51,544 nucleotides of DNA, from assembly GCA_028280815.1 (NCBI GenBank), contig JANQLC010000033.1, positions 1-51,544 of the forward strand. The letters run 5' to 3'. The DNA is from Flavobacteriales bacterium (GTDB lineage: Bacteria; Bacteroidota; Bacteroidia; Flavobacteriales; JANQLC01). The translations under genes and the position numbers were made by a program. A model generated the notes under the pieces. That model did not search any database and was not told the DNA's origin. It worked only from the letters and a program-made list of their open reading frames with translations. Of this stretch, positions 1-51,544 are shown piece after piece; positions within the stretch are counted from its first letter, which is position 1, and each line of letters opens with the position of its first letter.

Positions 1-310
1 GTGACACACGACAAGCTCACCGGCGAACCACCAACCCAACCAATCAACCCGACAACAACCCACGCGACAGCACACCAGCGACAGAGCGACCCAGCCAACC
101 CAAGCCACCCAATCCAACTCAATGAGCCAATCAACCCAGCACACCAGCAAGGCAACTACACCAATCGCAGAAGAGACGAATACAAAATCCCGACAAGGGC
201 AACCCAATCCATCCACGTACCCGCGCAACAAACCCATGCACCCAACCAACCAGCCCGCAACCCAACCAATCGAAACGCAACCCAGACCGTTCAAAACCCC
301 TGCGCTAAGA
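1..310. repeat. A/C-rich low-complexity tract
   Basis: The + strand is almost entirely A and C, built of imperfect CAACCCAACCAATCAACC-like words. Its complement matches the G/T-rich tracts near 40480-40790 and 51265-51544. The lack of T on this strand removes stop codons, so long open frames appear here, but they encode only P/T/N/Q-rich nonsense and share no family features. I treat the tract as a non-coding degenerate repeat. Confidence 0.7.
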
Positions 311-321
311 CATTCACCTAG

Positions 322-342
322 GTTGCATAGATTTTGTGCAAC
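322..342. promoter_or_regulatory. Inverted repeat upstream of the barrel gene
   Basis: A perfect 6-bp dyad, GTTGCA then nine bases then TGCAAC, lies 57 bases before the chosen start of the outer-membrane gene. It overlaps TAGATTTTG, which is one base off the Bacteroidota -7 element. It could be an operator; no regulator is identified. Confidence 0.25.
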
Positions 343-398
343 TGATAAAAAATGGCATATTTGCAAATCATTTCCCGATACAGCAGATAGGAGATCAA

Positions 399-1667
399 AT
401 GCTTAGAAAATGCATCGCTACCCTCGCACTGGCGCAGCTCGTGGTAGGCACAGCAGTTGCACAAGGGAGTGGTGGCCCATCTCCTTATTCATTATACGGT
501 TATGGGGACAAGCGTTATAATGCACACAGCATCATTTCTGCTATGGGTGGCGTGGGCGCTAATTTTTTCGATCGCAGCCATGTCAATACGTCAAACCCAG
601 CCAGTTACCCACACCTCAGCCGGACTGTTTACGAAGTGGGTATCCACACCGACCTAGTCCACTTTAAAACCCATCTCTCTTCGGACAGCCGCAGTACAAC
701 CTATGTTTCGCAAGTCGATCTGGTCCTACCCTTCAAGCGATCGGCTCTTTTACTCGGTTTTTCACCTTTTTCCACCACGGATTACAACGGAAGGGAAAGC
801 GATCCAAAGGATGCAGATGCGTTTACGGTACACGATGCAGAGGGGGGGCTCAATTCATTTGTCATGGGCTACGCATATCAAATTACCGAGGGGCTCAGTT
901 TGGGGATTAATGTCAATTATGTATTTGGTAACAAGACGTATAGCATCCTTTCGGGTCGGGCAGGTGTGCAACGCTTGACCGAACAAAGAGAAACGAGCCA
1001 CGAAAAGGGTTTCCGCTTTACCGGTGGAGCCATTTACACAAGGGAATTGAAGGGTGGGAAAAGCCTGAACATCGGCGCTACCTATAGCTCGGGCACACAG
1101 CTCCAAACGGAACACGACCAACTCGTCTATACCTTTGCATACAGCGGCGACGGAACGGGAAGGCAGATCAGCTCGGATACGATACACCGCAGAGAAGATA
1201 TAAAGGGAACCCTGGACTTGCCTTTTCACACTGCGCTTGCCCTAGGTTTGCGCAAAGAGCTGAAGTTTGGCTATGGTGTGCAAGCCGATTTTGAAAATTT
1301 TCAAAATTTTAGGATAGATGGTAAGAGGCGACCGGATTTCAAAAATTCAGTGCGTTTTGCCGCCGGAGGCTATTGGATTCCCAAGTACAACGCCATCCAG
1401 GACTATTTCAGCCGGGTGACCTATCGCTTTGGCACATTTTATGAAGGTACTCATTTAAAACTCAATGGGCAGCGGATAAAAGACTTGGGCGTGAGCCTTG
1501 GCCTGGGCTTGCCCGTGGGCATGGAAGGAGAAACCACGCTAAACCTGGGCCTTGTTCTCGGTAGAAGGGGAACGGTAGCCAAGGGATTGGTTCAAGAGGA
1601 TTATATGAGTTTGAGACTTTGCCTTTCCTTTGGTGAAAAATGGTTTCAACAAAGGCAATACGATTAG
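399..1667 (+). CDS. Outer-membrane beta-barrel protein, flavobacterial SPYSxYG type
   Basis: Predicted outer-membrane barrel of 422 residues. The ATG at 399 is chosen over the in-frame ATG at 336 because it has AGGAGA just upstream and begins directly with a signal peptide (MLRKCIATLALAQ..., cleavage after AVAQ). The mature protein starts with the SPYSLYGYGDKR and SAMGGVGANF words typical of a Bacteroidota barrel family distantly resembling FadL/PorV. Alternating hydrophobic strands and a C-terminal aromatic strand follow. It heads a + strand run with the TPR and lptC genes, 23 bases upstream of the former. The exact cargo is unknown; a role in envelope biogenesis is inferred from the neighbours only. 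Confidence 0.75.
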   Translation: MLRKCIATLALAQLVVGTAVAQGSGGPSPYSLYGYGDKRYNAHSIISAMGGVGANFFDRSHVNTSNPASYPHLSRTVYEVGIHTDLVHFKTHLSSDSRSTTYVSQVDLVLPFKRSALLLGFSPFSTTDYNGRESDPKDADAFTVHDAEGGLNSFVMGYAYQITEGLSLGINVNYVFGNKTYSILSGRAGVQRLTEQRETSHEKGFRFTGGAIYTRELKGGKSLNIGATYSSGTQLQTEHDQLVYTFAYSGDGTGRQISSDTIHRREDIKGTLDLPFHTALALGLRKELKFGYGVQADFENFQNFRIDGKRRPDFKNSVRFAAGGYWIPKYNAIQDYFSRVTYRFGTFYEGTHLKLNGQRIKDLGVSLGLGLPVGMEGETTLNLGLVLGRRGTVAKGLVQEDYMSLRLCLSFGEKWFQQRQYD

Positions 1668-1690
1668 TAAAAACCAATAGATGAGGAATT

Positions 1691-3085
1691 ATGATTGAGA
1701 CAATCCGGTCGATGGCCGCCTCTTACACATTTTTATTGGGTCTTTTTCCCGCTTTTTGTGCCGCGCAAATCCACTCGGGCACAGGTGCGGACAACTGCGA
1801 TGAAAAATTATCGCTCTATTACGAATTCATGCAAAGCGGCGATATGCAAAGCGCATTAAAGCCCTGGGAATACGCTTTTAACAACTGCCCCGATCGGAGC
1901 AAAAACATCTACATTCACGGTATTCGGATTCTGAGGAGTCTCATTCAAAAGGCAGCCAATCCAGCTGATAAGCGGAAGTATAAGGAGATGCTGATGCAGG
2001 TGTTCGACCGGCGCTTGAAATACTTCCCCGAGAACAAAGCCTTCGTACTCACACAAAAAGCCTCCTATATGAGAGACCTCAGAATGGGACTGCCCCGAGA
2101 ACGGCAAGCGATCTTTCAGCGCGCTTTTGCCGATGGCTACGAGCAAAAAGTAGGCGCCAAGCCCATCTTGAACTACTTCTACACCATCACCGAAATATTC
2201 AACTCGGATAAAGACTTCCAAAAATACTTGGACGACTATGAAGCCATTTCAAAAATTATCGATTACAACATCGACACCTATTCCGAAGAGGCCGGTCATT
2301 TAATCGCACTAAAAGACTCGACTGGCTTAAATGAGAGCCAGGAGCAAAACTTGAAGATAGTCGAAGTGCAGCGAAAACAGCTCAATACGGTGAAATCCGC
2401 TATAGAGCGGATGATCGGCCAAGTCGCCACTTGTGATCAGCTGATACCGCTGGTAACAGCGCATTTCGATGCCCACAAAAGCGATGAGAAGTGGTTGCAT
2501 GCCAATGCGGTGCTGTTGGCTGATAAAGGTTGTGAAGGGACAGCCGTATTCTCTAAAGTTGTCGAAGCTTTTTACGCCTTAAATCCCACTGCGCCGGCTG
2601 CCCGTGGACTGGCAACTAAGGCCTACAAAGCGCACGAATACAATACCGCCATCAAGTATTTCAAGGAAGCCGCTGACTTGGAGCGCAATCGATTCCAAAA
2701 AGCAGCAGACGACTGCAAAATCGCTGATATACTGTTCAAGCAAGGGCGCTATTCCACCGCGAGGCGTTATGCAAACCGAGCCGCCGAGTTGCGCCCGGGC
2801 TGGGGCACACCTTATCTGCTCATCGCAACCCTGTATGCGAAGAGTGCAAACCAATGTGGCACAGATGAATTCTCTAAGCGAGCCGTGTACTGGGTCGCTG
2901 CCGATATGGCACAGAAAGCCGCACACATCGACCCATCGATAGCCGCTAAGGCGAGAAAAGCGCTACAGGTCTATTTGGCTGACGCACCCGATAAATCCAT
3001 GGCTTTCCAAGAGGGTTATAAGTCGGGAGATCGATACAAAATCGGTTGCTGGATCAACACCATGACGACCGTTCGATGGCAGTGA
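1691..3085 (+). CDS. Exported TPR-repeat protein
   Basis: A 464-residue protein with an N-terminal signal (cleavage near FCAAQ) followed by helical TPR-like repeats; the clearest pairs are at about residues 310-385 (KAYKAHEYNTAIKYFKEA, LFKQGRYSTARRYANRA). The C-terminal YKIGCWINTMTTVR segment is a conserved tail of this family in Bacteroidota. GAGGAATT before the ATG serves as ribosome binding site. It is followed by lptC with a 10-base overlap, so the two are probably translationally coupled. In Flavobacteriia this trio often precedes a PpiD-like gene, as here. It is probably a periplasmic scaffold or assembly protein. Confidence 0.75.
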   Translation: MIETIRSMAASYTFLLGLFPAFCAAQIHSGTGADNCDEKLSLYYEFMQSGDMQSALKPWEYAFNNCPDRSKNIYIHGIRILRSLIQKAANPADKRKYKEMLMQVFDRRLKYFPENKAFVLTQKASYMRDLRMGLPRERQAIFQRAFADGYEQKVGAKPILNYFYTITEIFNSDKDFQKYLDDYEAISKIIDYNIDTYSEEAGHLIALKDSTGLNESQEQNLKIVEVQRKQLNTVKSAIERMIGQVATCDQLIPLVTAHFDAHKSDEKWLHANAVLLADKGCEGTAVFSKVVEAFYALNPTAPAARGLATKAYKAHEYNTAIKYFKEAADLERNRFQKAADDCKIADILFKQGRYSTARRYANRAAELRPGWGTPYLLIATLYAKSANQCGTDEFSKRAVYWVAADMAQKAAHIDPSIAAKARKALQVYLADAPDKSMAFQEGYKSGDRYKIGCWINTMTTVRWQ

Positions 3086-3645
3086 GTCAAACGCATCGGA
3101 TGGCATGTATCTTATGTGCGGCGCTCTTTTCATGTAAAAATGAATCTGAGCAACTCGCCGCTTATCTCAAAGATGATTTTCCCACGATCACCATAGATGA
3201 TTTTACCAATCGCTATATCGATTCCGGGCGGGTGACCCTGATCATAGAAGCGCCCGAGCTCATCGAGTACAACAACGAAAAGCGTAAGTATCGGGCGTTT
3301 CCAGCTGGTGTGCAAATCAAGCAAATCGAAAATGACAGGGTGGTCGGTTTTTTGCGTTCCGATTCCGCGATTATGCACCTCTCAGATAAGGGGACCTTTG
3401 AAGCGATCGGACACGTATTGGCTGTTACACAGGACGAGGACAGTATTTTGACTTCCCATATGGTTTGGGATCGGGCAAAAAAAATATTCTATAGCCACGC
3501 CAAGACCACCATCTTGAGCAAAGGGTCCGTATTGCCTGGCGAAAGGGGATTTGAAGCGGAGGAAGACATGTCCAGTTATCGCTTGCTAAAACCGACAGAT
3601 GGAAGGATTCAAGTGAAAACCCGGGAAGAGGCAAAAGATTATTAA
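3076..3645 (+). CDS. lptC: LPS export periplasmic lipoprotein LptC
   Basis: A 189-residue protein starting inside the end of the TPR gene (ATG at 3076; TPR stop 3083-3085). The N-terminus is a short lipoprotein signal with lipobox-like ALFSC. The body carries the LptC pattern of Bacteroidota: a membrane-proximal segment, then repeating beta strands with IIEAPELIEYNN, FPAGVQIKQI, DSAIMHLSDKGTFEAIGHV and the terminal region. LptC bridges the inner-membrane LptBFG complex and periplasmic LptA in LPS transport. The partner lpt genes are not in this window. Assignment rests on overall pattern and on the barrel-TPR-LptC-PpiD synteny. Confidence 0.75.
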   Translation: MAVSQTHRMACILCAALFSCKNESEQLAAYLKDDFPTITIDDFTNRYIDSGRVTLIIEAPELIEYNNEKRKYRAFPAGVQIKQIENDRVVGFLRSDSAIMHLSDKGTFEAIGHVLAVTQDEDSILTSHMVWDRAKKIFYSHAKTTILSKGSVLPGERGFEAEEDMSSYRLLKPTDGRIQVKTREEAKDY

Positions 3646-3656
3646 AGCTGAAACCG

Positions 3657-3664
3657 TAACTTCG
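3657..3664 (+). promoter_or_regulatory. Candidate -7 promoter element for ppiD
   Basis: TAACTTCG, a common variant of the Bacteroidota -7 box (TAnnTTTG), lies 22 bases before the ppiD start. No clear -33 TTTG is visible. Confidence 0.35.
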
Positions 3665-3686
3665 CCCACCGACCAAAAGGCTTGAA

Positions 3687-5819
3687 ATGGCAACCTTAGG
3701 GAATATCAGAAAACGCTCTGGACTGCTCATAGCCATCATAGGCGTGGCGCTCCTGGCCTTTTTGCTGGCAGACCTCATTCGCAAAGGCACGATCTTCAAG
3801 AGAAATGCAGATACCGCAGCCGCCATCAACGGGCAAGAGATCTCAACGCGAGACTTCGATATAGGGGTAAAGCAGAACACCTATGTACTGAAACACCAGA
3901 ATCCAAATGCTACGACTATGGGCGCAGTCAGGCAGACCTGGCAGCAAATGAAGCGACGCGTGCTCGTCGAACAGCAGGCTGAAAAGCTCGGCCTATCAGT
4001 GGGTGAAAGCCAAGAATGGGAAGTGCTGACCACCAACCCCAACATTCGCCAAAATCCTTCTCTACAGACGAATGGGCGGTTTGACCCGGATAAGCTTGCC
4101 GCCTGGCTGGCACGCGCAAAAACCCAGGATCCAAGCCGCTATAACCAGGTCTTAGCGGGCGTTAAAAACCAGGCCTTGATCGACAGTTATTTCAACTTGC
4201 TAAGGGACGGGATTTACACGACGGCTGAGGAAGCCGAAATCCAATACCACTTTGAGAACGATCAGGTCGATGTGAGGTATGTTCAGATTCCCTTTGAACC
4301 GATCAAGGGCGAGGTAGGGATTGCGGACGATGCGATTCAAGCCTACATAAAAGACCATAAAAAACGTTTTGAACGTCCAGCTACACGTGCCATTCAGTGC
4401 GTTTCATTTGAAGTAAAACCTTCTCAATCAGATGACGAAGCCATACTAAAACAGCTGAGCGGCATGCTGGATCGACGAGTGGAATACAACGCGATCACCC
4501 AATCCCATGACACCCTACCGGGATTTAAAGACATATCCGATACAAATACAGCCGCCTTCGTCAATTCGCAATCAGACGTGAATTACAATCCCGATTACCG
4601 CAGGCTGAGCCAGTTCCCCAAACCGCTGCAAGCGTTCTTACAAAGCGCAAAAAAGGGCCAGGTCTGCGGGCCTTACAAAGTGAATAATACCTATCGATTG
4701 AGCCGATTGATAGCGCGCAAACGGATTCCGGATTCGGTTCAAACGCGTCACATTTTGATCACCTATGCCGGACTGCAAAATGCGCCCGAGGATGTCAAAC
4801 GAAACAAAGTGCAGGCTGAGAAACTGGCCGATAGCCTGTATCAGGCCATTCAAGGCGGGAGTGCGTTTGCCACCCTCGCCAAAACCTTTGGAGAAGATGC
4901 CAGCAGCGCACAGGGTGGTGAGCTGGGGTGGGCTACCTATGGTCAGCTCGTACCGAAATTTCAGGAATTTGCCTTTACCCACAAAAAGGGCAGCATAGGG
5001 GTGGTAGAAACACCCTTTGGTTTTCACGTGATAGAAATAGCCGATCAGAAAAATTTCCACCTCGCCTACAAAGTGGCGACGATAGTCCGCCGCATTTATC
5101 CGAGCAAACAAACCGAGAATGCGCGCTATGCACAGGCAGCGGCATTCTTTGCAAACGCGAAAGGCGACATCGAACACTTCAAACGACAGGCCCGAGCAGC
5201 AGGCCTGCCCGTGCAACACGCAAAAGGCATAAGCGAATGGGACGCTGGGATACCCGGCATGGCAGATAGCCGAAACATTGTAAAATGGTTGTACGCCAAG
5301 GGGAGGCGGTCAGGCGATTCGCATATGTTCAACAGCGAAAATGGCTCCATAGTTGTCTCGGTAAGCGGTAAATCGGACAGCGGGCTGGCCAGGGTTTCAG
5401 CGGTGCGGTCTGAGATTGCGCCCATACTCAGAAAGGAGAAACAACTCGAATCCGTACGCGCTGCGCTGGCGGACAAGCCGGGCTTGGCCTATGCGGCAAA
5501 GACCTACCAGGTTGCCATCCGCGAATCGGATGCCGTGCATTTTGCGAACCCGATTCTCACCGGTGCGGGTCGTGAACCCACAGTCGTAGGCACTGCTTTT
5601 GGGCTGAGAGAAAACGCGATATCTCAGCCCGTATTGGGAGAGAGTGGCATTTTTCTGGTAAAGGTCACAAAAAAGGCCCGAGCAGCTGCTGCCTACAATC
5701 ACGCAGATATCCAAAGGAATACAGAAGCCATTGCCCGGCAAAAAGCCGATGCTGAAGCCTACCAGGCATTGGTAGACAAAGCAGATATCGAGCGCCACAT
5801 CTTCGAGTTGGGCTATTAA
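3687..5819 (+). CDS. ppiD: PpiD/SurA-type peptidyl-prolyl isomerase
   Basis: A 710-residue membrane-anchored periplasmic folding factor. Residues 1-30 hold a short cytoplasmic tail and one transmembrane helix (SGLLIAIIGVALLAFLLADLI). A SurA_N-like helical domain follows. A parvulin (PPIC) domain sits near residues 350-450, with RHILITY at its start and the LGWATYGQLVPKFQEFAF / GVVETPFGFHVIEI signature. Length is typical of Bacteroidota PpiD homologues. It acts on outer-membrane proteins leaving the Sec translocon, which fits its place after barrel and lptC genes. The gene ends 23 bases from the convergent rodA end, with no visible terminator between them. Confidence 0.9.
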   Translation: MATLGNIRKRSGLLIAIIGVALLAFLLADLIRKGTIFKRNADTAAAINGQEISTRDFDIGVKQNTYVLKHQNPNATTMGAVRQTWQQMKRRVLVEQQAEKLGLSVGESQEWEVLTTNPNIRQNPSLQTNGRFDPDKLAAWLARAKTQDPSRYNQVLAGVKNQALIDSYFNLLRDGIYTTAEEAEIQYHFENDQVDVRYVQIPFEPIKGEVGIADDAIQAYIKDHKKRFERPATRAIQCVSFEVKPSQSDDEAILKQLSGMLDRRVEYNAITQSHDTLPGFKDISDTNTAAFVNSQSDVNYNPDYRRLSQFPKPLQAFLQSAKKGQVCGPYKVNNTYRLSRLIARKRIPDSVQTRHILITYAGLQNAPEDVKRNKVQAEKLADSLYQAIQGGSAFATLAKTFGEDASSAQGGELGWATYGQLVPKFQEFAFTHKKGSIGVVETPFGFHVIEIADQKNFHLAYKVATIVRRIYPSKQTENARYAQAAAFFANAKGDIEHFKRQARAAGLPVQHAKGISEWDAGIPGMADSRNIVKWLYAKGRRSGDSHMFNSENGSIVVSVSGKSDSGLARVSAVRSEIAPILRKEKQLESVRAALADKPGLAYAAKTYQVAIRESDAVHFANPILTGAGREPTVVGTAFGLRENAISQPVLGESGIFLVKVTKKARAAAAYNHADIQRNTEAIARQKADAEAYQALVDKADIERHIFELGY

Positions 5820-5842
5820 AATGAGGAAAAGCGAAACGGCTA

Positions 5843-7111
5843 TCAAAAAAATTCTCCCCGCGTTGCATCCAATTTGATGAAGATAAAGAGCATAGCGGTG
5901 AAGCCCCACAACGCAGATCCACCATAGCTAAAAAAAGGCAGGGGAATGCCGATCGTCGGCATGATCCCCAGGGCCATGCCTGCGTTGACCAACAGGTGGA
6001 TCATGAAAAAACATCCCACAGCGTATCCGTACACCCGAGAAAATCGGGTGTTTTGTCGCTCCGCCTTGTAAAAGATCCGGGCTATAAACAAAGAAAATAA
6101 AATCACTAAGCCCGCACTACCTACAAACCCCCATTCCTCGCCTATGGTACAAAATATGTAATCCGTGCTTTGCTCCGGCACAAAATTTCCCTGGGTCAAG
6201 GTACCTTTGAGAAATCCCTTTCCCATCAGTCCGCCGCTTCCGATAGTCAGCAAGGATTGGTTTAAATTGTAACCGATTCCGCGCCGGAAGGCTTCGGTGT
6301 GTTCCACCTTTCCGATTAAAATATTGATTCGATTCCGATGCCGATCGCTTAGGACCCGGTTGAAGATAAAATCTGTGCTGTATAAAAAACCAATGGCAAA
6401 AACCAGAAAAGGGATGACACGCCACAGGTTTTTTTTTTGTCTTCGCCGCTGGTAAGCCCATATCGAGGCGAGCGATATCAGACCGACTAAAACCGGCGTA
6501 GCACCAAAGGCTTGTGCCATGACAAAGATCAGCGCAGCGCCAAAGCCGATAAACAAGTAGTAGCCCGGCATGCTTTCTCGGTATAACACCAAGAGGAATA
6601 TGGAAAAGACCAGCGCCGTACCGAGATCGGGTTGAGCCGCGATCAGCGCTGTGGGAACCCCTATGATCAGCAAAGCCCGAATCAAGGCCTTGGGTCGACT
6701 TATTTCCACCGATGGGTCGCTCAGGTAGCGCGCCAGGAGGAGCGCTGTCGCCAGCTTGGCGAGCTCTGCGGGTTGAAAGCGCAAGGGGCCCAAAGCGTAC
6801 CACGAGACAGCCCCATGGATGTGCCTTCCAAACGGGAAAAGGCCTGCCAGTAAAGCGATGGAAATCAAATAGACGACACCCGCAAACTGGTAATATTCAA
6901 TGTACTTCAACAGCGTGATAACGAGGATCAACAGTGCGCTAAGGCCCATCCAAAGGAGTTGCTTTGCGTAATTCTCGGATAGATCAAAGAGAGGAGCGTG
7001 CCGCTCCCCTAGGGCAGTCGAATAGAGATTGGCCCAGCCCCAACAGATGAAAAACGCATAAAACAGGATTAACCACCCGTCCAATCTTCGCCAAACCGAT
7101 GCATTACCCAT
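5843..7111 (-). CDS. rodA: RodA peptidoglycan glycosyltransferase
   Basis: A 422-residue polytopic SEDS-family protein, the glycan polymerase of the lateral-wall elongasome. Ten or so hydrophobic helices are visible, with family words NQSLLTIGSGGLMGKGF, FVPEQSTDYIFCTIGEEWGF and GIPLPFFSYGGSALW near the C-terminus. The Asp of the STDYIFC word corresponds to the catalytic region of SEDS enzymes. Its start overlaps the mrdA end by 8 bases; it is the last gene of the mreB-mreC-mreD-mrdA-rodA operon. Confidence 0.96.
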   Translation of the reverse strand: MGNASVWRRLDGWLILFYAFFICWGWANLYSTALGERHAPLFDLSENYAKQLLWMGLSALLILVITLLKYIEYYQFAGVVYLISIALLAGLFPFGRHIHGAVSWYALGPLRFQPAELAKLATALLLARYLSDPSVEISRPKALIRALLIIGVPTALIAAQPDLGTALVFSIFLLVLYRESMPGYYLFIGFGAALIFVMAQAFGATPVLVGLISLASIWAYQRRRQKKNLWRVIPFLVFAIGFLYSTDFIFNRVLSDRHRNRINILIGKVEHTEAFRRGIGYNLNQSLLTIGSGGLMGKGFLKGTLTQGNFVPEQSTDYIFCTIGEEWGFVGSAGLVILFSLFIARIFYKAERQNTRFSRVYGYAVGCFFMIHLLVNAGMALGIMPTIGIPLPFFSYGGSALWGFTAMLFIFIKLDATRGEFF

Positions 7112-8963
7112 GGGTTTCCACCGGTTTTAAGGTCGATTCTGCCCAGCCTTCGGGTGTGTTTAAATCCCCTTCGACCATGCGCTTTTCTATGGCTTTCCTA
7201 GCCGGCGTCTCAATCGCACCGTCTATGTATTTTTCAACCATCAAGCTCGCTATGGGGGCAGCCCAGCGCGATCCCCAGCTGCCATTTTCCACGACGACCG
7301 CTAGGGCGATGGTCGGATCTTCTATCGGGGCGAAGCCTGCGAATATAGAATGCGCTGCGCCATGTGGGTTTTGAGCCGTGCCGGTCTTACCACAAAGCGC
7401 AATGTCGGGTATGCTAGCCGTGTACTGCGCACTGCCTTCCGTGATGACGCGCGCCATGCCCCGAATGACTGGGGTGAAGTACGAAGCCGCTATGCCGGTT
7501 CGCCGCTTGGCTGTAAAGTTCGGATTTTCATTGGGTTTTCCACCTATTTTTTTAACAATATGAGGTGTGTAATACCAGCCCCTGTTTGCGATGATGGCCG
7601 CCATATTCGCCAGTTGGATGGGTGTTGCGAGTACCTCGCCTTGTCCGATCCCATTGGATATGGTGTTGAGGGCATGCCAGCGCCCACGTCCATATAGCTT
7701 ATCATAAAAGCTGCTATCGGGTATAAAACCCTTCACACCCGTCGATAAATCGGTACCCAAAAAATCGCCAAAGCCGAAACCCTTCACATAGGTACGCCAG
7801 GCTTCCAACCCCAGGGCAGGGGTCTTTTTACGCTTGATGAGATCCCAATAGACATGCGCAAAAAAATTGTTACACGATACGGCGATAGCGGTTTCCAAAT
7901 CTATGGGCCCGGTCGTACCACAGTGGCAGGCTATGTGGAATTTTCCGACTCGAAAGCCGTGATGACAGGTGTGGGTGGTCCGGGGATTTAAGACTTTTTC
8001 CTGCTCACCGATGAGCGCGGTGACCAACTTAAAGGTGGAGCCAGGGGGATAGGTTCCCGTGATAGCGCGATTTAACAAAGGCTTATCCGCGGTATCTCGG
8101 AGGAGTCTGCTGTAATTCTCATCCCTTTTCCGCCCGACGAGTAAATTGGGGTCGTAGCTCGGGCTGGTCACCGAGGCTAGGATTTCCCCTGTCTCAGGTT
8201 CTATGGCTACGATGCTTCCTCGCTTGTTTTTCATCAGGCGTTCCCCGTATTGCTGCAGGTCGATGTCGATGGTGGTCGTGATGTCCCGACCGGGCTGTGG
8301 CAAGGTATCGTATCGGCCATCTGCATAGGAACCGACGATCCGATTTCGCACGTCTTTCCGCTCGAAACGAACGCCCGGCTCACCGCGCAATACACGCTCA
8401 TATGTTTTTTCAATACCGGAGATTCCGGCATTTTCACCGGCTTGATAATCGGGATGCGACTTCAAAAACCGAGCGTTCACCTCTCCGATATGTCCCAAAA
8501 TATGGGCTGAAGAAGCATAAGGATAGGTGCGCAAAGGATTGCGCTGCAAGTAAAAACCCGGAAACCTATAACTGAGCTCCTGGAACCGAACCACTTCTGC
8601 TGGACGCAGCAGTCGCTTAAAAACCGACTTGCGGTACTTCGTATTTTCTTCGACACATCTCTTAAGCCGAGCGGCAAAATCGGTTTGACTGAGCCCTAAG
8701 ATACGACAAAGCGCTGCCGTGTCAACGCCGTTTACCTGACCGGGTGTGGCGACTAGGTTATAGCTGTTTCGGTTGGCTACGAGAAGCCTGCCCTTTCGGT
8801 CGTATATACAGCCGCGGCTGGGATAGGTCCGCATGGCTATGATAGCCGTCCGATCGCCTTTGACCCGATAGATTTTATTTACCATTTGAACATAGTAAAG
8901 GCGCGCGACCAACGCAGCCGTGCCCAAAGAGAGCAGTATGAAAAACAGGGCTGATCTTTTCAC
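7104..8963 (-). CDS. mrdA: Penicillin-binding protein 2 (transpeptidase of the elongasome)
   Basis: A 619-residue class B PBP that cross-links lateral wall and works with RodA. I chose the GTG at 8963 because it overlaps the mreD stop as GTGA and places a transmembrane helix directly at the N-terminus (KRSALFFILLSLG). Catalytic motifs are complete: STFK at about 309-312, SCN at about 363-365 and KTGT at about 526-529. The upstream dimerisation domain shows RGCIYDRKGRLLVANR. Neighbours are mreD before and rodA after, both overlapping, indicating tight translational coupling. Confidence 0.95.
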   Translation of the reverse strand: MKRSALFFILLSLGTAALVARLYYVQMVNKIYRVKGDRTAIIAMRTYPSRGCIYDRKGRLLVANRNSYNLVATPGQVNGVDTAALCRILGLSQTDFAARLKRCVEENTKYRKSVFKRLLRPAEVVRFQELSYRFPGFYLQRNPLRTYPYASSAHILGHIGEVNARFLKSHPDYQAGENAGISGIEKTYERVLRGEPGVRFERKDVRNRIVGSYADGRYDTLPQPGRDITTTIDIDLQQYGERLMKNKRGSIVAIEPETGEILASVTSPSYDPNLLVGRKRDENYSRLLRDTADKPLLNRAITGTYPPGSTFKLVTALIGEQEKVLNPRTTHTCHHGFRVGKFHIACHCGTTGPIDLETAIAVSCNNFFAHVYWDLIKRKKTPALGLEAWRTYVKGFGFGDFLGTDLSTGVKGFIPDSSFYDKLYGRGRWHALNTISNGIGQGEVLATPIQLANMAAIIANRGWYYTPHIVKKIGGKPNENPNFTAKRRTGIAASYFTPVIRGMARVITEGSAQYTASIPDIALCGKTGTAQNPHGAAHSIFAGFAPIEDPTIALAVVVENGSWGSRWAAPIASLMVEKYIDGAIETPARKAIEKRMVEGDLNTPEGWAESTLKPVETHG

Positions 8964-9469
8964 GATCGAACGGGATCTCTTACAAACGGATAGATCACCA
9001 CCAGCAGCAGCCACGTCATGCCCGCACTGATCAAGGCGTAAAGCCCAGCTCGAGCCACTGGGTAAAGGTGCCAGGAATCCAAGAGGTAAATGACCAGGCT
9101 TTGCAGTGCACTCAACAGCGCAAAGTAAAGAAAGCGTTCGGATTTTGAAAGCGCGCCGATGGGGCAGGTCGCGGAATCGAATCGGCTCTTCTCACTCACC
9201 AACCGCAGACCAAAGGACCGAGCAAAAGCGATACATACGCCCGAAGCCGCATGCATACCCCCTGATCCCATTAAGAGATCAACGCTGAAGCCCAGCAGAA
9301 ATCCGAGGAGCATGAGCCCGGACTTGCTATAGACCGGAACCAATAAGATAAACAGGATAAAAACCTGTGGATTGACGGCTCCCATGAAATTGATCCGGCC
9401 GAACACATAGGCTTGACAAAGGCTTAGAAAGAAGAATAAAAAGCCGTATTTCAGGTATTTATTATTCAT
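8960..9469 (-). CDS. mreD: Rod shape-determining protein MreD
   Basis: A 169-residue inner-membrane protein with about five or six hydrophobic helices and almost no soluble part, as expected for MreD. ATG at 9469 is preferred to an in-frame GTG at 9475; it overlaps the mreC stop by 8 bases. The helix LLGFLLGFSVDLLMGSGGMHAASG carries the family pattern of a conserved Asp followed by glycines. It links MreC and the MreB filament to PBP2/RodA. Confidence 0.9.
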   Translation of the reverse strand: MNNKYLKYGFLFFFLSLCQAYVFGRINFMGAVNPQVFILFILLVPVYSKSGLMLLGFLLGFSVDLLMGSGGMHAASGVCIAFARSFGLRLVSEKSRFDSATCPIGALSKSERFLYFALLSALQSLVIYLLDSWHLYPVARAGLYALISAGMTWLLLVVIYPFVRDPVRS

Positions 9470-10292
9470 CTGCACTTGGATTGAGCACTTTGTTTACCTC
9501 TGCTTTCAGTAGATTCTTCACCACGTAAACGCGGTGTAGTCTGGCAAAATCTATAAAGAGATCGACATCAGCGGCGTAAAATCCCCGTAAGCGATCTCGC
9601 TCGATCTTGCGTATCGTACCGATGGGCACGCCGGCGGGAAATATGGCCGAATGGCTGTCGGAAATCACCGTGTCACCTGGGCTGATCGGGGCATGGTCGG
9701 GAATTTCTTCCAGCTGCACGATGCGATAATCCCTTCCGTCCCAGCTTAAAAAAGCAAAAAAATGACTTTTTTTAAGTCTGGCACAAACGTGGGAAGACGA
9801 ACTGATAATGGGAATGACATGCGCATAATGGCTGGAGACCGCATCGATTATACCCACGACCCCACCCTCTGCAACCACACCCATATTCTCCGCTACACCC
9901 TGTTTGCGACCCCGATCGATCAAGATTGTATTGTCTCGACTGCGGATACTTATGTCGATGATTTCCGCTGGGATAAATGTGTATTGCTGCCGGTAAGACG
10001 AATCGTCGACAACTGTAGGCTGCCCAGCAGCTCGATACTGCGATGCGCGCAATTGTCCCCGTAATCTTGCATTTTCCGCTGACAGAGACCTATTCTCTGC
10101 CTCGAGGCGGAAAAAAGCGGTCAGGCGTTCCTTTTTTGAAAGGATATAACCGTTCACCTCGGCAGCCAAACCGAAAAATAGGGTCTTGTGGTAGTTGCTG
10201 TATTGAAAGCTGAGGTAGAACGCTGCCGTTTCCAACGATAGAAATAGGAAAAAGTGCCTGAGCGGGTAAGCAAACTGGAGCAAGCGTCGCAT
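9462..10292 (-). CDS. mreC: Rod shape-determining protein MreC
   Basis: A 276-residue protein with one N-terminal membrane helix (HFFLFLSLETAAFYLSF), a coiled coil at about residues 55-85 (LEAENRSLSAENARLRGQL) and a periplasmic beta-barrel pair containing DRGRKQGVAENMGVVAEGGVVG and the ISDSHSAIFPAGVPIGTI word. It organises PBP2 and RodA in the periplasm. It starts 6 bases after mreB. Confidence 0.95.
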   Translation of the reverse strand: MRRLLQFAYPLRHFFLFLSLETAAFYLSFQYSNYHKTLFFGLAAEVNGYILSKKERLTAFFRLEAENRSLSAENARLRGQLRASQYRAAGQPTVVDDSSYRQQYTFIPAEIIDISIRSRDNTILIDRGRKQGVAENMGVVAEGGVVGIIDAVSSHYAHVIPIISSSSHVCARLKKSHFFAFLSWDGRDYRIVQLEEIPDHAPISPGDTVISDSHSAIFPAGVPIGTIRKIERDRLRGFYAADVDLFIDFARLHRVYVVKNLLKAEVNKVLNPSADE

Positions 10293-10298
10293 TTCAGC

Positions 10299-11324
10299 TC
10301 ATTTCATCAAGGATTTGTATTTTTCCAAATTTTTAAGCGCGATACCGGTTCCCCTGACCACCGCACGCAGTGGGTCTTCTGCAATGTATACCGGCAGGTC
10401 TGTGCGCGCCGATATGCGCTTATCCAAACCCCGCAATATGGCACCGCCGCCAGCCATATAAATTCCGGTGTTGTAGATATCTGCTGCCAATTCCGGTGGG
10501 GTTTGGGAAAGGGCTTCCATGATGGCTTCTTCGATTCTCAGTATAGAAGAGTCCAAGGCCTGTGCGACTTCTCTGTGTGAGATGACGATTTGTTTGGGCT
10601 TTCCGGTAACCGAATCCCGGCCTTGAACCGCTACATCTTCAGGGGGTGTATCCAAATCTGCAATCGCAGCGCCCACAGCTATTTTTATATTTTCAGCCGT
10701 CCGCTCCCCAATGTATAGGTTGTGTCCGGTTCGAAGGTAATACGTGATATCATCGGTAAAGATGTCACCGGCTACCTTAATCGATTTATCGCGGACGATA
10801 CCCCCGAGTGCGATGATGGCGATTTCCGAAGTACCTCCTCCGATGTCGACAATCATATTTCCCTTGGGTTGGGATATATCGATTCCAATGCCGATAGCCG
10901 CAGCCATGGGTTCGTGGATGAGATAGACCTCTTTGGCGTTCATGTTGTAAGCCGAGTCCCTTACCGCTCGCTCTTCTACCTCTGTAATCCCGGAGGGAAT
11001 GCAGATCACCATGCGAAGCGAGGAGGTAAATAGGGATCGCCTGATGCCGGGAACCCGTTTGATGAATTCCTTAATCATGTACTCCGAAGCCTTGAAATCA
11101 GCGATGACACCGTCTTTCAAGGGTCGGATGGTCTTGATGTCATCGTGGGTCTTGCCCTGCATCTGCTTGGCGGCTTCCCCAACGGCGATATATTTCTTCG
11201 AAGAGCGCTTCTGTGCCACTATAGAAGGGCCCTCGATAACTATTTTGTTGTCGTGTATGATGAGCGTATTAGCCGTGCCCAAATCAATAGCCACGTCTTG
11301 CACCATGAAATCAAATAGACCCAT
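10299..11324 (-). CDS. mreB: Actin-like rod shape protein MreB
   Basis: A 341-residue actin-fold ATPase. Phosphate-binding loops are plain: DLGTANTLI near the N-terminus, VDIGGGTSEIAII in the middle and MAGGGAILRGLDKRI toward the C-terminus. It starts MGLFDFMVQDVAIDLG, a usual MreB beginning. It directs lateral wall synthesis and heads the operon; a -7 box lies about 32 bases upstream. Confidence 0.97.
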   Translation of the reverse strand: MGLFDFMVQDVAIDLGTANTLIIHDNKIVIEGPSIVAQKRSSKKYIAVGEAAKQMQGKTHDDIKTIRPLKDGVIADFKASEYMIKEFIKRVPGIRRSLFTSSLRMVICIPSGITEVEERAVRDSAYNMNAKEVYLIHEPMAAAIGIGIDISQPKGNMIVDIGGGTSEIAIIALGGIVRDKSIKVAGDIFTDDITYYLRTGHNLYIGERTAENIKIAVGAAIADLDTPPEDVAVQGRDSVTGKPKQIVISHREVAQALDSSILRIEEAIMEALSQTPPELAADIYNTGIYMAGGGAILRGLDKRISARTDLPVYIAEDPLRAVVRGTGIALKNLEKYKSLMK

Positions 11325-11355
11325 CGAAGGTATCGCTGTATGCCATCCGGCTTTG

Positions 11356-11363
11356 CAAATCTA
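11356..11363 (-). promoter_or_regulatory. Candidate promoter of the mre operon
   Basis: On the - strand the sequence reads TAGATTTG, an exact match to TAnnTTTG, 32 bases before the mreB start. A TTTG lies 15 bases further upstream, shorter than the usual -33 to -7 spacing, so only the -7 element is supported. Confidence 0.45.
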
Positions 11364-11549
11364 ATGAATTGTGGGCAACAAATCGGGAAAGACCCGTGAT
11401 CCATAAGCATGTGGCGAAGCCGTCAGACGGCTCTCAATTCTACGCCAGCAAACAAAGGCGGGGTGCACTTTTAACCGGGTAGAGGTGGAAATCCAGACTG
11501 TTCTAAGCGGGAAGCCGCATGGCGATCGGGGTGAAAACAAGACGAAGAC

Positions 11550-13670
11550 TCAACGCGTTACACCCAGCTTCTCACCCGACAACTCATCGGAGACCCAGTC
11601 GTTTAAAACGTTTACCCCTTCCTCGACATAGGCGTCTCTTTTAAGGGCCTTATACCAGGCTTCTCGGTCAGCCTTTAGCGTCGTATCGGCTTTCATCTCT
11701 TCCACTTCAGCGCTCGGATACACAAAGTGCAGTTCGTTGTCATAATTGTCCAAGGCCGCAAAGCGCTTGGCTTTGGCCGCTAGTGAATCCCTGTTCTCTT
11801 TAAATGCGCTTAAGTTTAAGGAAACCTCATCAAGGGTGTCCGCTCGTTTTTTGAGCCACCGAGCATAGGCATCGGCGAGGGCAAAAAATTTGCTCTCTGC
11901 TACTCGCTTGTAGCTTTTCGCTTTTATCGCGTTTAAATCGACATGTGTGTCCTGAACGCTGTAATCCACAGGCTTGATGCCATCCCAAGGCATCGCATTG
12001 TCTTGGTCTTTTTCACCTACCTTCATGTAGGCGTATGGGGTGGGTAGTCCTATGTCTGGGATGACGCCTTTGAGCTGTGTGGCGCCGCCGTCAATGCGGT
12101 AAAATTTAGACGTGGTCAGCTTTAGGTATCCGAATGGTTTCAGGTCGTTTAAGCGCGGGCTTGCAAAGCGGTCTAAATCCAATAGGTTTTGTACGGTTCC
12201 CTTCCCAAAGGTGTGGTGGCTGCCTACGATAAGCGCGCGTTTGTAATCTTGCAAGGCTGCGGCGACTATTTCCGAAGCCGAGGCGGAAAGCTCGTTGACG
12301 AGTACGACCAAAGGACCGTCATAGACGACATCCGCGTCTCGGTCGCGCAATACGGATACTTTTCCGCCTCTTTCCCTCACCTGTACAATCGGCCCCTGGG
12401 CGATAAACAAGCCGGCCGTTTTGACGGCTAACGCCAAAGCGCCGCCGCCATTGTCTCGCAAGTCGAGTACGATTCCTCGCACCCCCTCTGCTTTGAGGGA
12501 TTCGAGTGCCGCTCTCACATCGTCCGCACTATTTCTGCCGTTGGAGCCGTTTACGTCGAAGTAAAAGCTCGGTAAGCGAATCAAGCCGTACCGCTGCCCA
12601 TTTCGCTCGATGACAGCGCTTTTGGCAAAGGTTTCTCGCAGCTGAACCACACCCCTTACAATGGGGATGACTTTCTCCATCCCATTTACCCTCCTAACGG
12701 TTAGCTTAACCGTGGTACCCGCCTTCCCCTTTATGAGCGCTATGACATCATCGATGTTCATACCTACGATGTCAACCGCCTCCCCATCACCCTGTGCCAC
12801 TTTGATAATTTTATCCTTCGCCTCTAAATCGCCTTGCCGGTAGCTGGGGCTTCCGGGTATGATCTCCACCACTGTCACGTAACCATCCCGCTTTTGTAAA
12901 CGTGCGCCAATCCCTTCAAACTGACCGCTTAAAGCCATATCAAATACTTCTCTATCGCGGGGGGCGAGGTAGTCGGTGTGGGGATCAAAGCCCGCTGCAA
13001 AATCATCGAGAAATTTAGACATCCAATAGGATTCATCCTTTTCATCGAGGCGCTCGTACAACCAATTGCAGTGCTTTAGCGTTTCTTCACGGCCTTTCCT
13101 TTCCCAATCGGCCACCGATTTGACGCCATAGCTGGGGTCCGCCTCCGCTTCTTGTCGTTCGGCGACATAAGAGACCACAGACAGTTTTAAACGCCTTCGC
13201 CACAGCTCTTTTAAACCGCGTTCCCCTGTAGCAGGCAGTACCTTATCCCAATTGTCGATAGGCGCGGTTTCATCTCGGGTTAAATCAAAGGGCTCAGAGA
13301 GGATTTCTCGGGTAAACGCATGCGTATTGCTCAGTTCTCGTTTAAAGATTTGAATGCTCTTTTTAAAAAAACTCAAATCACCGCTTTTGATTTGATCATC
13401 CAACTCATCCCGATATGGCAAAAGCGCGTTCAGGTCTGCTCGGGTGAAGTATCTCTTGAAATTATCCAATCGTTTGATATACCTATCGTATAAATCTTCT
13501 GAAAATGAATCGTTTAAATCCTTAGGCTGATAATGGCCATGGCTCAAAACCAAGCTCGTCAGTTTCAATGTTACCCTGTCTTTGTCCTCGTCAGCCGTGT
13601 AAAAACTGGCTAGCACACTGGAAAAGAGCAGTATGAAGACAAGTGCTTTTATATTTTTCAGAGCCTTCAT
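11550..13670 (-). CDS. prc: Tail-specific (C-terminal processing) protease, S41
   Basis: A 706-residue periplasmic serine protease of the Prc/Tsp family. ATG at 13670 is preferred over 13688 because it begins the signal peptide (MKALKNIKALVFILLFSSVLA). Order: N-terminal helical domain, PDZ domain at about 245-340 (SGQFEGIGARLQKRDGYV...), S41 catalytic core with VLDLRDNGGGALALAV, the serine in NELSASASEIVAAALQDY and the lysine in HHTFGKGTVQ, then a long C-terminal domain. Length and motifs match the E. coli Prc-size family rather than the shorter CtpA type. It trims or degrades periplasmic proteins, including cell-wall enzymes. It is monocistronic and divergent from lpxB. Confidence 0.93.
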   Translation of the reverse strand: MKALKNIKALVFILLFSSVLASFYTADEDKDRVTLKLTSLVLSHGHYQPKDLNDSFSEDLYDRYIKRLDNFKRYFTRADLNALLPYRDELDDQIKSGDLSFFKKSIQIFKRELSNTHAFTREILSEPFDLTRDETAPIDNWDKVLPATGERGLKELWRRRLKLSVVSYVAERQEAEADPSYGVKSVADWERKGREETLKHCNWLYERLDEKDESYWMSKFLDDFAAGFDPHTDYLAPRDREVFDMALSGQFEGIGARLQKRDGYVTVVEIIPGSPSYRQGDLEAKDKIIKVAQGDGEAVDIVGMNIDDVIALIKGKAGTTVKLTVRRVNGMEKVIPIVRGVVQLRETFAKSAVIERNGQRYGLIRLPSFYFDVNGSNGRNSADDVRAALESLKAEGVRGIVLDLRDNGGGALALAVKTAGLFIAQGPIVQVRERGGKVSVLRDRDADVVYDGPLVVLVNELSASASEIVAAALQDYKRALIVGSHHTFGKGTVQNLLDLDRFASPRLNDLKPFGYLKLTTSKFYRIDGGATQLKGVIPDIGLPTPYAYMKVGEKDQDNAMPWDGIKPVDYSVQDTHVDLNAIKAKSYKRVAESKFFALADAYARWLKKRADTLDEVSLNLSAFKENRDSLAAKAKRFAALDNYDNELHFVYPSAEVEEMKADTTLKADREAWYKALKRDAYVEEGVNVLNDWVSDELSGEKLGVTR

Positions 13671-13701
13671 GCTGGGTTGACTGCCCATTTTTTCAAAGCG
13701 G

Positions 13702-13709
13702 CAAAGGTA
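13702..13709 (-). promoter_or_regulatory. Candidate -7 promoter element for the S41 protease
   Basis: The - strand reads TACCTTTG, an exact Bacteroidota -7 match, 31 bases upstream of the chosen ATG. This supports the start choice at 13670. Confidence 0.45.
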
Positions 13710-13871
13710 AGCAGATTTTAAAGAACAGCCCCCACTTCACAATCGATATACGCTACAAATGCCTTACACCAAGGCTTTGATCCACAATTCGTGCGCCTCC
13801 GATTAAAACCCGTTACACAATCTGGCTAACGCCTTCAATCGGGTAAATCGATAAGGGTTATTTTTGCTGTT

Positions 13872-14981
13872 GTGAAGTATTATATGGTGGCCGGAGAGGC
13901 TTCCGGAGACCTGCACGGTGCCCATTTGATCCAGGCGCTGCGGGCCTGTGATCCCGAGGCGGAATTCCGGGGTTGGGGCGGGGATTTAATGAAAGCCGAG
14001 GGCATGTATGTGCTGCGGCATTACCGAGATACGACCGTCATGGGTTTTGCCGAAGTATTGCGCAAATTACCCGAGATTCTAAAAAATGTCTCCCGCTGCA
14101 AAAAGGACCTGGCAGCCTATCGACCCGATGCGATTATCCTGATCGACTATCCGGGTTTCAATCTGCGGGTAGCCGCTTATGCCCAACGGCTTGGGATCAA
14201 GACCTATTATTACATCTCACCCCAGGTATGGGCTTGGAAGGCCAATCGAGTCCATGCGATCAAGCGGAGGGTAAACCGCCTGTTTGTGACCCTGCCCTTT
14301 GAGAAAGCATTTTATGAGCGGTACGACTACGCGGTGGACTTTGTCGGACATCCGTTGTTGGACGCCATTGAAAATCGAAAGCCGATTTCACCCCGCGGCT
14401 TCACAGCGCGAAATCGACTGGGAGACAACCCCCTGATAGCCCTTTTACCGGGGAGCCGAAGACAAGAGATCGATACCATCCTTCCCCTGCTGTTGAGCGT
14501 AGTAGGGGATTTTCCCAACCATCAGTTCGTCATCGCTGCCGCGCCGGGGCAGAAACCCGAACTGTACGAACGATTTTTGCAGCCTCGTGTGGCTGTGGTA
14601 GCCGACCAAACCTACGATTTGCTAAGCGTGAGCCAGGCGGCCTTGGTCACCTCGGGTACGGCTACCTTGGAAGCTGCGCTCTTCGATGTTCCAGAGGTGG
14701 TGTGCTACAAGACCAGTTGGTTTTCCTATGCGATTGGCAAACGCCTGGTAAAACTCAAGTACATCAGCCTGGTCAATTTAATATTGGAGCAAGCGGTCGT
14801 AAAAGAGTTGATTCAGGGTGAACTAACCAAAAAAAATATAAGGGCACAACTTCAGAAAATCCTTCAGCAACCGAAGCGCGCGCGCATGCAAAATGCCTTT
14901 GCAGAGTTGAGGCGCAAGCTCGGAGGCAGGGGTGCATCCATGCGCACCGCTCGTTTGATCCAGGCGGACTTGGATTCATAA
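13872..14981 (+). CDS. lpxB: Lipid-A-disaccharide synthase
   Basis: A 369-residue GT19 glycosyltransferase that joins UDP-2,3-diacylglucosamine and lipid X in lipid A synthesis at the inner membrane. It starts with GTG (protein MKYYMVAGEASGDLHGAHLI). Family marks are GEASGDLHG, YISPQVWAWKANRV, LPFEKAFYERYDYAVDFVGHPLLD, ALLPGSRRQEI and the SGTATLEAALFDVPEVVCYKT nucleotide-sugar site. comEC follows after 18 bases on the same strand, a pairing often seen in Bacteroidota. Confidence 0.95.
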   Translation: MKYYMVAGEASGDLHGAHLIQALRACDPEAEFRGWGGDLMKAEGMYVLRHYRDTTVMGFAEVLRKLPEILKNVSRCKKDLAAYRPDAIILIDYPGFNLRVAAYAQRLGIKTYYYISPQVWAWKANRVHAIKRRVNRLFVTLPFEKAFYERYDYAVDFVGHPLLDAIENRKPISPRGFTARNRLGDNPLIALLPGSRRQEIDTILPLLLSVVGDFPNHQFVIAAAPGQKPELYERFLQPRVAVVADQTYDLLSVSQAALVTSGTATLEAALFDVPEVVCYKTSWFSYAIGKRLVKLKYISLVNLILEQAVVKELIQGELTKKNIRAQLQKILQQPKRARMQNAFAELRRKLGGRGASMRTARLIQADLDS

Positions 14982-14999
14982 ATACGCGTAAATTGAGGC

Positions 15000-17057
15000 A
15001 TGGCATGGCGATTTCCACTGATCGGTTCGGTGACCTGCTTCGCTTTGGGCATCTATCTCGCCGGGGTTTTTCAATGGACGGACATCGGGCACACCTCTAT
15101 TTGGCTGTCGGCAGCCCTCTCCGTTGCGGTAGGGCTGTACCGGCTCAGCGGATCAAAAAGGCGATGGAGCTCCTGTCATTTCGCCTCAACCTTGCTCCTG
15201 TTCACCGCACTGGGGGCCTGGACCTATGTGTTGCACCTGCCTAAAAACGAAGTCAGAAACTATGCTAAGCGCGTAGAGCCGGGTAAGCAGTTTGCTGAAA
15301 TCGCTTTGCACCACCGACTGCCCCCCACTGCAAACTATGAAAGGTGGGTAGCCGAAGTGGCGGCTCTAGCAAGCGAAAAGACACGGGGTAAGCTGCTCGT
15401 TTACCTTCCAAAATCCGAGGGTCATCCCCCTCTTTACCCAGGGGAACTGTTCATGATTCACACCCGGTTTCTCAAACCGCCTGCGCAGCGCAACCCGTAC
15501 CCATTCGAATATGCCACTTACCTTTTCAACCAAAATATAACGCACCAAGTCTTTTTGAGCGCGGGCGCATTTCAGGGGGGTCCCCATTCGCTGGGTCTGC
15601 TCGATGCGGTCCGGCGAAAGCTCGAGCGCAGCATAAACAGTAGCGACCTCAGTACCGAGGCGCAGGCTCTGCTGAAAGCCTTGCTGTTGGGAACGCGGGC
15701 GGCACTGCACCGAGATACCCTACGCGCTTTTACCGATGCCGGGGTGGTACACGTGCTGGCGGTCTCAGGCCTGCACATCGGTATTCTCGCCCTTTTACTC
15801 CGCTGGCTCTTCTCCTTTCTGTTGCCCTGGAAATGGGGTGCTAGCCTACGAGCGGTACTCATCGTTCTCGCGCTTTTCCTCTTTGCTGCGATCGTGGGGT
15901 TCAAAGCCTCAGTAACCCGTGCCAGTCTCATGTTTTCACTCTTTGCGCTCACCGATATCCGACGGCGCCCGACAAACCCCTTTAACATCTTGGCGCTGGC
16001 CGCTTTGCTGACACTGATCACCTGGCCTAAAATGCTCTTTCAACTCGGATTCCAGTTGAGCTACGCGGTCGTGGGTTGTATCCTTTGGTTTTATCCCCAT
16101 TGGATTCGTATCTATAGGCCGAAAAATCGCCTTCTCGCCTATTTCTATCGGATCTCGGTGCTGAGTTTTGTCGCCCAACTGGGTGCTTCACCTTTTACCC
16201 TGTTTTACTTTCACCAATTTCCCACACTTTTTTGGCTGGGCAATCTAACGGTCATTCCGCTCGTTACCCCCCTGCTCGGATTGGGTATGGGCTGGCTGTC
16301 CCTCACCGCTTTGGGCGTAACCCCACCCCTGCTCACAGGCTTGATCAACCGATGGGCATCGGCCTTACTCGGTTTGGTAAAGGGGATTTCCCATCTGCCC
16401 TACGCCCATATTGAAGCGGTGTACTTTGATTTTTTTATGGCTTTGTCTCTCTGGGCATCCCTGTTTTTTCTGGGGCTGTTTATCGAATACAAAAAGGGTG
16501 GATACCTACTGGTAACCCTGCTCCTATCGGTCGGGATACAGCTGCACTTCATCGGTAAAAAACGCCGACTGATGGAGCGCAGCGAATTCGTCGTATTCGA
16601 CGCCTACAAGCGCAATTTGGCCTTGTACAAGGTGGGTGATCGCGCCTTTGCGTTTTACCACATCGCCGACTCCGCCCAAAGCCAATCCCTATTAAAATCC
16701 TATTTGGTCGATGAGATGGTTTCGCGGGTGAAGCACATATCCCTCGATTCGGATTACGCGGATGCCTGGGTAAAAAAGTTTCAAAACCACATCTATACCC
16801 GATATTTTTCTCTGCAAATCATATCGGGAGACGAGATTTACAGAAAAAAATGGCAGGCGAATTTCATATGGTTGCAGGACCTACCCAGAGTGAATCGCAT
16901 ATCCCCCTGTAACCGCAGCCAACCGCACTTCCTCATTTTGGACGGGAGCAGTCATCGAAAAAATGCGATGCGCTTCACCGCGCTCGCGGCGGCTGACCCA
17001 GGCTTACGACTATGGGATACCCAAACTTCGGGCGCCTTTCAGTTGTCGCTCAACTGA
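15000..17057 (+). CDS. comEC: ComEC/Rec2-family DNA uptake channel
   Basis: A 685-residue polytopic protein. Two N-terminal helices and a DUF4131-like segment are followed by the competence domain, marked by GLSPLL-type signature AVSGLHIGILALLLRWL and the helices around NILALAALLTLITWPKMLFQLGFQLSYAVVG. After about residue 520 there is a short soluble tail but no HxHxDH metallo-beta-lactamase motif; Bacteroidota ComEC proteins commonly lack that domain. It would carry single-stranded DNA across the inner membrane. Its 3' end overlaps the convergent thioredoxin gene by 19 bases. Confidence 0.9.
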   Translation: MAWRFPLIGSVTCFALGIYLAGVFQWTDIGHTSIWLSAALSVAVGLYRLSGSKRRWSSCHFASTLLLFTALGAWTYVLHLPKNEVRNYAKRVEPGKQFAEIALHHRLPPTANYERWVAEVAALASEKTRGKLLVYLPKSEGHPPLYPGELFMIHTRFLKPPAQRNPYPFEYATYLFNQNITHQVFLSAGAFQGGPHSLGLLDAVRRKLERSINSSDLSTEAQALLKALLLGTRAALHRDTLRAFTDAGVVHVLAVSGLHIGILALLLRWLFSFLLPWKWGASLRAVLIVLALFLFAAIVGFKASVTRASLMFSLFALTDIRRRPTNPFNILALAALLTLITWPKMLFQLGFQLSYAVVGCILWFYPHWIRIYRPKNRLLAYFYRISVLSFVAQLGASPFTLFYFHQFPTLFWLGNLTVIPLVTPLLGLGMGWLSLTALGVTPPLLTGLINRWASALLGLVKGISHLPYAHIEAVYFDFFMALSLWASLFFLGLFIEYKKGGYLLVTLLLSVGIQLHFIGKKRRLMERSEFVVFDAYKRNLALYKVGDRAFAFYHIADSAQSQSLLKSYLVDEMVSRVKHISLDSDYADAWVKKFQNHIYTRYFSLQIISGDEIYRKKWQANFIWLQDLPRVNRISPCNRSQPHFLILDGSSHRKNAMRFTALAAADPGLRLWDTQTSGAFQLSLN

Positions 17058-17506
17058 CGTTTTAGTTGGCGCTTCAAAGCCTCGGCGGTCTGAAACCCGA
17101 GGACTCGCTTTTCGACGGTTTGGCCATCGGCGCTTATCACGAGAAGGGTGGGAAAAGCCATTTGACCCCTGAGCCAATGGACGGCCAGCTGATTGAATCC
17201 CCGGTATCCATAGGTTTGATAGGCATATACCTCAGCGTTCCAATGCGCATCCGCCCGCTGCTCGGCGTTGAACTTTACCGGGCGATAGTTCGCATTTATA
17301 AATTCGACGAGCCCTGGGTGTCGAAAAGTGGTTTGATCCATCTTTCGGCAATATACGCACCAATCGGTATAGACATCGACGAGGTACTTCTTAGGCGCCG
17401 CCCGATTTAAGGCTTGCGCCTTTTCCAGGGTCGTCCAGGCGATTGGCTGGGCTTCCGCACAGCTGCCCAATGCGCATAGGGCGACTACAAAAAAAGTTGT
17501 TTTCAT
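17039..17506 (-). CDS. Exported thioredoxin-like protein
   Basis: A 155-residue thioredoxin-fold protein. ATG at 17506 is chosen because it starts the signal peptide (MKTTFFVVALCALGSCAEAQ); a cysteine in GSC could also make it a lipoprotein. The active site is WCVYCRKMD (CxxC) at about residues 48-56, and the cis-Pro region is AFPTLLV. It is the last gene of the peptidase-transporter operon, 5 bases after the POT gene. A periplasmic reductase role is likely; the substrate is unknown. Confidence 0.85.
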   Translation of the reverse strand: MKTTFFVVALCALGSCAEAQPIAWTTLEKAQALNRAAPKKYLVDVYTDWCVYCRKMDQTTFRHPGLVEFINANYRPVKFNAEQRADAHWNAEVYAYQTYGYRGFNQLAVHWLRGQMAFPTLLVISADGQTVEKRVLGFQTAEALKRQLKRQLSDN

Positions 17507-17511
17507 GGTTT

Positions 17512-19605
17512 TTATTTTACGCCGTGCATCCATTTTTTTATCGATGAGTTGAGCGCCAGGGCCAAGAGGCCAAAGACTATGGAGCTGAGGGTAAACAGCA
17601 AAAAGAACGTGCTCATATCATACGCAGTCGTGATTTGGTCGATCATGCCTCCGAGGTGGCCGGCCAATTTGTTGCCTATGGCAGAGGTGATAAAAAAGAC
17701 GCCAAACATCATGGCGATCATACGGCCGGGCACCAACTTACTGACGTAAGACAAGCCCACAGGCGACAGGGACAATTCCCCCAAGGTGTGAAAGAGATAG
17801 GCTACGACCAGCCAAATGCCGCTCGCCGATGCGGCTTTGGCCCCCGATCCAATGTCTGCAGAGCCCCAGGCCAGGGCTGAAAAACCCAGGCCGAGCAGGA
17901 TGAGCCCCATCGCGTACTTGGTCGCTGCACTGGGGTTGTATCGACTCGCCCACCATTTTGAAAACAAAGGCGAAAAAATGATGATAAACAAGGCATTTAA
18001 CACGCCAAACCAAGTAGCCGGAATCTCCACCTCGCGTTCCTTTATTTGGGTCACCTGCCCTTTTACAATTCCCATATGCAAGCCCTTTGCCCTTTTCCGT
18101 ATCTGTGCCACTCTGCCAGGGCTGATCAGCGTGTAATCCCCCCTTTTATCCGCATCGATCATGGCGATTTGCTGGCCAACCGCCAAGGGGGTATAGGCGA
18201 TAAGGGTCATCTGTTGCACAACCGTGTTTTGCCGGTCGGTTTTTTCCACTTCATCCTGTGTTATCGGTCGGTAATCGAACAGGGGTTCACCCGTCTTTTC
18301 ATCGATTTGCCATCGCCCGGTCTGGCTGTCTATCCGCTGGGTTTTGACCGCTCGGTAGCGTACTACATAAGCGCGCGTATGCAGGTCACGGTTGAGCTTC
18401 CACAAGAGGATTCCCCATATAATCGCAAAGCTAAGACCCAAACAGAGGCTGGAAGCCGCATAATTTTTAAAAGTCTTTCGGAACAAGGAGAACAAGATCC
18501 AGGTGATGATGCCACAGGGGACGAGGGTTATCAAGGTATTGATGATGTTAAATGCCAGCGCATAGCCACCTCGCATGATTCGGTTGGTATAATCCTTGGC
18601 AAATATATTTAAAGTCCCACCCGCCTGTTCAAAACAAGTCCAGAAGAGCGTGGTAAGCAACAGAAATATGGCGATGGCCCACATGCGGTCTCGGGTGCGG
18701 GTGGGATAGCGGATAATCCGGCCGATGAGCAGGGCTAAGAACGCGATCAAACCGAGCAGGATAAACCCGTTGGCACAATCGGTGGATCCGATTTTCACCA
18801 TGTTGAAACCGCTGATTTTCGATAGGGGATCATTCAGTATCCAGATCAAGCCGGTCAGCGTGGAGATGACCATTAAGATTTTGTCCAACCGGGTGAAAGG
18901 GTTGAACCGATCGCCTTTGAATTCGAGCTGCGCGGGCTTTTCGGCACGCTGCTGCGGTTCGGGCTTTTTTCCAACGGGACCGAAGATGTGGCGGGCGAGA
19001 TAAAACTGCAGCGTGCACAAAAACATAAAGATGCCCGCCAGGCCAAAGCCGTAATGCCAACCCAGTTTTTCGCCGAGGTAGCCGCAGAGCAAGGCGCCCA
19101 AAAAAGAGCCGGCATTGACGCCCATATAAAAAATGGTGTAGACGCCGTCCTTTTTCTCGGGGTGTCCTTTATACATAACTGAGACGATGGAAGTGATATT
19201 CGGTTTAAAAAGGCCGTTCCCAAGGATTAAGAGTCCAATCCCTATATACAAAAACACAGGGGTGAGGGTTTCGAGTGCCATGGCAGCATGTCCAAGTGTC
19301 ATGACCAGCGCGCCGACCACGACGGCGTTGCGATACCCCATAAACCGGTCGGCGAGGTAACCGCCCGCTATGGGAGTCAGATAGACCAGGGAGGTATAGG
19401 TGCCATACAGCGCCAAGGCGTTGGCTCGGGGCCAGCCCAAACCGCCTATATCCACTGCGCTGACCAAGAAGATGACCAGCAAGATCCGCATGCCGTAAAA
19501 GGAGAATCGCTCCCACATCTCCGTAAAGAACAGCACGAAGAACGCTGCGGGATGGCCCAGTACATGATTCTTTTCGTCGTCTACGGGGTCGAATACCGGA
19601 TTCAT
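17512..19605 (-). CDS. POT-family proton:peptide symporter (full length)
   Basis: A 697-residue MFS transporter of the proton-dependent oligopeptide family. ATG at 19605 lies 4 bases after the upstream POT stop and gives MNPVFDPVDDEKNHVLGHPAAFF. The family motif FFTEMWERFSFYGMR is in helix 1, and GNGLFKPNITSIV and YTIFYMGVNAGSFLG are the second and third signatures. A long hydrophilic insertion of about 130 residues (around RDLHTRAYVVRYRAVK to QIKEREVEIPATW) sits between late helices, as in many Bacteroidota POTs. It imports di- and tripeptides, fitting the DPP-IV-like peptidase in the same operon. Confidence 0.93.
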   Translation of the reverse strand: MNPVFDPVDDEKNHVLGHPAAFFVLFFTEMWERFSFYGMRILLVIFLVSAVDIGGLGWPRANALALYGTYTSLVYLTPIAGGYLADRFMGYRNAVVVGALVMTLGHAAMALETLTPVFLYIGIGLLILGNGLFKPNITSIVSVMYKGHPEKKDGVYTIFYMGVNAGSFLGALLCGYLGEKLGWHYGFGLAGIFMFLCTLQFYLARHIFGPVGKKPEPQQRAEKPAQLEFKGDRFNPFTRLDKILMVISTLTGLIWILNDPLSKISGFNMVKIGSTDCANGFILLGLIAFLALLIGRIIRYPTRTRDRMWAIAIFLLLTTLFWTCFEQAGGTLNIFAKDYTNRIMRGGYALAFNIINTLITLVPCGIITWILFSLFRKTFKNYAASSLCLGLSFAIIWGILLWKLNRDLHTRAYVVRYRAVKTQRIDSQTGRWQIDEKTGEPLFDYRPITQDEVEKTDRQNTVVQQMTLIAYTPLAVGQQIAMIDADKRGDYTLISPGRVAQIRKRAKGLHMGIVKGQVTQIKEREVEIPATWFGVLNALFIIIFSPLFSKWWASRYNPSAATKYAMGLILLGLGFSALAWGSADIGSGAKAASASGIWLVVAYLFHTLGELSLSPVGLSYVSKLVPGRMIAMMFGVFFITSAIGNKLAGHLGGMIDQITTAYDMSTFFLLFTLSSIVFGLLALALNSSIKKWMHGVK

Positions 19606-19609
19606 AAGG

Positions 19610-20518
19610 CTATTCGATCTCGGTTTGCAAGCCGATTCCCTCCGCAAAGTCCACATCTTCAAACCCGTGTGCCAAGCGTTTCAAGGGTTTTACGATAGCC
19701 CATGCCAATAGGCCAAAGAGTACAGAACACACAGCAATACCGGTAAAGACTTCAAATTCCGCGAAGTAAGCCGTGGACTGGGCGATCAGACCGCCCAGCT
19801 TATCACCCAGGCCAGTGGCAGCAAAGTAGGCACCCATAAAAAAGCTGCCCCAACGCAGGGGCGCCATCTTGGTGGTAAAGGATAGGGATACGGGTAAAAC
19901 GCAGAGCTCGCCGAGGGTAGAAAACAGGTAAAACAAGACCAAAAACAGCATGGAAGAAGCGCCATAGACACGGTATTGCACAGCCGCTGCCGACATAAAG
20001 AAAAATCCTATGCCTTGAATTATAATGCCTATGGCCATTTTAAAGATTGAAGTGCTCAGTCTTCTCCTTTTCCCCCACCAAATCCAAAAACTGCCGACCA
20101 GGGTTGAAACATTGGGCTTTAAACAACCTACCCCCAAAATGATCAGGATTAGGCCGAGATAAAAAGCCCAGGTAGCTTGAATGGTGAGGGTTAGGTGTCC
20201 GGCGCACAGGAGCCAGCCGCCCAGCATAATCGTCCGCTTCTGTCCCAAGAGCTTGTCGGCGATCAAACCGCCGGGAATGGACATGGCATAGACAAACATC
20301 AGATACCAGCCGTAGAGCGCATAGGCGTTGGATTCGATCCAACCCAGTCCGGGGTTTTCGTCACCCATGGTTCGGGCGACGAGGTACAGAACCAGTATGG
20401 CGCGCATGCCGTAAAAGTAAAAGCGCTCCCAAAACTCGGTAAAAAAGAGCACGAAGAGCCCTATCGGATGGCCAAAGCGCTTGCGCTTTGCCGGATCTCC
20501 AACCATCGAATCATTCAT
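19610..20518 (-). CDS. Internally deleted POT-family transporter
   Basis: A 302-residue open frame with the same N-terminal signature as its neighbour (FFTEFWERFYFYGMRAI, GVGCLKPNVSTLVGSF at about residue 140) that then jumps directly to late POT helices (SIFKMAIGIIIQGIGFFFM and LGELCVLPVSLSFTTKMAPLRWGS). The middle of the fold, including the third family motif, is missing, yet the frame stays open, so an in-frame deletion of some 200 or more residues is inferred. It overlaps the peptidase stop by 4 bases (ATGA). It is probably not a working symporter alone; a regulatory or half-transporter role cannot be excluded. Confidence 0.85.
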   Translation of the reverse strand: MNDSMVGDPAKRKRFGHPIGLFVLFFTEFWERFYFYGMRAILVLYLVARTMGDENPGLGWIESNAYALYGWYLMFVYAMSIPGGLIADKLLGQKRTIMLGGWLLCAGHLTLTIQATWAFYLGLILIILGVGCLKPNVSTLVGSFWIWWGKRRRLSTSIFKMAIGIIIQGIGFFFMSAAAVQYRVYGASSMLFLVLFYLFSTLGELCVLPVSLSFTTKMAPLRWGSFFMGAYFAATGLGDKLGGLIAQSTAYFAEFEVFTGIAVCSVLFGLLAWAIVKPLKRLAHGFEDVDFAEGIGLQTEIE

Positions 20519-22713
20519 GATTGGTCGTTTGTGTCTATCAAGTGTTGCAGTAAAAAGCGAGTCATTTTGTGGTAGAGGTTTAGCGTGGTGTTGCCCCCCC
20601 TCAGGCTGTGGTTTCGATCTTTGTAAACCTGCATGTCAAAGGTCTTGCCCGCTTGTACTAAGGCCGCATCCATTTCCATCGTATTTTGAAAGTGCACATT
20701 GTCATCTTTTGTACCGTGTATGAGCAGGTAGTCCCCCTTTAGTTCTTCCACGTGGTTGATCGGCGAATTGTCGTCGTAACCGCGGGGGTTTTCGCTTGGG
20801 GTATGCATATAGCGCTCCGTCCAGATGGTATCGTAATACCGCCAATTGACCACCGGCGCCACGGCTACCGCACTGCGAAAGGTATCCGCGCCTCGGGTGA
20901 TGCAAAGCGAGGCGAGGAAACCGCCATAGCTCCAGCCAAAGATGCCGATTCGATCCGCATCGACAAAGGGTTTTTCCCCCAAAGACCGGGCGGCGTCAAT
21001 CTGATCCTGGGTTTCGTACTTACCGAGCTGCAGATAGGTCTGCTTTTTGAAATCCACCCCCCTACCCCCCGTGCCCCGGTTGTCGACGGAAACCACTATC
21101 AATCCGCGCTGTGCGAGCAGCTGAAACCACAGCTGCTGGCTATGCCCATAGGCGTTTAACACCGTTTGTGAACCCGGACCGCCATATGCATACATGAGAA
21201 GCGGATAGGTCTGAGTCGGATCGAAATCGGGTGGCTTGATCATCCAGGCATTCAGCGCCGTACCGCTTGGGAGGGGAATGGTAAAGTATTCCACCTTCGA
21301 CAGCGCATAGGACTTCAGTCGGTTGACCAAGTCGTGGTTGTCTTCCAAAACCCGGAGCGTTTTGCCGGTTTTTCCTTCGTGTAAGGTGTATACCTCAGGG
21401 CGATTCCCGGTGCTATACGCATCGACATAGTATGTAAAATTCGGGCTGAAATGGGCGTCGTGCATACCGATTTTTCGGTTTAGCTTTCGGGCGCCTCGTC
21501 CATCTAAGCGCACGGCGTACAAGGCGCGATTTATGCTGCCGTCTTGTGTGGATTGGTAGTACACCCGCTTTTTTCGCTCATCCACCCCATAGACCTGGCT
21601 CACCACATAGCTGCCCTTTGTAATCTGATTTTTTAAACGCCCGTCAGCTGCATAATAGTACAGGTGTCGGTATCCGTCTCGCTCGGATTGCCATACGAAG
21701 CTGTTGTCCCGTAAGAAATAAACATATAGGTTGTCGGTTTCTATATACTGGGGGGCGGTTTCCGTCAGTACTTTTTCTACGCGGTTGTCCCGGCGGTTCA
21801 CCCGCAGAAAATCCACTTTATCCTGATGCCGGTTGGCGATGAAGAGGGCGAATTCATCCGCATCGGCAGTCCACTGTATCTTGGGAATGTAGTAGTCTTT
21901 GTAGGCGCTCAGATCAACCGCAGCCGTTTTCCCATCCGCTGAGTTGTAACAGTAGGCGGTTACCATGGCATTCGCTTCCCCTGCTTTTGGATATTTATAA
22001 GTCAGGCGCTCGGGATAACATTGGCTTTGCGGTCCATAGACGAGAATACACATCTGCTTTACCCGGCTTTCATCGAACCTTAGGTAGGCAATCGCCTCAC
22101 TGTCGGGGCTCCAATCAAAGGCGCGGACATAACCGAACTCCTCTTCGTAAACCCAGTCGGTCACGCCGTTGATGATGTGGTTTTTTTCGCCATCCGCGGT
22201 AATTTGAGCTGTCCTTCCGGTTTCCAAGTCTGCGATGTACAGGTTGTTTTCATAGACAAAAGCCAGCTTCTTGCTGTCGGGTGAGAAAGTAGGCTCTCGG
22301 ATTGGGTGATCGGCCACTGGACTCAGCGCCTTTGTAGCGAGGTCGTACAGATAGTATCGGGCGCGCCTCGAGTGCCTGAAAAGCGCTTTTTCCTCGGTGG
22401 TCAGCAGCAGTTTTTTCTCGTCTGGGCTAAAGGAATAACCACTGAAGGAAAGGCGATTTGGCAAATCTTCGCTACTGACCGAGACGCGGCCCCGCCCTGG
22501 CCTGGTCGAATTGCATTGCAACACCTTAGTGACTTTAGAATCACCTTTGAGCAAGGTGTAGTGTTTCCCATCCCGCATAAATTGAAACCCGCTCAGGGTT
22601 TTCGGGCTGAGGGCACCCGACCCTATCGTTTCCAAGCTGAGTACCTTTTGAGCTGATACAGTGACAAATGGAATTATCACCAGCGTGATGAGAAGGGCAA
22701 TTTTTTGCCTCAT
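20515..22713 (-). CDS. DPP-IV-like S9 serine peptidase
   Basis: A 732-residue exported prolyl peptidase. ATG at 22713 begins a signal peptide ending TVSAQ. Residues to about 470 form the DPP-IV N-terminal beta-propeller (GVTDWVYEEEF carries the double-Glu that binds the substrate amino terminus). The alpha/beta-hydrolase domain holds the catalytic serine in GWSYGG at about 595, the Asp in HGTKDDNVHFQ and the His in DRNHSL at about 702. It releases N-terminal dipeptides, usually X-Pro. It is first in an operon with two POT genes and a thioredoxin, suggesting peptide scavenging. Confidence 0.94.
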   Translation of the reverse strand: MRQKIALLITLVIIPFVTVSAQKVLSLETIGSGALSPKTLSGFQFMRDGKHYTLLKGDSKVTKVLQCNSTRPGRGRVSVSSEDLPNRLSFSGYSFSPDEKKLLLTTEEKALFRHSRRARYYLYDLATKALSPVADHPIREPTFSPDSKKLAFVYENNLYIADLETGRTAQITADGEKNHIINGVTDWVYEEEFGYVRAFDWSPDSEAIAYLRFDESRVKQMCILVYGPQSQCYPERLTYKYPKAGEANAMVTAYCYNSADGKTAAVDLSAYKDYYIPKIQWTADADEFALFIANRHQDKVDFLRVNRRDNRVEKVLTETAPQYIETDNLYVYFLRDNSFVWQSERDGYRHLYYYAADGRLKNQITKGSYVVSQVYGVDERKKRVYYQSTQDGSINRALYAVRLDGRGARKLNRKIGMHDAHFSPNFTYYVDAYSTGNRPEVYTLHEGKTGKTLRVLEDNHDLVNRLKSYALSKVEYFTIPLPSGTALNAWMIKPPDFDPTQTYPLLMYAYGGPGSQTVLNAYGHSQQLWFQLLAQRGLIVVSVDNRGTGGRGVDFKKQTYLQLGKYETQDQIDAARSLGEKPFVDADRIGIFGWSYGGFLASLCITRGADTFRSAVAVAPVVNWRYYDTIWTERYMHTPSENPRGYDDNSPINHVEELKGDYLLIHGTKDDNVHFQNTMEMDAALVQAGKTFDMQVYKDRNHSLRGGNTTLNLYHKMTRFLLQHLIDTNDQS

Positions 22714-22865
22714 ACGGCTGTTTTTATGGGATAAAATTTCCCAAATATGGTAAAAAAATGACAATGTTCAAGAAATGGCTTTATTTTTTCTGCTGTGACG
22801 CATCCTCAACCTCGGGGCGCAGCGCACTTTTAAGGCCTCTCGCACGAAGCCGAAGTTTAATTTTT

Positions 22866-22873
22866 TACCTTTG
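22866..22873 (+). promoter_or_regulatory. Candidate -7 promoter element for HMG-CoA reductase
   Basis: TACCTTTG, an exact -7 match, ends 21 bases before the reductase start. Confidence 0.45.
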
Positions 22874-22894
22874 GGGGTTGAAATGCGGTAAGGG

Positions 22895-24250
22895 ATGAAA
22901 AAGCGGGTGCGCGGTTTTTCAAAGCTGTCAAAAGGTTCAAAGATAGAATGGTTGTCAGCCCATTATTTCGATCATGCCGACAGAGCGAGAGAAATACTGG
23001 AACAGTATTGGAATGCGGATGAAAAGTTGCAGCGGCTTCACGACGAATTCGCTGAAAATACCCTCAGCAATTTTTACATGCCCTTCTGCGTGGCACCCAA
23101 TTTTTTGATCGATGGAGCAGCCTACGCCCTCCCCATGGTCACAGAGGAGAGTTCGGTCGTGGCAGCTGCAGCGAAAACCGCTCTGTATTGGCGCGACCGG
23201 GGCGGCTTTCAAACCCAGGTGCTCGGCTTGAAAAAGGTCGGCCAAGTTCACTTTTTATACCACGGGGACTCGGACAAGCTAAAAGCCTTTTTCGACCGGA
23301 ATCAGGATCGTTTTCTCAAAGCTACGGCAGACCTCACCCAAAATATGCGGGCACGCGGTGGGGGCATAACCCTGTTGGACCTGTTGGACAAAAGCGATTT
23401 GGAGCCCGATTATTATCAAATTTTTGCCCAATTCAATACCGTCTCTGCCATGGGCGCCAACTTTATCAATTCCTGCTTAGAGGAATTGGCCCGAACGCTG
23501 AAAAGGGAGGTGCAGCAGTCACCGGTGTTTACAGCGGAGGAAAAAGACATCGAAGTCATCATGTGCATCGTCTCAAACTACACCCCCGAGTGTTTGGTGC
23601 GGGCTGAGGTGTGTTGTCCTGTCGCGCAGCTAACGGATGTACCCGGCTTGTCGCCCTTGGAATTTGCCGAAAAATTTCAGCGCGGCGTTCGGTTGGCTCA
23701 GGTCGAGCCCTATCGAGCGGTGACGCACAACAAGGGGATTATGAATGGCGTGGATGCAGTGGTGATCGCCACCGGAAACGACTTTCGGGCTGTGGAAGCC
23801 GCTGCACATGCCTATGCGGCGCGAGACGGGCAATACCGCAGCTTAACCCAGGTGGATATCCGCGATGGACAATTTCGATTTGGGTTGGATTTGCCCCTGT
23901 CGGTGGGCACGGTAGGCGGACTCACTTCGACCCATCCATTGGTGAAATTAGCCCTGGATACGTTGGGCAATCCCAGCGCCCCGGACCTAATGGGGATCGC
24001 AGCCGCAGCGGGACTAGCGCAAAACTTTGCAGCTGTCCGCGCATTGGTGACCACCGGCATTCAAAGGGGCCATATGAAGCTACACCTCTCAAACATTCTC
24101 AACCAGGTGGAGGTCGCCGAGGAAGAGCGGGGGTTTTTCGTCAACTACTTCAAGGATAAAGCAGTCTCCTATGCGACGGTACGCCAAGTGCTCGACCACC
24201 TACGGCGTCTGGCCGATGAGGGTTTTATACGGTGGTTTTTCACCCGTTGA
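22895..24250 (+). CDS. mvaA: Hydroxymethylglutaryl-CoA reductase, class II
   Basis: A 451-residue class II HMG-CoA reductase, which makes or uses mevalonate in isoprenoid synthesis. Catalytic features: Glu54 in AENTLSNF, the MVTEESSVVAAAA segment, AMGANFIN at about 185-192, Lys280 in THNKGIMNG, Asp296 in ATGND, and His397 in the KLHLSN word. Flavobacteria use a class II enzyme biosynthetically and often carry it beside a GYDIA GHMP kinase and a DPP-IV/POT group; here the kinase lies 12 kb away at 36150. The window therefore supports a mevalonate pathway. Confidence 0.93.
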   Translation: MKKRVRGFSKLSKGSKIEWLSAHYFDHADRAREILEQYWNADEKLQRLHDEFAENTLSNFYMPFCVAPNFLIDGAAYALPMVTEESSVVAAAAKTALYWRDRGGFQTQVLGLKKVGQVHFLYHGDSDKLKAFFDRNQDRFLKATADLTQNMRARGGGITLLDLLDKSDLEPDYYQIFAQFNTVSAMGANFINSCLEELARTLKREVQQSPVFTAEEKDIEVIMCIVSNYTPECLVRAEVCCPVAQLTDVPGLSPLEFAEKFQRGVRLAQVEPYRAVTHNKGIMNGVDAVVIATGNDFRAVEAAAHAYAARDGQYRSLTQVDIRDGQFRFGLDLPLSVGTVGGLTSTHPLVKLALDTLGNPSAPDLMGIAAAAGLAQNFAAVRALVTTGIQRGHMKLHLSNILNQVEVAEEERGFFVNYFKDKAVSYATVRQVLDHLRRLADEGFIRWFFTR

Positions 24251-24447
24251 TAACCGATGAAACCAAGGTTCTTGTAAAGGGGTCACACCGCCCTACCCAA
24301 GGCTGCCAAACCGACTGGATTGTAGAAAAACAATTCGTACCTTTGGATAAATTCGTCCACTTAGCATGCGCGTATCCACTGCACAACGCTGCCGACTGTC
24401 ATCCGAAAAGGCTTGTAAAGAGAAGGCAGCACAGCCAACCGGGTAAT

Positions 24448-24632
24448 ATGGAAGAGAAAGTAAAAGACAGGGTACAAAACGAAACCCGACATTTGGCTAC
24501 GAGAGGGGATTTAGCCCATTTGAAACAGAGGCTGGAACAAGAGATATCCGATGAAAAATGGAAAGGATCAAGTGGTACGTGGGCTTATTTATACTGCTCT
24601 CCGCAATGATCATGGGGCTTTATTTGAAGTAA
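24448..24632 (+). pseudogene. Frameshifted small coiled-coil membrane protein
   Basis: One frame from ATG 24448 gives a short coiled coil (HLATRGDLAHLKQRLEQEI) resembling the ATKxDLAxLKxxLE proteins of the DUF1640 kind. That frame then runs into nonsense. From 24558 another frame supplies the missing C-terminal membrane helix (KWYVGLFILLSAMIMGLYLK) up to the stop at 24630-24632. The switch lies at a run of five As near 24554-24558. It is either a decayed gene or slippage; the first is more likely. The remaining 24251-24884 shows no other gene. Confidence 0.45.
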
Positions 24633-24884
24633 AGCGTTTTACCGTCCAACGCATGCCATTTATCCTCAGCTTTCCATCATTTTTTGCTCCCTTTCTCAGG
24701 CGGATGGGATAGTGCAACTTTACAAAACCAGCACATCGCAGCGTTTGCGCTCTTTCTCTTCATTCCCTATTTCGACGCCGCTATGCGCACAGGCTTTCTT
24801 CAATCCCCATATACGCGTAGTCATGTCCAGTGTTTGCACATTTGGAGGATTTGCATTAACTTCACGAGCGGTAAAAAAGGAAAA

Positions 24885-25880
24885 ATGCTCTTCTCTCAGC
24901 TTGCGCTTATAGCTGGTCGCATTAAAACACCCGTGGATCTCGCCAAGCAGGGACACAGTTTAATTTCCAATTGGATAGACAGTCTAAACGCCTATTGGCC
25001 TCGGGTTGCATGGGCGGTTGTCATCCTGCTCGCCTTTTACTACCTCGGCAAGCTCGTCCGACGCACCATCAGACGCCTTATCCACCGATTTCTCAGAAAG
25101 GGTAAAAACCCAGAAGTCGTGGAGGTGCTTTCGATACTGCTCTATTGCTTCTTTTTGTTATCGGGCATTTACCTCGCCTTAGAGGTCTTAGAGCTGGGGG
25201 ATACGTTGACAAAAATCCTAACCTCGGCCGGTATCCTGGGTATCATCGCAGGCTTTGCCTTTCAAGATATCGCCTCCAACGTGTTTGCCGGTTTGTTATT
25301 GAAGTACCACAGGCCTTTTCATATCCATGATTGGATCGGGGTGGGGGATCACTTTGGCATGGTCGTCGAGATGAACTGGTTGACGACCCAGGTTAAGTTG
25401 GTCAGCGGCGAGGAATTGTACATCCCCAATCGATTGATTTACGATCAGACGTTTACGAATTATACCGCCAATGGCATGCGCCGGATCGTCCTTAAAACGG
25501 GCGTGTCCTATGGCGAAGATTTAGCGCGTGTCAAGCGCGTCAGTCTGGAGGAAGCAGCCCAGGTAAAAAACGCCTTGTTAGACAGGGATATCGATTTTTA
25601 CTATACGCAAATCGGCGACTTTGCGTACCAGTTCGAGCTGCGTTTCTGGATTCGATATCGCATGCAAACGGACTACTTAGCGGCGATGAGCGATATCATC
25701 ACGCGCATCCACGATCGATTTGAGCAGGAAGGCATCAGCATTGCATATCCGGTGACCACATTGGACTTCGGTGTAAAGGGGGGACAAAATATATTTGATA
25801 AGCCGATTCGGGTGCAACCGGCGGCTGCGGCTCAATCGTCCAGTGTCACCTCTAGCTCTTCGGATTCGGCCAGCGACTGA
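24885..25880 (+). CDS. MscS-family mechanosensitive channel
   Basis: A 331-residue small-conductance mechanosensitive channel. ATG at 24885, preceded by AAGGAAA, is chosen over the frame-open start at 24684 because residues upstream have no family character. The pore helix is ILTSAGILGIIAGFAFQDIASNVFAGLLLKY, followed by the beta domain (HIHDWIGVGDHFGMVVEMNWLTTQV, ELYIPNRLIYD) and a C-terminal alpha/beta domain. A Ser-rich tail (SSSVTSSSSDSASD) ends the protein. It relieves turgor on osmotic downshock. The last 49 bases overlap the convergent ferredoxin-domain gene. Confidence 0.92.
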   Translation: MLFSQLALIAGRIKTPVDLAKQGHSLISNWIDSLNAYWPRVAWAVVILLAFYYLGKLVRRTIRRLIHRFLRKGKNPEVVEVLSILLYCFFLLSGIYLALEVLELGDTLTKILTSAGILGIIAGFAFQDIASNVFAGLLLKYHRPFHIHDWIGVGDHFGMVVEMNWLTTQVKLVSGEELYIPNRLIYDQTFTNYTANGMRRIVLKTGVSYGEDLARVKRVSLEEAAQVKNALLDRDIDFYYTQIGDFAYQFELRFWIRYRMQTDYLAAMSDIITRIHDRFEQEGISIAYPVTTLDFGVKGGQNIFDKPIRVQPAAAAQSSSVTSSSSDSASD

Positions 25881-26038
25881 CAGAGCAGTATGTAGCCATC
25901 GGCGATTTCCGCGCTACCCAAGCCATCGGCGTGCTGCATCCTGACATGGCCGCGTAAGCGCTTTGCCTTGCAGCTGCCACAGCGGCCGGAAAGGCAAGAA
26001 TAAGGGACGTCCATCGATTTTCGCCTCAAGAACCCCAA
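25832..26038 (-). CDS. 2Fe-2S ferredoxin domain, probably a 5'-truncated reductase
   Basis: The C-terminal half of a plant-type [2Fe-2S] domain: SMDVPYSCLSGRCGSCKAKR with three Cys (CxxxxCxxC) and the fourth in ILLCQS. Such domains end PaaE-like and flavohaemoprotein-like NAD(P)H reductases. The only usable start is TTG at 26038, but the same frame stays open to 26170 and still reads as ferredoxin sequence (LILHHKGETRCFSLEPHANI), so the real gene began further up. Beyond a stop at 26171-26173 only scattered fragments such as AEMGID in other frames remain. I infer a decayed reductase whose last domain is still open; function is doubtful. Confidence 0.6.
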   Translation of the reverse strand: MGFLRRKSMDVPYSCLSGRCGSCKAKRLRGHVRMQHADGLGSAEIADGYILLCQSLAESEELEVTLDD

Positions 26039-26390
26039 TATATTCGCATGGGGTTCGAGCGAAAAACAACGGGTTTCTCCCTTGTGGTGTAAAATGAGTT
26101 TTGACAGGGTGTGATGCTTTTTTTTACGTATCTCAAATCCTTTTTCCCGTTTTTTAATCTTCGGGGTTTTCTACAAACGTCATCTATACCCATTTCAGCA
26201 AATGCCAGCCCGAGCTTTGCAGCCTCTTAGGTCTCACCGCTTTCTATTGTCCATTAGACCCTTGATTTACAGCAGTTTGGACTAGCTTGCCTTTGCGTTA
26301 TCGCATGGGTCTCTCGAATCAACCACGCCTCATGAAAAACCTCGATCTACCTCAGCGTAATATAGAGAAAATCAGACGAGAAACCCATTT

Positions 26391-26538
26391 TTCACGAACC
26401 AATCCAAATATACAACAGTAAGAATGCACGCCCACAGCTATAACTTGCCCCACAAGGACCCGCAGAGGGCGTCATGGGAGACACTTTTTCACAAGCCACG
26501 AGCACATCTACTTCAGGCTCTAAAATTACAAAATCCAT
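26391..26538 (-). repeat. Direct repeat copy A with MDFVILE frame
   Basis: This stretch matches 29867-29995 in the same orientation. Shared words include CACGAACCAATCCAAA / CACAAACCAGTCCAAA at one end and AAAATTACAAAATCCAT at the other. On the - strand both start an open frame with MDFVILE and similar next residues (PEVDVLVACEK versus SDINMLAAYKK). The two copies bracket the repeat array and the CoA-transferase. The frame may be a relic peptide gene. Confidence 0.45.
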
Positions 26539-26639
26539 CTTTGTTTTCAGGCTGAGACGCAGGAATAAAGATAGGACCGATTTTTCAGACAGGCCCAAGC
26601 TGGGGCGCCCCATACAAGCCCGCGTAGCCAACCACAGTA

Positions 26640-27960
26640 CAGATACAAAAAAGCCAGGCTTTTAAGTTAACAAAACAGGACAAACACAAAAAACAACCCT
26701 AGTTTTCAAATCGCCAAGCACGGGAAATACAGCGAGAGCAGAACCTCTTTTTCAAACTGCCACAGGGGCAAACAACAAAAAACTCCACCTTTCAGCTACC
26801 ACGAGGAGTAAAAGCAAAGAGATACGTCCCCCCTTCAGGGGGAGGTCGCAGAGACAAAAACAAAAGAATAAGCCTCTCCTTTCAAGCTACTGCCACAGGA
26901 CAAAAACAAATAGCTAAGCCCTGCTCTTCGATTCCCATAGCATGTCAAACCAAAATAAACCCGACTTTTAAATGGGCTCCCGCACGGACGAATACCAAAA
27001 AAATGAGGCGGGATTTTAAAACGACACAAGAGGGCAAAAAGACGATATCAGCTTTTTAAATCAAACCTCACAAGTACAAAGAACAAGTCGCCCTTTTCAA
27101 ATCGCCGTAAAAGGCCAAAAGCACCCCCCTCAAATCCACGGACAGGGACAAACGCAGAAAAATACCCCCTCGCCTTTTAGATGCACCCAAGTGAAGATAT
27201 GATGATAAAAGTCAGCTGCGCTGACCACAGACAAATACCAAAAAAGCAAGGTCGATTTTTCAAATCATTAGAGAGAAACAGAAAAACAAAGCACCGCTTT
27301 TTCAGACTACCGACACATAAGGATAAAAACAAAAAAAATAATCCCAGTTTTCAAACCCTTACAAGGGGGATAACGCCAGCCTTTCAGGTGCGCCTCAAGC
27401 AAAAGATACAACCCAAGTCAGCACGGCTGACCACAGGGATAAATGCAAAAAAATGCTCCCCTCTAAAACCCTCAATCGGAAACAAAAGCACGCCTTGGCA
27501 AATCCTTACAAAAGATTAGAAGCAATGGATAAGACCGACGGTTCGATGCCCCGTAATAGATAAACATCAAAAGGACAAGCTCACCGTTTAAACCCTTGCC
27601 ATATGATTGAATCCGCAATGGCACCCTTGCAACCGGAACACAGAGCAAGCCCCGCTTTTCAAGCTGTCACGCAAGGACACGAATGGAAAAGATTAAATCT
27701 CCCTTTTAGATTAACCCCTAGGGAAAGACGTCAAAAACGGGCGCCCTTTTCAGACTGGCTCATAGAGAGAGGCAAAATCCGGCTTTCAAGCTGCTACACA
27801 CAGGCAGGCGCAAAAAGACAAGGCCCGCTAGGACACCACAGGACAAAAAAGATCGACCTTTTAAACTGCCGCACACGAACGAACACAAAAAATGACCTGC
27901 TTTCAAATCGCCAAACGGAATAAAAATAAGCCCCCCTTTTTAACTGCTTCACAGGTAATT
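26640..27960. repeat. Degenerate tandem array, TTTTCAAA-type
   Basis: About 25 diverged units of roughly 45-55 bp run in one direction on the + strand. A typical unit is CTTTTCAAAnyGCC, then ACAGGG, then ACAAAAACAAAAAA, then a short C-rich junction. Good copies start near 26703, 26750, 26878, 27086, 27255, 27340, 27653, 27857 and 27898. No two units are identical. Open frames within are short and unlike any family. The complement of the same unit fills 40130-40480 and 45600-46480. From 26040 to 26640 I see only the ferredoxin remnant and repeat copy A. Confidence 0.65.
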
Positions 27961-28003
27961 AAGGGGGATAAAACGAATCGCCCTAATTTAAAGAGGAGTG
28001 AAA

Positions 28004-28093
28004 ATGGGCGGGAACGCCAGTAATTACAAGCGATACAGGCAAATGAGGATGGATAACCAAACAAAGACGAAATCCGATAAAACCGTCATTTAA
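28004..28093 (+). CDS. Candidate 29-residue small protein
   Basis: An ATG preceded by AAGAGGAGTGAAA, the best ribosome binding site in this stretch, opens a 29-codon frame (MGGNASNYKRYRQMRMDNQ..., ending TVI) that is basic and polar. It lies just past the repeat array, and no family is recognised. It could be chance. Bases 28094-28319 after it hold nothing else that I can identify. Confidence 0.25.
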   Translation: MGGNASNYKRYRQMRMDNQTKTKSDKTVI

Positions 28094-28319
28094 TCGTCAT
28101 TTCAAGACAGTAATACGTGTCTTTTATCATTAACTATAGCAAGCGCCATAAACAGGCTACCTCTTATAAATAAAGGCTTTAAGGCTTATCAAAACCACCA
28201 AATCACACCCCGATATAGGGGTCTTTTGTGCCGGAATATCAAGGCAAGCGGCTTGCAACCCATCGATTGGGAACAAAAAAACACCGCAGTCGGCAGCTGT
28301 GCCCCATGCACTTGATTTC

Positions 28320-29630
28320 TCAGGGCTTGGAGACAAAGTGATAGTGACTTCCAAACCGCTCAAAGGCTGCCCGATCCAACTCAGCCCGGTGGTCGGGATG
28401 GGCGATTGAAACAATGGCTTTGGCCCTTTGTTGAAGGGATTTTCCGAATAAATTTACCGCACCGTATTCGGTGACGAGCCACCTCATATTACCGCGGGTC
28501 GTCACCACCCCCGACCCTTCCAATAGGGTAGGCGTGATTTTTGAAATTCCCTTTCGGGTCACCGAAGGCATAGCGACAATCGGCACACCCCCTGCTGAAG
28601 CAGCTGCGCCACAGATAAAATCGAGCTGACCGCCAATACCCGAGTAGTGCACAGTGCCTATGGAATCGGCGCAAACCTGACCGGTGATATCGACCGATAG
28701 GGCGGAGTCGATGGCGCAAACCTTGGGATTTTGTTTGATGACATCGACAGAGTTGGTATAAGCCACATCCATCACCGCAACGCCCGGATTGTCGTCGATA
28801 AAGTCGTACAGCGCTTGGGTGCCCATGGCAAAACAGCAGACGATTCTACCTTTATCCAGCTTTTTATTCACACCGTTAACCACGCCGCTTTTCACCAACG
28901 GGATTAGGCTGTCGGTAAACGTTTCGGTGTGCACACCCAAGTCTTTGTGGTTTTCCAACTGAGACAATACCGCATTGGGAATCCCGCCGATACCCATTTG
29001 TAAGCAAGCGCCATCGGGAACCAATTCGGAGATGTGCTTGCCGATGGCCACATCGACAGCTATCAGGGGCGGGTCGTGATTTTCGGGCAAGGGTGTATGG
29101 TACTCGCAAACGAGATCGAAACTGTCTAAGGGCATCAGAGCATCTCCAAACGCGCGGGGGACATGGGAATTGATGATGGCAATTGCCATATCCGCTTCTT
29201 CAACGGCTGCTCGGCTGCAATCCACCGAGACGCCGAGTGAAACATATCCGTGCCGATCGGGTTTGCTGACCTGTACAACGGCAAGGTTCACATGCAAAAC
29301 TCTTTTGCGAATCAACGCCTGGGTTTCGCTCAAGGAAACGGGAATGTAATCGGCATAACCGGCTTGGGTTTGTCGCCTGACATTGGCCCCGACAAACAGG
29401 GATTCCAGCTGGAAAATGCCTTCAAACTCCGGGGCTACATAGGGCGCTGGGCCTTCGGTGTGTATGTGTTGGATGGTCACGTTTCGGATTTCACCGGCAC
29501 GCCCCCGCTCGCACATGGCATCGATGAACCGATGGGGAGCCATGGCCACGGAATGCAGGTGAATCCGATCGCCCGATTGGATGACATCAGCCGCTTCTGC
29601 CATGGAAACCCTTTGTCCCGCTCTACCCAT
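28320..29630 (-). CDS. Acetyl-CoA hydrolase/CoA-transferase family protein
   Basis: A 436-residue enzyme of the acetyl-CoA hydrolase / 4-hydroxybutyrate CoA-transferase family. The N-terminal domain has the KPDRHGYVSLG word; the C-terminal domain has LQMGIGGIPNAVL, HTETFTDSLIPLVKSG, AIDSALSVDITGQVCADS and YSGIGGQLDF, all family signatures. It moves CoA between acyl groups and acetate or hydrolyses acyl-CoA; the exact substrate is not readable from sequence. It stands alone, with a 2-kb repeat region downstream and 437 bases of apparently empty DNA upstream. Confidence 0.88.
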   Translation of the reverse strand: MGRAGQRVSMAEAADVIQSGDRIHLHSVAMAPHRFIDAMCERGRAGEIRNVTIQHIHTEGPAPYVAPEFEGIFQLESLFVGANVRRQTQAGYADYIPVSLSETQALIRKRVLHVNLAVVQVSKPDRHGYVSLGVSVDCSRAAVEEADMAIAIINSHVPRAFGDALMPLDSFDLVCEYHTPLPENHDPPLIAVDVAIGKHISELVPDGACLQMGIGGIPNAVLSQLENHKDLGVHTETFTDSLIPLVKSGVVNGVNKKLDKGRIVCCFAMGTQALYDFIDDNPGVAVMDVAYTNSVDVIKQNPKVCAIDSALSVDITGQVCADSIGTVHYSGIGGQLDFICGAAASAGGVPIVAMPSVTRKGISKITPTLLEGSGVVTTRGNMRWLVTEYGAVNLFGKSLQQRAKAIVSIAHPDHRAELDRAAFERFGSHYHFVSKP

Positions 29631-29866
29631 TTTTGTCGTGTTTTATACCGATTGCTCGTCGCGATACAGACCCGATTTCCCCGCTTCTCAATCTTTGGAT
29701 TATACCCGCCTCATTTTTTCGTTCTTCCAGTACCTTACGTCGATTCCCAATGCCCATTAGACCCATTGCGTCACAACTGTTCCGGATCTTGCTCGTCTTT
29801 CATTTTCGCATCAACCGCTCCTTATTTAAAACCCATTCTGTGGAAAGGTATACAAATCTTCCGTTT

Positions 29867-29995
29867 TTCACAAACCAGTCCAAAAAAATTATGCCTGCGG
29901 CATGCTGTGTAAACATCGCGAAAAGCGGTATGTAGGAGGCTTTTTTTGTAAGCCGCGAGCATATTTATATCCGATTCCAAAATTACAAAATCCAT
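29867..29995 (-). repeat. Direct repeat copy B with MDFVILE frame
   Basis: Second copy of the element at 26391-26538, same orientation. Its - strand frame starts at ATG 29995 with MDFVILESDINMLAAYKKS. In a shifted frame further on, LDWFVKNGRFVYLSTEWVLN is also open, hinting at a decayed protein gene. The rest of 29631-30067 holds nothing else I recognise. Confidence 0.45.
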
Positions 29996-30067
29996 GCTTT
30001 TTTTCAACGCGGCTGAAAGGGTTTCAGATTGGGGCAAGGGCTCTACTGAGCTGCCTTCCGATTGGAT

Positions 30068-31069
30068 TCACGATTTGGTAAGGGGTTTGTATTTAAAGAC
30101 CCGAAATAGGTAGATGAGGGCGGGGACTATGACGAGCACGCCGGTTGTCAAAGCGATGAGCAGTTCCTTCAGAGTAGCCGCCGGAGCGGCCGTATTGTAC
30201 AGGGTGAGGAACGCCCCATTTGCCAGGTGTATCACACGGGGAAAATCGATGCATACCCAGCCCAATAGTACGCTCAGCGCCTCTGCGCCGAGCAGGATAC
30301 GCGCTGCATGCAAGCTTTGGCTTTTCAAGGTGAAGGAGAGCGAGATGGCAAAGATCAGCGAAAGGCCTAGCAGCAAAAGGGCAACGGGCTTGTCTAGGAA
30401 TGCAGAGAATAGGGTGTGGCCCCATGCGTCGGGCATCAGGAGTAACGCCATACCAGCGATTACAGCTATGGCTTGAGTCCGCAGGGCAACGGGGTAAATC
30501 GATCGGCCCAGTGTTTTGTTTTCGCTGCTGAACAAGACAGCCGCTAAGTAGGCGCAAAAAGCAGCAAGAAAGCCGCCGAAGACCAGCGGAAAGGGGTAGC
30601 ACCAGGAGCCGATATAGGCATCGTAAAAACTCGAGCTCCCAGTCAGGCGCAGCCTGCCTCCTAGCATGGCGCCAAATACAACACCGAGGAAAAAGGGTGT
30701 GAGTAGGCTTGACCATTGGAATAGGCGGTTGTAAAAAGGATTGTCATAGCGGTTATCCCGCGGGTCATAATGGCGGAATACAAAAGCGCTTCCACGTGTG
30801 ACAATCCCGATTAGTGCCAGCGTCAAAGGGATGTGTAGGCTTATGCAGACCGTTTTAAACAGCAGGGGAAAGGCGTTAAAAGCGATCACGACGACCAAGA
30901 TCAGCCATACGTGATTGGCTTCCCAAACCGCTGCGATGGCCTCGGCGATGGATTTCCGGTCCGCCCTCTTAAAGAAGAAGTCCAATATACCGGCGCCGTA
31001 ATCCGCGCCGCCGAACAAGATGTAGAGCAGCAGACACACAAATGTGATCAGTGAAATGGCTTCGACCAT
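30068..31069 (-). CDS. cydB: Cytochrome bd oxidase subunit II
   Basis: A 333-residue polytopic protein. ATG at 31069 sits 2 bases after the cydA stop and gives MVEAISLITFVCLLLYILFGGADYGAGILDFF, the usual CydB beginning with its GGADYGAG word. WEANHVWLILVVVIAFNAFP is the second family signature. Eight or nine helices follow. With CydA it forms the high-affinity quinol oxidase. Confidence 0.94.
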   Translation of the reverse strand: MVEAISLITFVCLLLYILFGGADYGAGILDFFFKRADRKSIAEAIAAVWEANHVWLILVVVIAFNAFPLLFKTVCISLHIPLTLALIGIVTRGSAFVFRHYDPRDNRYDNPFYNRLFQWSSLLTPFFLGVVFGAMLGGRLRLTGSSSFYDAYIGSWCYPFPLVFGGFLAAFCAYLAAVLFSSENKTLGRSIYPVALRTQAIAVIAGMALLLMPDAWGHTLFSAFLDKPVALLLLGLSLIFAISLSFTLKSQSLHAARILLGAEALSVLLGWVCIDFPRVIHLANGAFLTLYNTAAPAATLKELLIALTTGVLVIVPALIYLFRVFKYKPLTKS

Positions 31070-31071
31070 AC

Positions 31072-32379
31072 CTAACTGTATCTTTGATTGGCCAGGATGA
31101 TTTGTCGCCTCATCAAAACGCAAATAACGATGGTTAACGCTAGGTAAACGCTCGTGTAAAGCAACAGGCTTACCCCAATACCCGGCATGGGGGTAACGGC
31201 ATCCCGAGTCCGCATGATCTTGTAGATGATCCAGGGTTGGCGTCCGACTTCCGTCACCGTCCAGCCCGCTTCTAATGCTAAAAACCCCACTGGGATGAGG
31301 GTGCTCAAAGCCCTTAGCCAAATTTTTGAACCGCTCAGGTCTCTTTTCCGTATCAACCGCTCGAAAAAATAAAACAGGGCCAAGCCGAAGGACAGGGTTC
31401 CAATGCCGATCATCAGCTGAAAGGCGAGGTGTGTGATGACTACCGGCGGACGGTCTTCTTCGGGGAAAGCATCTAAGCCCAAAACCGCAGCGCTGCGTTT
31501 TCCATGGGTGAGCCAGCTGAGCAGCCCGGGTATCTCTAAGCCTAGACTCACCCTTTGCTCCTCGAGGTTCGGAATCCCGCCGATCAGCAATCCTGCCCCG
31601 AATTCCGTATGGAATTGCGCTTCCATAGCCGCCAGCTTTTCGGGTTGTCTTTTTGCAATAGCACGGGCGGATAGGTCCCCGCTAAAAGGCATGAGTAGGG
31701 CAGCCAAAAAAGTGAGTGGCACGGTGATTTTCAAGGCTTTTTGGTGAAAGGAAACCGCCTTTTTTCGCAGCAATAGCCAGGCGTGTAAGCCGCCTACTGC
31801 CATGCCCGTAGCCATGAGCGCAGCCAGTGTCATGTGCAGGGCTTCTGGACCCCAAGCATCATTGAAGAAGGCCTGCACCGGGTCGATGTGGATCGCCTTG
31901 CCGCCAACCCAATCAAATCCACTGGGGCTGTTCATCCAAGCGTTTGCCGCCACGACGATGATGCCTGACCCGATCCCCATAACACCGACCATCAGACCAA
32001 AAAACCAGTGCCACCATGGCTTTATGCGATCCCAACCATAGAGGAAAAGTCCCAAAAAAATCGCTTCCAAAAAGAAAAACGTGCCCTCATAGCTGAAGGG
32101 CATGCCGATGACGGGGCCAGCCTGCAGCATAAAATTGGGCCACAACAAGCCCAATTCAAAGGATAAGACCGTTCCGGATACCGCCCCCACCGCAAAGAAA
32201 ACAGCCACGCCTCGACTCCAGGATCGGGCGAGCTGAAGATAGGTCTCATCCCGGGTTTTGAGCCATTTGTATTCGGCGATAGACATAAAAAAGGGCATGA
32301 TCATGCCGATACAGGCAAAGACGATGTGAAACCCCAGTGAGAGGGACATCTGCAATCGAGCGGCGAGCAGTGTATCCAA
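31072..32379 (-). CDS. cydA: Cytochrome bd oxidase subunit I
   Basis: A 435-residue haem-bearing subunit. The TTG at 32379, 4 bases after the upstream stop, is chosen because it gives (M)DTLLAARLQMSLSLGFHIVFA, matching the usual N-terminus; the ATG at 32448 lies within the preceding gene. Haem ligand region GFHIVFACIG, SFELGLLWP, the quinol-binding area and the GRQPWIIYKIMRTRDAVTP signature are present. The Q-loop is short, as in the CIO-like branch. It reduces oxygen to water at high affinity and is typically insensitive to sulfide. Operon: persulfide dioxygenase-rhodanese, cydA, cydB. Confidence 0.93.
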   Translation of the reverse strand: MDTLLAARLQMSLSLGFHIVFACIGMIMPFFMSIAEYKWLKTRDETYLQLARSWSRGVAVFFAVGAVSGTVLSFELGLLWPNFMLQAGPVIGMPFSYEGTFFFLEAIFLGLFLYGWDRIKPWWHWFFGLMVGVMGIGSGIIVVAANAWMNSPSGFDWVGGKAIHIDPVQAFFNDAWGPEALHMTLAALMATGMAVGGLHAWLLLRKKAVSFHQKALKITVPLTFLAALLMPFSGDLSARAIAKRQPEKLAAMEAQFHTEFGAGLLIGGIPNLEEQRVSLGLEIPGLLSWLTHGKRSAAVLGLDAFPEEDRPPVVITHLAFQLMIGIGTLSFGLALFYFFERLIRKRDLSGSKIWLRALSTLIPVGFLALEAGWTVTEVGRQPWIIYKIMRTRDAVTPMPGIGVSLLLYTSVYLALTIVICVLMRRQIILANQRYS

Positions 32380-32383
32380 GGCC

Positions 32384-33781
32384 TTAACGCAATGTACCGA
32401 CAGCAAGGGTCTGGGGCAGATCGGTGGTTTGGATGGCCGCATACCCACCCGCTATATTGGTCAAGCGGTGAAAGCCCTTCGACTGGAGGATGGAAGCGGC
32501 GATCACGGAGCGATAGCCCCCCGCACAATAGATGAAGTAATCCCGTGCAGTGGATATTTGAGCCGTATTTTGATAGATGGAATCCAAGGGGAGCGAAATC
32601 GCATCCTCTACATGGCCAGCCCTGTATTCGTCCGGTCGTCTCACGTCTAACACCTGGGCCTTGGGGTCGCAATGCGCAGCCCATTCCGCGGCGGATAGGG
32701 AGGTTAAGCGAGTGGTTTCTCGGCCCGTCTCGATCCAGGACTTCACACCGCCCTGTAAATAGCCCAAGGCGCAGTCGTAGCCCACCCGGGCCAGTCGTTG
32801 TACCACTTCTGCTTCGCGCCCGGGGGGGGCGACAAAGGCGATGGGTTGTCGCAGTTCGGGGACGAGCCGGCCTACCCAGGGGGCAAAGGCGCCATCCAAG
32901 CCGATAAAAAGGGCATGGGGTATATGGGCTCGTGCAAAATCCGCCGGGCGACGCGTATCGAGTACGAGGGCGGCTTTTTCCTGGATCAAACGCTCGAATT
33001 CATCCGGGCTCAGCGGGCGTTTGCCCCGCTCGCATACGGCCTCTACAGCTGGAGCCCCCCTTTGGTTTAGCGCTGCGTTCTGAGTGAAGTAGGCCGGAGG
33101 CGGCGCCAGTCCGTCCAAGAGTTTTTCCGTAAATTTCGCTTTGCTGATGTTTTGAAGGGCATAATTGGCCTCTTTCTGATGGCCCAGGGTATCGGCGGTT
33201 TCCGCGCTCATATGCTTACCGCAAGCCGAGCCCGCACCGTGCCCGGGATATACGACGACGTCATCGGGCAAGGGCAGGATCTTTTCGCGAATCGAATCGT
33301 ATAAAATGCCGGCGAGCTGTGCCGGATCTACATCTTTTCCCTGTGCCAAATCGGGGCGTCCCACATCGCCCAAAAACAAGGTATCACCCGTAAATATGGC
33401 CCGTTCCACAGCGTTTTCATCGAATAAGACATAGACGCTGCTCTCCGGGGTGTGCCCCGGGGTGTGCAACACTTTTATCCGCAGTGCGCCCAGCCTTAGG
33501 ATTTCACCGTCTCGCGCGATATGCGCCCCGTAAGCCGGCTCGGCCCCGGGGCCAAACACGATGGTAGCCCCTGTCTTTTGGGCTAAGTCCACATGGCCTG
33601 AGACGAAATCCGCGTGGAAATGCGTTTCCAACACGTATTGGATGACAGCCCCGTCTCGCGCGGCGCGATCTAAGTAGGGCTGGGGATCGCGCAGCGGATC
33701 GATAACCGCAGCGGCGCCCTGGGACTCGATGTAATAAGCCCCCTGTGCCAAACAGCCCGTGTATATCTGCTCGATCTTCAT
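32384..33781 (-). CDS. Persulfide dioxygenase-rhodanese fusion
   Basis: A 465-residue three-domain protein. Residues 1-240 are an ETHE1-type metallo-beta-lactamase fold with THFHADFVSGH (His54, His56, Asp58, His63), HTPGHTPES and PGHGAGSACG. Two rhodanese domains follow, at about 255-350 and 360-460. The first lacks its cysteine (VAPPG in the loop), while the second has an active-site loop YCAGGYRS with Cys419. This is the CstB/BlhRsp architecture, which oxidises glutathione- or other low-molecular persulfides to sulfite and can make thiosulfate. It is first in an operon with cytochrome bd, suggesting sulfide tolerance. A near -7 box (TACCTTTA) lies about 26 bases before the ATG. Confidence 0.88.
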   Translation of the reverse strand: MKIEQIYTGCLAQGAYYIESQGAAAVIDPLRDPQPYLDRAARDGAVIQYVLETHFHADFVSGHVDLAQKTGATIVFGPGAEPAYGAHIARDGEILRLGALRIKVLHTPGHTPESSVYVLFDENAVERAIFTGDTLFLGDVGRPDLAQGKDVDPAQLAGILYDSIREKILPLPDDVVVYPGHGAGSACGKHMSAETADTLGHQKEANYALQNISKAKFTEKLLDGLAPPPAYFTQNAALNQRGAPAVEAVCERGKRPLSPDEFERLIQEKAALVLDTRRPADFARAHIPHALFIGLDGAFAPWVGRLVPELRQPIAFVAPPGREAEVVQRLARVGYDCALGYLQGGVKSWIETGRETTRLTSLSAAEWAAHCDPKAQVLDVRRPDEYRAGHVEDAISLPLDSIYQNTAQISTARDYFIYCAGGYRSVIAASILQSKGFHRLTNIAGGYAAIQTTDLPQTLAVGTLR

Positions 33782-33819
33782 ATTGGCGGCTTTATAAAGA
33801 GGTGTAAAGGTACGAAATC

Positions 33820-34050
33820 CGCATTTCCCAAAGGGTGGAATGGGGCAAAAATACGCAGCCTCTATCTATTCCAACTCTATATCAGCGGTTTGTATAAAAC
33901 ACACAAAGGCACAAAAATTACCATTTCTCAAATGGTGAACCCGGGCAAAATGCGCAACCCTATTTATTCCAGCTCTGCCCGAGTGCTTCTATTAATGGCA
34001 TAAGCGTAAAATCCCTATTTCTATCAAGGCGGGACGGGGCAAAAATTGCG
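33820..34050. repeat. Three imperfect repeats of about 95 bp
   Basis: Units near 33821, 33921 and 34014 share ATTTCYCAAANGGTGG, then GGGGCAAAAATNCGCA, then CCTATTTATTCCA. Each is diverged from the others. No coding frame follows them. The rest of 33782-34301 shows no gene. Confidence 0.5.
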
Positions 34051-34301
34051 CATCCTTTGACGACATCCACCCTCAACTGTGCGGTAGGCCTACGGCTCAT
34101 CTGTTTTTACCGGCTTTGGGCTTGCCGATACATCTATCGGTTGTGGAAGAATCCCCACAGTTGTCCCAATTTCCGTACTTACTCAGCACAACTACTGCAA
34201 TGGATTAAAATTATTCGACTTTTTATCAAAACTATTTGGATGTTTAGGCTCTTTTCTTTACAGCGCAAAGCAGAAGTAAGTTTCACTTTAAATGATCTGA
34301 T

Positions 34302-34514
34302 ATGTTTAAACAAAAATTACGGGAATGGGCATCATCCCAGGGCGACTAACAGCCTTCCTTCGAGATTTTACAAGATATCCAACCCCAATCCATCAAAGGG
34401 GGTGCAGGCTGTGGTGTGTTGACCCATTGTCAAATATTTTCGGGTAAATGCCCCCATTTGAGAGGAAGAACTTCTCCTACGGAACTACCGTTCTGTATGG
34501 GTTTAGCAGATTAA
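34302..34514 (+). pseudogene. KGG-leader RiPP precursor with in-frame stop
   Basis: A single frame from ATG 34302 to TAA 34512-34514 encodes a 70-codon precursor interrupted by one TAA at 34347-34349. The leader ends FEILQDIQPQSIKGG, with Leu at -12 and Ile at -4 relative to the cleavage site, as in double-glycine leaders. The core begins AGCGVLTHCQIFSGKC, with three Cys spaced 5 and 6 residues apart, and carries one further Cys near the end. It lies 37 bases before a radical SAM gene. The TAA (possibly once CAA) and the lesion in that gene point to decay. It is too short and interrupted for ordinary gene calling. Confidence 0.55.
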
Positions 34515-34551
34515 TCCATTTGTATAAGTCCAATATTTATATGGGTGTAAT

Positions 34552-35942
34552 ATGAAAGGCTTAAAATTTTCGCGGTACCACATCGGCACGGATGTGTTGG
34601 ATGCGGTGGGCATGCCGGGTAAGCGGATTGTGTTTTCCACCCGAACCGCCACCTCAGTCCTAATAGATGAAAGCGTCTATCAGTCGGCTTTGCACCAGCG
34701 CTTTGACGAATTGGAAGCGCCGCTATTTCAAGTGCTCAAAGAAAAGGAATTCCTAGTCCCCGCCGACCAAGATGGTACCGATACCTCAGGTCCGAAAGCA
34801 AAAGGCATAACGCCGAGGCTCAATACCTCTCCACCGCCTTGCAACCCACCGCCAATTGTCAGCTCGGCTGTGATTACTGCGGGCAGATGCACACCAAACA
34901 CTACGCCGATGAAGCGGTGATCGACAAATACGTGGAACGGATCGGCCATTTGCTCAAACGAAATCCGAACTACCGGGGTTTATCCGTAACCTGGTACGGC
35001 GGCGAACCGCTGACGGGATTGCGCGCGATCCGAAAGGCATCCCAAAGGCTGATCGAATGCTGCCGCCGCAATCGGTACGACTACCTATCGGATATGATCA
35101 CCAATGGGTTGAGCCTAAAACCAAAGGTGTTTCAAACACTGGTGGCGGAATGCGAAGTAAAGCGCTACCAAATCACCTTAGATGGCACGGCTGAAAGCCA
35201 CGACCAAAGGCGGATGACCAAAAGGGGCGCCCCCACATTTGACATCATCCTGCAAAATATAGTCTATGTGACCCGTACAGAAATCTATTCACATCATAAT
35301 TATGAGATAAGTATCCGGGTGAACATCGACAAGACGAATCACCGCTACGCAACGCCCTTGATTTACCTGATCAAAGCGCGGCATTTACAAGAAAAGGTAT
35401 CGATGTATTTTACAGCTGTCGTCGATTTGGGCAGCAATGATGCTGGCAAGGACAGCTTGGATGCGGATTTTTTCGCCGAAGAGGAGGTCGAATGGCTCTA
35501 CCTCTGTTATGAAAACGGGATACGCGTCCGCATTTTACCCGAAAGGGTGCACAGCGTTTGCACGGTCGAGAACAAAGACTCGGAGGTCTATGACGCCTTG
35601 GGCAATATGTACGCCTGTTGGGAATTCCCCTACGACAAAGTTTACAGCCAAGGAGAAAGCCGAATCGGAAACCTATTCGATTCCCCGGCCACTTACAACC
35701 CCAATGCCAGCTTGCGGAATTGGGCAGCCGTCGTCGACTCGGGAAAGACTGGGCGTAAGTCTTGTGTGCACTTGCCCGTATGCGGGGGTGGTTGTCCCAA
35801 ATCCTGGCATGAAGGCAAATCCGCTTGTCCGCCCTTTAAGTTTAACTATAAGGGTAAACTGCTATTGGACTACTACATCAGAAAGACCCGGGCTAAAAAG
35901 CCGCTTGAAGTGCCGGGCGCCATGAGTCAGAAAACGGCTTAA
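34552..35942 (+). pseudogene. Radical SAM/SPASM peptide maturase, one frameshift
   Basis: Two frames make one protein. The first (34552 to about 34775) encodes an N-terminal segment ending EKEFLVPADQD. The second carries YLRSESKRHNAEAQYLSTALQPTANCQLGCDYCGQ and the rest to 35942. The joined sequence lines up with the paralogue at 48802. The cluster motif CxxxCxxC is CQLGCDYC, WYGGEPL and SDMITNGLSLKP follow, and the SPASM domain is complete (CTVENKDSEVYDALGNMYACWEF, CVHLPVCGGGCP, a final Cys in SACPPF). Such enzymes install thioether or C-C links in GG-leader peptides. No homopolymer is present at the shift near 34771-34780, so decay is likelier than slippage. Confidence 0.75.
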
Positions 35943-36000
35943 AATCTCTTTTTAAAGCGTACAAAATCCAATCGATCTCCTCAGCGGCAAAATACACATT
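35941..36000 (-). pseudogene. Inverted fragment of a radical SAM maturase
   Basis: The - strand reads VYFAAEEIDWILYALKRDF, nearly the same as the FAAKEIDWMLYALKSGF segment of the radical SAM gene at 48802 (DNA 49702-49758, about 80 percent alike by eye). It starts right after the stop of the radical SAM gene on the opposite strand. It is a relic of a further copy or a rearrangement scar. Confidence 0.5.
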
Positions 36001-36105
36001 TACACTTTTTGCGATGCAGCTCATTTTCCAATGGAAAATCCATGGGTTCACATACCTCGTGTGCGTCAGTTCGGTCAATATCAACCCCTGCGCGAATAGC
36101 ACAGC

Positions 36106-36113
36106 TACCTTTG
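36106..36113 (+). promoter_or_regulatory. Candidate -7 promoter element for the GHMP kinase
   Basis: TACCTTTG, an exact -7 match, lies 36 bases before the GTG start of the kinase. Confidence 0.35.
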
Positions 36114-36149
36114 ACAACTGGGTTTCGCTGTATTTTTAACCTTTGTAGG

Positions 36150-37055
36150 GTGGATTCAAAGCGATTTTACGCACGCGGAAAACTCTTGCTCACGGGTGAA
36201 TACGCGGTATTGGACGGGGCGCTGGCGCTTGGCTTGCCTACCCAAATGGGACAGTCATTGCGCTATTTCAGCTATTCTGAGCCGGGCATTTTGCGCTGGG
36301 AGAGCCATACGAGTAAAGGGCTTAGCTGGTTTAAAGCTGATTTCCGAACGGTGGACTTTTCCATCGTCCGCACCACCGACCGGCCCACGGCGCTGCGCTT
36401 GCAACAAATCCTGACGAAAATCCGGCTGCGCAACCCCAGTTTCTTGCCAAGCGGTGCAGCCGTTTGTACAAGGCTGGAATTCCCATTGGAATGGGGCCTG
36501 GGAAGCAGTTCGACCTTGGTGAGCAACCTCGCCGCCTGGGCACAGGTCGATCCCTTTTGGTTGCAAGCGGAAACCCTGGGGGGCAGCGGTTGCGATATCG
36601 CTTGTGCCCAGTGCGACAAGCCGGTTTTGTTTCATCGGGAAAACGGCATACCCCTTTTTCGAGAAGTGGATTTCCGTCCCCCCTTTGCCGACCGCTTGTA
36701 CTTCGTCCACCTAAACCGGAAACAAAGCACCCGTTCGGGCATGGCCGCTTATCGAAAAAAAGCCCATGGGGGTAAATGGGTCGAGATGCTCACCGAACTG
36801 ACCCGAGCCGTGATCCAGGCACGGGATCTAAGCGCATTTGAAGGTTTGCTGACCGAGCACGAACGCGCCCTGAGCCGCGTCTTGAATCAGCCGCCCATCA
36901 AGGCAGTCCACTTCGCCGATTATCCCCACGCGGTCAAGAGCCTGGGTGCCTGGGGAGGTGATTTCGTCCTGGCTGTAGGGGATGAAGCCGCGCCAGCCTA
37001 TTTCAGCAAAAAAGGGTTTGAGACGGTCGTCCCCTATCGCCAAATGATCTGCTGA
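36150..37055 (+). CDS. GYDIA-type GHMP kinase (mevalonate pathway)
   Basis: A 301-residue small-molecule kinase. GTG at 36150 is chosen because it directly precedes YARGKLLLTGEYAVLDGALALGLPT, the N-terminal GHMP motif; no family residues lie upstream. The ATP loop is PLEWGLGSSSTLVSNLAAWA. The third landmark is GSGCDIACAQ, where the family-naming GYDIA is GCDIA. In Flavobacteriia this family is found beside HMG-CoA reductase and is taken to act on mevalonate or its phosphate. Here it is separated from mvaA by 12 kb and set between RiPP remnants, perhaps after a rearrangement. Confidence 0.85.
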   Translation: MDSKRFYARGKLLLTGEYAVLDGALALGLPTQMGQSLRYFSYSEPGILRWESHTSKGLSWFKADFRTVDFSIVRTTDRPTALRLQQILTKIRLRNPSFLPSGAAVCTRLEFPLEWGLGSSSTLVSNLAAWAQVDPFWLQAETLGGSGCDIACAQCDKPVLFHRENGIPLFREVDFRPPFADRLYFVHLNRKQSTRSGMAAYRKKAHGGKWVEMLTELTRAVIQARDLSAFEGLLTEHERALSRVLNQPPIKAVHFADYPHAVKSLGAWGGDFVLAVGDEAAPAYFSKKGFETVVPYRQMIC

Positions 37056-37454
37056 ACAGCAAAGGGGCTCGTTTAGCGAGGTGCGATCGACAGGCGGCCT
37101 ATCATTCAAGCCCTGTCCACCGGTTACTACAGAAAAATATGATTTTTCATTTGGCTTACGTATGTGGATATTGACCAAATCCCGGATTCTCGTTACTGGA
37201 TGACAATAGGCAAGACTCGAAATTCCCTCATGATCTTTCTCTACGGGTTTACATCCGAGCTACTTATTCGGTGAATACATAAGCGTCCATACCCATATCT
37301 CAGGGCAAATTGAATCCTTTAAGCCGCTTACCGACTTCTTTACAAACCCGAAAGGCTTGTTTGTAAAGCACACCAAACCTCTTTATGGACATGAAACTTA
37401 TACGTTTACCTCTGCGCAGGATCCGTCTTTACGGATTTATACATATGAGCTAAA
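37056..37454. other. Non-coding or relic DNA
   Basis: No intact gene is found. On the + strand two adjacent short frames read protein-like (IDQIPDSRYWMTIGKTR up to about 37272, and YLFGEYISVHTHISG to KPLYGHETYTFTSAQD up to about 37456), without starts. They may be remains of one gene that I cannot name. Confidence 0.3.
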
Positions 37455-37576
37455 CTAAAAATTCACCTTAAGGTCTACCACCGGCTTCTCCTTTGCATTA
37501 TCTACTTGCAGCATTTTATTAGTCATTTCGTTTCTTCGCTCGGCCAATTGGCCGCCAGGCCCTGCTTCTAAGTGGT

Positions 37577-37750
37577 TTATCTAAGGTAATAGGCCAGGAC
37601 ACTAAATAAGATGGATCGGCCTTCTATCTTTATGAAAATCAGCGATGACAATACGAGCCCAATGGTCGCTAGGATCCAGAGCAAGCCGTAGCGCACCAAT
37701 GCAAACCGCTTCTTATCCAATTCCTCTTGCAAGTCGTCTGCCATAGCCAT
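37577..37750 (-). CDS. Small membrane protein next to the exporter
   Basis: A 57-residue protein: a charged cytoplasmic start (MADDLQEELDKKRF), then one or two hydrophobic helices (YGLLWILATIGLVLSSLIFI and SILFSVLAYYL). It starts 3 bases after the exporter stop, so it is co-transcribed. Past its stop the neighbouring frame continues with protein-like sequence (HLEAGPGGQLAERRNEM to VVDLKVNF, stop at 37455-37457), which suggests a roughly 97-residue protein cut by a frameshift. The usual HlyD adaptor is absent here. Function unknown. Confidence 0.55.
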   Translation of the reverse strand: MAMADDLQEELDKKRFALVRYGLLWILATIGLVLSSLIFIKIEGRSILFSVLAYYLR

Positions 37751-37753
37751 TCT

Positions 37754-39958
37754 TTACACGCCCAGTTCCAATTGGTTTTTCACCAGACTGAAGTAGTCCG
37801 CTTGGTTTTGCACCAATTGTTGGTGGTTGCCGATTTCGACCAGCTGCCCCCCTTTCAGTACGGCGATTTGATCGGCGTTTTTAACCGTGCTCAAGCGGTG
37901 TGCGACGATCAAGACGGTCTTGCCCCGAAAGAAGCCCTGTAAGTTCTCGTGAATAACGCTTTCATTTTCCGCATCTAAGGCACTGGTCGCCTCGTCAAAA
38001 AATATGTAGTCCGGGTCTTTGTAAACCGCTCGGGCGATTAGGATCCGCTGCTTTTGTCCGCCCGAAATGCCGTTGCCCGATGCGCCTATTTTGGTCTTTA
38101 GTTTCAGTGGGAGGGACTCGACGAAATCCCGTATGTTGGCCATCCGAAGGGCGCGCTCGAGTTTTTCGCCATCGATGGCCGCTTCGCCCGTTGCGATATT
38201 TCGTTCGATGGTATCGGAAAAGATGTAGCCATCCTGCATCACCACACCGCAGTTGCGGCGCCAGCTGACGGGTGAGAGCGTTGCCCAATCGCAGCCGTTC
38301 AAGCGTATGCTACCCCGGACGGGTTCATAGAACTTGAGCAACAATTTCATCAGTGTGGTCTTGCCGCTTCCACTGGCTCCCACGATGGCGGTGGTCTTTC
38401 CCGCCGGTATGAATAGCGTTATGTCCTGAAGCACGAAAGGGGATTTCGGCCCTTCGTATTGAAAGCCGAGTGCGCTGATTTGAATGCCCTTTTGGGCTTC
38501 GCGTCGGGTCGGGGATTCCAGTTGCGACAGGGCGAGCTGGTCTTCGCCTTCCTCTTCCGGCTGGTCTTGCACCTCGCTGAGCCGTTCCAAGCTCAACCGG
38601 GCGTCTTGCAGGGAGCGGAAAAAGCCGACCAGCTGGTTGACCGGTGCGTTCATCTGACCGATGATATAGGAGACCGCCAGCATGGCACCCAGGGTGATGT
38701 GGCCCAAAATCACTTCGCGGGCTGCGATAAAGCTGACCAAGATATTTTTGAATTGGTTGATAAAATTAAAGCCGATGAGTTGAAACTGGTCTAACCTGAG
38801 AATCCGAAGGTTTACGTGAAACAGTTTGATCTGGATGCCCGCCCATTGCGCGCACTTGTAATCCTCAAATTGGTTTAGCTTGATCTCCTGCACCCCGTTG
38901 ATCAACTCGTAGATGGATTCCTGGTTTTCACTTCGGCGCTGAAAGCGGTAGTAGTCCAATACCTTTCGTCTCTTGAGAAAGACGACAGACCAAAATATGG
39001 CGATGGCCGTGAGGCACACATAACTCAGGACGATTTTATAACCGTAGTAAAAGAGCACGAAGAAGAAGACGGAAAAATTGATCAGCGAAAACAGGGTGGT
39101 CAAACTCTGCGAAGTCAAAAAGGATTCGATGCGCTCGTGATCTCGTATGCGTTGGTTGAAGTCTCCGATGCGTTTGGTGTCGAAAAACCGAATGGGCAGC
39201 CTCAGAATTTTTCGCAGGAAATCCGAAATGATGGTAATGCTGATGCGCGTGCCCATGTAGAGCATCACCCAGTTTCGGACGATTTCGATGACGACGCTGC
39301 CGAGAAAGAGGAAGAGCTGAGCCAATAAGATTGAGAATACGATAGGCAGGCTTTTGTGCGCCACCCCCTTGTCGATTAAGGCTTGGGTGAGAAAGGGAAA
39401 GATCAGGGTAAACAAACTCCCTGCGAGCAAGCCGAGAAAGAGCTGCAACACCTCCCTTTTGTAGGGCTTTAAAAAACCGAGTAAATAGGCGAGATCGAGT
39501 CTCCGCCTCGGCGGGACATCCCGTTTATAGAATCGCGGGGTGGGTTCCAGAAAGAGAGCTACCCCCCTGTCGTTCTGGGACAGCCAGGACTTTGTAAAAT
39601 TCGCCTCGTCCAAAGTGATCAGCCCGTGCCCGGGATCGGCGATCCGGAAGCGGTAGCCCTTGGCGAGTCGCTTTTTTTTTATCGCGTACAAGACGACAAA
39701 GTGGTTTTGATTCCAGTGTAAAATGCAGGGCAAGGGGCCTTCTTCAACAAGGGTTTTAACCGTTAATTTGGCGGCAAAGGTGTCCATTCCGATCTGCTTC
39801 GCCGCCTGACCGATGCCCGATAGGCTCACCCCTTCGCGGCTGATAAAGCAATGATCGCGCAGGTATCGCAAGGGGTAATTTTTGCCATAGGCCTGGGCCA
39901 GCATTCGCAAGCAGGCGGGTCCGCAATCCATCTGATCGTGCTGTGGGGTAAACTTCAT
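37754..39958 (-). CDS. C39-peptidase ABC exporter (PCAT) for GG-leader peptides
   Basis: A 734-residue bacteriocin-type exporter. The N-terminal C39 peptidase has Cys12 (MDCGPACL), His86 (NHFVVL) and Asp108 (DPGHG), all catalytic residues. Six helices form the membrane domain at about 155-440. The ATPase domain has GASGSGKTT, ISGGQKQR, IFFDEATSALD and VAHRLS. It removes leaders after GG and exports the core. All motifs are intact, unlike the two radical SAM genes nearby. It follows the JmjC gene on the same strand, with a 1.08-kb repeat region between and its own -7 box. It is the natural processor of the polyQ precursor and possibly of the two KGG precursors. Confidence 0.95.
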   Translation of the reverse strand: MKFTPQHDQMDCGPACLRMLAQAYGKNYPLRYLRDHCFISREGVSLSGIGQAAKQIGMDTFAAKLTVKTLVEEGPLPCILHWNQNHFVVLYAIKKKRLAKGYRFRIADPGHGLITLDEANFTKSWLSQNDRGVALFLEPTPRFYKRDVPPRRRLDLAYLLGFLKPYKREVLQLFLGLLAGSLFTLIFPFLTQALIDKGVAHKSLPIVFSILLAQLFLFLGSVVIEIVRNWVMLYMGTRISITIISDFLRKILRLPIRFFDTKRIGDFNQRIRDHERIESFLTSQSLTTLFSLINFSVFFFVLFYYGYKIVLSYVCLTAIAIFWSVVFLKRRKVLDYYRFQRRSENQESIYELINGVQEIKLNQFEDYKCAQWAGIQIKLFHVNLRILRLDQFQLIGFNFINQFKNILVSFIAAREVILGHITLGAMLAVSYIIGQMNAPVNQLVGFFRSLQDARLSLERLSEVQDQPEEEGEDQLALSQLESPTRREAQKGIQISALGFQYEGPKSPFVLQDITLFIPAGKTTAIVGASGSGKTTLMKLLLKFYEPVRGSIRLNGCDWATLSPVSWRRNCGVVMQDGYIFSDTIERNIATGEAAIDGEKLERALRMANIRDFVESLPLKLKTKIGASGNGISGGQKQRILIARAVYKDPDYIFFDEATSALDAENESVIHENLQGFFRGKTVLIVAHRLSTVKNADQIAVLKGGQLVEIGNHQQLVQNQADYFSLVKNQLELGV

Positions 39959-39985
39959 CGATACAGGCGCGTATAGGCTTTAGCC

Positions 39986-39993
39986 CAAAATTA
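39986..39993 (-). promoter_or_regulatory. Candidate promoter of the PCAT exporter
   Basis: The - strand reads TAATTTTG, an exact TAnnTTTG match, 27 bases before the exporter ATG. A TTTG lies 26 bases further up, longer than usual. Confidence 0.4.
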
Positions 39994-40129
39994 AGCAATT
40001 GTAACATTTCAGGGCATTCCAAAAGGGTATGGGGCGGATCAGAGCCGCACTGTTTTTCGCCCTTGGTCCGAATGGGTTCGAAAATAAGAGGCCTAGCTTA
40101 TCGTCCCTGTGTAACGCTCCCATTGCAAA

Positions 40130-40480
40130 AGCCCAATGGGGGCCTTTAAAAAAATCGAATTGAAGCAGTCTGAAAAGAGCGGCTTATCTTTTTGTCGCTT
40201 TTATGAGCGATTGAAAGGCCGGGGTTGTTCCATCTTCTGCTTGGCAGTTGAAAAGGGACTGGGTTTTTGCCGCTGTTGCGTTGCTGGTTTGGCTGGGTTT
40301 TGGAACGCGTTGTCTTCCCTTGTACTTCATCGGGTTTTTTACATAGGCCTTTTCTGCGATTGGCATAGGCGGGTTTGGGGTTGCTCGACTCGGACTGCCC
40401 CCGTCGAGTCCCTTGCATAGGGCTTCTGTGGTTGGCATAGGTGGATTTTGAGCCTATGGCTTTGTGCGACTGCGTTTATT
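40130..40480. repeat. Degenerate repeat, inverse of the TTTTCAAA-type
   Basis: Units read in the opposite direction to 26640-27960: GCAGTCTGAAAAGAGCGG, CGATTGAAAGGCCGG, GGCAGTTGAAAAGGGACTGG. They grade into G/T-rich words after about 40380. The interval 39994-40130 holds nothing identifiable. Confidence 0.55.
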
Positions 40481-40790
40481 GGGTTGCCCGATTGATTCAG
40501 TGGGTTGCTGCGCGAGTCTGTCACTTGGGTTGGATTGATTGGATTGACTGCTCGGATTGGATTGCTTTGATCAACTCAGTGGATTGACTTATTACTGTGA
40601 TGGATTGGATGGATACATGAGATGTGTTTGGGTGGGTTTCAGATGATTGGGCTTGGATGGGAGGCTGTCGTTGCGCCGCGTTTGCACAAGGGGTGCGTTG
40701 GGTGTTGCCCGCGTCGGTTTTTGGCTCATCGGTCTTTCCTGTAATGGGTTTGATAAAATGAGAGATCCGTCTTTTGTTGTTTTCACGCAT
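40480..40790. repeat. G/T-rich (GGATTG)-like tract
   Basis: Degenerate GGATTG / GGGTTG words fill the + strand, the complement of the A/C-rich tract at 1-310. Open frames here are composition artefacts. From 40791 to 41035 no gene is seen. Confidence 0.6.
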
Positions 40791-41035
40791 GACAGCCTAA
40801 AAATTATCACTTTTGTCAACGGCTGAGGCTTTAAAAAGGGTTTAGCCTTTTGTGTTTATCGCTGTGGGTGGTAGTCTAAGGAATGGGGGCTGCCCTTCAC
40901 TTTTGCGCTGGTCTATGTGTGGGGATGTAAAAGCGGACGCTTCTACCTATGTGGTCAACCATCTATCGGCTTATGATAAGTCAGTTAGCTGCCTATCAGT
41001 CCTTAAGTATTGCAAAACCTATGCTGGGAGGTGTT

Positions 41036-42325
41036 CTATTTTTCTACAACCGCAATGCCGTGGTTGACATAGAGCAAATTTAAAATATACAAACCGATGG
41101 ATTTATCCCAATCGGGATCGAGCGATGAAAGCGCGTCTTTTACGCTTGTGATAGCACCTGAGTTGATCCGATCGATCAGCGATTTGATACACGCGTGTCG
41201 GTCTAAGACGATTTTCGTCCCCCGGGCGTAGAGGTGTATCTTTTTGCCATTTAGATTGTCATGATAGTATATTTTGTAGGGCGATGCGCACTGAATGCGG
41301 GTTTGGGGCTTGAAATCAAATTCTTTCTCCCTCGGGAAGGGCCGGGTCCAAAACCCCCCATTGCTGTACAACGCATATCGAAATTCCCTATAGCTCTCTC
41401 TGAGCAACTGCTTAAAACTGAGATTTTCAAATTCTTCGGGCAGTTTAAATAATTCCAAAGATAATTCAAAACTGCGCAGGTCTCCCACCCCGCATGGGTC
41501 CGTTTCTAAGATCTCGTCACTTTCTTCAAAATATTGATCGAGTATCACTTTTAAAGGTCTCTTGGCCAACCGGCCCTTCACAGCGTTGTGAAACCACAGG
41601 GTCAATCCCATAGAGAGCTCATCCGAACGGCCGACGTGGTACACCCCTTGGGGCATAAAGTACAGATCGCCTTCACCAAAGGTGTGTTCATCGGCACAAG
41701 CCAAGTAGGACTCGATATGGGTATTGTTCATCCTTTCAAGAGGTTGGGTCATATCCTCATACACCGCCGTATCCCAGGTGTACATAGTTTTACCCCCTTT
41801 TCCCAAGTGAAAGTGTATGACGTTTTCACCCCTTTCGTCCCGATGAATGCCCAGGGGCGTCCATCCATAGTTACTTATAAAAACGGTAAAGTTCATACCC
41901 AAGTAAGGCATCCCCTTTTGTTCTAAAAGGGGGGCGATTTTATCGGAGACCCAAGCGGATAGATCGGGGTTAAACTTTTCCGCTCGATTGATAATCATAC
42001 CGAACTTTTTATCCCCAAAGCAGCGACTGGCCCAGTCTGCAACCGTTTCCTCTGCATGGGGAGATCGGTCGTATATCTGGGGCATCTCCTTATAGCCCAA
42101 CCGTTTTCCATCCAAATAGACCCGATATCCAAATTCATCAGTCCGCATACGGGACAATACGGATACGATATGGAGCAACTGCTTTCGCATCCAAGCGGTC
42201 TCCTCGGGGCTTAAGCAGTTTTTAAAAACCGCGGTTTGGGTACAGTTATCGGTTCGAGATAGAAAATCGTCCCACCAGCTGGCTTGAAAGGGCTTCCGCT
42301 TATCCTTTGCATTTGCTGTTATCAC
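41036..42325 (-). CDS. JmjC-type Fe(II)/2-oxoglutarate oxygenase, predicted RiPP tailoring enzyme
   Basis: A 429-residue cupin/JmjC protein. The metal site is His161-x-Asp163 (GIHRDERGE) with distal His230 (PQGVYHVGR); the strand VIHFHLGKGGKTMYTW lies between. The C-terminal 60 residues (LDRHACIKSLIDRINSG to LLYVNHGIAV) look like the winged-helix tail of ribosomal-oxygenase-like JmjC proteins. It starts with GTG overlapping the stop of the small exported protein (GTGA), so the two are translationally coupled. Location two genes after the polyQ precursor makes hydroxylation of that peptide the likely job; this is inference. Residue targeted is unknown. Confidence 0.8.
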   Translation of the reverse strand: MITANAKDKRKPFQASWWDDFLSRTDNCTQTAVFKNCLSPEETAWMRKQLLHIVSVLSRMRTDEFGYRVYLDGKRLGYKEMPQIYDRSPHAEETVADWASRCFGDKKFGMIINRAEKFNPDLSAWVSDKIAPLLEQKGMPYLGMNFTVFISNYGWTPLGIHRDERGENVIHFHLGKGGKTMYTWDTAVYEDMTQPLERMNNTHIESYLACADEHTFGEGDLYFMPQGVYHVGRSDELSMGLTLWFHNAVKGRLAKRPLKVILDQYFEESDEILETDPCGVGDLRSFELSLELFKLPEEFENLSFKQLLRESYREFRYALYSNGGFWTRPFPREKEFDFKPQTRIQCASPYKIYYHDNLNGKKIHLYARGTKIVLDRHACIKSLIDRINSGAITSVKDALSSLDPDWDKSIGLYILNLLYVNHGIAVVEK

Positions 42326-42723
42326 AATTGTATGATTTGTCTGGTGATGGCTTTTAGTTTGTATAATTCCCGAGTCACTCCTTTAAAAGCCTTATAGGAT
42401 ATCTTTAACTCCTCCGCTCGCAACTCGATTTTAAGTTCAAATTTCCCCTTGGTTTCAGTTTTATCGATCCGCCATACGACATCTCTTTTAGAGCTGGGAA
42501 ATGCCTCGAACTCCCTTTTTACAATGCGCTGGATTTTAGGATAATATTCTTTTCCAAAGGTGCACGAAAAGGCATATGAATTACCTGTATCAGCCTCCGA
42601 GTAAGCGATTCCAGATTTTGTAACCCTGGCTCCCACCCGAGGTGGGACGGGCGGTGTTGGAACCTGACTTTTTAAACCATCCATAACAAATGCAATTAAT
42701 ATTAGAAATAATAACTTTTTCAT
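42322..42723 (-). CDS. Small exported protein of the polyQ cassette
   Basis: A 133-residue protein with a clear signal peptide (MKKLLFLILIAFVMDGLKSQ) and a Pro-rich junction (VPTPPVPPRVG). The mature part is rich in alternating Lys/Glu beta-strand or helix pattern (KGKFELKIELRAEELKISY). No family is recognised. It sits between the attenuator hairpin and the JmjC gene and is coupled to the latter. It could be an immunity protein, a periplasmic chaperone or a maturation partner. Confidence 0.8.
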   Translation of the reverse strand: MKKLLFLILIAFVMDGLKSQVPTPPVPPRVGARVTKSGIAYSEADTGNSYAFSCTFGKEYYPKIQRIVKREFEAFPSSKRDVVWRIDKTETKGKFELKIELRAEELKISYKAFKGVTRELYKLKAITRQIIQL

Positions 42724-42742
42724 CTTATCACAGCTTATAGTT

Positions 42743-42786
42743 TGTAAAAATCATAAGCGGAACCTATAAATAATTCCGCTTATGAT
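42743..42786 (-). terminator. Attenuator hairpin after the polyQ precursor
   Basis: A perfect 13-bp stem (ATCATAAGCGGAA pairing with TTCCGCTTATGAT, arms 42774-42786 and 42750-42762) with an 11-base loop is followed on the - strand by TTTTTAC. It begins 15 bases after the precursor stop and ends 20 bases before the next gene. This would let the precursor mRNA greatly outnumber the enzyme mRNA. Confidence 0.8.
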
Positions 42787-42800
42787 ACATCAAAAAAAGA

Positions 42801-42989
42801 TCAACGCATTAAACAAACAACACCTTCTCCACGAGCATCGGGGTGGGATTGCTGTTGCTGCTGCTGCTGTTGCTGTTGCTGTTGATAAGCGCAAGCAGTG
42901 CCACCTCTTAGCTTGTCTTGCTCCAGCGGTGTAAGCACTTTGGTGCCCAAAAAGGCGGCTGGATCTAACATCTTCTCTTTCTTTTCCAT
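42801..42989 (-). CDS. Double-glycine RiPP precursor with a polyglutamine core
   Basis: A 62-residue peptide. The leader (1-30) ends KVLTPLEQDKLRGG, fitting the PCAT pattern with Leu at -12, Glu at -8, Leu at -4 and GG. The predicted 32-residue core is TACAY, twelve Gln (36-47), then SHPDARGEGVVCLMR; Cys33 and Cys59 flank the Gln tract. The Gln codons mix 5 CAA and 7 CAG in irregular order (42849-42884), which argues against a fresh triplet expansion. It is 79 bases after the receptor gene and is followed by a strong hairpin. Exporter, oxygenase and receptor share the strand. The core chemistry and biological role are unknown. Confidence 0.88.
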   Translation of the reverse strand: MEKKEKMLDPAAFLGTKVLTPLEQDKLRGGTACAYQQQQQQQQQQQQSHPDARGEGVVCLMR

Positions 42990-43068
42990 GATTGAAAGAT
43001 TTAAAGATTAACTCCTACTATATTCAGGGTTTTCGGATTCCCCCTATCGAATGCGCATCTCGATATTT

Positions 43069-45465
43069 TTAATTCGCTCTATTTCGCAAATCTGTATTGC
43101 TTTTCTCTATATGGACTTTCTCAGCCTTTGTACCTGCAGAAAAGGGATAGACCACAGCGAACGAAACCGCTCGCTTGTAACCGTTTCTAAGCTGTGTGGT
43201 GACGACTTGGCTTTGCACGTTTTTAAACCGATACCTCAGGTTGTCAAAGGGGTCGACGAGCTTTAAATAAAAGGACAAACCCTTGTCGAGTTGTTTGGAC
43301 AGGTTGAAATAAAAAGCGTAATTCTCACCGGTTTGAAATTGACCATAGGTTTCGGGGCCATTGTATTCAAATGCCGCTTCGGACTTAAAGCCATGGGGCC
43401 ATGTAAAGCCCAGTTCAATCCGGCCCTGAAGTGTTCCCTTTGCGCTGTGAATGTTATCCACCCGATCCGCAAACTTCGATCGGTAGTACTTTCCATACCA
43501 GGACGCTCGGGCAGATAAGTCCAATCGCTCGCTTATCGCTTTATTTCCAGAAACCGACAGGCCGTAAGCGTCGGCGTGGTCGATATTTCGCCACTGGTAC
43601 TGCAGTTTTTTTGCCCCTTGTTTTTTTAAAATTTCTCTCGGCTCGCCTCGGGTTCGGTCGTAAAAGAGCAGGGCGTTTAATCCAGCCGCATCGTAGCTCA
43701 GCTCCAGTGCATGCGTATAGGAAGGGTCCAATCCGGGATTGCCGATGGCCGATGAGGATTCAGTGAGATAAAAAGCGGTCGGGTTAAAGCTGTCATAGCT
43801 CGGGCGTTCGATGCGCCTCGAGTAGGAAAGGCTTACACTGCGTTTGTCGACCAGGCTCTGGCTGAGGAACAGGCTCGGGAAAAAATCGGTATAGTCCTTT
43901 TGCAAGCTATAGCTCCGAGCCGGGATTTCCCCTTTGCCCTTTGTGTGCTCAACCCGGAGTCCGATTTGGGTGGAAATACCCCAGTTAAAAAGGCTATCGA
44001 TGGAGAGGGAAGCATAAGCGGCGAAGATTTGCTCTCGATAATTAAATGCATTGGTCAGGCTGTCGTCCTGCACAAAAATGCCCTTTAGTCGGTTTTCAAA
44101 AAGGCTGCTATTTTGGTTATCGACCGAGCTGTATTTTACACCGGCCTTGAAGGTGTACGGTTTAAAGGGCTTTTTGTAATCGAGCTGGCCGGATAGAATT
44201 TTGTCATGCGTCGGTGAGTAGTTCCGCTTCTCATTGGAACTGGTGGGGATGTGATGCGCGTCGAAATAGAAATTTTTATACGTATCCCACTGCCGGTGGT
44301 CGGATTGATAGCAATCGAAGATAGCCCGTAAATCCTGGCCTGCAGAATCCAACTTCAATTTGTAATTGAATCCCAGGTTGTAGTAATGATAATCCACTCT
44401 AATGAGGTAATCACCGGATGAAAAACGCTGTTGCACATCTTTTATGGACATCGCTCTGGTATCGCCTTGATCGACCGTAAAAGCGGTGTATCCAAAATCC
44501 AATCCGAATTCGTTAGCCGGGTTGCAGGCGTAGTACAGGCTGTTGGAACTGTGAACATAGTTGCTTTGGGCATCCATCTTCCGCACATAGTGATACCTCG
44601 TAAACGGATCGAGCAGGGTTTCCGTTCGATCCTCTTTACCCGGCTCGTGCCTTTGATTTAGACTGATAAAGCTGCGGAATGATAGTTTCTCGTTCCACTT
44701 TGCATTTAAGTTTACCGAAGATTGATGCGATATAAACCGGGCTGCGGTTAGATCGGTATGAACCGTGCTCTGCAAACCCCTTTTTCGGGCTTTTGTCGTT
44801 GTGATATTGACGATCCCCCCAGCTCCTGCTGCCTCGTATTCGGAAGCGGGATTGCTGATTATTTCAATGGATGCGATCTCTTCGTTGGACAGGGAAGTCA
44901 AAAAATCATGTAAATCGGCCGCACTCATATGGGGGTCCTTGCCATCGATTCGGATGCGACTGGGTTTGCCCTTTATGGAAATGGCCCCCGTATGGGGGCT
45001 CACCGTTACAAGGGGGGCATAGCGCAGGATTTCCAAAGTGTTTTTCCCCGCTAAGAGCGGATTCTCCTTTACGTCTAAGATAAGCCGGTCGGCTTGCCTT
45101 TTAATCAGCCTTTTGCGGGCTGTTATCACTACTTCCTGCATCTGCATATCGGTATTGACCTGCAACAGGCCCAAATCGAGGGATTGGGCGAGGCTCAGCA
45201 TCTTCTCAAATAGCGTTTTGCCCAATAGGCTCGCCTGGAGTGTATAAGAACCATCGGGCAAGTTGAGGCTAAAGGCGCCGGATTCGTCTGTGATCGTACC
45301 CGCGACGATGGAATCGTTCACAGCAGCCGTTATGCTCAGGTATGCAACCGGCTTTTTGGCCTTATCTATAACCCTTCCGTAAACGATGTTTTGTGCCCCA
45401 CCTTGCTGGCAGAACAGGCCGACTAAGGCGAGAGATAGGCTTGTCTTTACCTGTCGCTTATACAT
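43069..45465 (-). CDS. TonB-type outer-membrane receptor/barrel of the polyQ cassette
   Basis: A 798-residue outer-membrane protein. Signal peptide to GGAQ, then a carboxypeptidase-regulatory-like domain at about 27-105 (VYGRVIDKAKKPVAYLSI, ITDESGAFSLNLPDGSYTLQ), a plug-like domain at about 120-230 (RIRIDGKDPHMS, IEIISNPASEYEAAGAGGIVNI), and a large barrel of the OMP_b-brl type ending near the C-terminus. It is full length and intact. It is first in the cassette with a -7 box 21 bases upstream. It may move the mature peptide across the outer membrane or take up a cognate ligand. Confidence 0.88.
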   Translation of the reverse strand: MYKRQVKTSLSLALVGLFCQQGGAQNIVYGRVIDKAKKPVAYLSITAAVNDSIVAGTITDESGAFSLNLPDGSYTLQASLLGKTLFEKMLSLAQSLDLGLLQVNTDMQMQEVVITARKRLIKRQADRLILDVKENPLLAGKNTLEILRYAPLVTVSPHTGAISIKGKPSRIRIDGKDPHMSAADLHDFLTSLSNEEIASIEIISNPASEYEAAGAGGIVNITTTKARKRGLQSTVHTDLTAARFISHQSSVNLNAKWNEKLSFRSFISLNQRHEPGKEDRTETLLDPFTRYHYVRKMDAQSNYVHSSNSLYYACNPANEFGLDFGYTAFTVDQGDTRAMSIKDVQQRFSSGDYLIRVDYHYYNLGFNYKLKLDSAGQDLRAIFDCYQSDHRQWDTYKNFYFDAHHIPTSSNEKRNYSPTHDKILSGQLDYKKPFKPYTFKAGVKYSSVDNQNSSLFENRLKGIFVQDDSLTNAFNYREQIFAAYASLSIDSLFNWGISTQIGLRVEHTKGKGEIPARSYSLQKDYTDFFPSLFLSQSLVDKRSVSLSYSRRIERPSYDSFNPTAFYLTESSSAIGNPGLDPSYTHALELSYDAAGLNALLFYDRTRGEPREILKKQGAKKLQYQWRNIDHADAYGLSVSGNKAISERLDLSARASWYGKYYRSKFADRVDNIHSAKGTLQGRIELGFTWPHGFKSEAAFEYNGPETYGQFQTGENYAFYFNLSKQLDKGLSFYLKLVDPFDNLRYRFKNVQSQVVTTQLRNGYKRAVSFAVVYPFSAGTKAEKVHIEKSNTDLRNRAN

Positions 45466-45485
45466 TAGCTTACAGTTTATAGTCT

Positions 45486-45493
45486 CAAATATA
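45486..45493 (-). promoter_or_regulatory. Candidate promoter of the polyQ cassette
   Basis: The - strand reads TATATTTG, an exact -7 match, 20 bases before the receptor start, in a locally A/T-rich stretch that differs from the surrounding DNA. Confidence 0.5.
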
Positions 45494-45599
45494 ATGCTTT
45501 CATTTGTTTCTAATATTAAAATAGGGTTAAATTTTATCCCACCCCCCCTAATCCATACTGAATCAAATCCTTACCGTGTAGAGTCATCCAAGAATAAGG

Positions 45600-46480
45600 T
45601 CTCACTTTTCGTCCTGGAGACTTTGCGCGGCTTCTTGGCGGGTTGAAAAGGGATTATCTTCTGCCCTACATGTGGATTTAAAAGCGGGACTGCACTGATG
45701 TGTGCATCTCGTAAGCCGACCTAAAGAAGGGGTATTTTTGGGGTTCGTATCTGAAGGAGATCATCTGAAAGCGGCTTATCACTTTGGTTTGATCCCATGC
45801 GGGTCAGGGCGAAAAAGGCTTTTTGTCTCTACTCGGCGATTGGAAAGGCGGATTGATCGCTTTGCTCTTGTCGTTTTATGGGCATTTGAAAAATAGGTTT
45901 TTGCCTTTGTCTCTGGATTAAGCCCAGCTGGTTTCCCGTTGCATATGCACACCCGAGCCTCGATTTGAAAACTCGGATCTAATTTTTGCACTCGTCCGCG
46001 CAGGACAGTTGGAAGCGGGGTTACTTTTCATTTCTGCTCGGCGGTTTGAAGAGCCATGCCCCTACCTCTTGGTGCTCATCTGTGCCGCATTTCTTTACAA
46101 AATCCTGCGGTATCGCGATCATACAGGGGTGCCTGAAAAGCGGTCTTGTACGCATTTCGGTTGTCAGCTTGAAAGGGGCTTATCTTTAGTCCTGTACGCT
46201 CGGTCCAAAAGGGAGTCGTTTTAGTTATAGCTATCTCTTTTTTCGATATCCGACTGTTTGGGGTGGCTTTTAGAAGCGGGGTTTATTTTTTTATTTTACC
46301 CTGCTGTTGTATTGGAAAACTCAGGGTTATGTTCTCGTTTTTTGAGCTTTTGTAAAAGTTTGAACAAGGGGACTTGTCTTTGGTTTTGTCCGCATATGGC
46401 AGTTTGGATAAACGGACTTCATGCAATCGCATCTGCGAAGGGATTCCATAAAACGCTTTACATCTCCTGGCGATTGACCG
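45600..46480. repeat. Degenerate array, inverse of the TTTTCAAA-type
   Basis: About 15-18 diverged units read GGCAGTTTGAAAAGGGG, then CTTATTTTTTG-like T-rich words, then a C/T-rich end. Clear copies start near 45637, 45765, 45838, 45888, 46007, 46046, 46150 and 46404. It is the reverse complement of the 26640-27960 unit. Frames inside are short and unconvincing. The intervals 45494-45600 and 46480-46641 show no gene. Confidence 0.6.
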
Positions 46481-46641
46481 CGCTTTGCCGATCGGCTTGG
46501 ACGCACTTAGCGTACTACATAGAAGGAGATCAATACAAAGCGTTAAAATGCCTCAAACCATGTCAAAATCTAAGGAGGATTTGTTTTTGCTGATTTATTT
46601 TGCTTTACTTTATATACACTATCAAAAAGTGGGTGTGGTCG

Positions 46642-48405
46642 ATGAATCCGACCCAGATGAGTTTGCTGCTCTTTTTCACCGGTCTTCAGGCGCTATCAGC
46701 CCAAGACAAGGCGAGCGTGATCCAGGGAAGGGTCACAGACGAAAAAGGGATTCCGATCGCCTTTGCAGATGTGATCCTCCAGAATGCGAGCGGCAAAGCG
46801 ATTACGGGGGCGGTTTCGGATACCTCAGGCGTATTTCGATTGAATTGTGACCAAGGGGGAAGATTCATTTTGGTGGTTCGGTTTATGGGGTATCGAACGT
46901 ATCGAAAGCGCATCAACCTTGACAAAGGCGCCTCCATAGATATGGGAACGATTGTCCTAAGCGCTGATGAGAAGAGATTGGCGAAGGTAAAAGTGATAAA
47001 AAACAAACCCTTAATCGAGCAACGGGCAGACCGTTTGGTATTCCACGTGGAGAATTCGGTGGCTGCCGCTGGCGGAGATGCCTTGGATGCCTTGAGCATA
47101 ACCCCGCGGATACAGCTGCAGAACGGAAAGCTCTCCATGATTGGGGAAAGAGATGGCCATCGACTTGGATTACCTCAGCCATGATCGTACCGACCGTTTG
47201 AACAACCGCAATTATAAGCGTATCGGAGATAATCCCTCTGAGCAGCTTTCAGAGGACCGAACGAATTCGGCTCAAGACATCGATATCTCATCTGCTAAAA
47301 TCGATGTTACCCGGCCTACTGCATTTTCCAAAATCGATTTCGGTGCCAAGGCTTCCTTTACAAGGATAAACAGCGATTGGGACTACAGCAAAAAAGCAGC
47401 TCATTCCAGATCGGATTTCGATTCGTTTGCCTATCGAGAAAATACCCAAGCTCTTTATCTGAGTTTGACCCAATCCGCGGGAAAGTGGCGATTAAAGGCG
47501 GGCATACGCTTGGAGGCCAACCAAACGCAAGGAAAAATCCAAGTCCTATGCGCAAACCGATAAAAACGATTACACCCAATTATTCCCCAGTGCTTATGTG
47601 AGCCGTCGCCTCGGTGATCACCACGTCTTTTCGTTCAACTATGGCAAACGCATAAACCGGCCGCCCTATCGGCTGTTTAAATCCCTTCCGGCGCTATGCC
47701 ACCGCTTACCCTTATACCGAAGGAAACCCCGCTTTGCAACCCTATTTCACCCACAATATCGAACTGACGAATCTGTTTAAGCACAAACTGAATACGGGCA
47801 TGTATTTCACGGCCACAACGGATCAGTACGCCAGCATTACGCTGGCGGATGAAAAGACGAAACTGAGGCGTACGCTGTGGCGGGAAAAGCTAAGCCGTGA
47901 ACACAGCCTTGGAATCTACCAATCCCTGACAGTCCAGAAAATAGGGCCGCTGAGTGGTTATTTGGAATACGATTTAAGCTATGATAAAGTGAAATCCAGG
48001 GAGCCGGATTTAGTCCCCGGGAATGAAAGCCTGAATTTTTTTGCATCGATTAAGAATCAAATATCCATCGGCGAAAGGCTAAAAGGTGAAGTCGATTTCT
48101 AGTACGAGGCGCCCGGCAGCTACGGGCTTTACGATATGTCCGAGCACTATAGTCTGACTGCGGGGTGTAAAGCTGATTTTTTAAACAAACGCCTGCGAGC
48201 GAGCCTCCTTTTCAGCGACATCTTGAGGACCCATAAATTCAAGCTGAAAGGTTTTGTAGCAGGTATTTTTCGGGTAGAAGACTATTATTGCGACTGTCAA
48301 GCCCTGCGGTTTTCCCTGCGTTATCGTTTCGGGAATAAAAAGATTCGAAGCCGATTAAAAGACTTCGATAATGAAGCCGAGCGAAATAGAATCGAAGCGA
48401 AATAA
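46642..48405 (+). pseudogene. Decayed TonB-type outer-membrane receptor
   Basis: A second receptor related in architecture to 43069-45465. The intact start (ATG 46642, signal to LSAQ, CarboxypepD_reg-like VIQGRVTDEKGIPIAFADV) runs to about 47140. The frame then jumps to barrel sequence (DLDYLSHDRTDRLNNRN) without the rest of the plug and early barrel, so a deletion has occurred. Further shifts follow near 47555 and 47680, and an in-frame TAG at 48100-48102 interrupts GEVDF / YEAPGSYGLYDM. The end (FSLRYRFGNKKI) is recognisable. At least one deletion, two frameshifts and one nonsense codon are visible. Confidence 0.85.
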
Positions 48406-48454
48406 CGGCCTGCGCTTATGCCTGTAAGTTAAGCGATCATTTAATTTTTATACC

Positions 48455-48676
48455 ATAAAAAACGAGCAGTTAAAAAAGCGAACCGAGAAGCCAAAAGGTT
48501 CCGAATCGCTGCGCGCCGATTTGGAATGCATCGACAAGCCGTCAAAGCTAAAAGGAGGAAAAAGGATTTCTCCTGATAAAGCTCAGGATGATGACACCTT
48601 TGAAAGCCTCGAATCACCAGGATCAGGATGTGCGGGGTTTAAATGCAAACCCAATTTTGAGTGCAGCGGGTTTTAA
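48455..48676 (+). CDS. KGG-leader RiPP precursor without a canonical start
   Basis: A 73-codon open frame reads KNEQLKKRTEKPKGSES, then ends its leader LECIDKPSKLKGG. The core closes with SPGSGCAGFKCKPNFECSGF, three Cys spaced 4 and 5 residues. The frame begins at ATA 48455 where ATG would be expected; no ATG, GTG or TTG lies between there and the upstream stop. It is followed by a hairpin and then a radical SAM/SPASM gene, the usual order of such cassettes. Either the start is ATA, or an ATG-to-ATA change silenced it. An internal TTG would give a leader of 13 residues only. Confidence 0.6.
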   Translation: MKNEQLKKRTEKPKGSESLRADLECIDKPSKLKGGKRISPDKAQDDDTFESLESPGSGCAGFKCKPNFECSGF

Positions 48677-48690
48677 TAAATGGGATTGGG

Positions 48691-48717
48691 AACCCACTGA
48701 AAAAGTGGGTTTCTCTA
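48691..48717 (+). terminator. Attenuator-like hairpin between precursor and radical SAM gene
   Basis: AACCCACT (48691-48698) pairs with AGTGGGTT (48704-48711) around a GAAAA loop, then TCTCTA follows. It starts 14 bases after the precursor stop, mirroring the arrangement in the polyQ cassette. Confidence 0.55.
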
Positions 48718-48801
48718 TGTATATAAAATCACATGGCTTGGGTGGGTTGACTTGAATATCCCGCTTTCTGGTCGGTGATAAAACCAAAAACCAAGGCGAT
48801 T

Positions 48802-50147
48802 ATGTATAAACTATCGCGTTACCTCGTCATTTCGGATTACATCTCCAGCAACGCCCGACTGCTCTACGCCACCCGAGCGGGAAAATACGTAGTCATCAAA
48901 GACAGCGTCCTCGATTTGTTACAGGCTGGCCGCTTCGACGAGATCGATTTAAAAACCTTAATCCCCCTTTTCGAGAGAGGAGTGATCGTCCCCGAGGATG
49001 CAGATGAATTTGAAGATATATTGAGGCACAATAAAAACGCGATAAGAGATAGCCAAGCATTGGGACTGATCATACAACCCACTGCCAACTGCCAGCTCGG
49101 TTGTCATTATTGCGGGCAAGTGCACGCCAAGCGAAATATGTCCGGTCGAGTAGCGGAAGCCACGGTAGCGCGAATCACCTCCAAATTAGCACTAAAAAAT
49201 ACAAGACACTGAATATCAAACGGTACGGCGGCGAACCCCTATTGGGGTATAGGCAGATAATCGAGATGAGTCAAAAACTCATAAACTACTGCGTGGATAA
49301 CGAGATCGCTTATTTCTCCGATATGATTACAAATGGGCTAAGCCTCAAGCCGGTTATCTTCAAACGGATTGTCGAAGAAGCCAGGGTAAGGCATTTTCAA
49401 ATAACCCTGGACGGTACAAGCATGTACGACAAGCGGAGAATCACAAAAAAAGATGCGCACACCTTCGATATCATCTTAGACAACATACTGAATATTGTCG
49501 ATACAGCGGACTACGCGGAAAGCAATTGTGCCGTTACCGCACGGATTAATGTGGACAGCGCCAATGAACACGAGGTATGTGAGCTGATCGATTTGTTGTC
49601 GGAACATGAGCTGCAGCATAAAAATGTACATGTGGATTTCGCCCCTTTGGTCAATTGGGGAGACCTCACCGCTGCCGATGAAGACGGTTTGGATGAGGCG
49701 GATTTTGCCGCTAAGGAGATCGATTGGATGTTATATGCTTTGAAAAGCGGCTTTAAGCGCGATATCACTTTACCGTCGAGAACCCCGGCCCCGTGCATGG
49801 TCGTCAATCCGGAATCCGAAGTATACGATGCCAACGGAGGTATTTATCCCTGCTATGAATTCCCCTATACCCCCAAATACGAGGAGGGGAAATATAAAAT
49901 CGGCAATCTGTTAAACGAAGTTCAGGTCAGCAACGAAAATGCCGTGACGCGGAATTGGTATTCCGATATAAAGACCGATATATCCGACTGCAAGAATTGC
50001 AACTTGTTTCCGGTTTGCGGCGGTGGACGCCCGAAAAAGTGGTACAACGGCGAAAGGAGATGCCCTTCATTCAAGCAAAACATAGCCGATCGATTGGCAT
50101 TGGATTATTTGATGCAAACCGAAAAACTGGCGTTCCATGCGGGATGA
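48802..50147 (+). pseudogene. Radical SAM/SPASM peptide maturase, frameshifted at an A run
   Basis: Paralogue of the gene at 34552. ATG 48802 opens MYKLSRYLVISDYISSN and runs through the cluster motif CQLGCHYCGQ, then stops at 49210-49212. Another frame supplies KKYKTLNIKRYGGEPLLGY to 50147. The switch is at the six-A run near 49194-49199; one more A would restore the frame. RYGGEP replaces the usual WYGGEP, and the SPASM word CGGGRP has Arg where the paralogue has Cys (CGGGCP). These substitutions argue for decay, while the A run leaves open slippage or phase variation. It overlaps the next gene by 11 bases. Confidence 0.75.
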
Positions 50148-51042
50148 GGTCGAAAGATTAAGACATAAAATACACGAGAAAATACGTGCTTTACCCCACC
50201 CTAAAGCCGATGGCATGGGTTTTAACCGGGAACACATCTTTCATGCTATCCTAGCCTACGCCTTTGTCCATGAGCGCACCACCGCCAAATTGGATTCGAG
50301 CTTTTTGTATCAACTATTTCAAAAGGCACTGCACCAACTCAGGGCAGACAACCGGCACACAGCCGACTGGTTCATTGAAAAAATTCAAGCCCGCTTGAAA
50401 AAAATTTCCTTTGCTTCGACTGTTTCAGAAGAAGGGTTCCATGTCTTGCAATACCCCTTTTTGGCTTACGTTCATTACAAAAGTGCGGAATTTGATGAAG
50501 CGGAGAGATGGATCAAAAAGTCCCTGAATTCCATTGATTGTATCGCAAAAAACGGATTCGATGAGGTGGAAGCTCTTTTGGCCAGACTAGAACAGGGGTA
50601 CAATCTATTGAAGATCTATCGGAGAAAGGACGAAGAAGCAGCCTGCTTCGACCAAACGATTCAAATAATCAACATGCTTTACACCACTGAGGTGCTGTCG
50701 AAAAAGACGACGAGAGCGGAATACATTTACCTCATCAAACACTTCAGCGACAAAGTCCTGATAGAATGGTTTAAACCCGAGGGATCGAGACGCGACTTCA
50801 CCGCCTTAATCTCCGAGCTGAAAGCCTTACAATACGTGCCAAACCAATCGGATTATCTACGTGATTTCATCTCCTTATTCTTTGCAGATGCTGGATTTGA
50901 CGCCATTGACCCCATCGATTTAAGCGATGTGCCGTTTATCTATCAATACCTTTTATTTCAACAGTACTTTGAAGACGATGCGATTACGACGGATTACCTC
51001 AGCACTTTTCCGGCTTATAAAAGGCTGAAATCGGTGGCCTAA
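50137..51042 (+). CDS. Helical protein coupled to the radical SAM gene
   Basis: A 301-residue soluble, mostly helical protein without signal peptide. A TPR-like stretch (FLAYVHYKSAEFDEAERWIKKSL, then LEQGYNLLKIYRRKDEEAACFDQTI) spans about residues 110-190. No family is recognised. Its ATG lies inside the end of the radical SAM gene, so it belongs to that cassette. It could bind the leader peptide or act as an accessory factor; this is a guess. Confidence 0.75.
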   Translation: MRDEVERLRHKIHEKIRALPHPKADGMGFNREHIFHAILAYAFVHERTTAKLDSSFLYQLFQKALHQLRADNRHTADWFIEKIQARLKKISFASTVSEEGFHVLQYPFLAYVHYKSAEFDEAERWIKKSLNSIDCIAKNGFDEVEALLARLEQGYNLLKIYRRKDEEAACFDQTIQIINMLYTTEVLSKKTTRAEYIYLIKHFSDKVLIEWFKPEGSRRDFTALISELKALQYVPNQSDYLRDFISLFFADAGFDAIDPIDLSDVPFIYQYLLFQQYFEDDAITTDYLSTFPAYKRLKSVA

Positions 51043-51220
51043 AGGCATATTTCACAGTCCCAACTCTGGGAGAAGACTCGGATCAGTTACCGCATAAAAG
51101 GCGGGCGCGAATCGGGCCTAATGGGCGAAACAGCCCGGGCAATCACAGATCGCATTTGCGCCTTATAGGCTTATCCGCAATCGATGTAAGGACCCATCCG
51201 ATTTCCACCCCTAAGGTTTT

Positions 51221-51250
51221 TTTGACCGCAGCCTCCGCTTTTTATCTTTG
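51221..51250 (+). promoter_or_regulatory. Complete Bacteroidota-type promoter facing a repeat tract
   Basis: TTTG (51221-51224), an 18-base spacer, and TATCTTTG (51243-51250) form a full -33/-7 match, the best in the window. It points right, into the G/T-rich tract. No convincing coding start follows before the window ends. Bases 51043-51220 hold no recognised gene. Confidence 0.5.
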
Positions 51251-51264
51251 ACGGCAGGGCGGGT

Positions 51265-51544
51265 TGCTCATCAGGGGTGCACGATTGCGTGGCATGGATT
51301 GGGTTGTTTCATCACTGCGTTGGCGCGTTGCTGGGTTGACTACTCGTTGGATCGGTGTTTTGACGACTCACTCGGCACGGCTACGTGGTTTGGGTTGCCA
51401 TCTGTCGGGTTTTTGCATTCGTCTTTTTTACGCTTGGCACAGACGGGTTTTGGACTTCTCGTCTTTTCCCCTTGTCCCTCGTTGAGCTTTGGGCTGGTTT
51501 GTCGGTGTGGTTGGTTGTGTTGTTGCTGCTGCGTTGACTGGATT
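51265..51544. repeat. G/T-rich low-complexity tract
   Basis: Degenerate GGGTTG / GGATTG words continue to the window edge. They match the tract at 40480-40790 and the complement of 1-310. The open frame across it is a composition effect. Confidence 0.6.

Follow-up and report, generated by a model that had tools for sequence, protein, structure and literature searches.

A family of double-glycine peptides with polyglutamine and other repetitive cores, encoded beside a JmjC-type oxygenase and a C39 exporter

The window, a stretch of 51,544 nucleotides from a contig of a Flavobacteriales bacterium (JANQLC010000033.1), carries on its reverse strand a small gene (42801–42989) with an ATG start that encodes a precursor peptide of 62 amino acids, with a leader at residues 1–30 and a core at residues 31–62. 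The leader, MEKKEKMLDPAAFLGTKVLTPLEQDKLRGG, ends in LRGG, its double glycine lying at positions 29–30. The core reads TACAY, twelve glutamines and then SHPDARGEGVVCLMR, with two cysteines, Cys33 and Cys59, on either side of the glutamine tract. With CAA written as a and CAG as g, the glutamine codons run a g a g a g g g g a g a. A preliminary description of this DNA had recognized a gene of this kind, with a Gln12 core between two cysteines and mixed codons, as well as a C39 exporter nearby on the same strand; we find both. Unmodified and linear, the core has a computed monoisotopic mass of 3671.674 Da. The precursor is the sole match within its own 1.59-Mb assembly. Just past its stop codon, an inverted repeat, CATAAGCGGAA / TTCCGCTTATG, followed by a run of T (42752–42784, reverse strand), resembles a terminator by eye. 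On the other side lies a DUF805b RNA (RF02914, cis-regulatory) at 43012–43046 on the same strand, which scores 41.1 bits against a gathering cut-off of 35.6 and ends 22 nt before the ATG.

The neighbouring genes are on the same strand. Upstream, 43069–45465 encodes a 798-aa outer-membrane β-barrel protein of the OMP_b-brl_3 type with a CarboxypepD_reg domain (PF14905, 259 bits). Downstream of the precursor are SP133 (42322–42723), a protein of 133 aa whose N-terminus looks like a signal peptide by eye, and a 429-aa JmjC-type Fe(II)/2-oxoglutarate oxygenase with a winged-helix, RRE-like C-terminal domain (41036–42325). The 734-aa peptidase-C39 ABC exporter (37754–39958) matches PF03412, PF00664 and PF00005 above their cut-offs, the first at 110.5 bits against 22, and is followed by a 57-aa protein (37577–37750) that, by eye, has a single transmembrane-like segment. 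The 1077-bp spacer between the JmjC and C39 genes (39959–41035) is particular to the window in a comparison with the loci of Altibacter sp. HG106 (L009) and Flavobacteriaceae UBA4166 (L010), where fewer than 40 bp separate the two genes; stretches of about 50 bp from it recur at two other places in the same genome. Because the C39 gene lies 1.08 kb from the JmjC gene in the window, their co-transcription is not assured there.

Relatives were sought through the JmjC-like protein, by a profile search of genome contigs with a two-row alignment, which returned 55 loci encoding such proteins. In all, 11 polyQ precursors of one leader family, with tracts from Gln7 to Gln18, were found in 10 genomes, the window included. 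Altibacter sp. HG106 has a short double-glycine (GG)-leader ORF with a Q17 core beside its JmjC gene, and Kordia algicida OT-1 has two, with Q12 and Q11. Precursors with Q10, Q13 and Q7 adjoin the JmjC genes of Aquimarina aggregata, Chryseobacterium sp. c4a and Riemerella columbina respectively. The UBA4166 precursor, which was found by tblastn owing to an assembly gap within its glutamine tract, has ten glutamine codons before the gap and more after it. A later search added a Q13 precursor in a genus-mate of Chryseobacterium c4a (G971), and there is a Q15 precursor in another genome of c4a's family (G1143). Plasmid pQD2021 of Bergeyella porcorum (L124) carries a Q18 precursor together with a JmjC gene; this JmjC gene is in pieces in the plasmid record, so that the Q18 reading frame and count are less sure. 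The leaders are of the type PAxFLGxKVL(S/T)PxEQDKLRGG, the ends of the cores are short and variable, and F13, L14, G29 and G30 are invariant across 16 leaders. We conclude that the small gene is real, and that it belongs to a family of bacterial export peptides with a cargo of 7–18 glutamines. The preliminary description had named the lack of any homologous precursor, and loss of frame, as grounds for abandoning its reading; homologous polyQ precursors exist in other genomes, and none of the polyQ tracts found is out of frame with its leader.

Long glutamine tracts are otherwise scarce at these loci. The window and the 55 loci (1.11 Mb together) contain 6682 ORFs of 30–120 aa; seven of these have Gln7 or longer, and all seven are precursors of the leader family. 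When ORFs of any length are counted, two more appear: the gapped UBA4166 gene and a 209-aa ORF in L015. The two cysteines of the window peptide, in contrast, are confined to it: the other polyQ cores that are complete, nine in number and of eight different sequences, have no cysteine (the assembly gap interrupts the UBA4166 core). The disulfide loop proposed in the preliminary description is thus not a family trait. A Cys33–Cys59 ring around the tract is suggested by the position of the two residues in the window, but given their absence elsewhere we consider it distinctly improbable, and at best such a loop would be special to the window.

The tract appears to be kept as protein. Two Chryseobacterium loci from different species (L013 and L110) are 91.9% identical in DNA over 9.7 kb and encode identical precursors. 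Of the 62 precursor codons (stop included), six differ, all silently and none replacing a residue, and four of these changes fall among the 13 glutamine codons of the tract, whose length and residues are the same. Over 423 codons of the neighbouring JmjC gene, by comparison, 86 changes are silent and 12 replace a residue, and four of its eight shared glutamine codons differ. The silent-only changes argue that it is the protein, not a DNA triplet, that is kept, as the preliminary description had surmised from the mixed codons of the window. We conclude that the polyQ peptide appears to be under selection in this pair, the one close pair found and the one on which the codon comparison rests.

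These results bear on the notion that the ORF is spurious or decaying and its tract a CAR microsatellite evolving neutrally. Tract length does vary, from 7 to 18 between genera and between 18 and 15 in the two Bergeyella-type precursors, and there are broken genes near the precursor in the window genome. Against this stand the homology of the leaders across families, the conserved position in the operon, and the mixture of CAA and CAG in all polyQ tracts. The silent-only Chryseobacterium pair refutes the notion for the family, although the window tract itself has no close relative. Taking the mixed codons, the silent-only changes and the confinement of Gln7+ ORFs to the leader family together, we rule out a microsatellite artefact, and see hardly any chance that neutral repeat growth explains the tract.

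The neighbouring genes were compared across these loci by tblastn. The full order of barrel, precursor, SP133, JmjC, C39 exporter and 57-aa protein is found in Altibacter and UBA4166, and four further loci (L011, L013, L014 and L024) keep part of it, with some genes moved. The C39 exporters of Altibacter and UBA4166 are 71% identical to that of the window and adjoin the JmjC gene. Homologues of the 57-aa protein occupy the same place (57.9% identity in L009 and 54.4% in L010), and other small transmembrane-like ORFs stand there in L011 and L024. A barrel homologue lies upstream of the precursor in L009, L010, L011, L013 and L024. SP133 has homologues of 26–31% identity at six polyQ loci. It has no Pfam match, and its fold model (pLDDT 69) gave nothing at E 0.001 in Foldseek; the weak matches, all with E above 0.1, include the type III secretion chaperones ExsC, SigE and VecA, and a chaperone role for SP133 would be only a guess. 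The arrangement that the preliminary description had proposed looking for, GG-leader and Q-rich ORFs next to JmjC and C39 genes, is therefore present, with the neighbours conserved together.

The exporter and the precursor go together more widely. At 23 of the 55 loci, a full-length C39 exporter stands no more than about 5 kb from the JmjC gene, and 21 of these 23 have a precursor of the leader family; as to the other two, L025 is truncated by the start of its contig, and the GG ORFs of L027 are not accepted by the leader model. At L016, precursors are present and the contig ends before any exporter. The leader model found no precursor at the remaining 31 loci, some of which (L029 and L038, for example) have single GG-like ORFs. 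The precursors thus have what is expected of a substrate of a peptidase-containing ABC transporter (PCAT): a leader that has hydrophobic positions ahead of a terminal Gly-Gly, and a C39 peptidase-ABC exporter in the same locus. They also have features expected of a ribosomally synthesized and post-translationally modified peptide (RiPP), namely a precursor divided into leader and core and a co-conserved gene for a candidate tailoring enzyme. The split radical-SAM gene of the window (48775–50147) was also considered for that part and set aside, as neither of its pieces was matched in the 55 JmjC loci (tblastn, E 0.01).

The candidate enzyme is the JmjC protein. It scores 17.6 bits against Pfam JmjC_2 (PF08007), below the cut-off of 22; among four relatives, one falls below the cut-off and three give no match. 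A PDB-sequence profile search with the JmjC alignment returned three matches, of which the best was limonene synthase (E 0.0011) and none a JmjC protein. The AlphaFold model, built with nine sequences, has a pLDDT of 85.7 and a pTM of 0.83, and its best Foldseek match is the YcfD-like arginyl hydroxylase of R. marinus (4csw, E 3.4e-15), with the histidyl hydroxylases NO66 and MINA53 following after the YcfD arginyl hydroxylases. In the structural alignments, the TM-score does not exceed about 0.5, the rmsd is 8 Å or more and the identity is 11–16%. We speak of a predicted ROX fold. ROX enzymes end in a winged helix, and residues 343–427 of the JmjC protein are modelled as strands followed by three helices. 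This order matches that of the RREs in the part of PMC12710340 that describes them, and it is on this order of secondary structure that we call the domain RRE-like; Pfam gave no RRE-like family for the C-terminal piece. The JmjC protein resembles YcfD, NO66 and MINA53 in its predicted fold, its HxD...H motif and its winged-helix-like C-terminal domain, but differs from them in its low identity and in being encoded with short GG-leader precursors.

The metal-binding triad HxD...H (H161, D163 and H230) is present in all 39 precursor-linked rows of the JmjC alignment, three partial copies of the window protein being left out. In contrast, the middle Asp is replaced by Glu in 20 of the 35 other rows, a set that also counts UBA4166 and the truncated L025, which properly belong to the linked rows. 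The preliminary description had suggested that the tract may be hydroxylated. The predicted fold and the intact metal motif back this suggestion, and hydroxylation itself is something that we continue to infer. The triad also bears on whether the polyQ peptide could be exported without modification of its tract, the JmjC protein acting instead on the flanks, on another substrate or as a leader-binding chaperone. Several precursors do have hydroxylatable His, Arg, Asp or Pro in their flanks. The polyQ flanks are unconserved, however, leaving the tract as the only feature that the cores have in common, and the triad is intact in every precursor-linked row. We regard this account as unlikely, although it is the strongest of those that we weigh against our own.

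The leader family extends beyond polyglutamine. A model of the leader, trained on 16 sequences, picks out precursors with other cores, including TVTVTVTVTVTVTVTT, KVKVKVKVKIK, VKVEKKKEKKKQ, VVVQQVRQQVVQQVQ, VGHHHDHD and CKCKCKCK. Related loci combine the same leader with simple cores of other kinds, for example (VT)n, (KV)n and K/E. Low complexity is the rule: 36 of 43 distinct cores, seven of the 43 being polyQ, have an entropy no higher than the 5th percentile of protein segments of matched length, and seven are above it. For the window core the value is 0.045. At two loci the precursors stand in tandem, with leaders that resemble one another and cores mostly rich in K/E: six at L026:8966–9983 (CKCKCKCK being one of the cores in L026) and five at L030:9102–9966. 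At L012, L015, L021, L033 and L112, a tandem pair of JmjC paralogues stands beside one precursor, and in the first four of these a C39 exporter lies downstream of the pair. Near distant JmjC relatives, small ORFs of GVRPDG-like repeats occur on a Nostoc carneum plasmid (L125:4711–4884) and a Streptomyces plasmid (L126:2285–2434), so that repetitive peptides accompany this type of enzyme there too.

In a 77-row tree of the JmjC proteins, the rows labelled polyQ group together (82/50, and 84% of 200 bootstrap trees), a level of support that we consider moderate. The label covers ten rows, three of which are partial copies of the window protein, leaving seven independent ones; the UBA4166 row falls inside the group unlabelled, and there are long branches elsewhere in the tree. 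The polyQ group adjoins a Chitinophaga group with HHHDHD cores, with 100/99 for both together. Precursor-linked rows without the polyQ label number 28; 26 of them are in the neighbouring clade and two, both from one genome (G1030), lie outside.

Repetitive cores of this kind might instead belong to a structural or adhesive peptide, in which polyQ, V/T and K/V cores form β-sheet fibres at the cell surface and hydroxylation tunes their solubility. Such a role would suit the low complexity of 36 of the 43 cores and the alternating (TV)n and (KV)n cores of related clades. Other related cores, however, are highly charged (K/E) or rich in His and Asp, and are no obvious β formers; we think a fibre improbable, somewhat more so than export of an unmodified peptide.

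We favour, with reasonable though far from full confidence, a RiPP-like family of GG peptides in which a leader-guided JmjC oxygenase hydroxylates the repetitive cores before C39 cleavage and export. For the window, the gene content suggests that the neighbouring oxygenase probably modifies the polyQ peptide, which the C39 pump probably cuts and exports. The winged-helix (RRE-like) domain of the JmjC protein would bind the leader, and its ROX-type centre (HxD...H, Fe(II) and 2-oxoglutarate) would hydroxylate side chains of the glutamine tract, probably at a number of positions. Cleavage behind the Gly-Gly by the C39 domain would accompany transport into the periplasm, and the outer-membrane barrel may have a part in the release or re-uptake of the peptide. 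Because related enzymes are paired with (VT)n, (KV)n, K/E, V/Q and HHHDHD cores, the repetitive core may be viewed as the repeated substrate of one iterative enzyme. The cores of the related clades share no single residue, and no common target residue can therefore be named.

A broader proposal, which we hold more tentatively and put at somewhat under an even chance as a whole, is that of a new RiPP class defined by its repetitive cores, in which the window peptide would be a bacterial polyQ exported with a programmed modification. Here a leader-guided ROX-type JmjC enzyme would iteratively hydroxylate homopolymer or dipeptide-repeat tracts, with poly(hydroxyglutamine) as one example of the secreted product; the cores would be poly-Gln in the window family, and Val-Thr, Lys-Val, Lys/Glu and His/Asp in the related clades.

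GG peptides exported by PCATs serve in communication and competition, as the part of PMC7018657 on these peptides describes. The polyQ loci share with them the double-glycine leader and the C39 exporter in the locus, but differ in the homopolymeric glutamine core, the dedicated JmjC oxygenase and the outer-membrane barrel partner. By likeness to other GG peptides, the product is most likely a secreted peptide that acts between cells. A parallel for the chemistry is biphenomycin biosynthesis, in which the JmjC protein BipG hydroxylates an ornithine in the core of a ribosomal precursor (PMC12707348), much as we propose here. The comparison rests on the description in the relevant passages of that paper, where BipG, in contrast to the polyQ system, acts on one ornithine of a cross-linked core and an MFS transporter, but no C39 exporter, is named. 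Fused JmjC-RRE proteins have been reported with bacterial relatives in RiPP-like contexts (PMC12710340) and, as described there, combine a JmjC domain (PF08007) with an RRE-like fold, as the window protein appears to do; unlike for the polyQ loci, the passages concerned name no precursor or core for them. The polyQ precursors are a candidate substrate family for such proteins.

The window precursor matches none of the families in NCBIfam release 20.0, and eight other precursors gave nothing above cut-off there. No polyQ RiPP was found among the best-ranked matches in the open-licence PMC literature, a search that does not establish absence from print. On these two grounds we file them as RiPP-like GG peptides whose cores are repetitive, a family that belongs to none of those named in the libraries searched. 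PolyQ tracts are known mainly from eukaryotic proteins, and long ones aggregate. Here, bacteria maintain a short polyQ peptide next to genes for an oxygenase and an exporter. Hydroxylation of the tract, if it occurs, would add a new chemistry to the RiPPs and might be a means by which nature keeps polyQ soluble. The named relatives Kordia algicida OT-1 and Aquimarina aggregata RZW4-3-2 make the system testable. The computed masses of their linear, unmodified cores are 3047.502 and 2009.999 Da for the former and 2286.147 Da for the latter.

The JmjC/polyQ system is rare and patchy. The JmjC gene was found in two of 395 genomes of the window's class, its own included (E 0.001). At E 1e-40, it was found in six of 397 genomes of Kordia's family and one of 11 of Kordia's genus, in 16 of 173 genomes of the genus of Chryseobacterium c4a, and in 10 of 66 of the genus of Aquimarina aggregata. 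Leader matches at E 0.01 occurred in 22 of 320 genomes of c4a's family; that in G844 (E 0.0066) falls in a long ORF and is probably due to chance, and that in G1114 has an internal stop. Bacteria with a polyQ peptide span at least three families, Flavobacteriaceae, Weeksellaceae and the window's own. The plasmid-borne precursor and JmjC gene of Bergeyella porcorum fit this patchy distribution.

The region upstream of the precursor is conserved for most polyQ precursors. A glutamine riboswitch was considered for this element and discarded when Rfam gave DUF805b instead. DUF805b scores above cut-off before six further polyQ precursors (L009, L010, L011 twice, L013 and L024) and before that of G971, and reaches 32.9 bits, below the cut-off, in G400. 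By eye, the innermost pair of its stem varies by genome, being G-C, C-G, T-A or A-T. It was not seen before the two Bergeyella-type precursors (by eye, and by Rfam scan for G1143), and seven loci with other cores, scanned whole, have no DUF805b at cut-off. Across 11 genomes, between 1 and 29 matches per genome were found before assorted genes, a count that includes weak matches and comes from scoring no more than 150 candidates in each. DUF805b is therefore not special to the polyQ family. DUF805b terms were not found in the open-licence PMC literature searched. A second DUF805b-like element of the window genome (L179, G000 C12:21158–21191) scores 24.6 bits, below cut-off, and lies about 50 nt before another GG-leader ORF at L008:6214–6450 (78 aa, MEKFELNKRV...DVKGGFTYL). 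Elsewhere, DUF805b precedes GG-like ORFs (L152 and L158) and unrelated genes. Its occurrence before GG-like ORFs in several genomes suggests that it may often mark small exported peptides, and the polyQ loci link the element to such peptides.

The window genome also contains broken genes of related kinds. At 46600–48405 of the window, a second barrel-type gene is split over several frames, as is a radical-SAM/SPASM maturase gene at 48775–50147, for which the best NCBIfam match, TIGR04463, is below cut-off; an ORF of 301 aa, with no family assigned, follows the two. This region may be a decaying second peptide cluster or the result of sequencing errors. Elsewhere in the same genome (L008:10842–11159 and 11119–13587, G000 C12), a remnant of a JmjC C-terminus stands beside what appear to be pieces of a broken outer-membrane barrel, which suggests that the window genome once had another such cluster.
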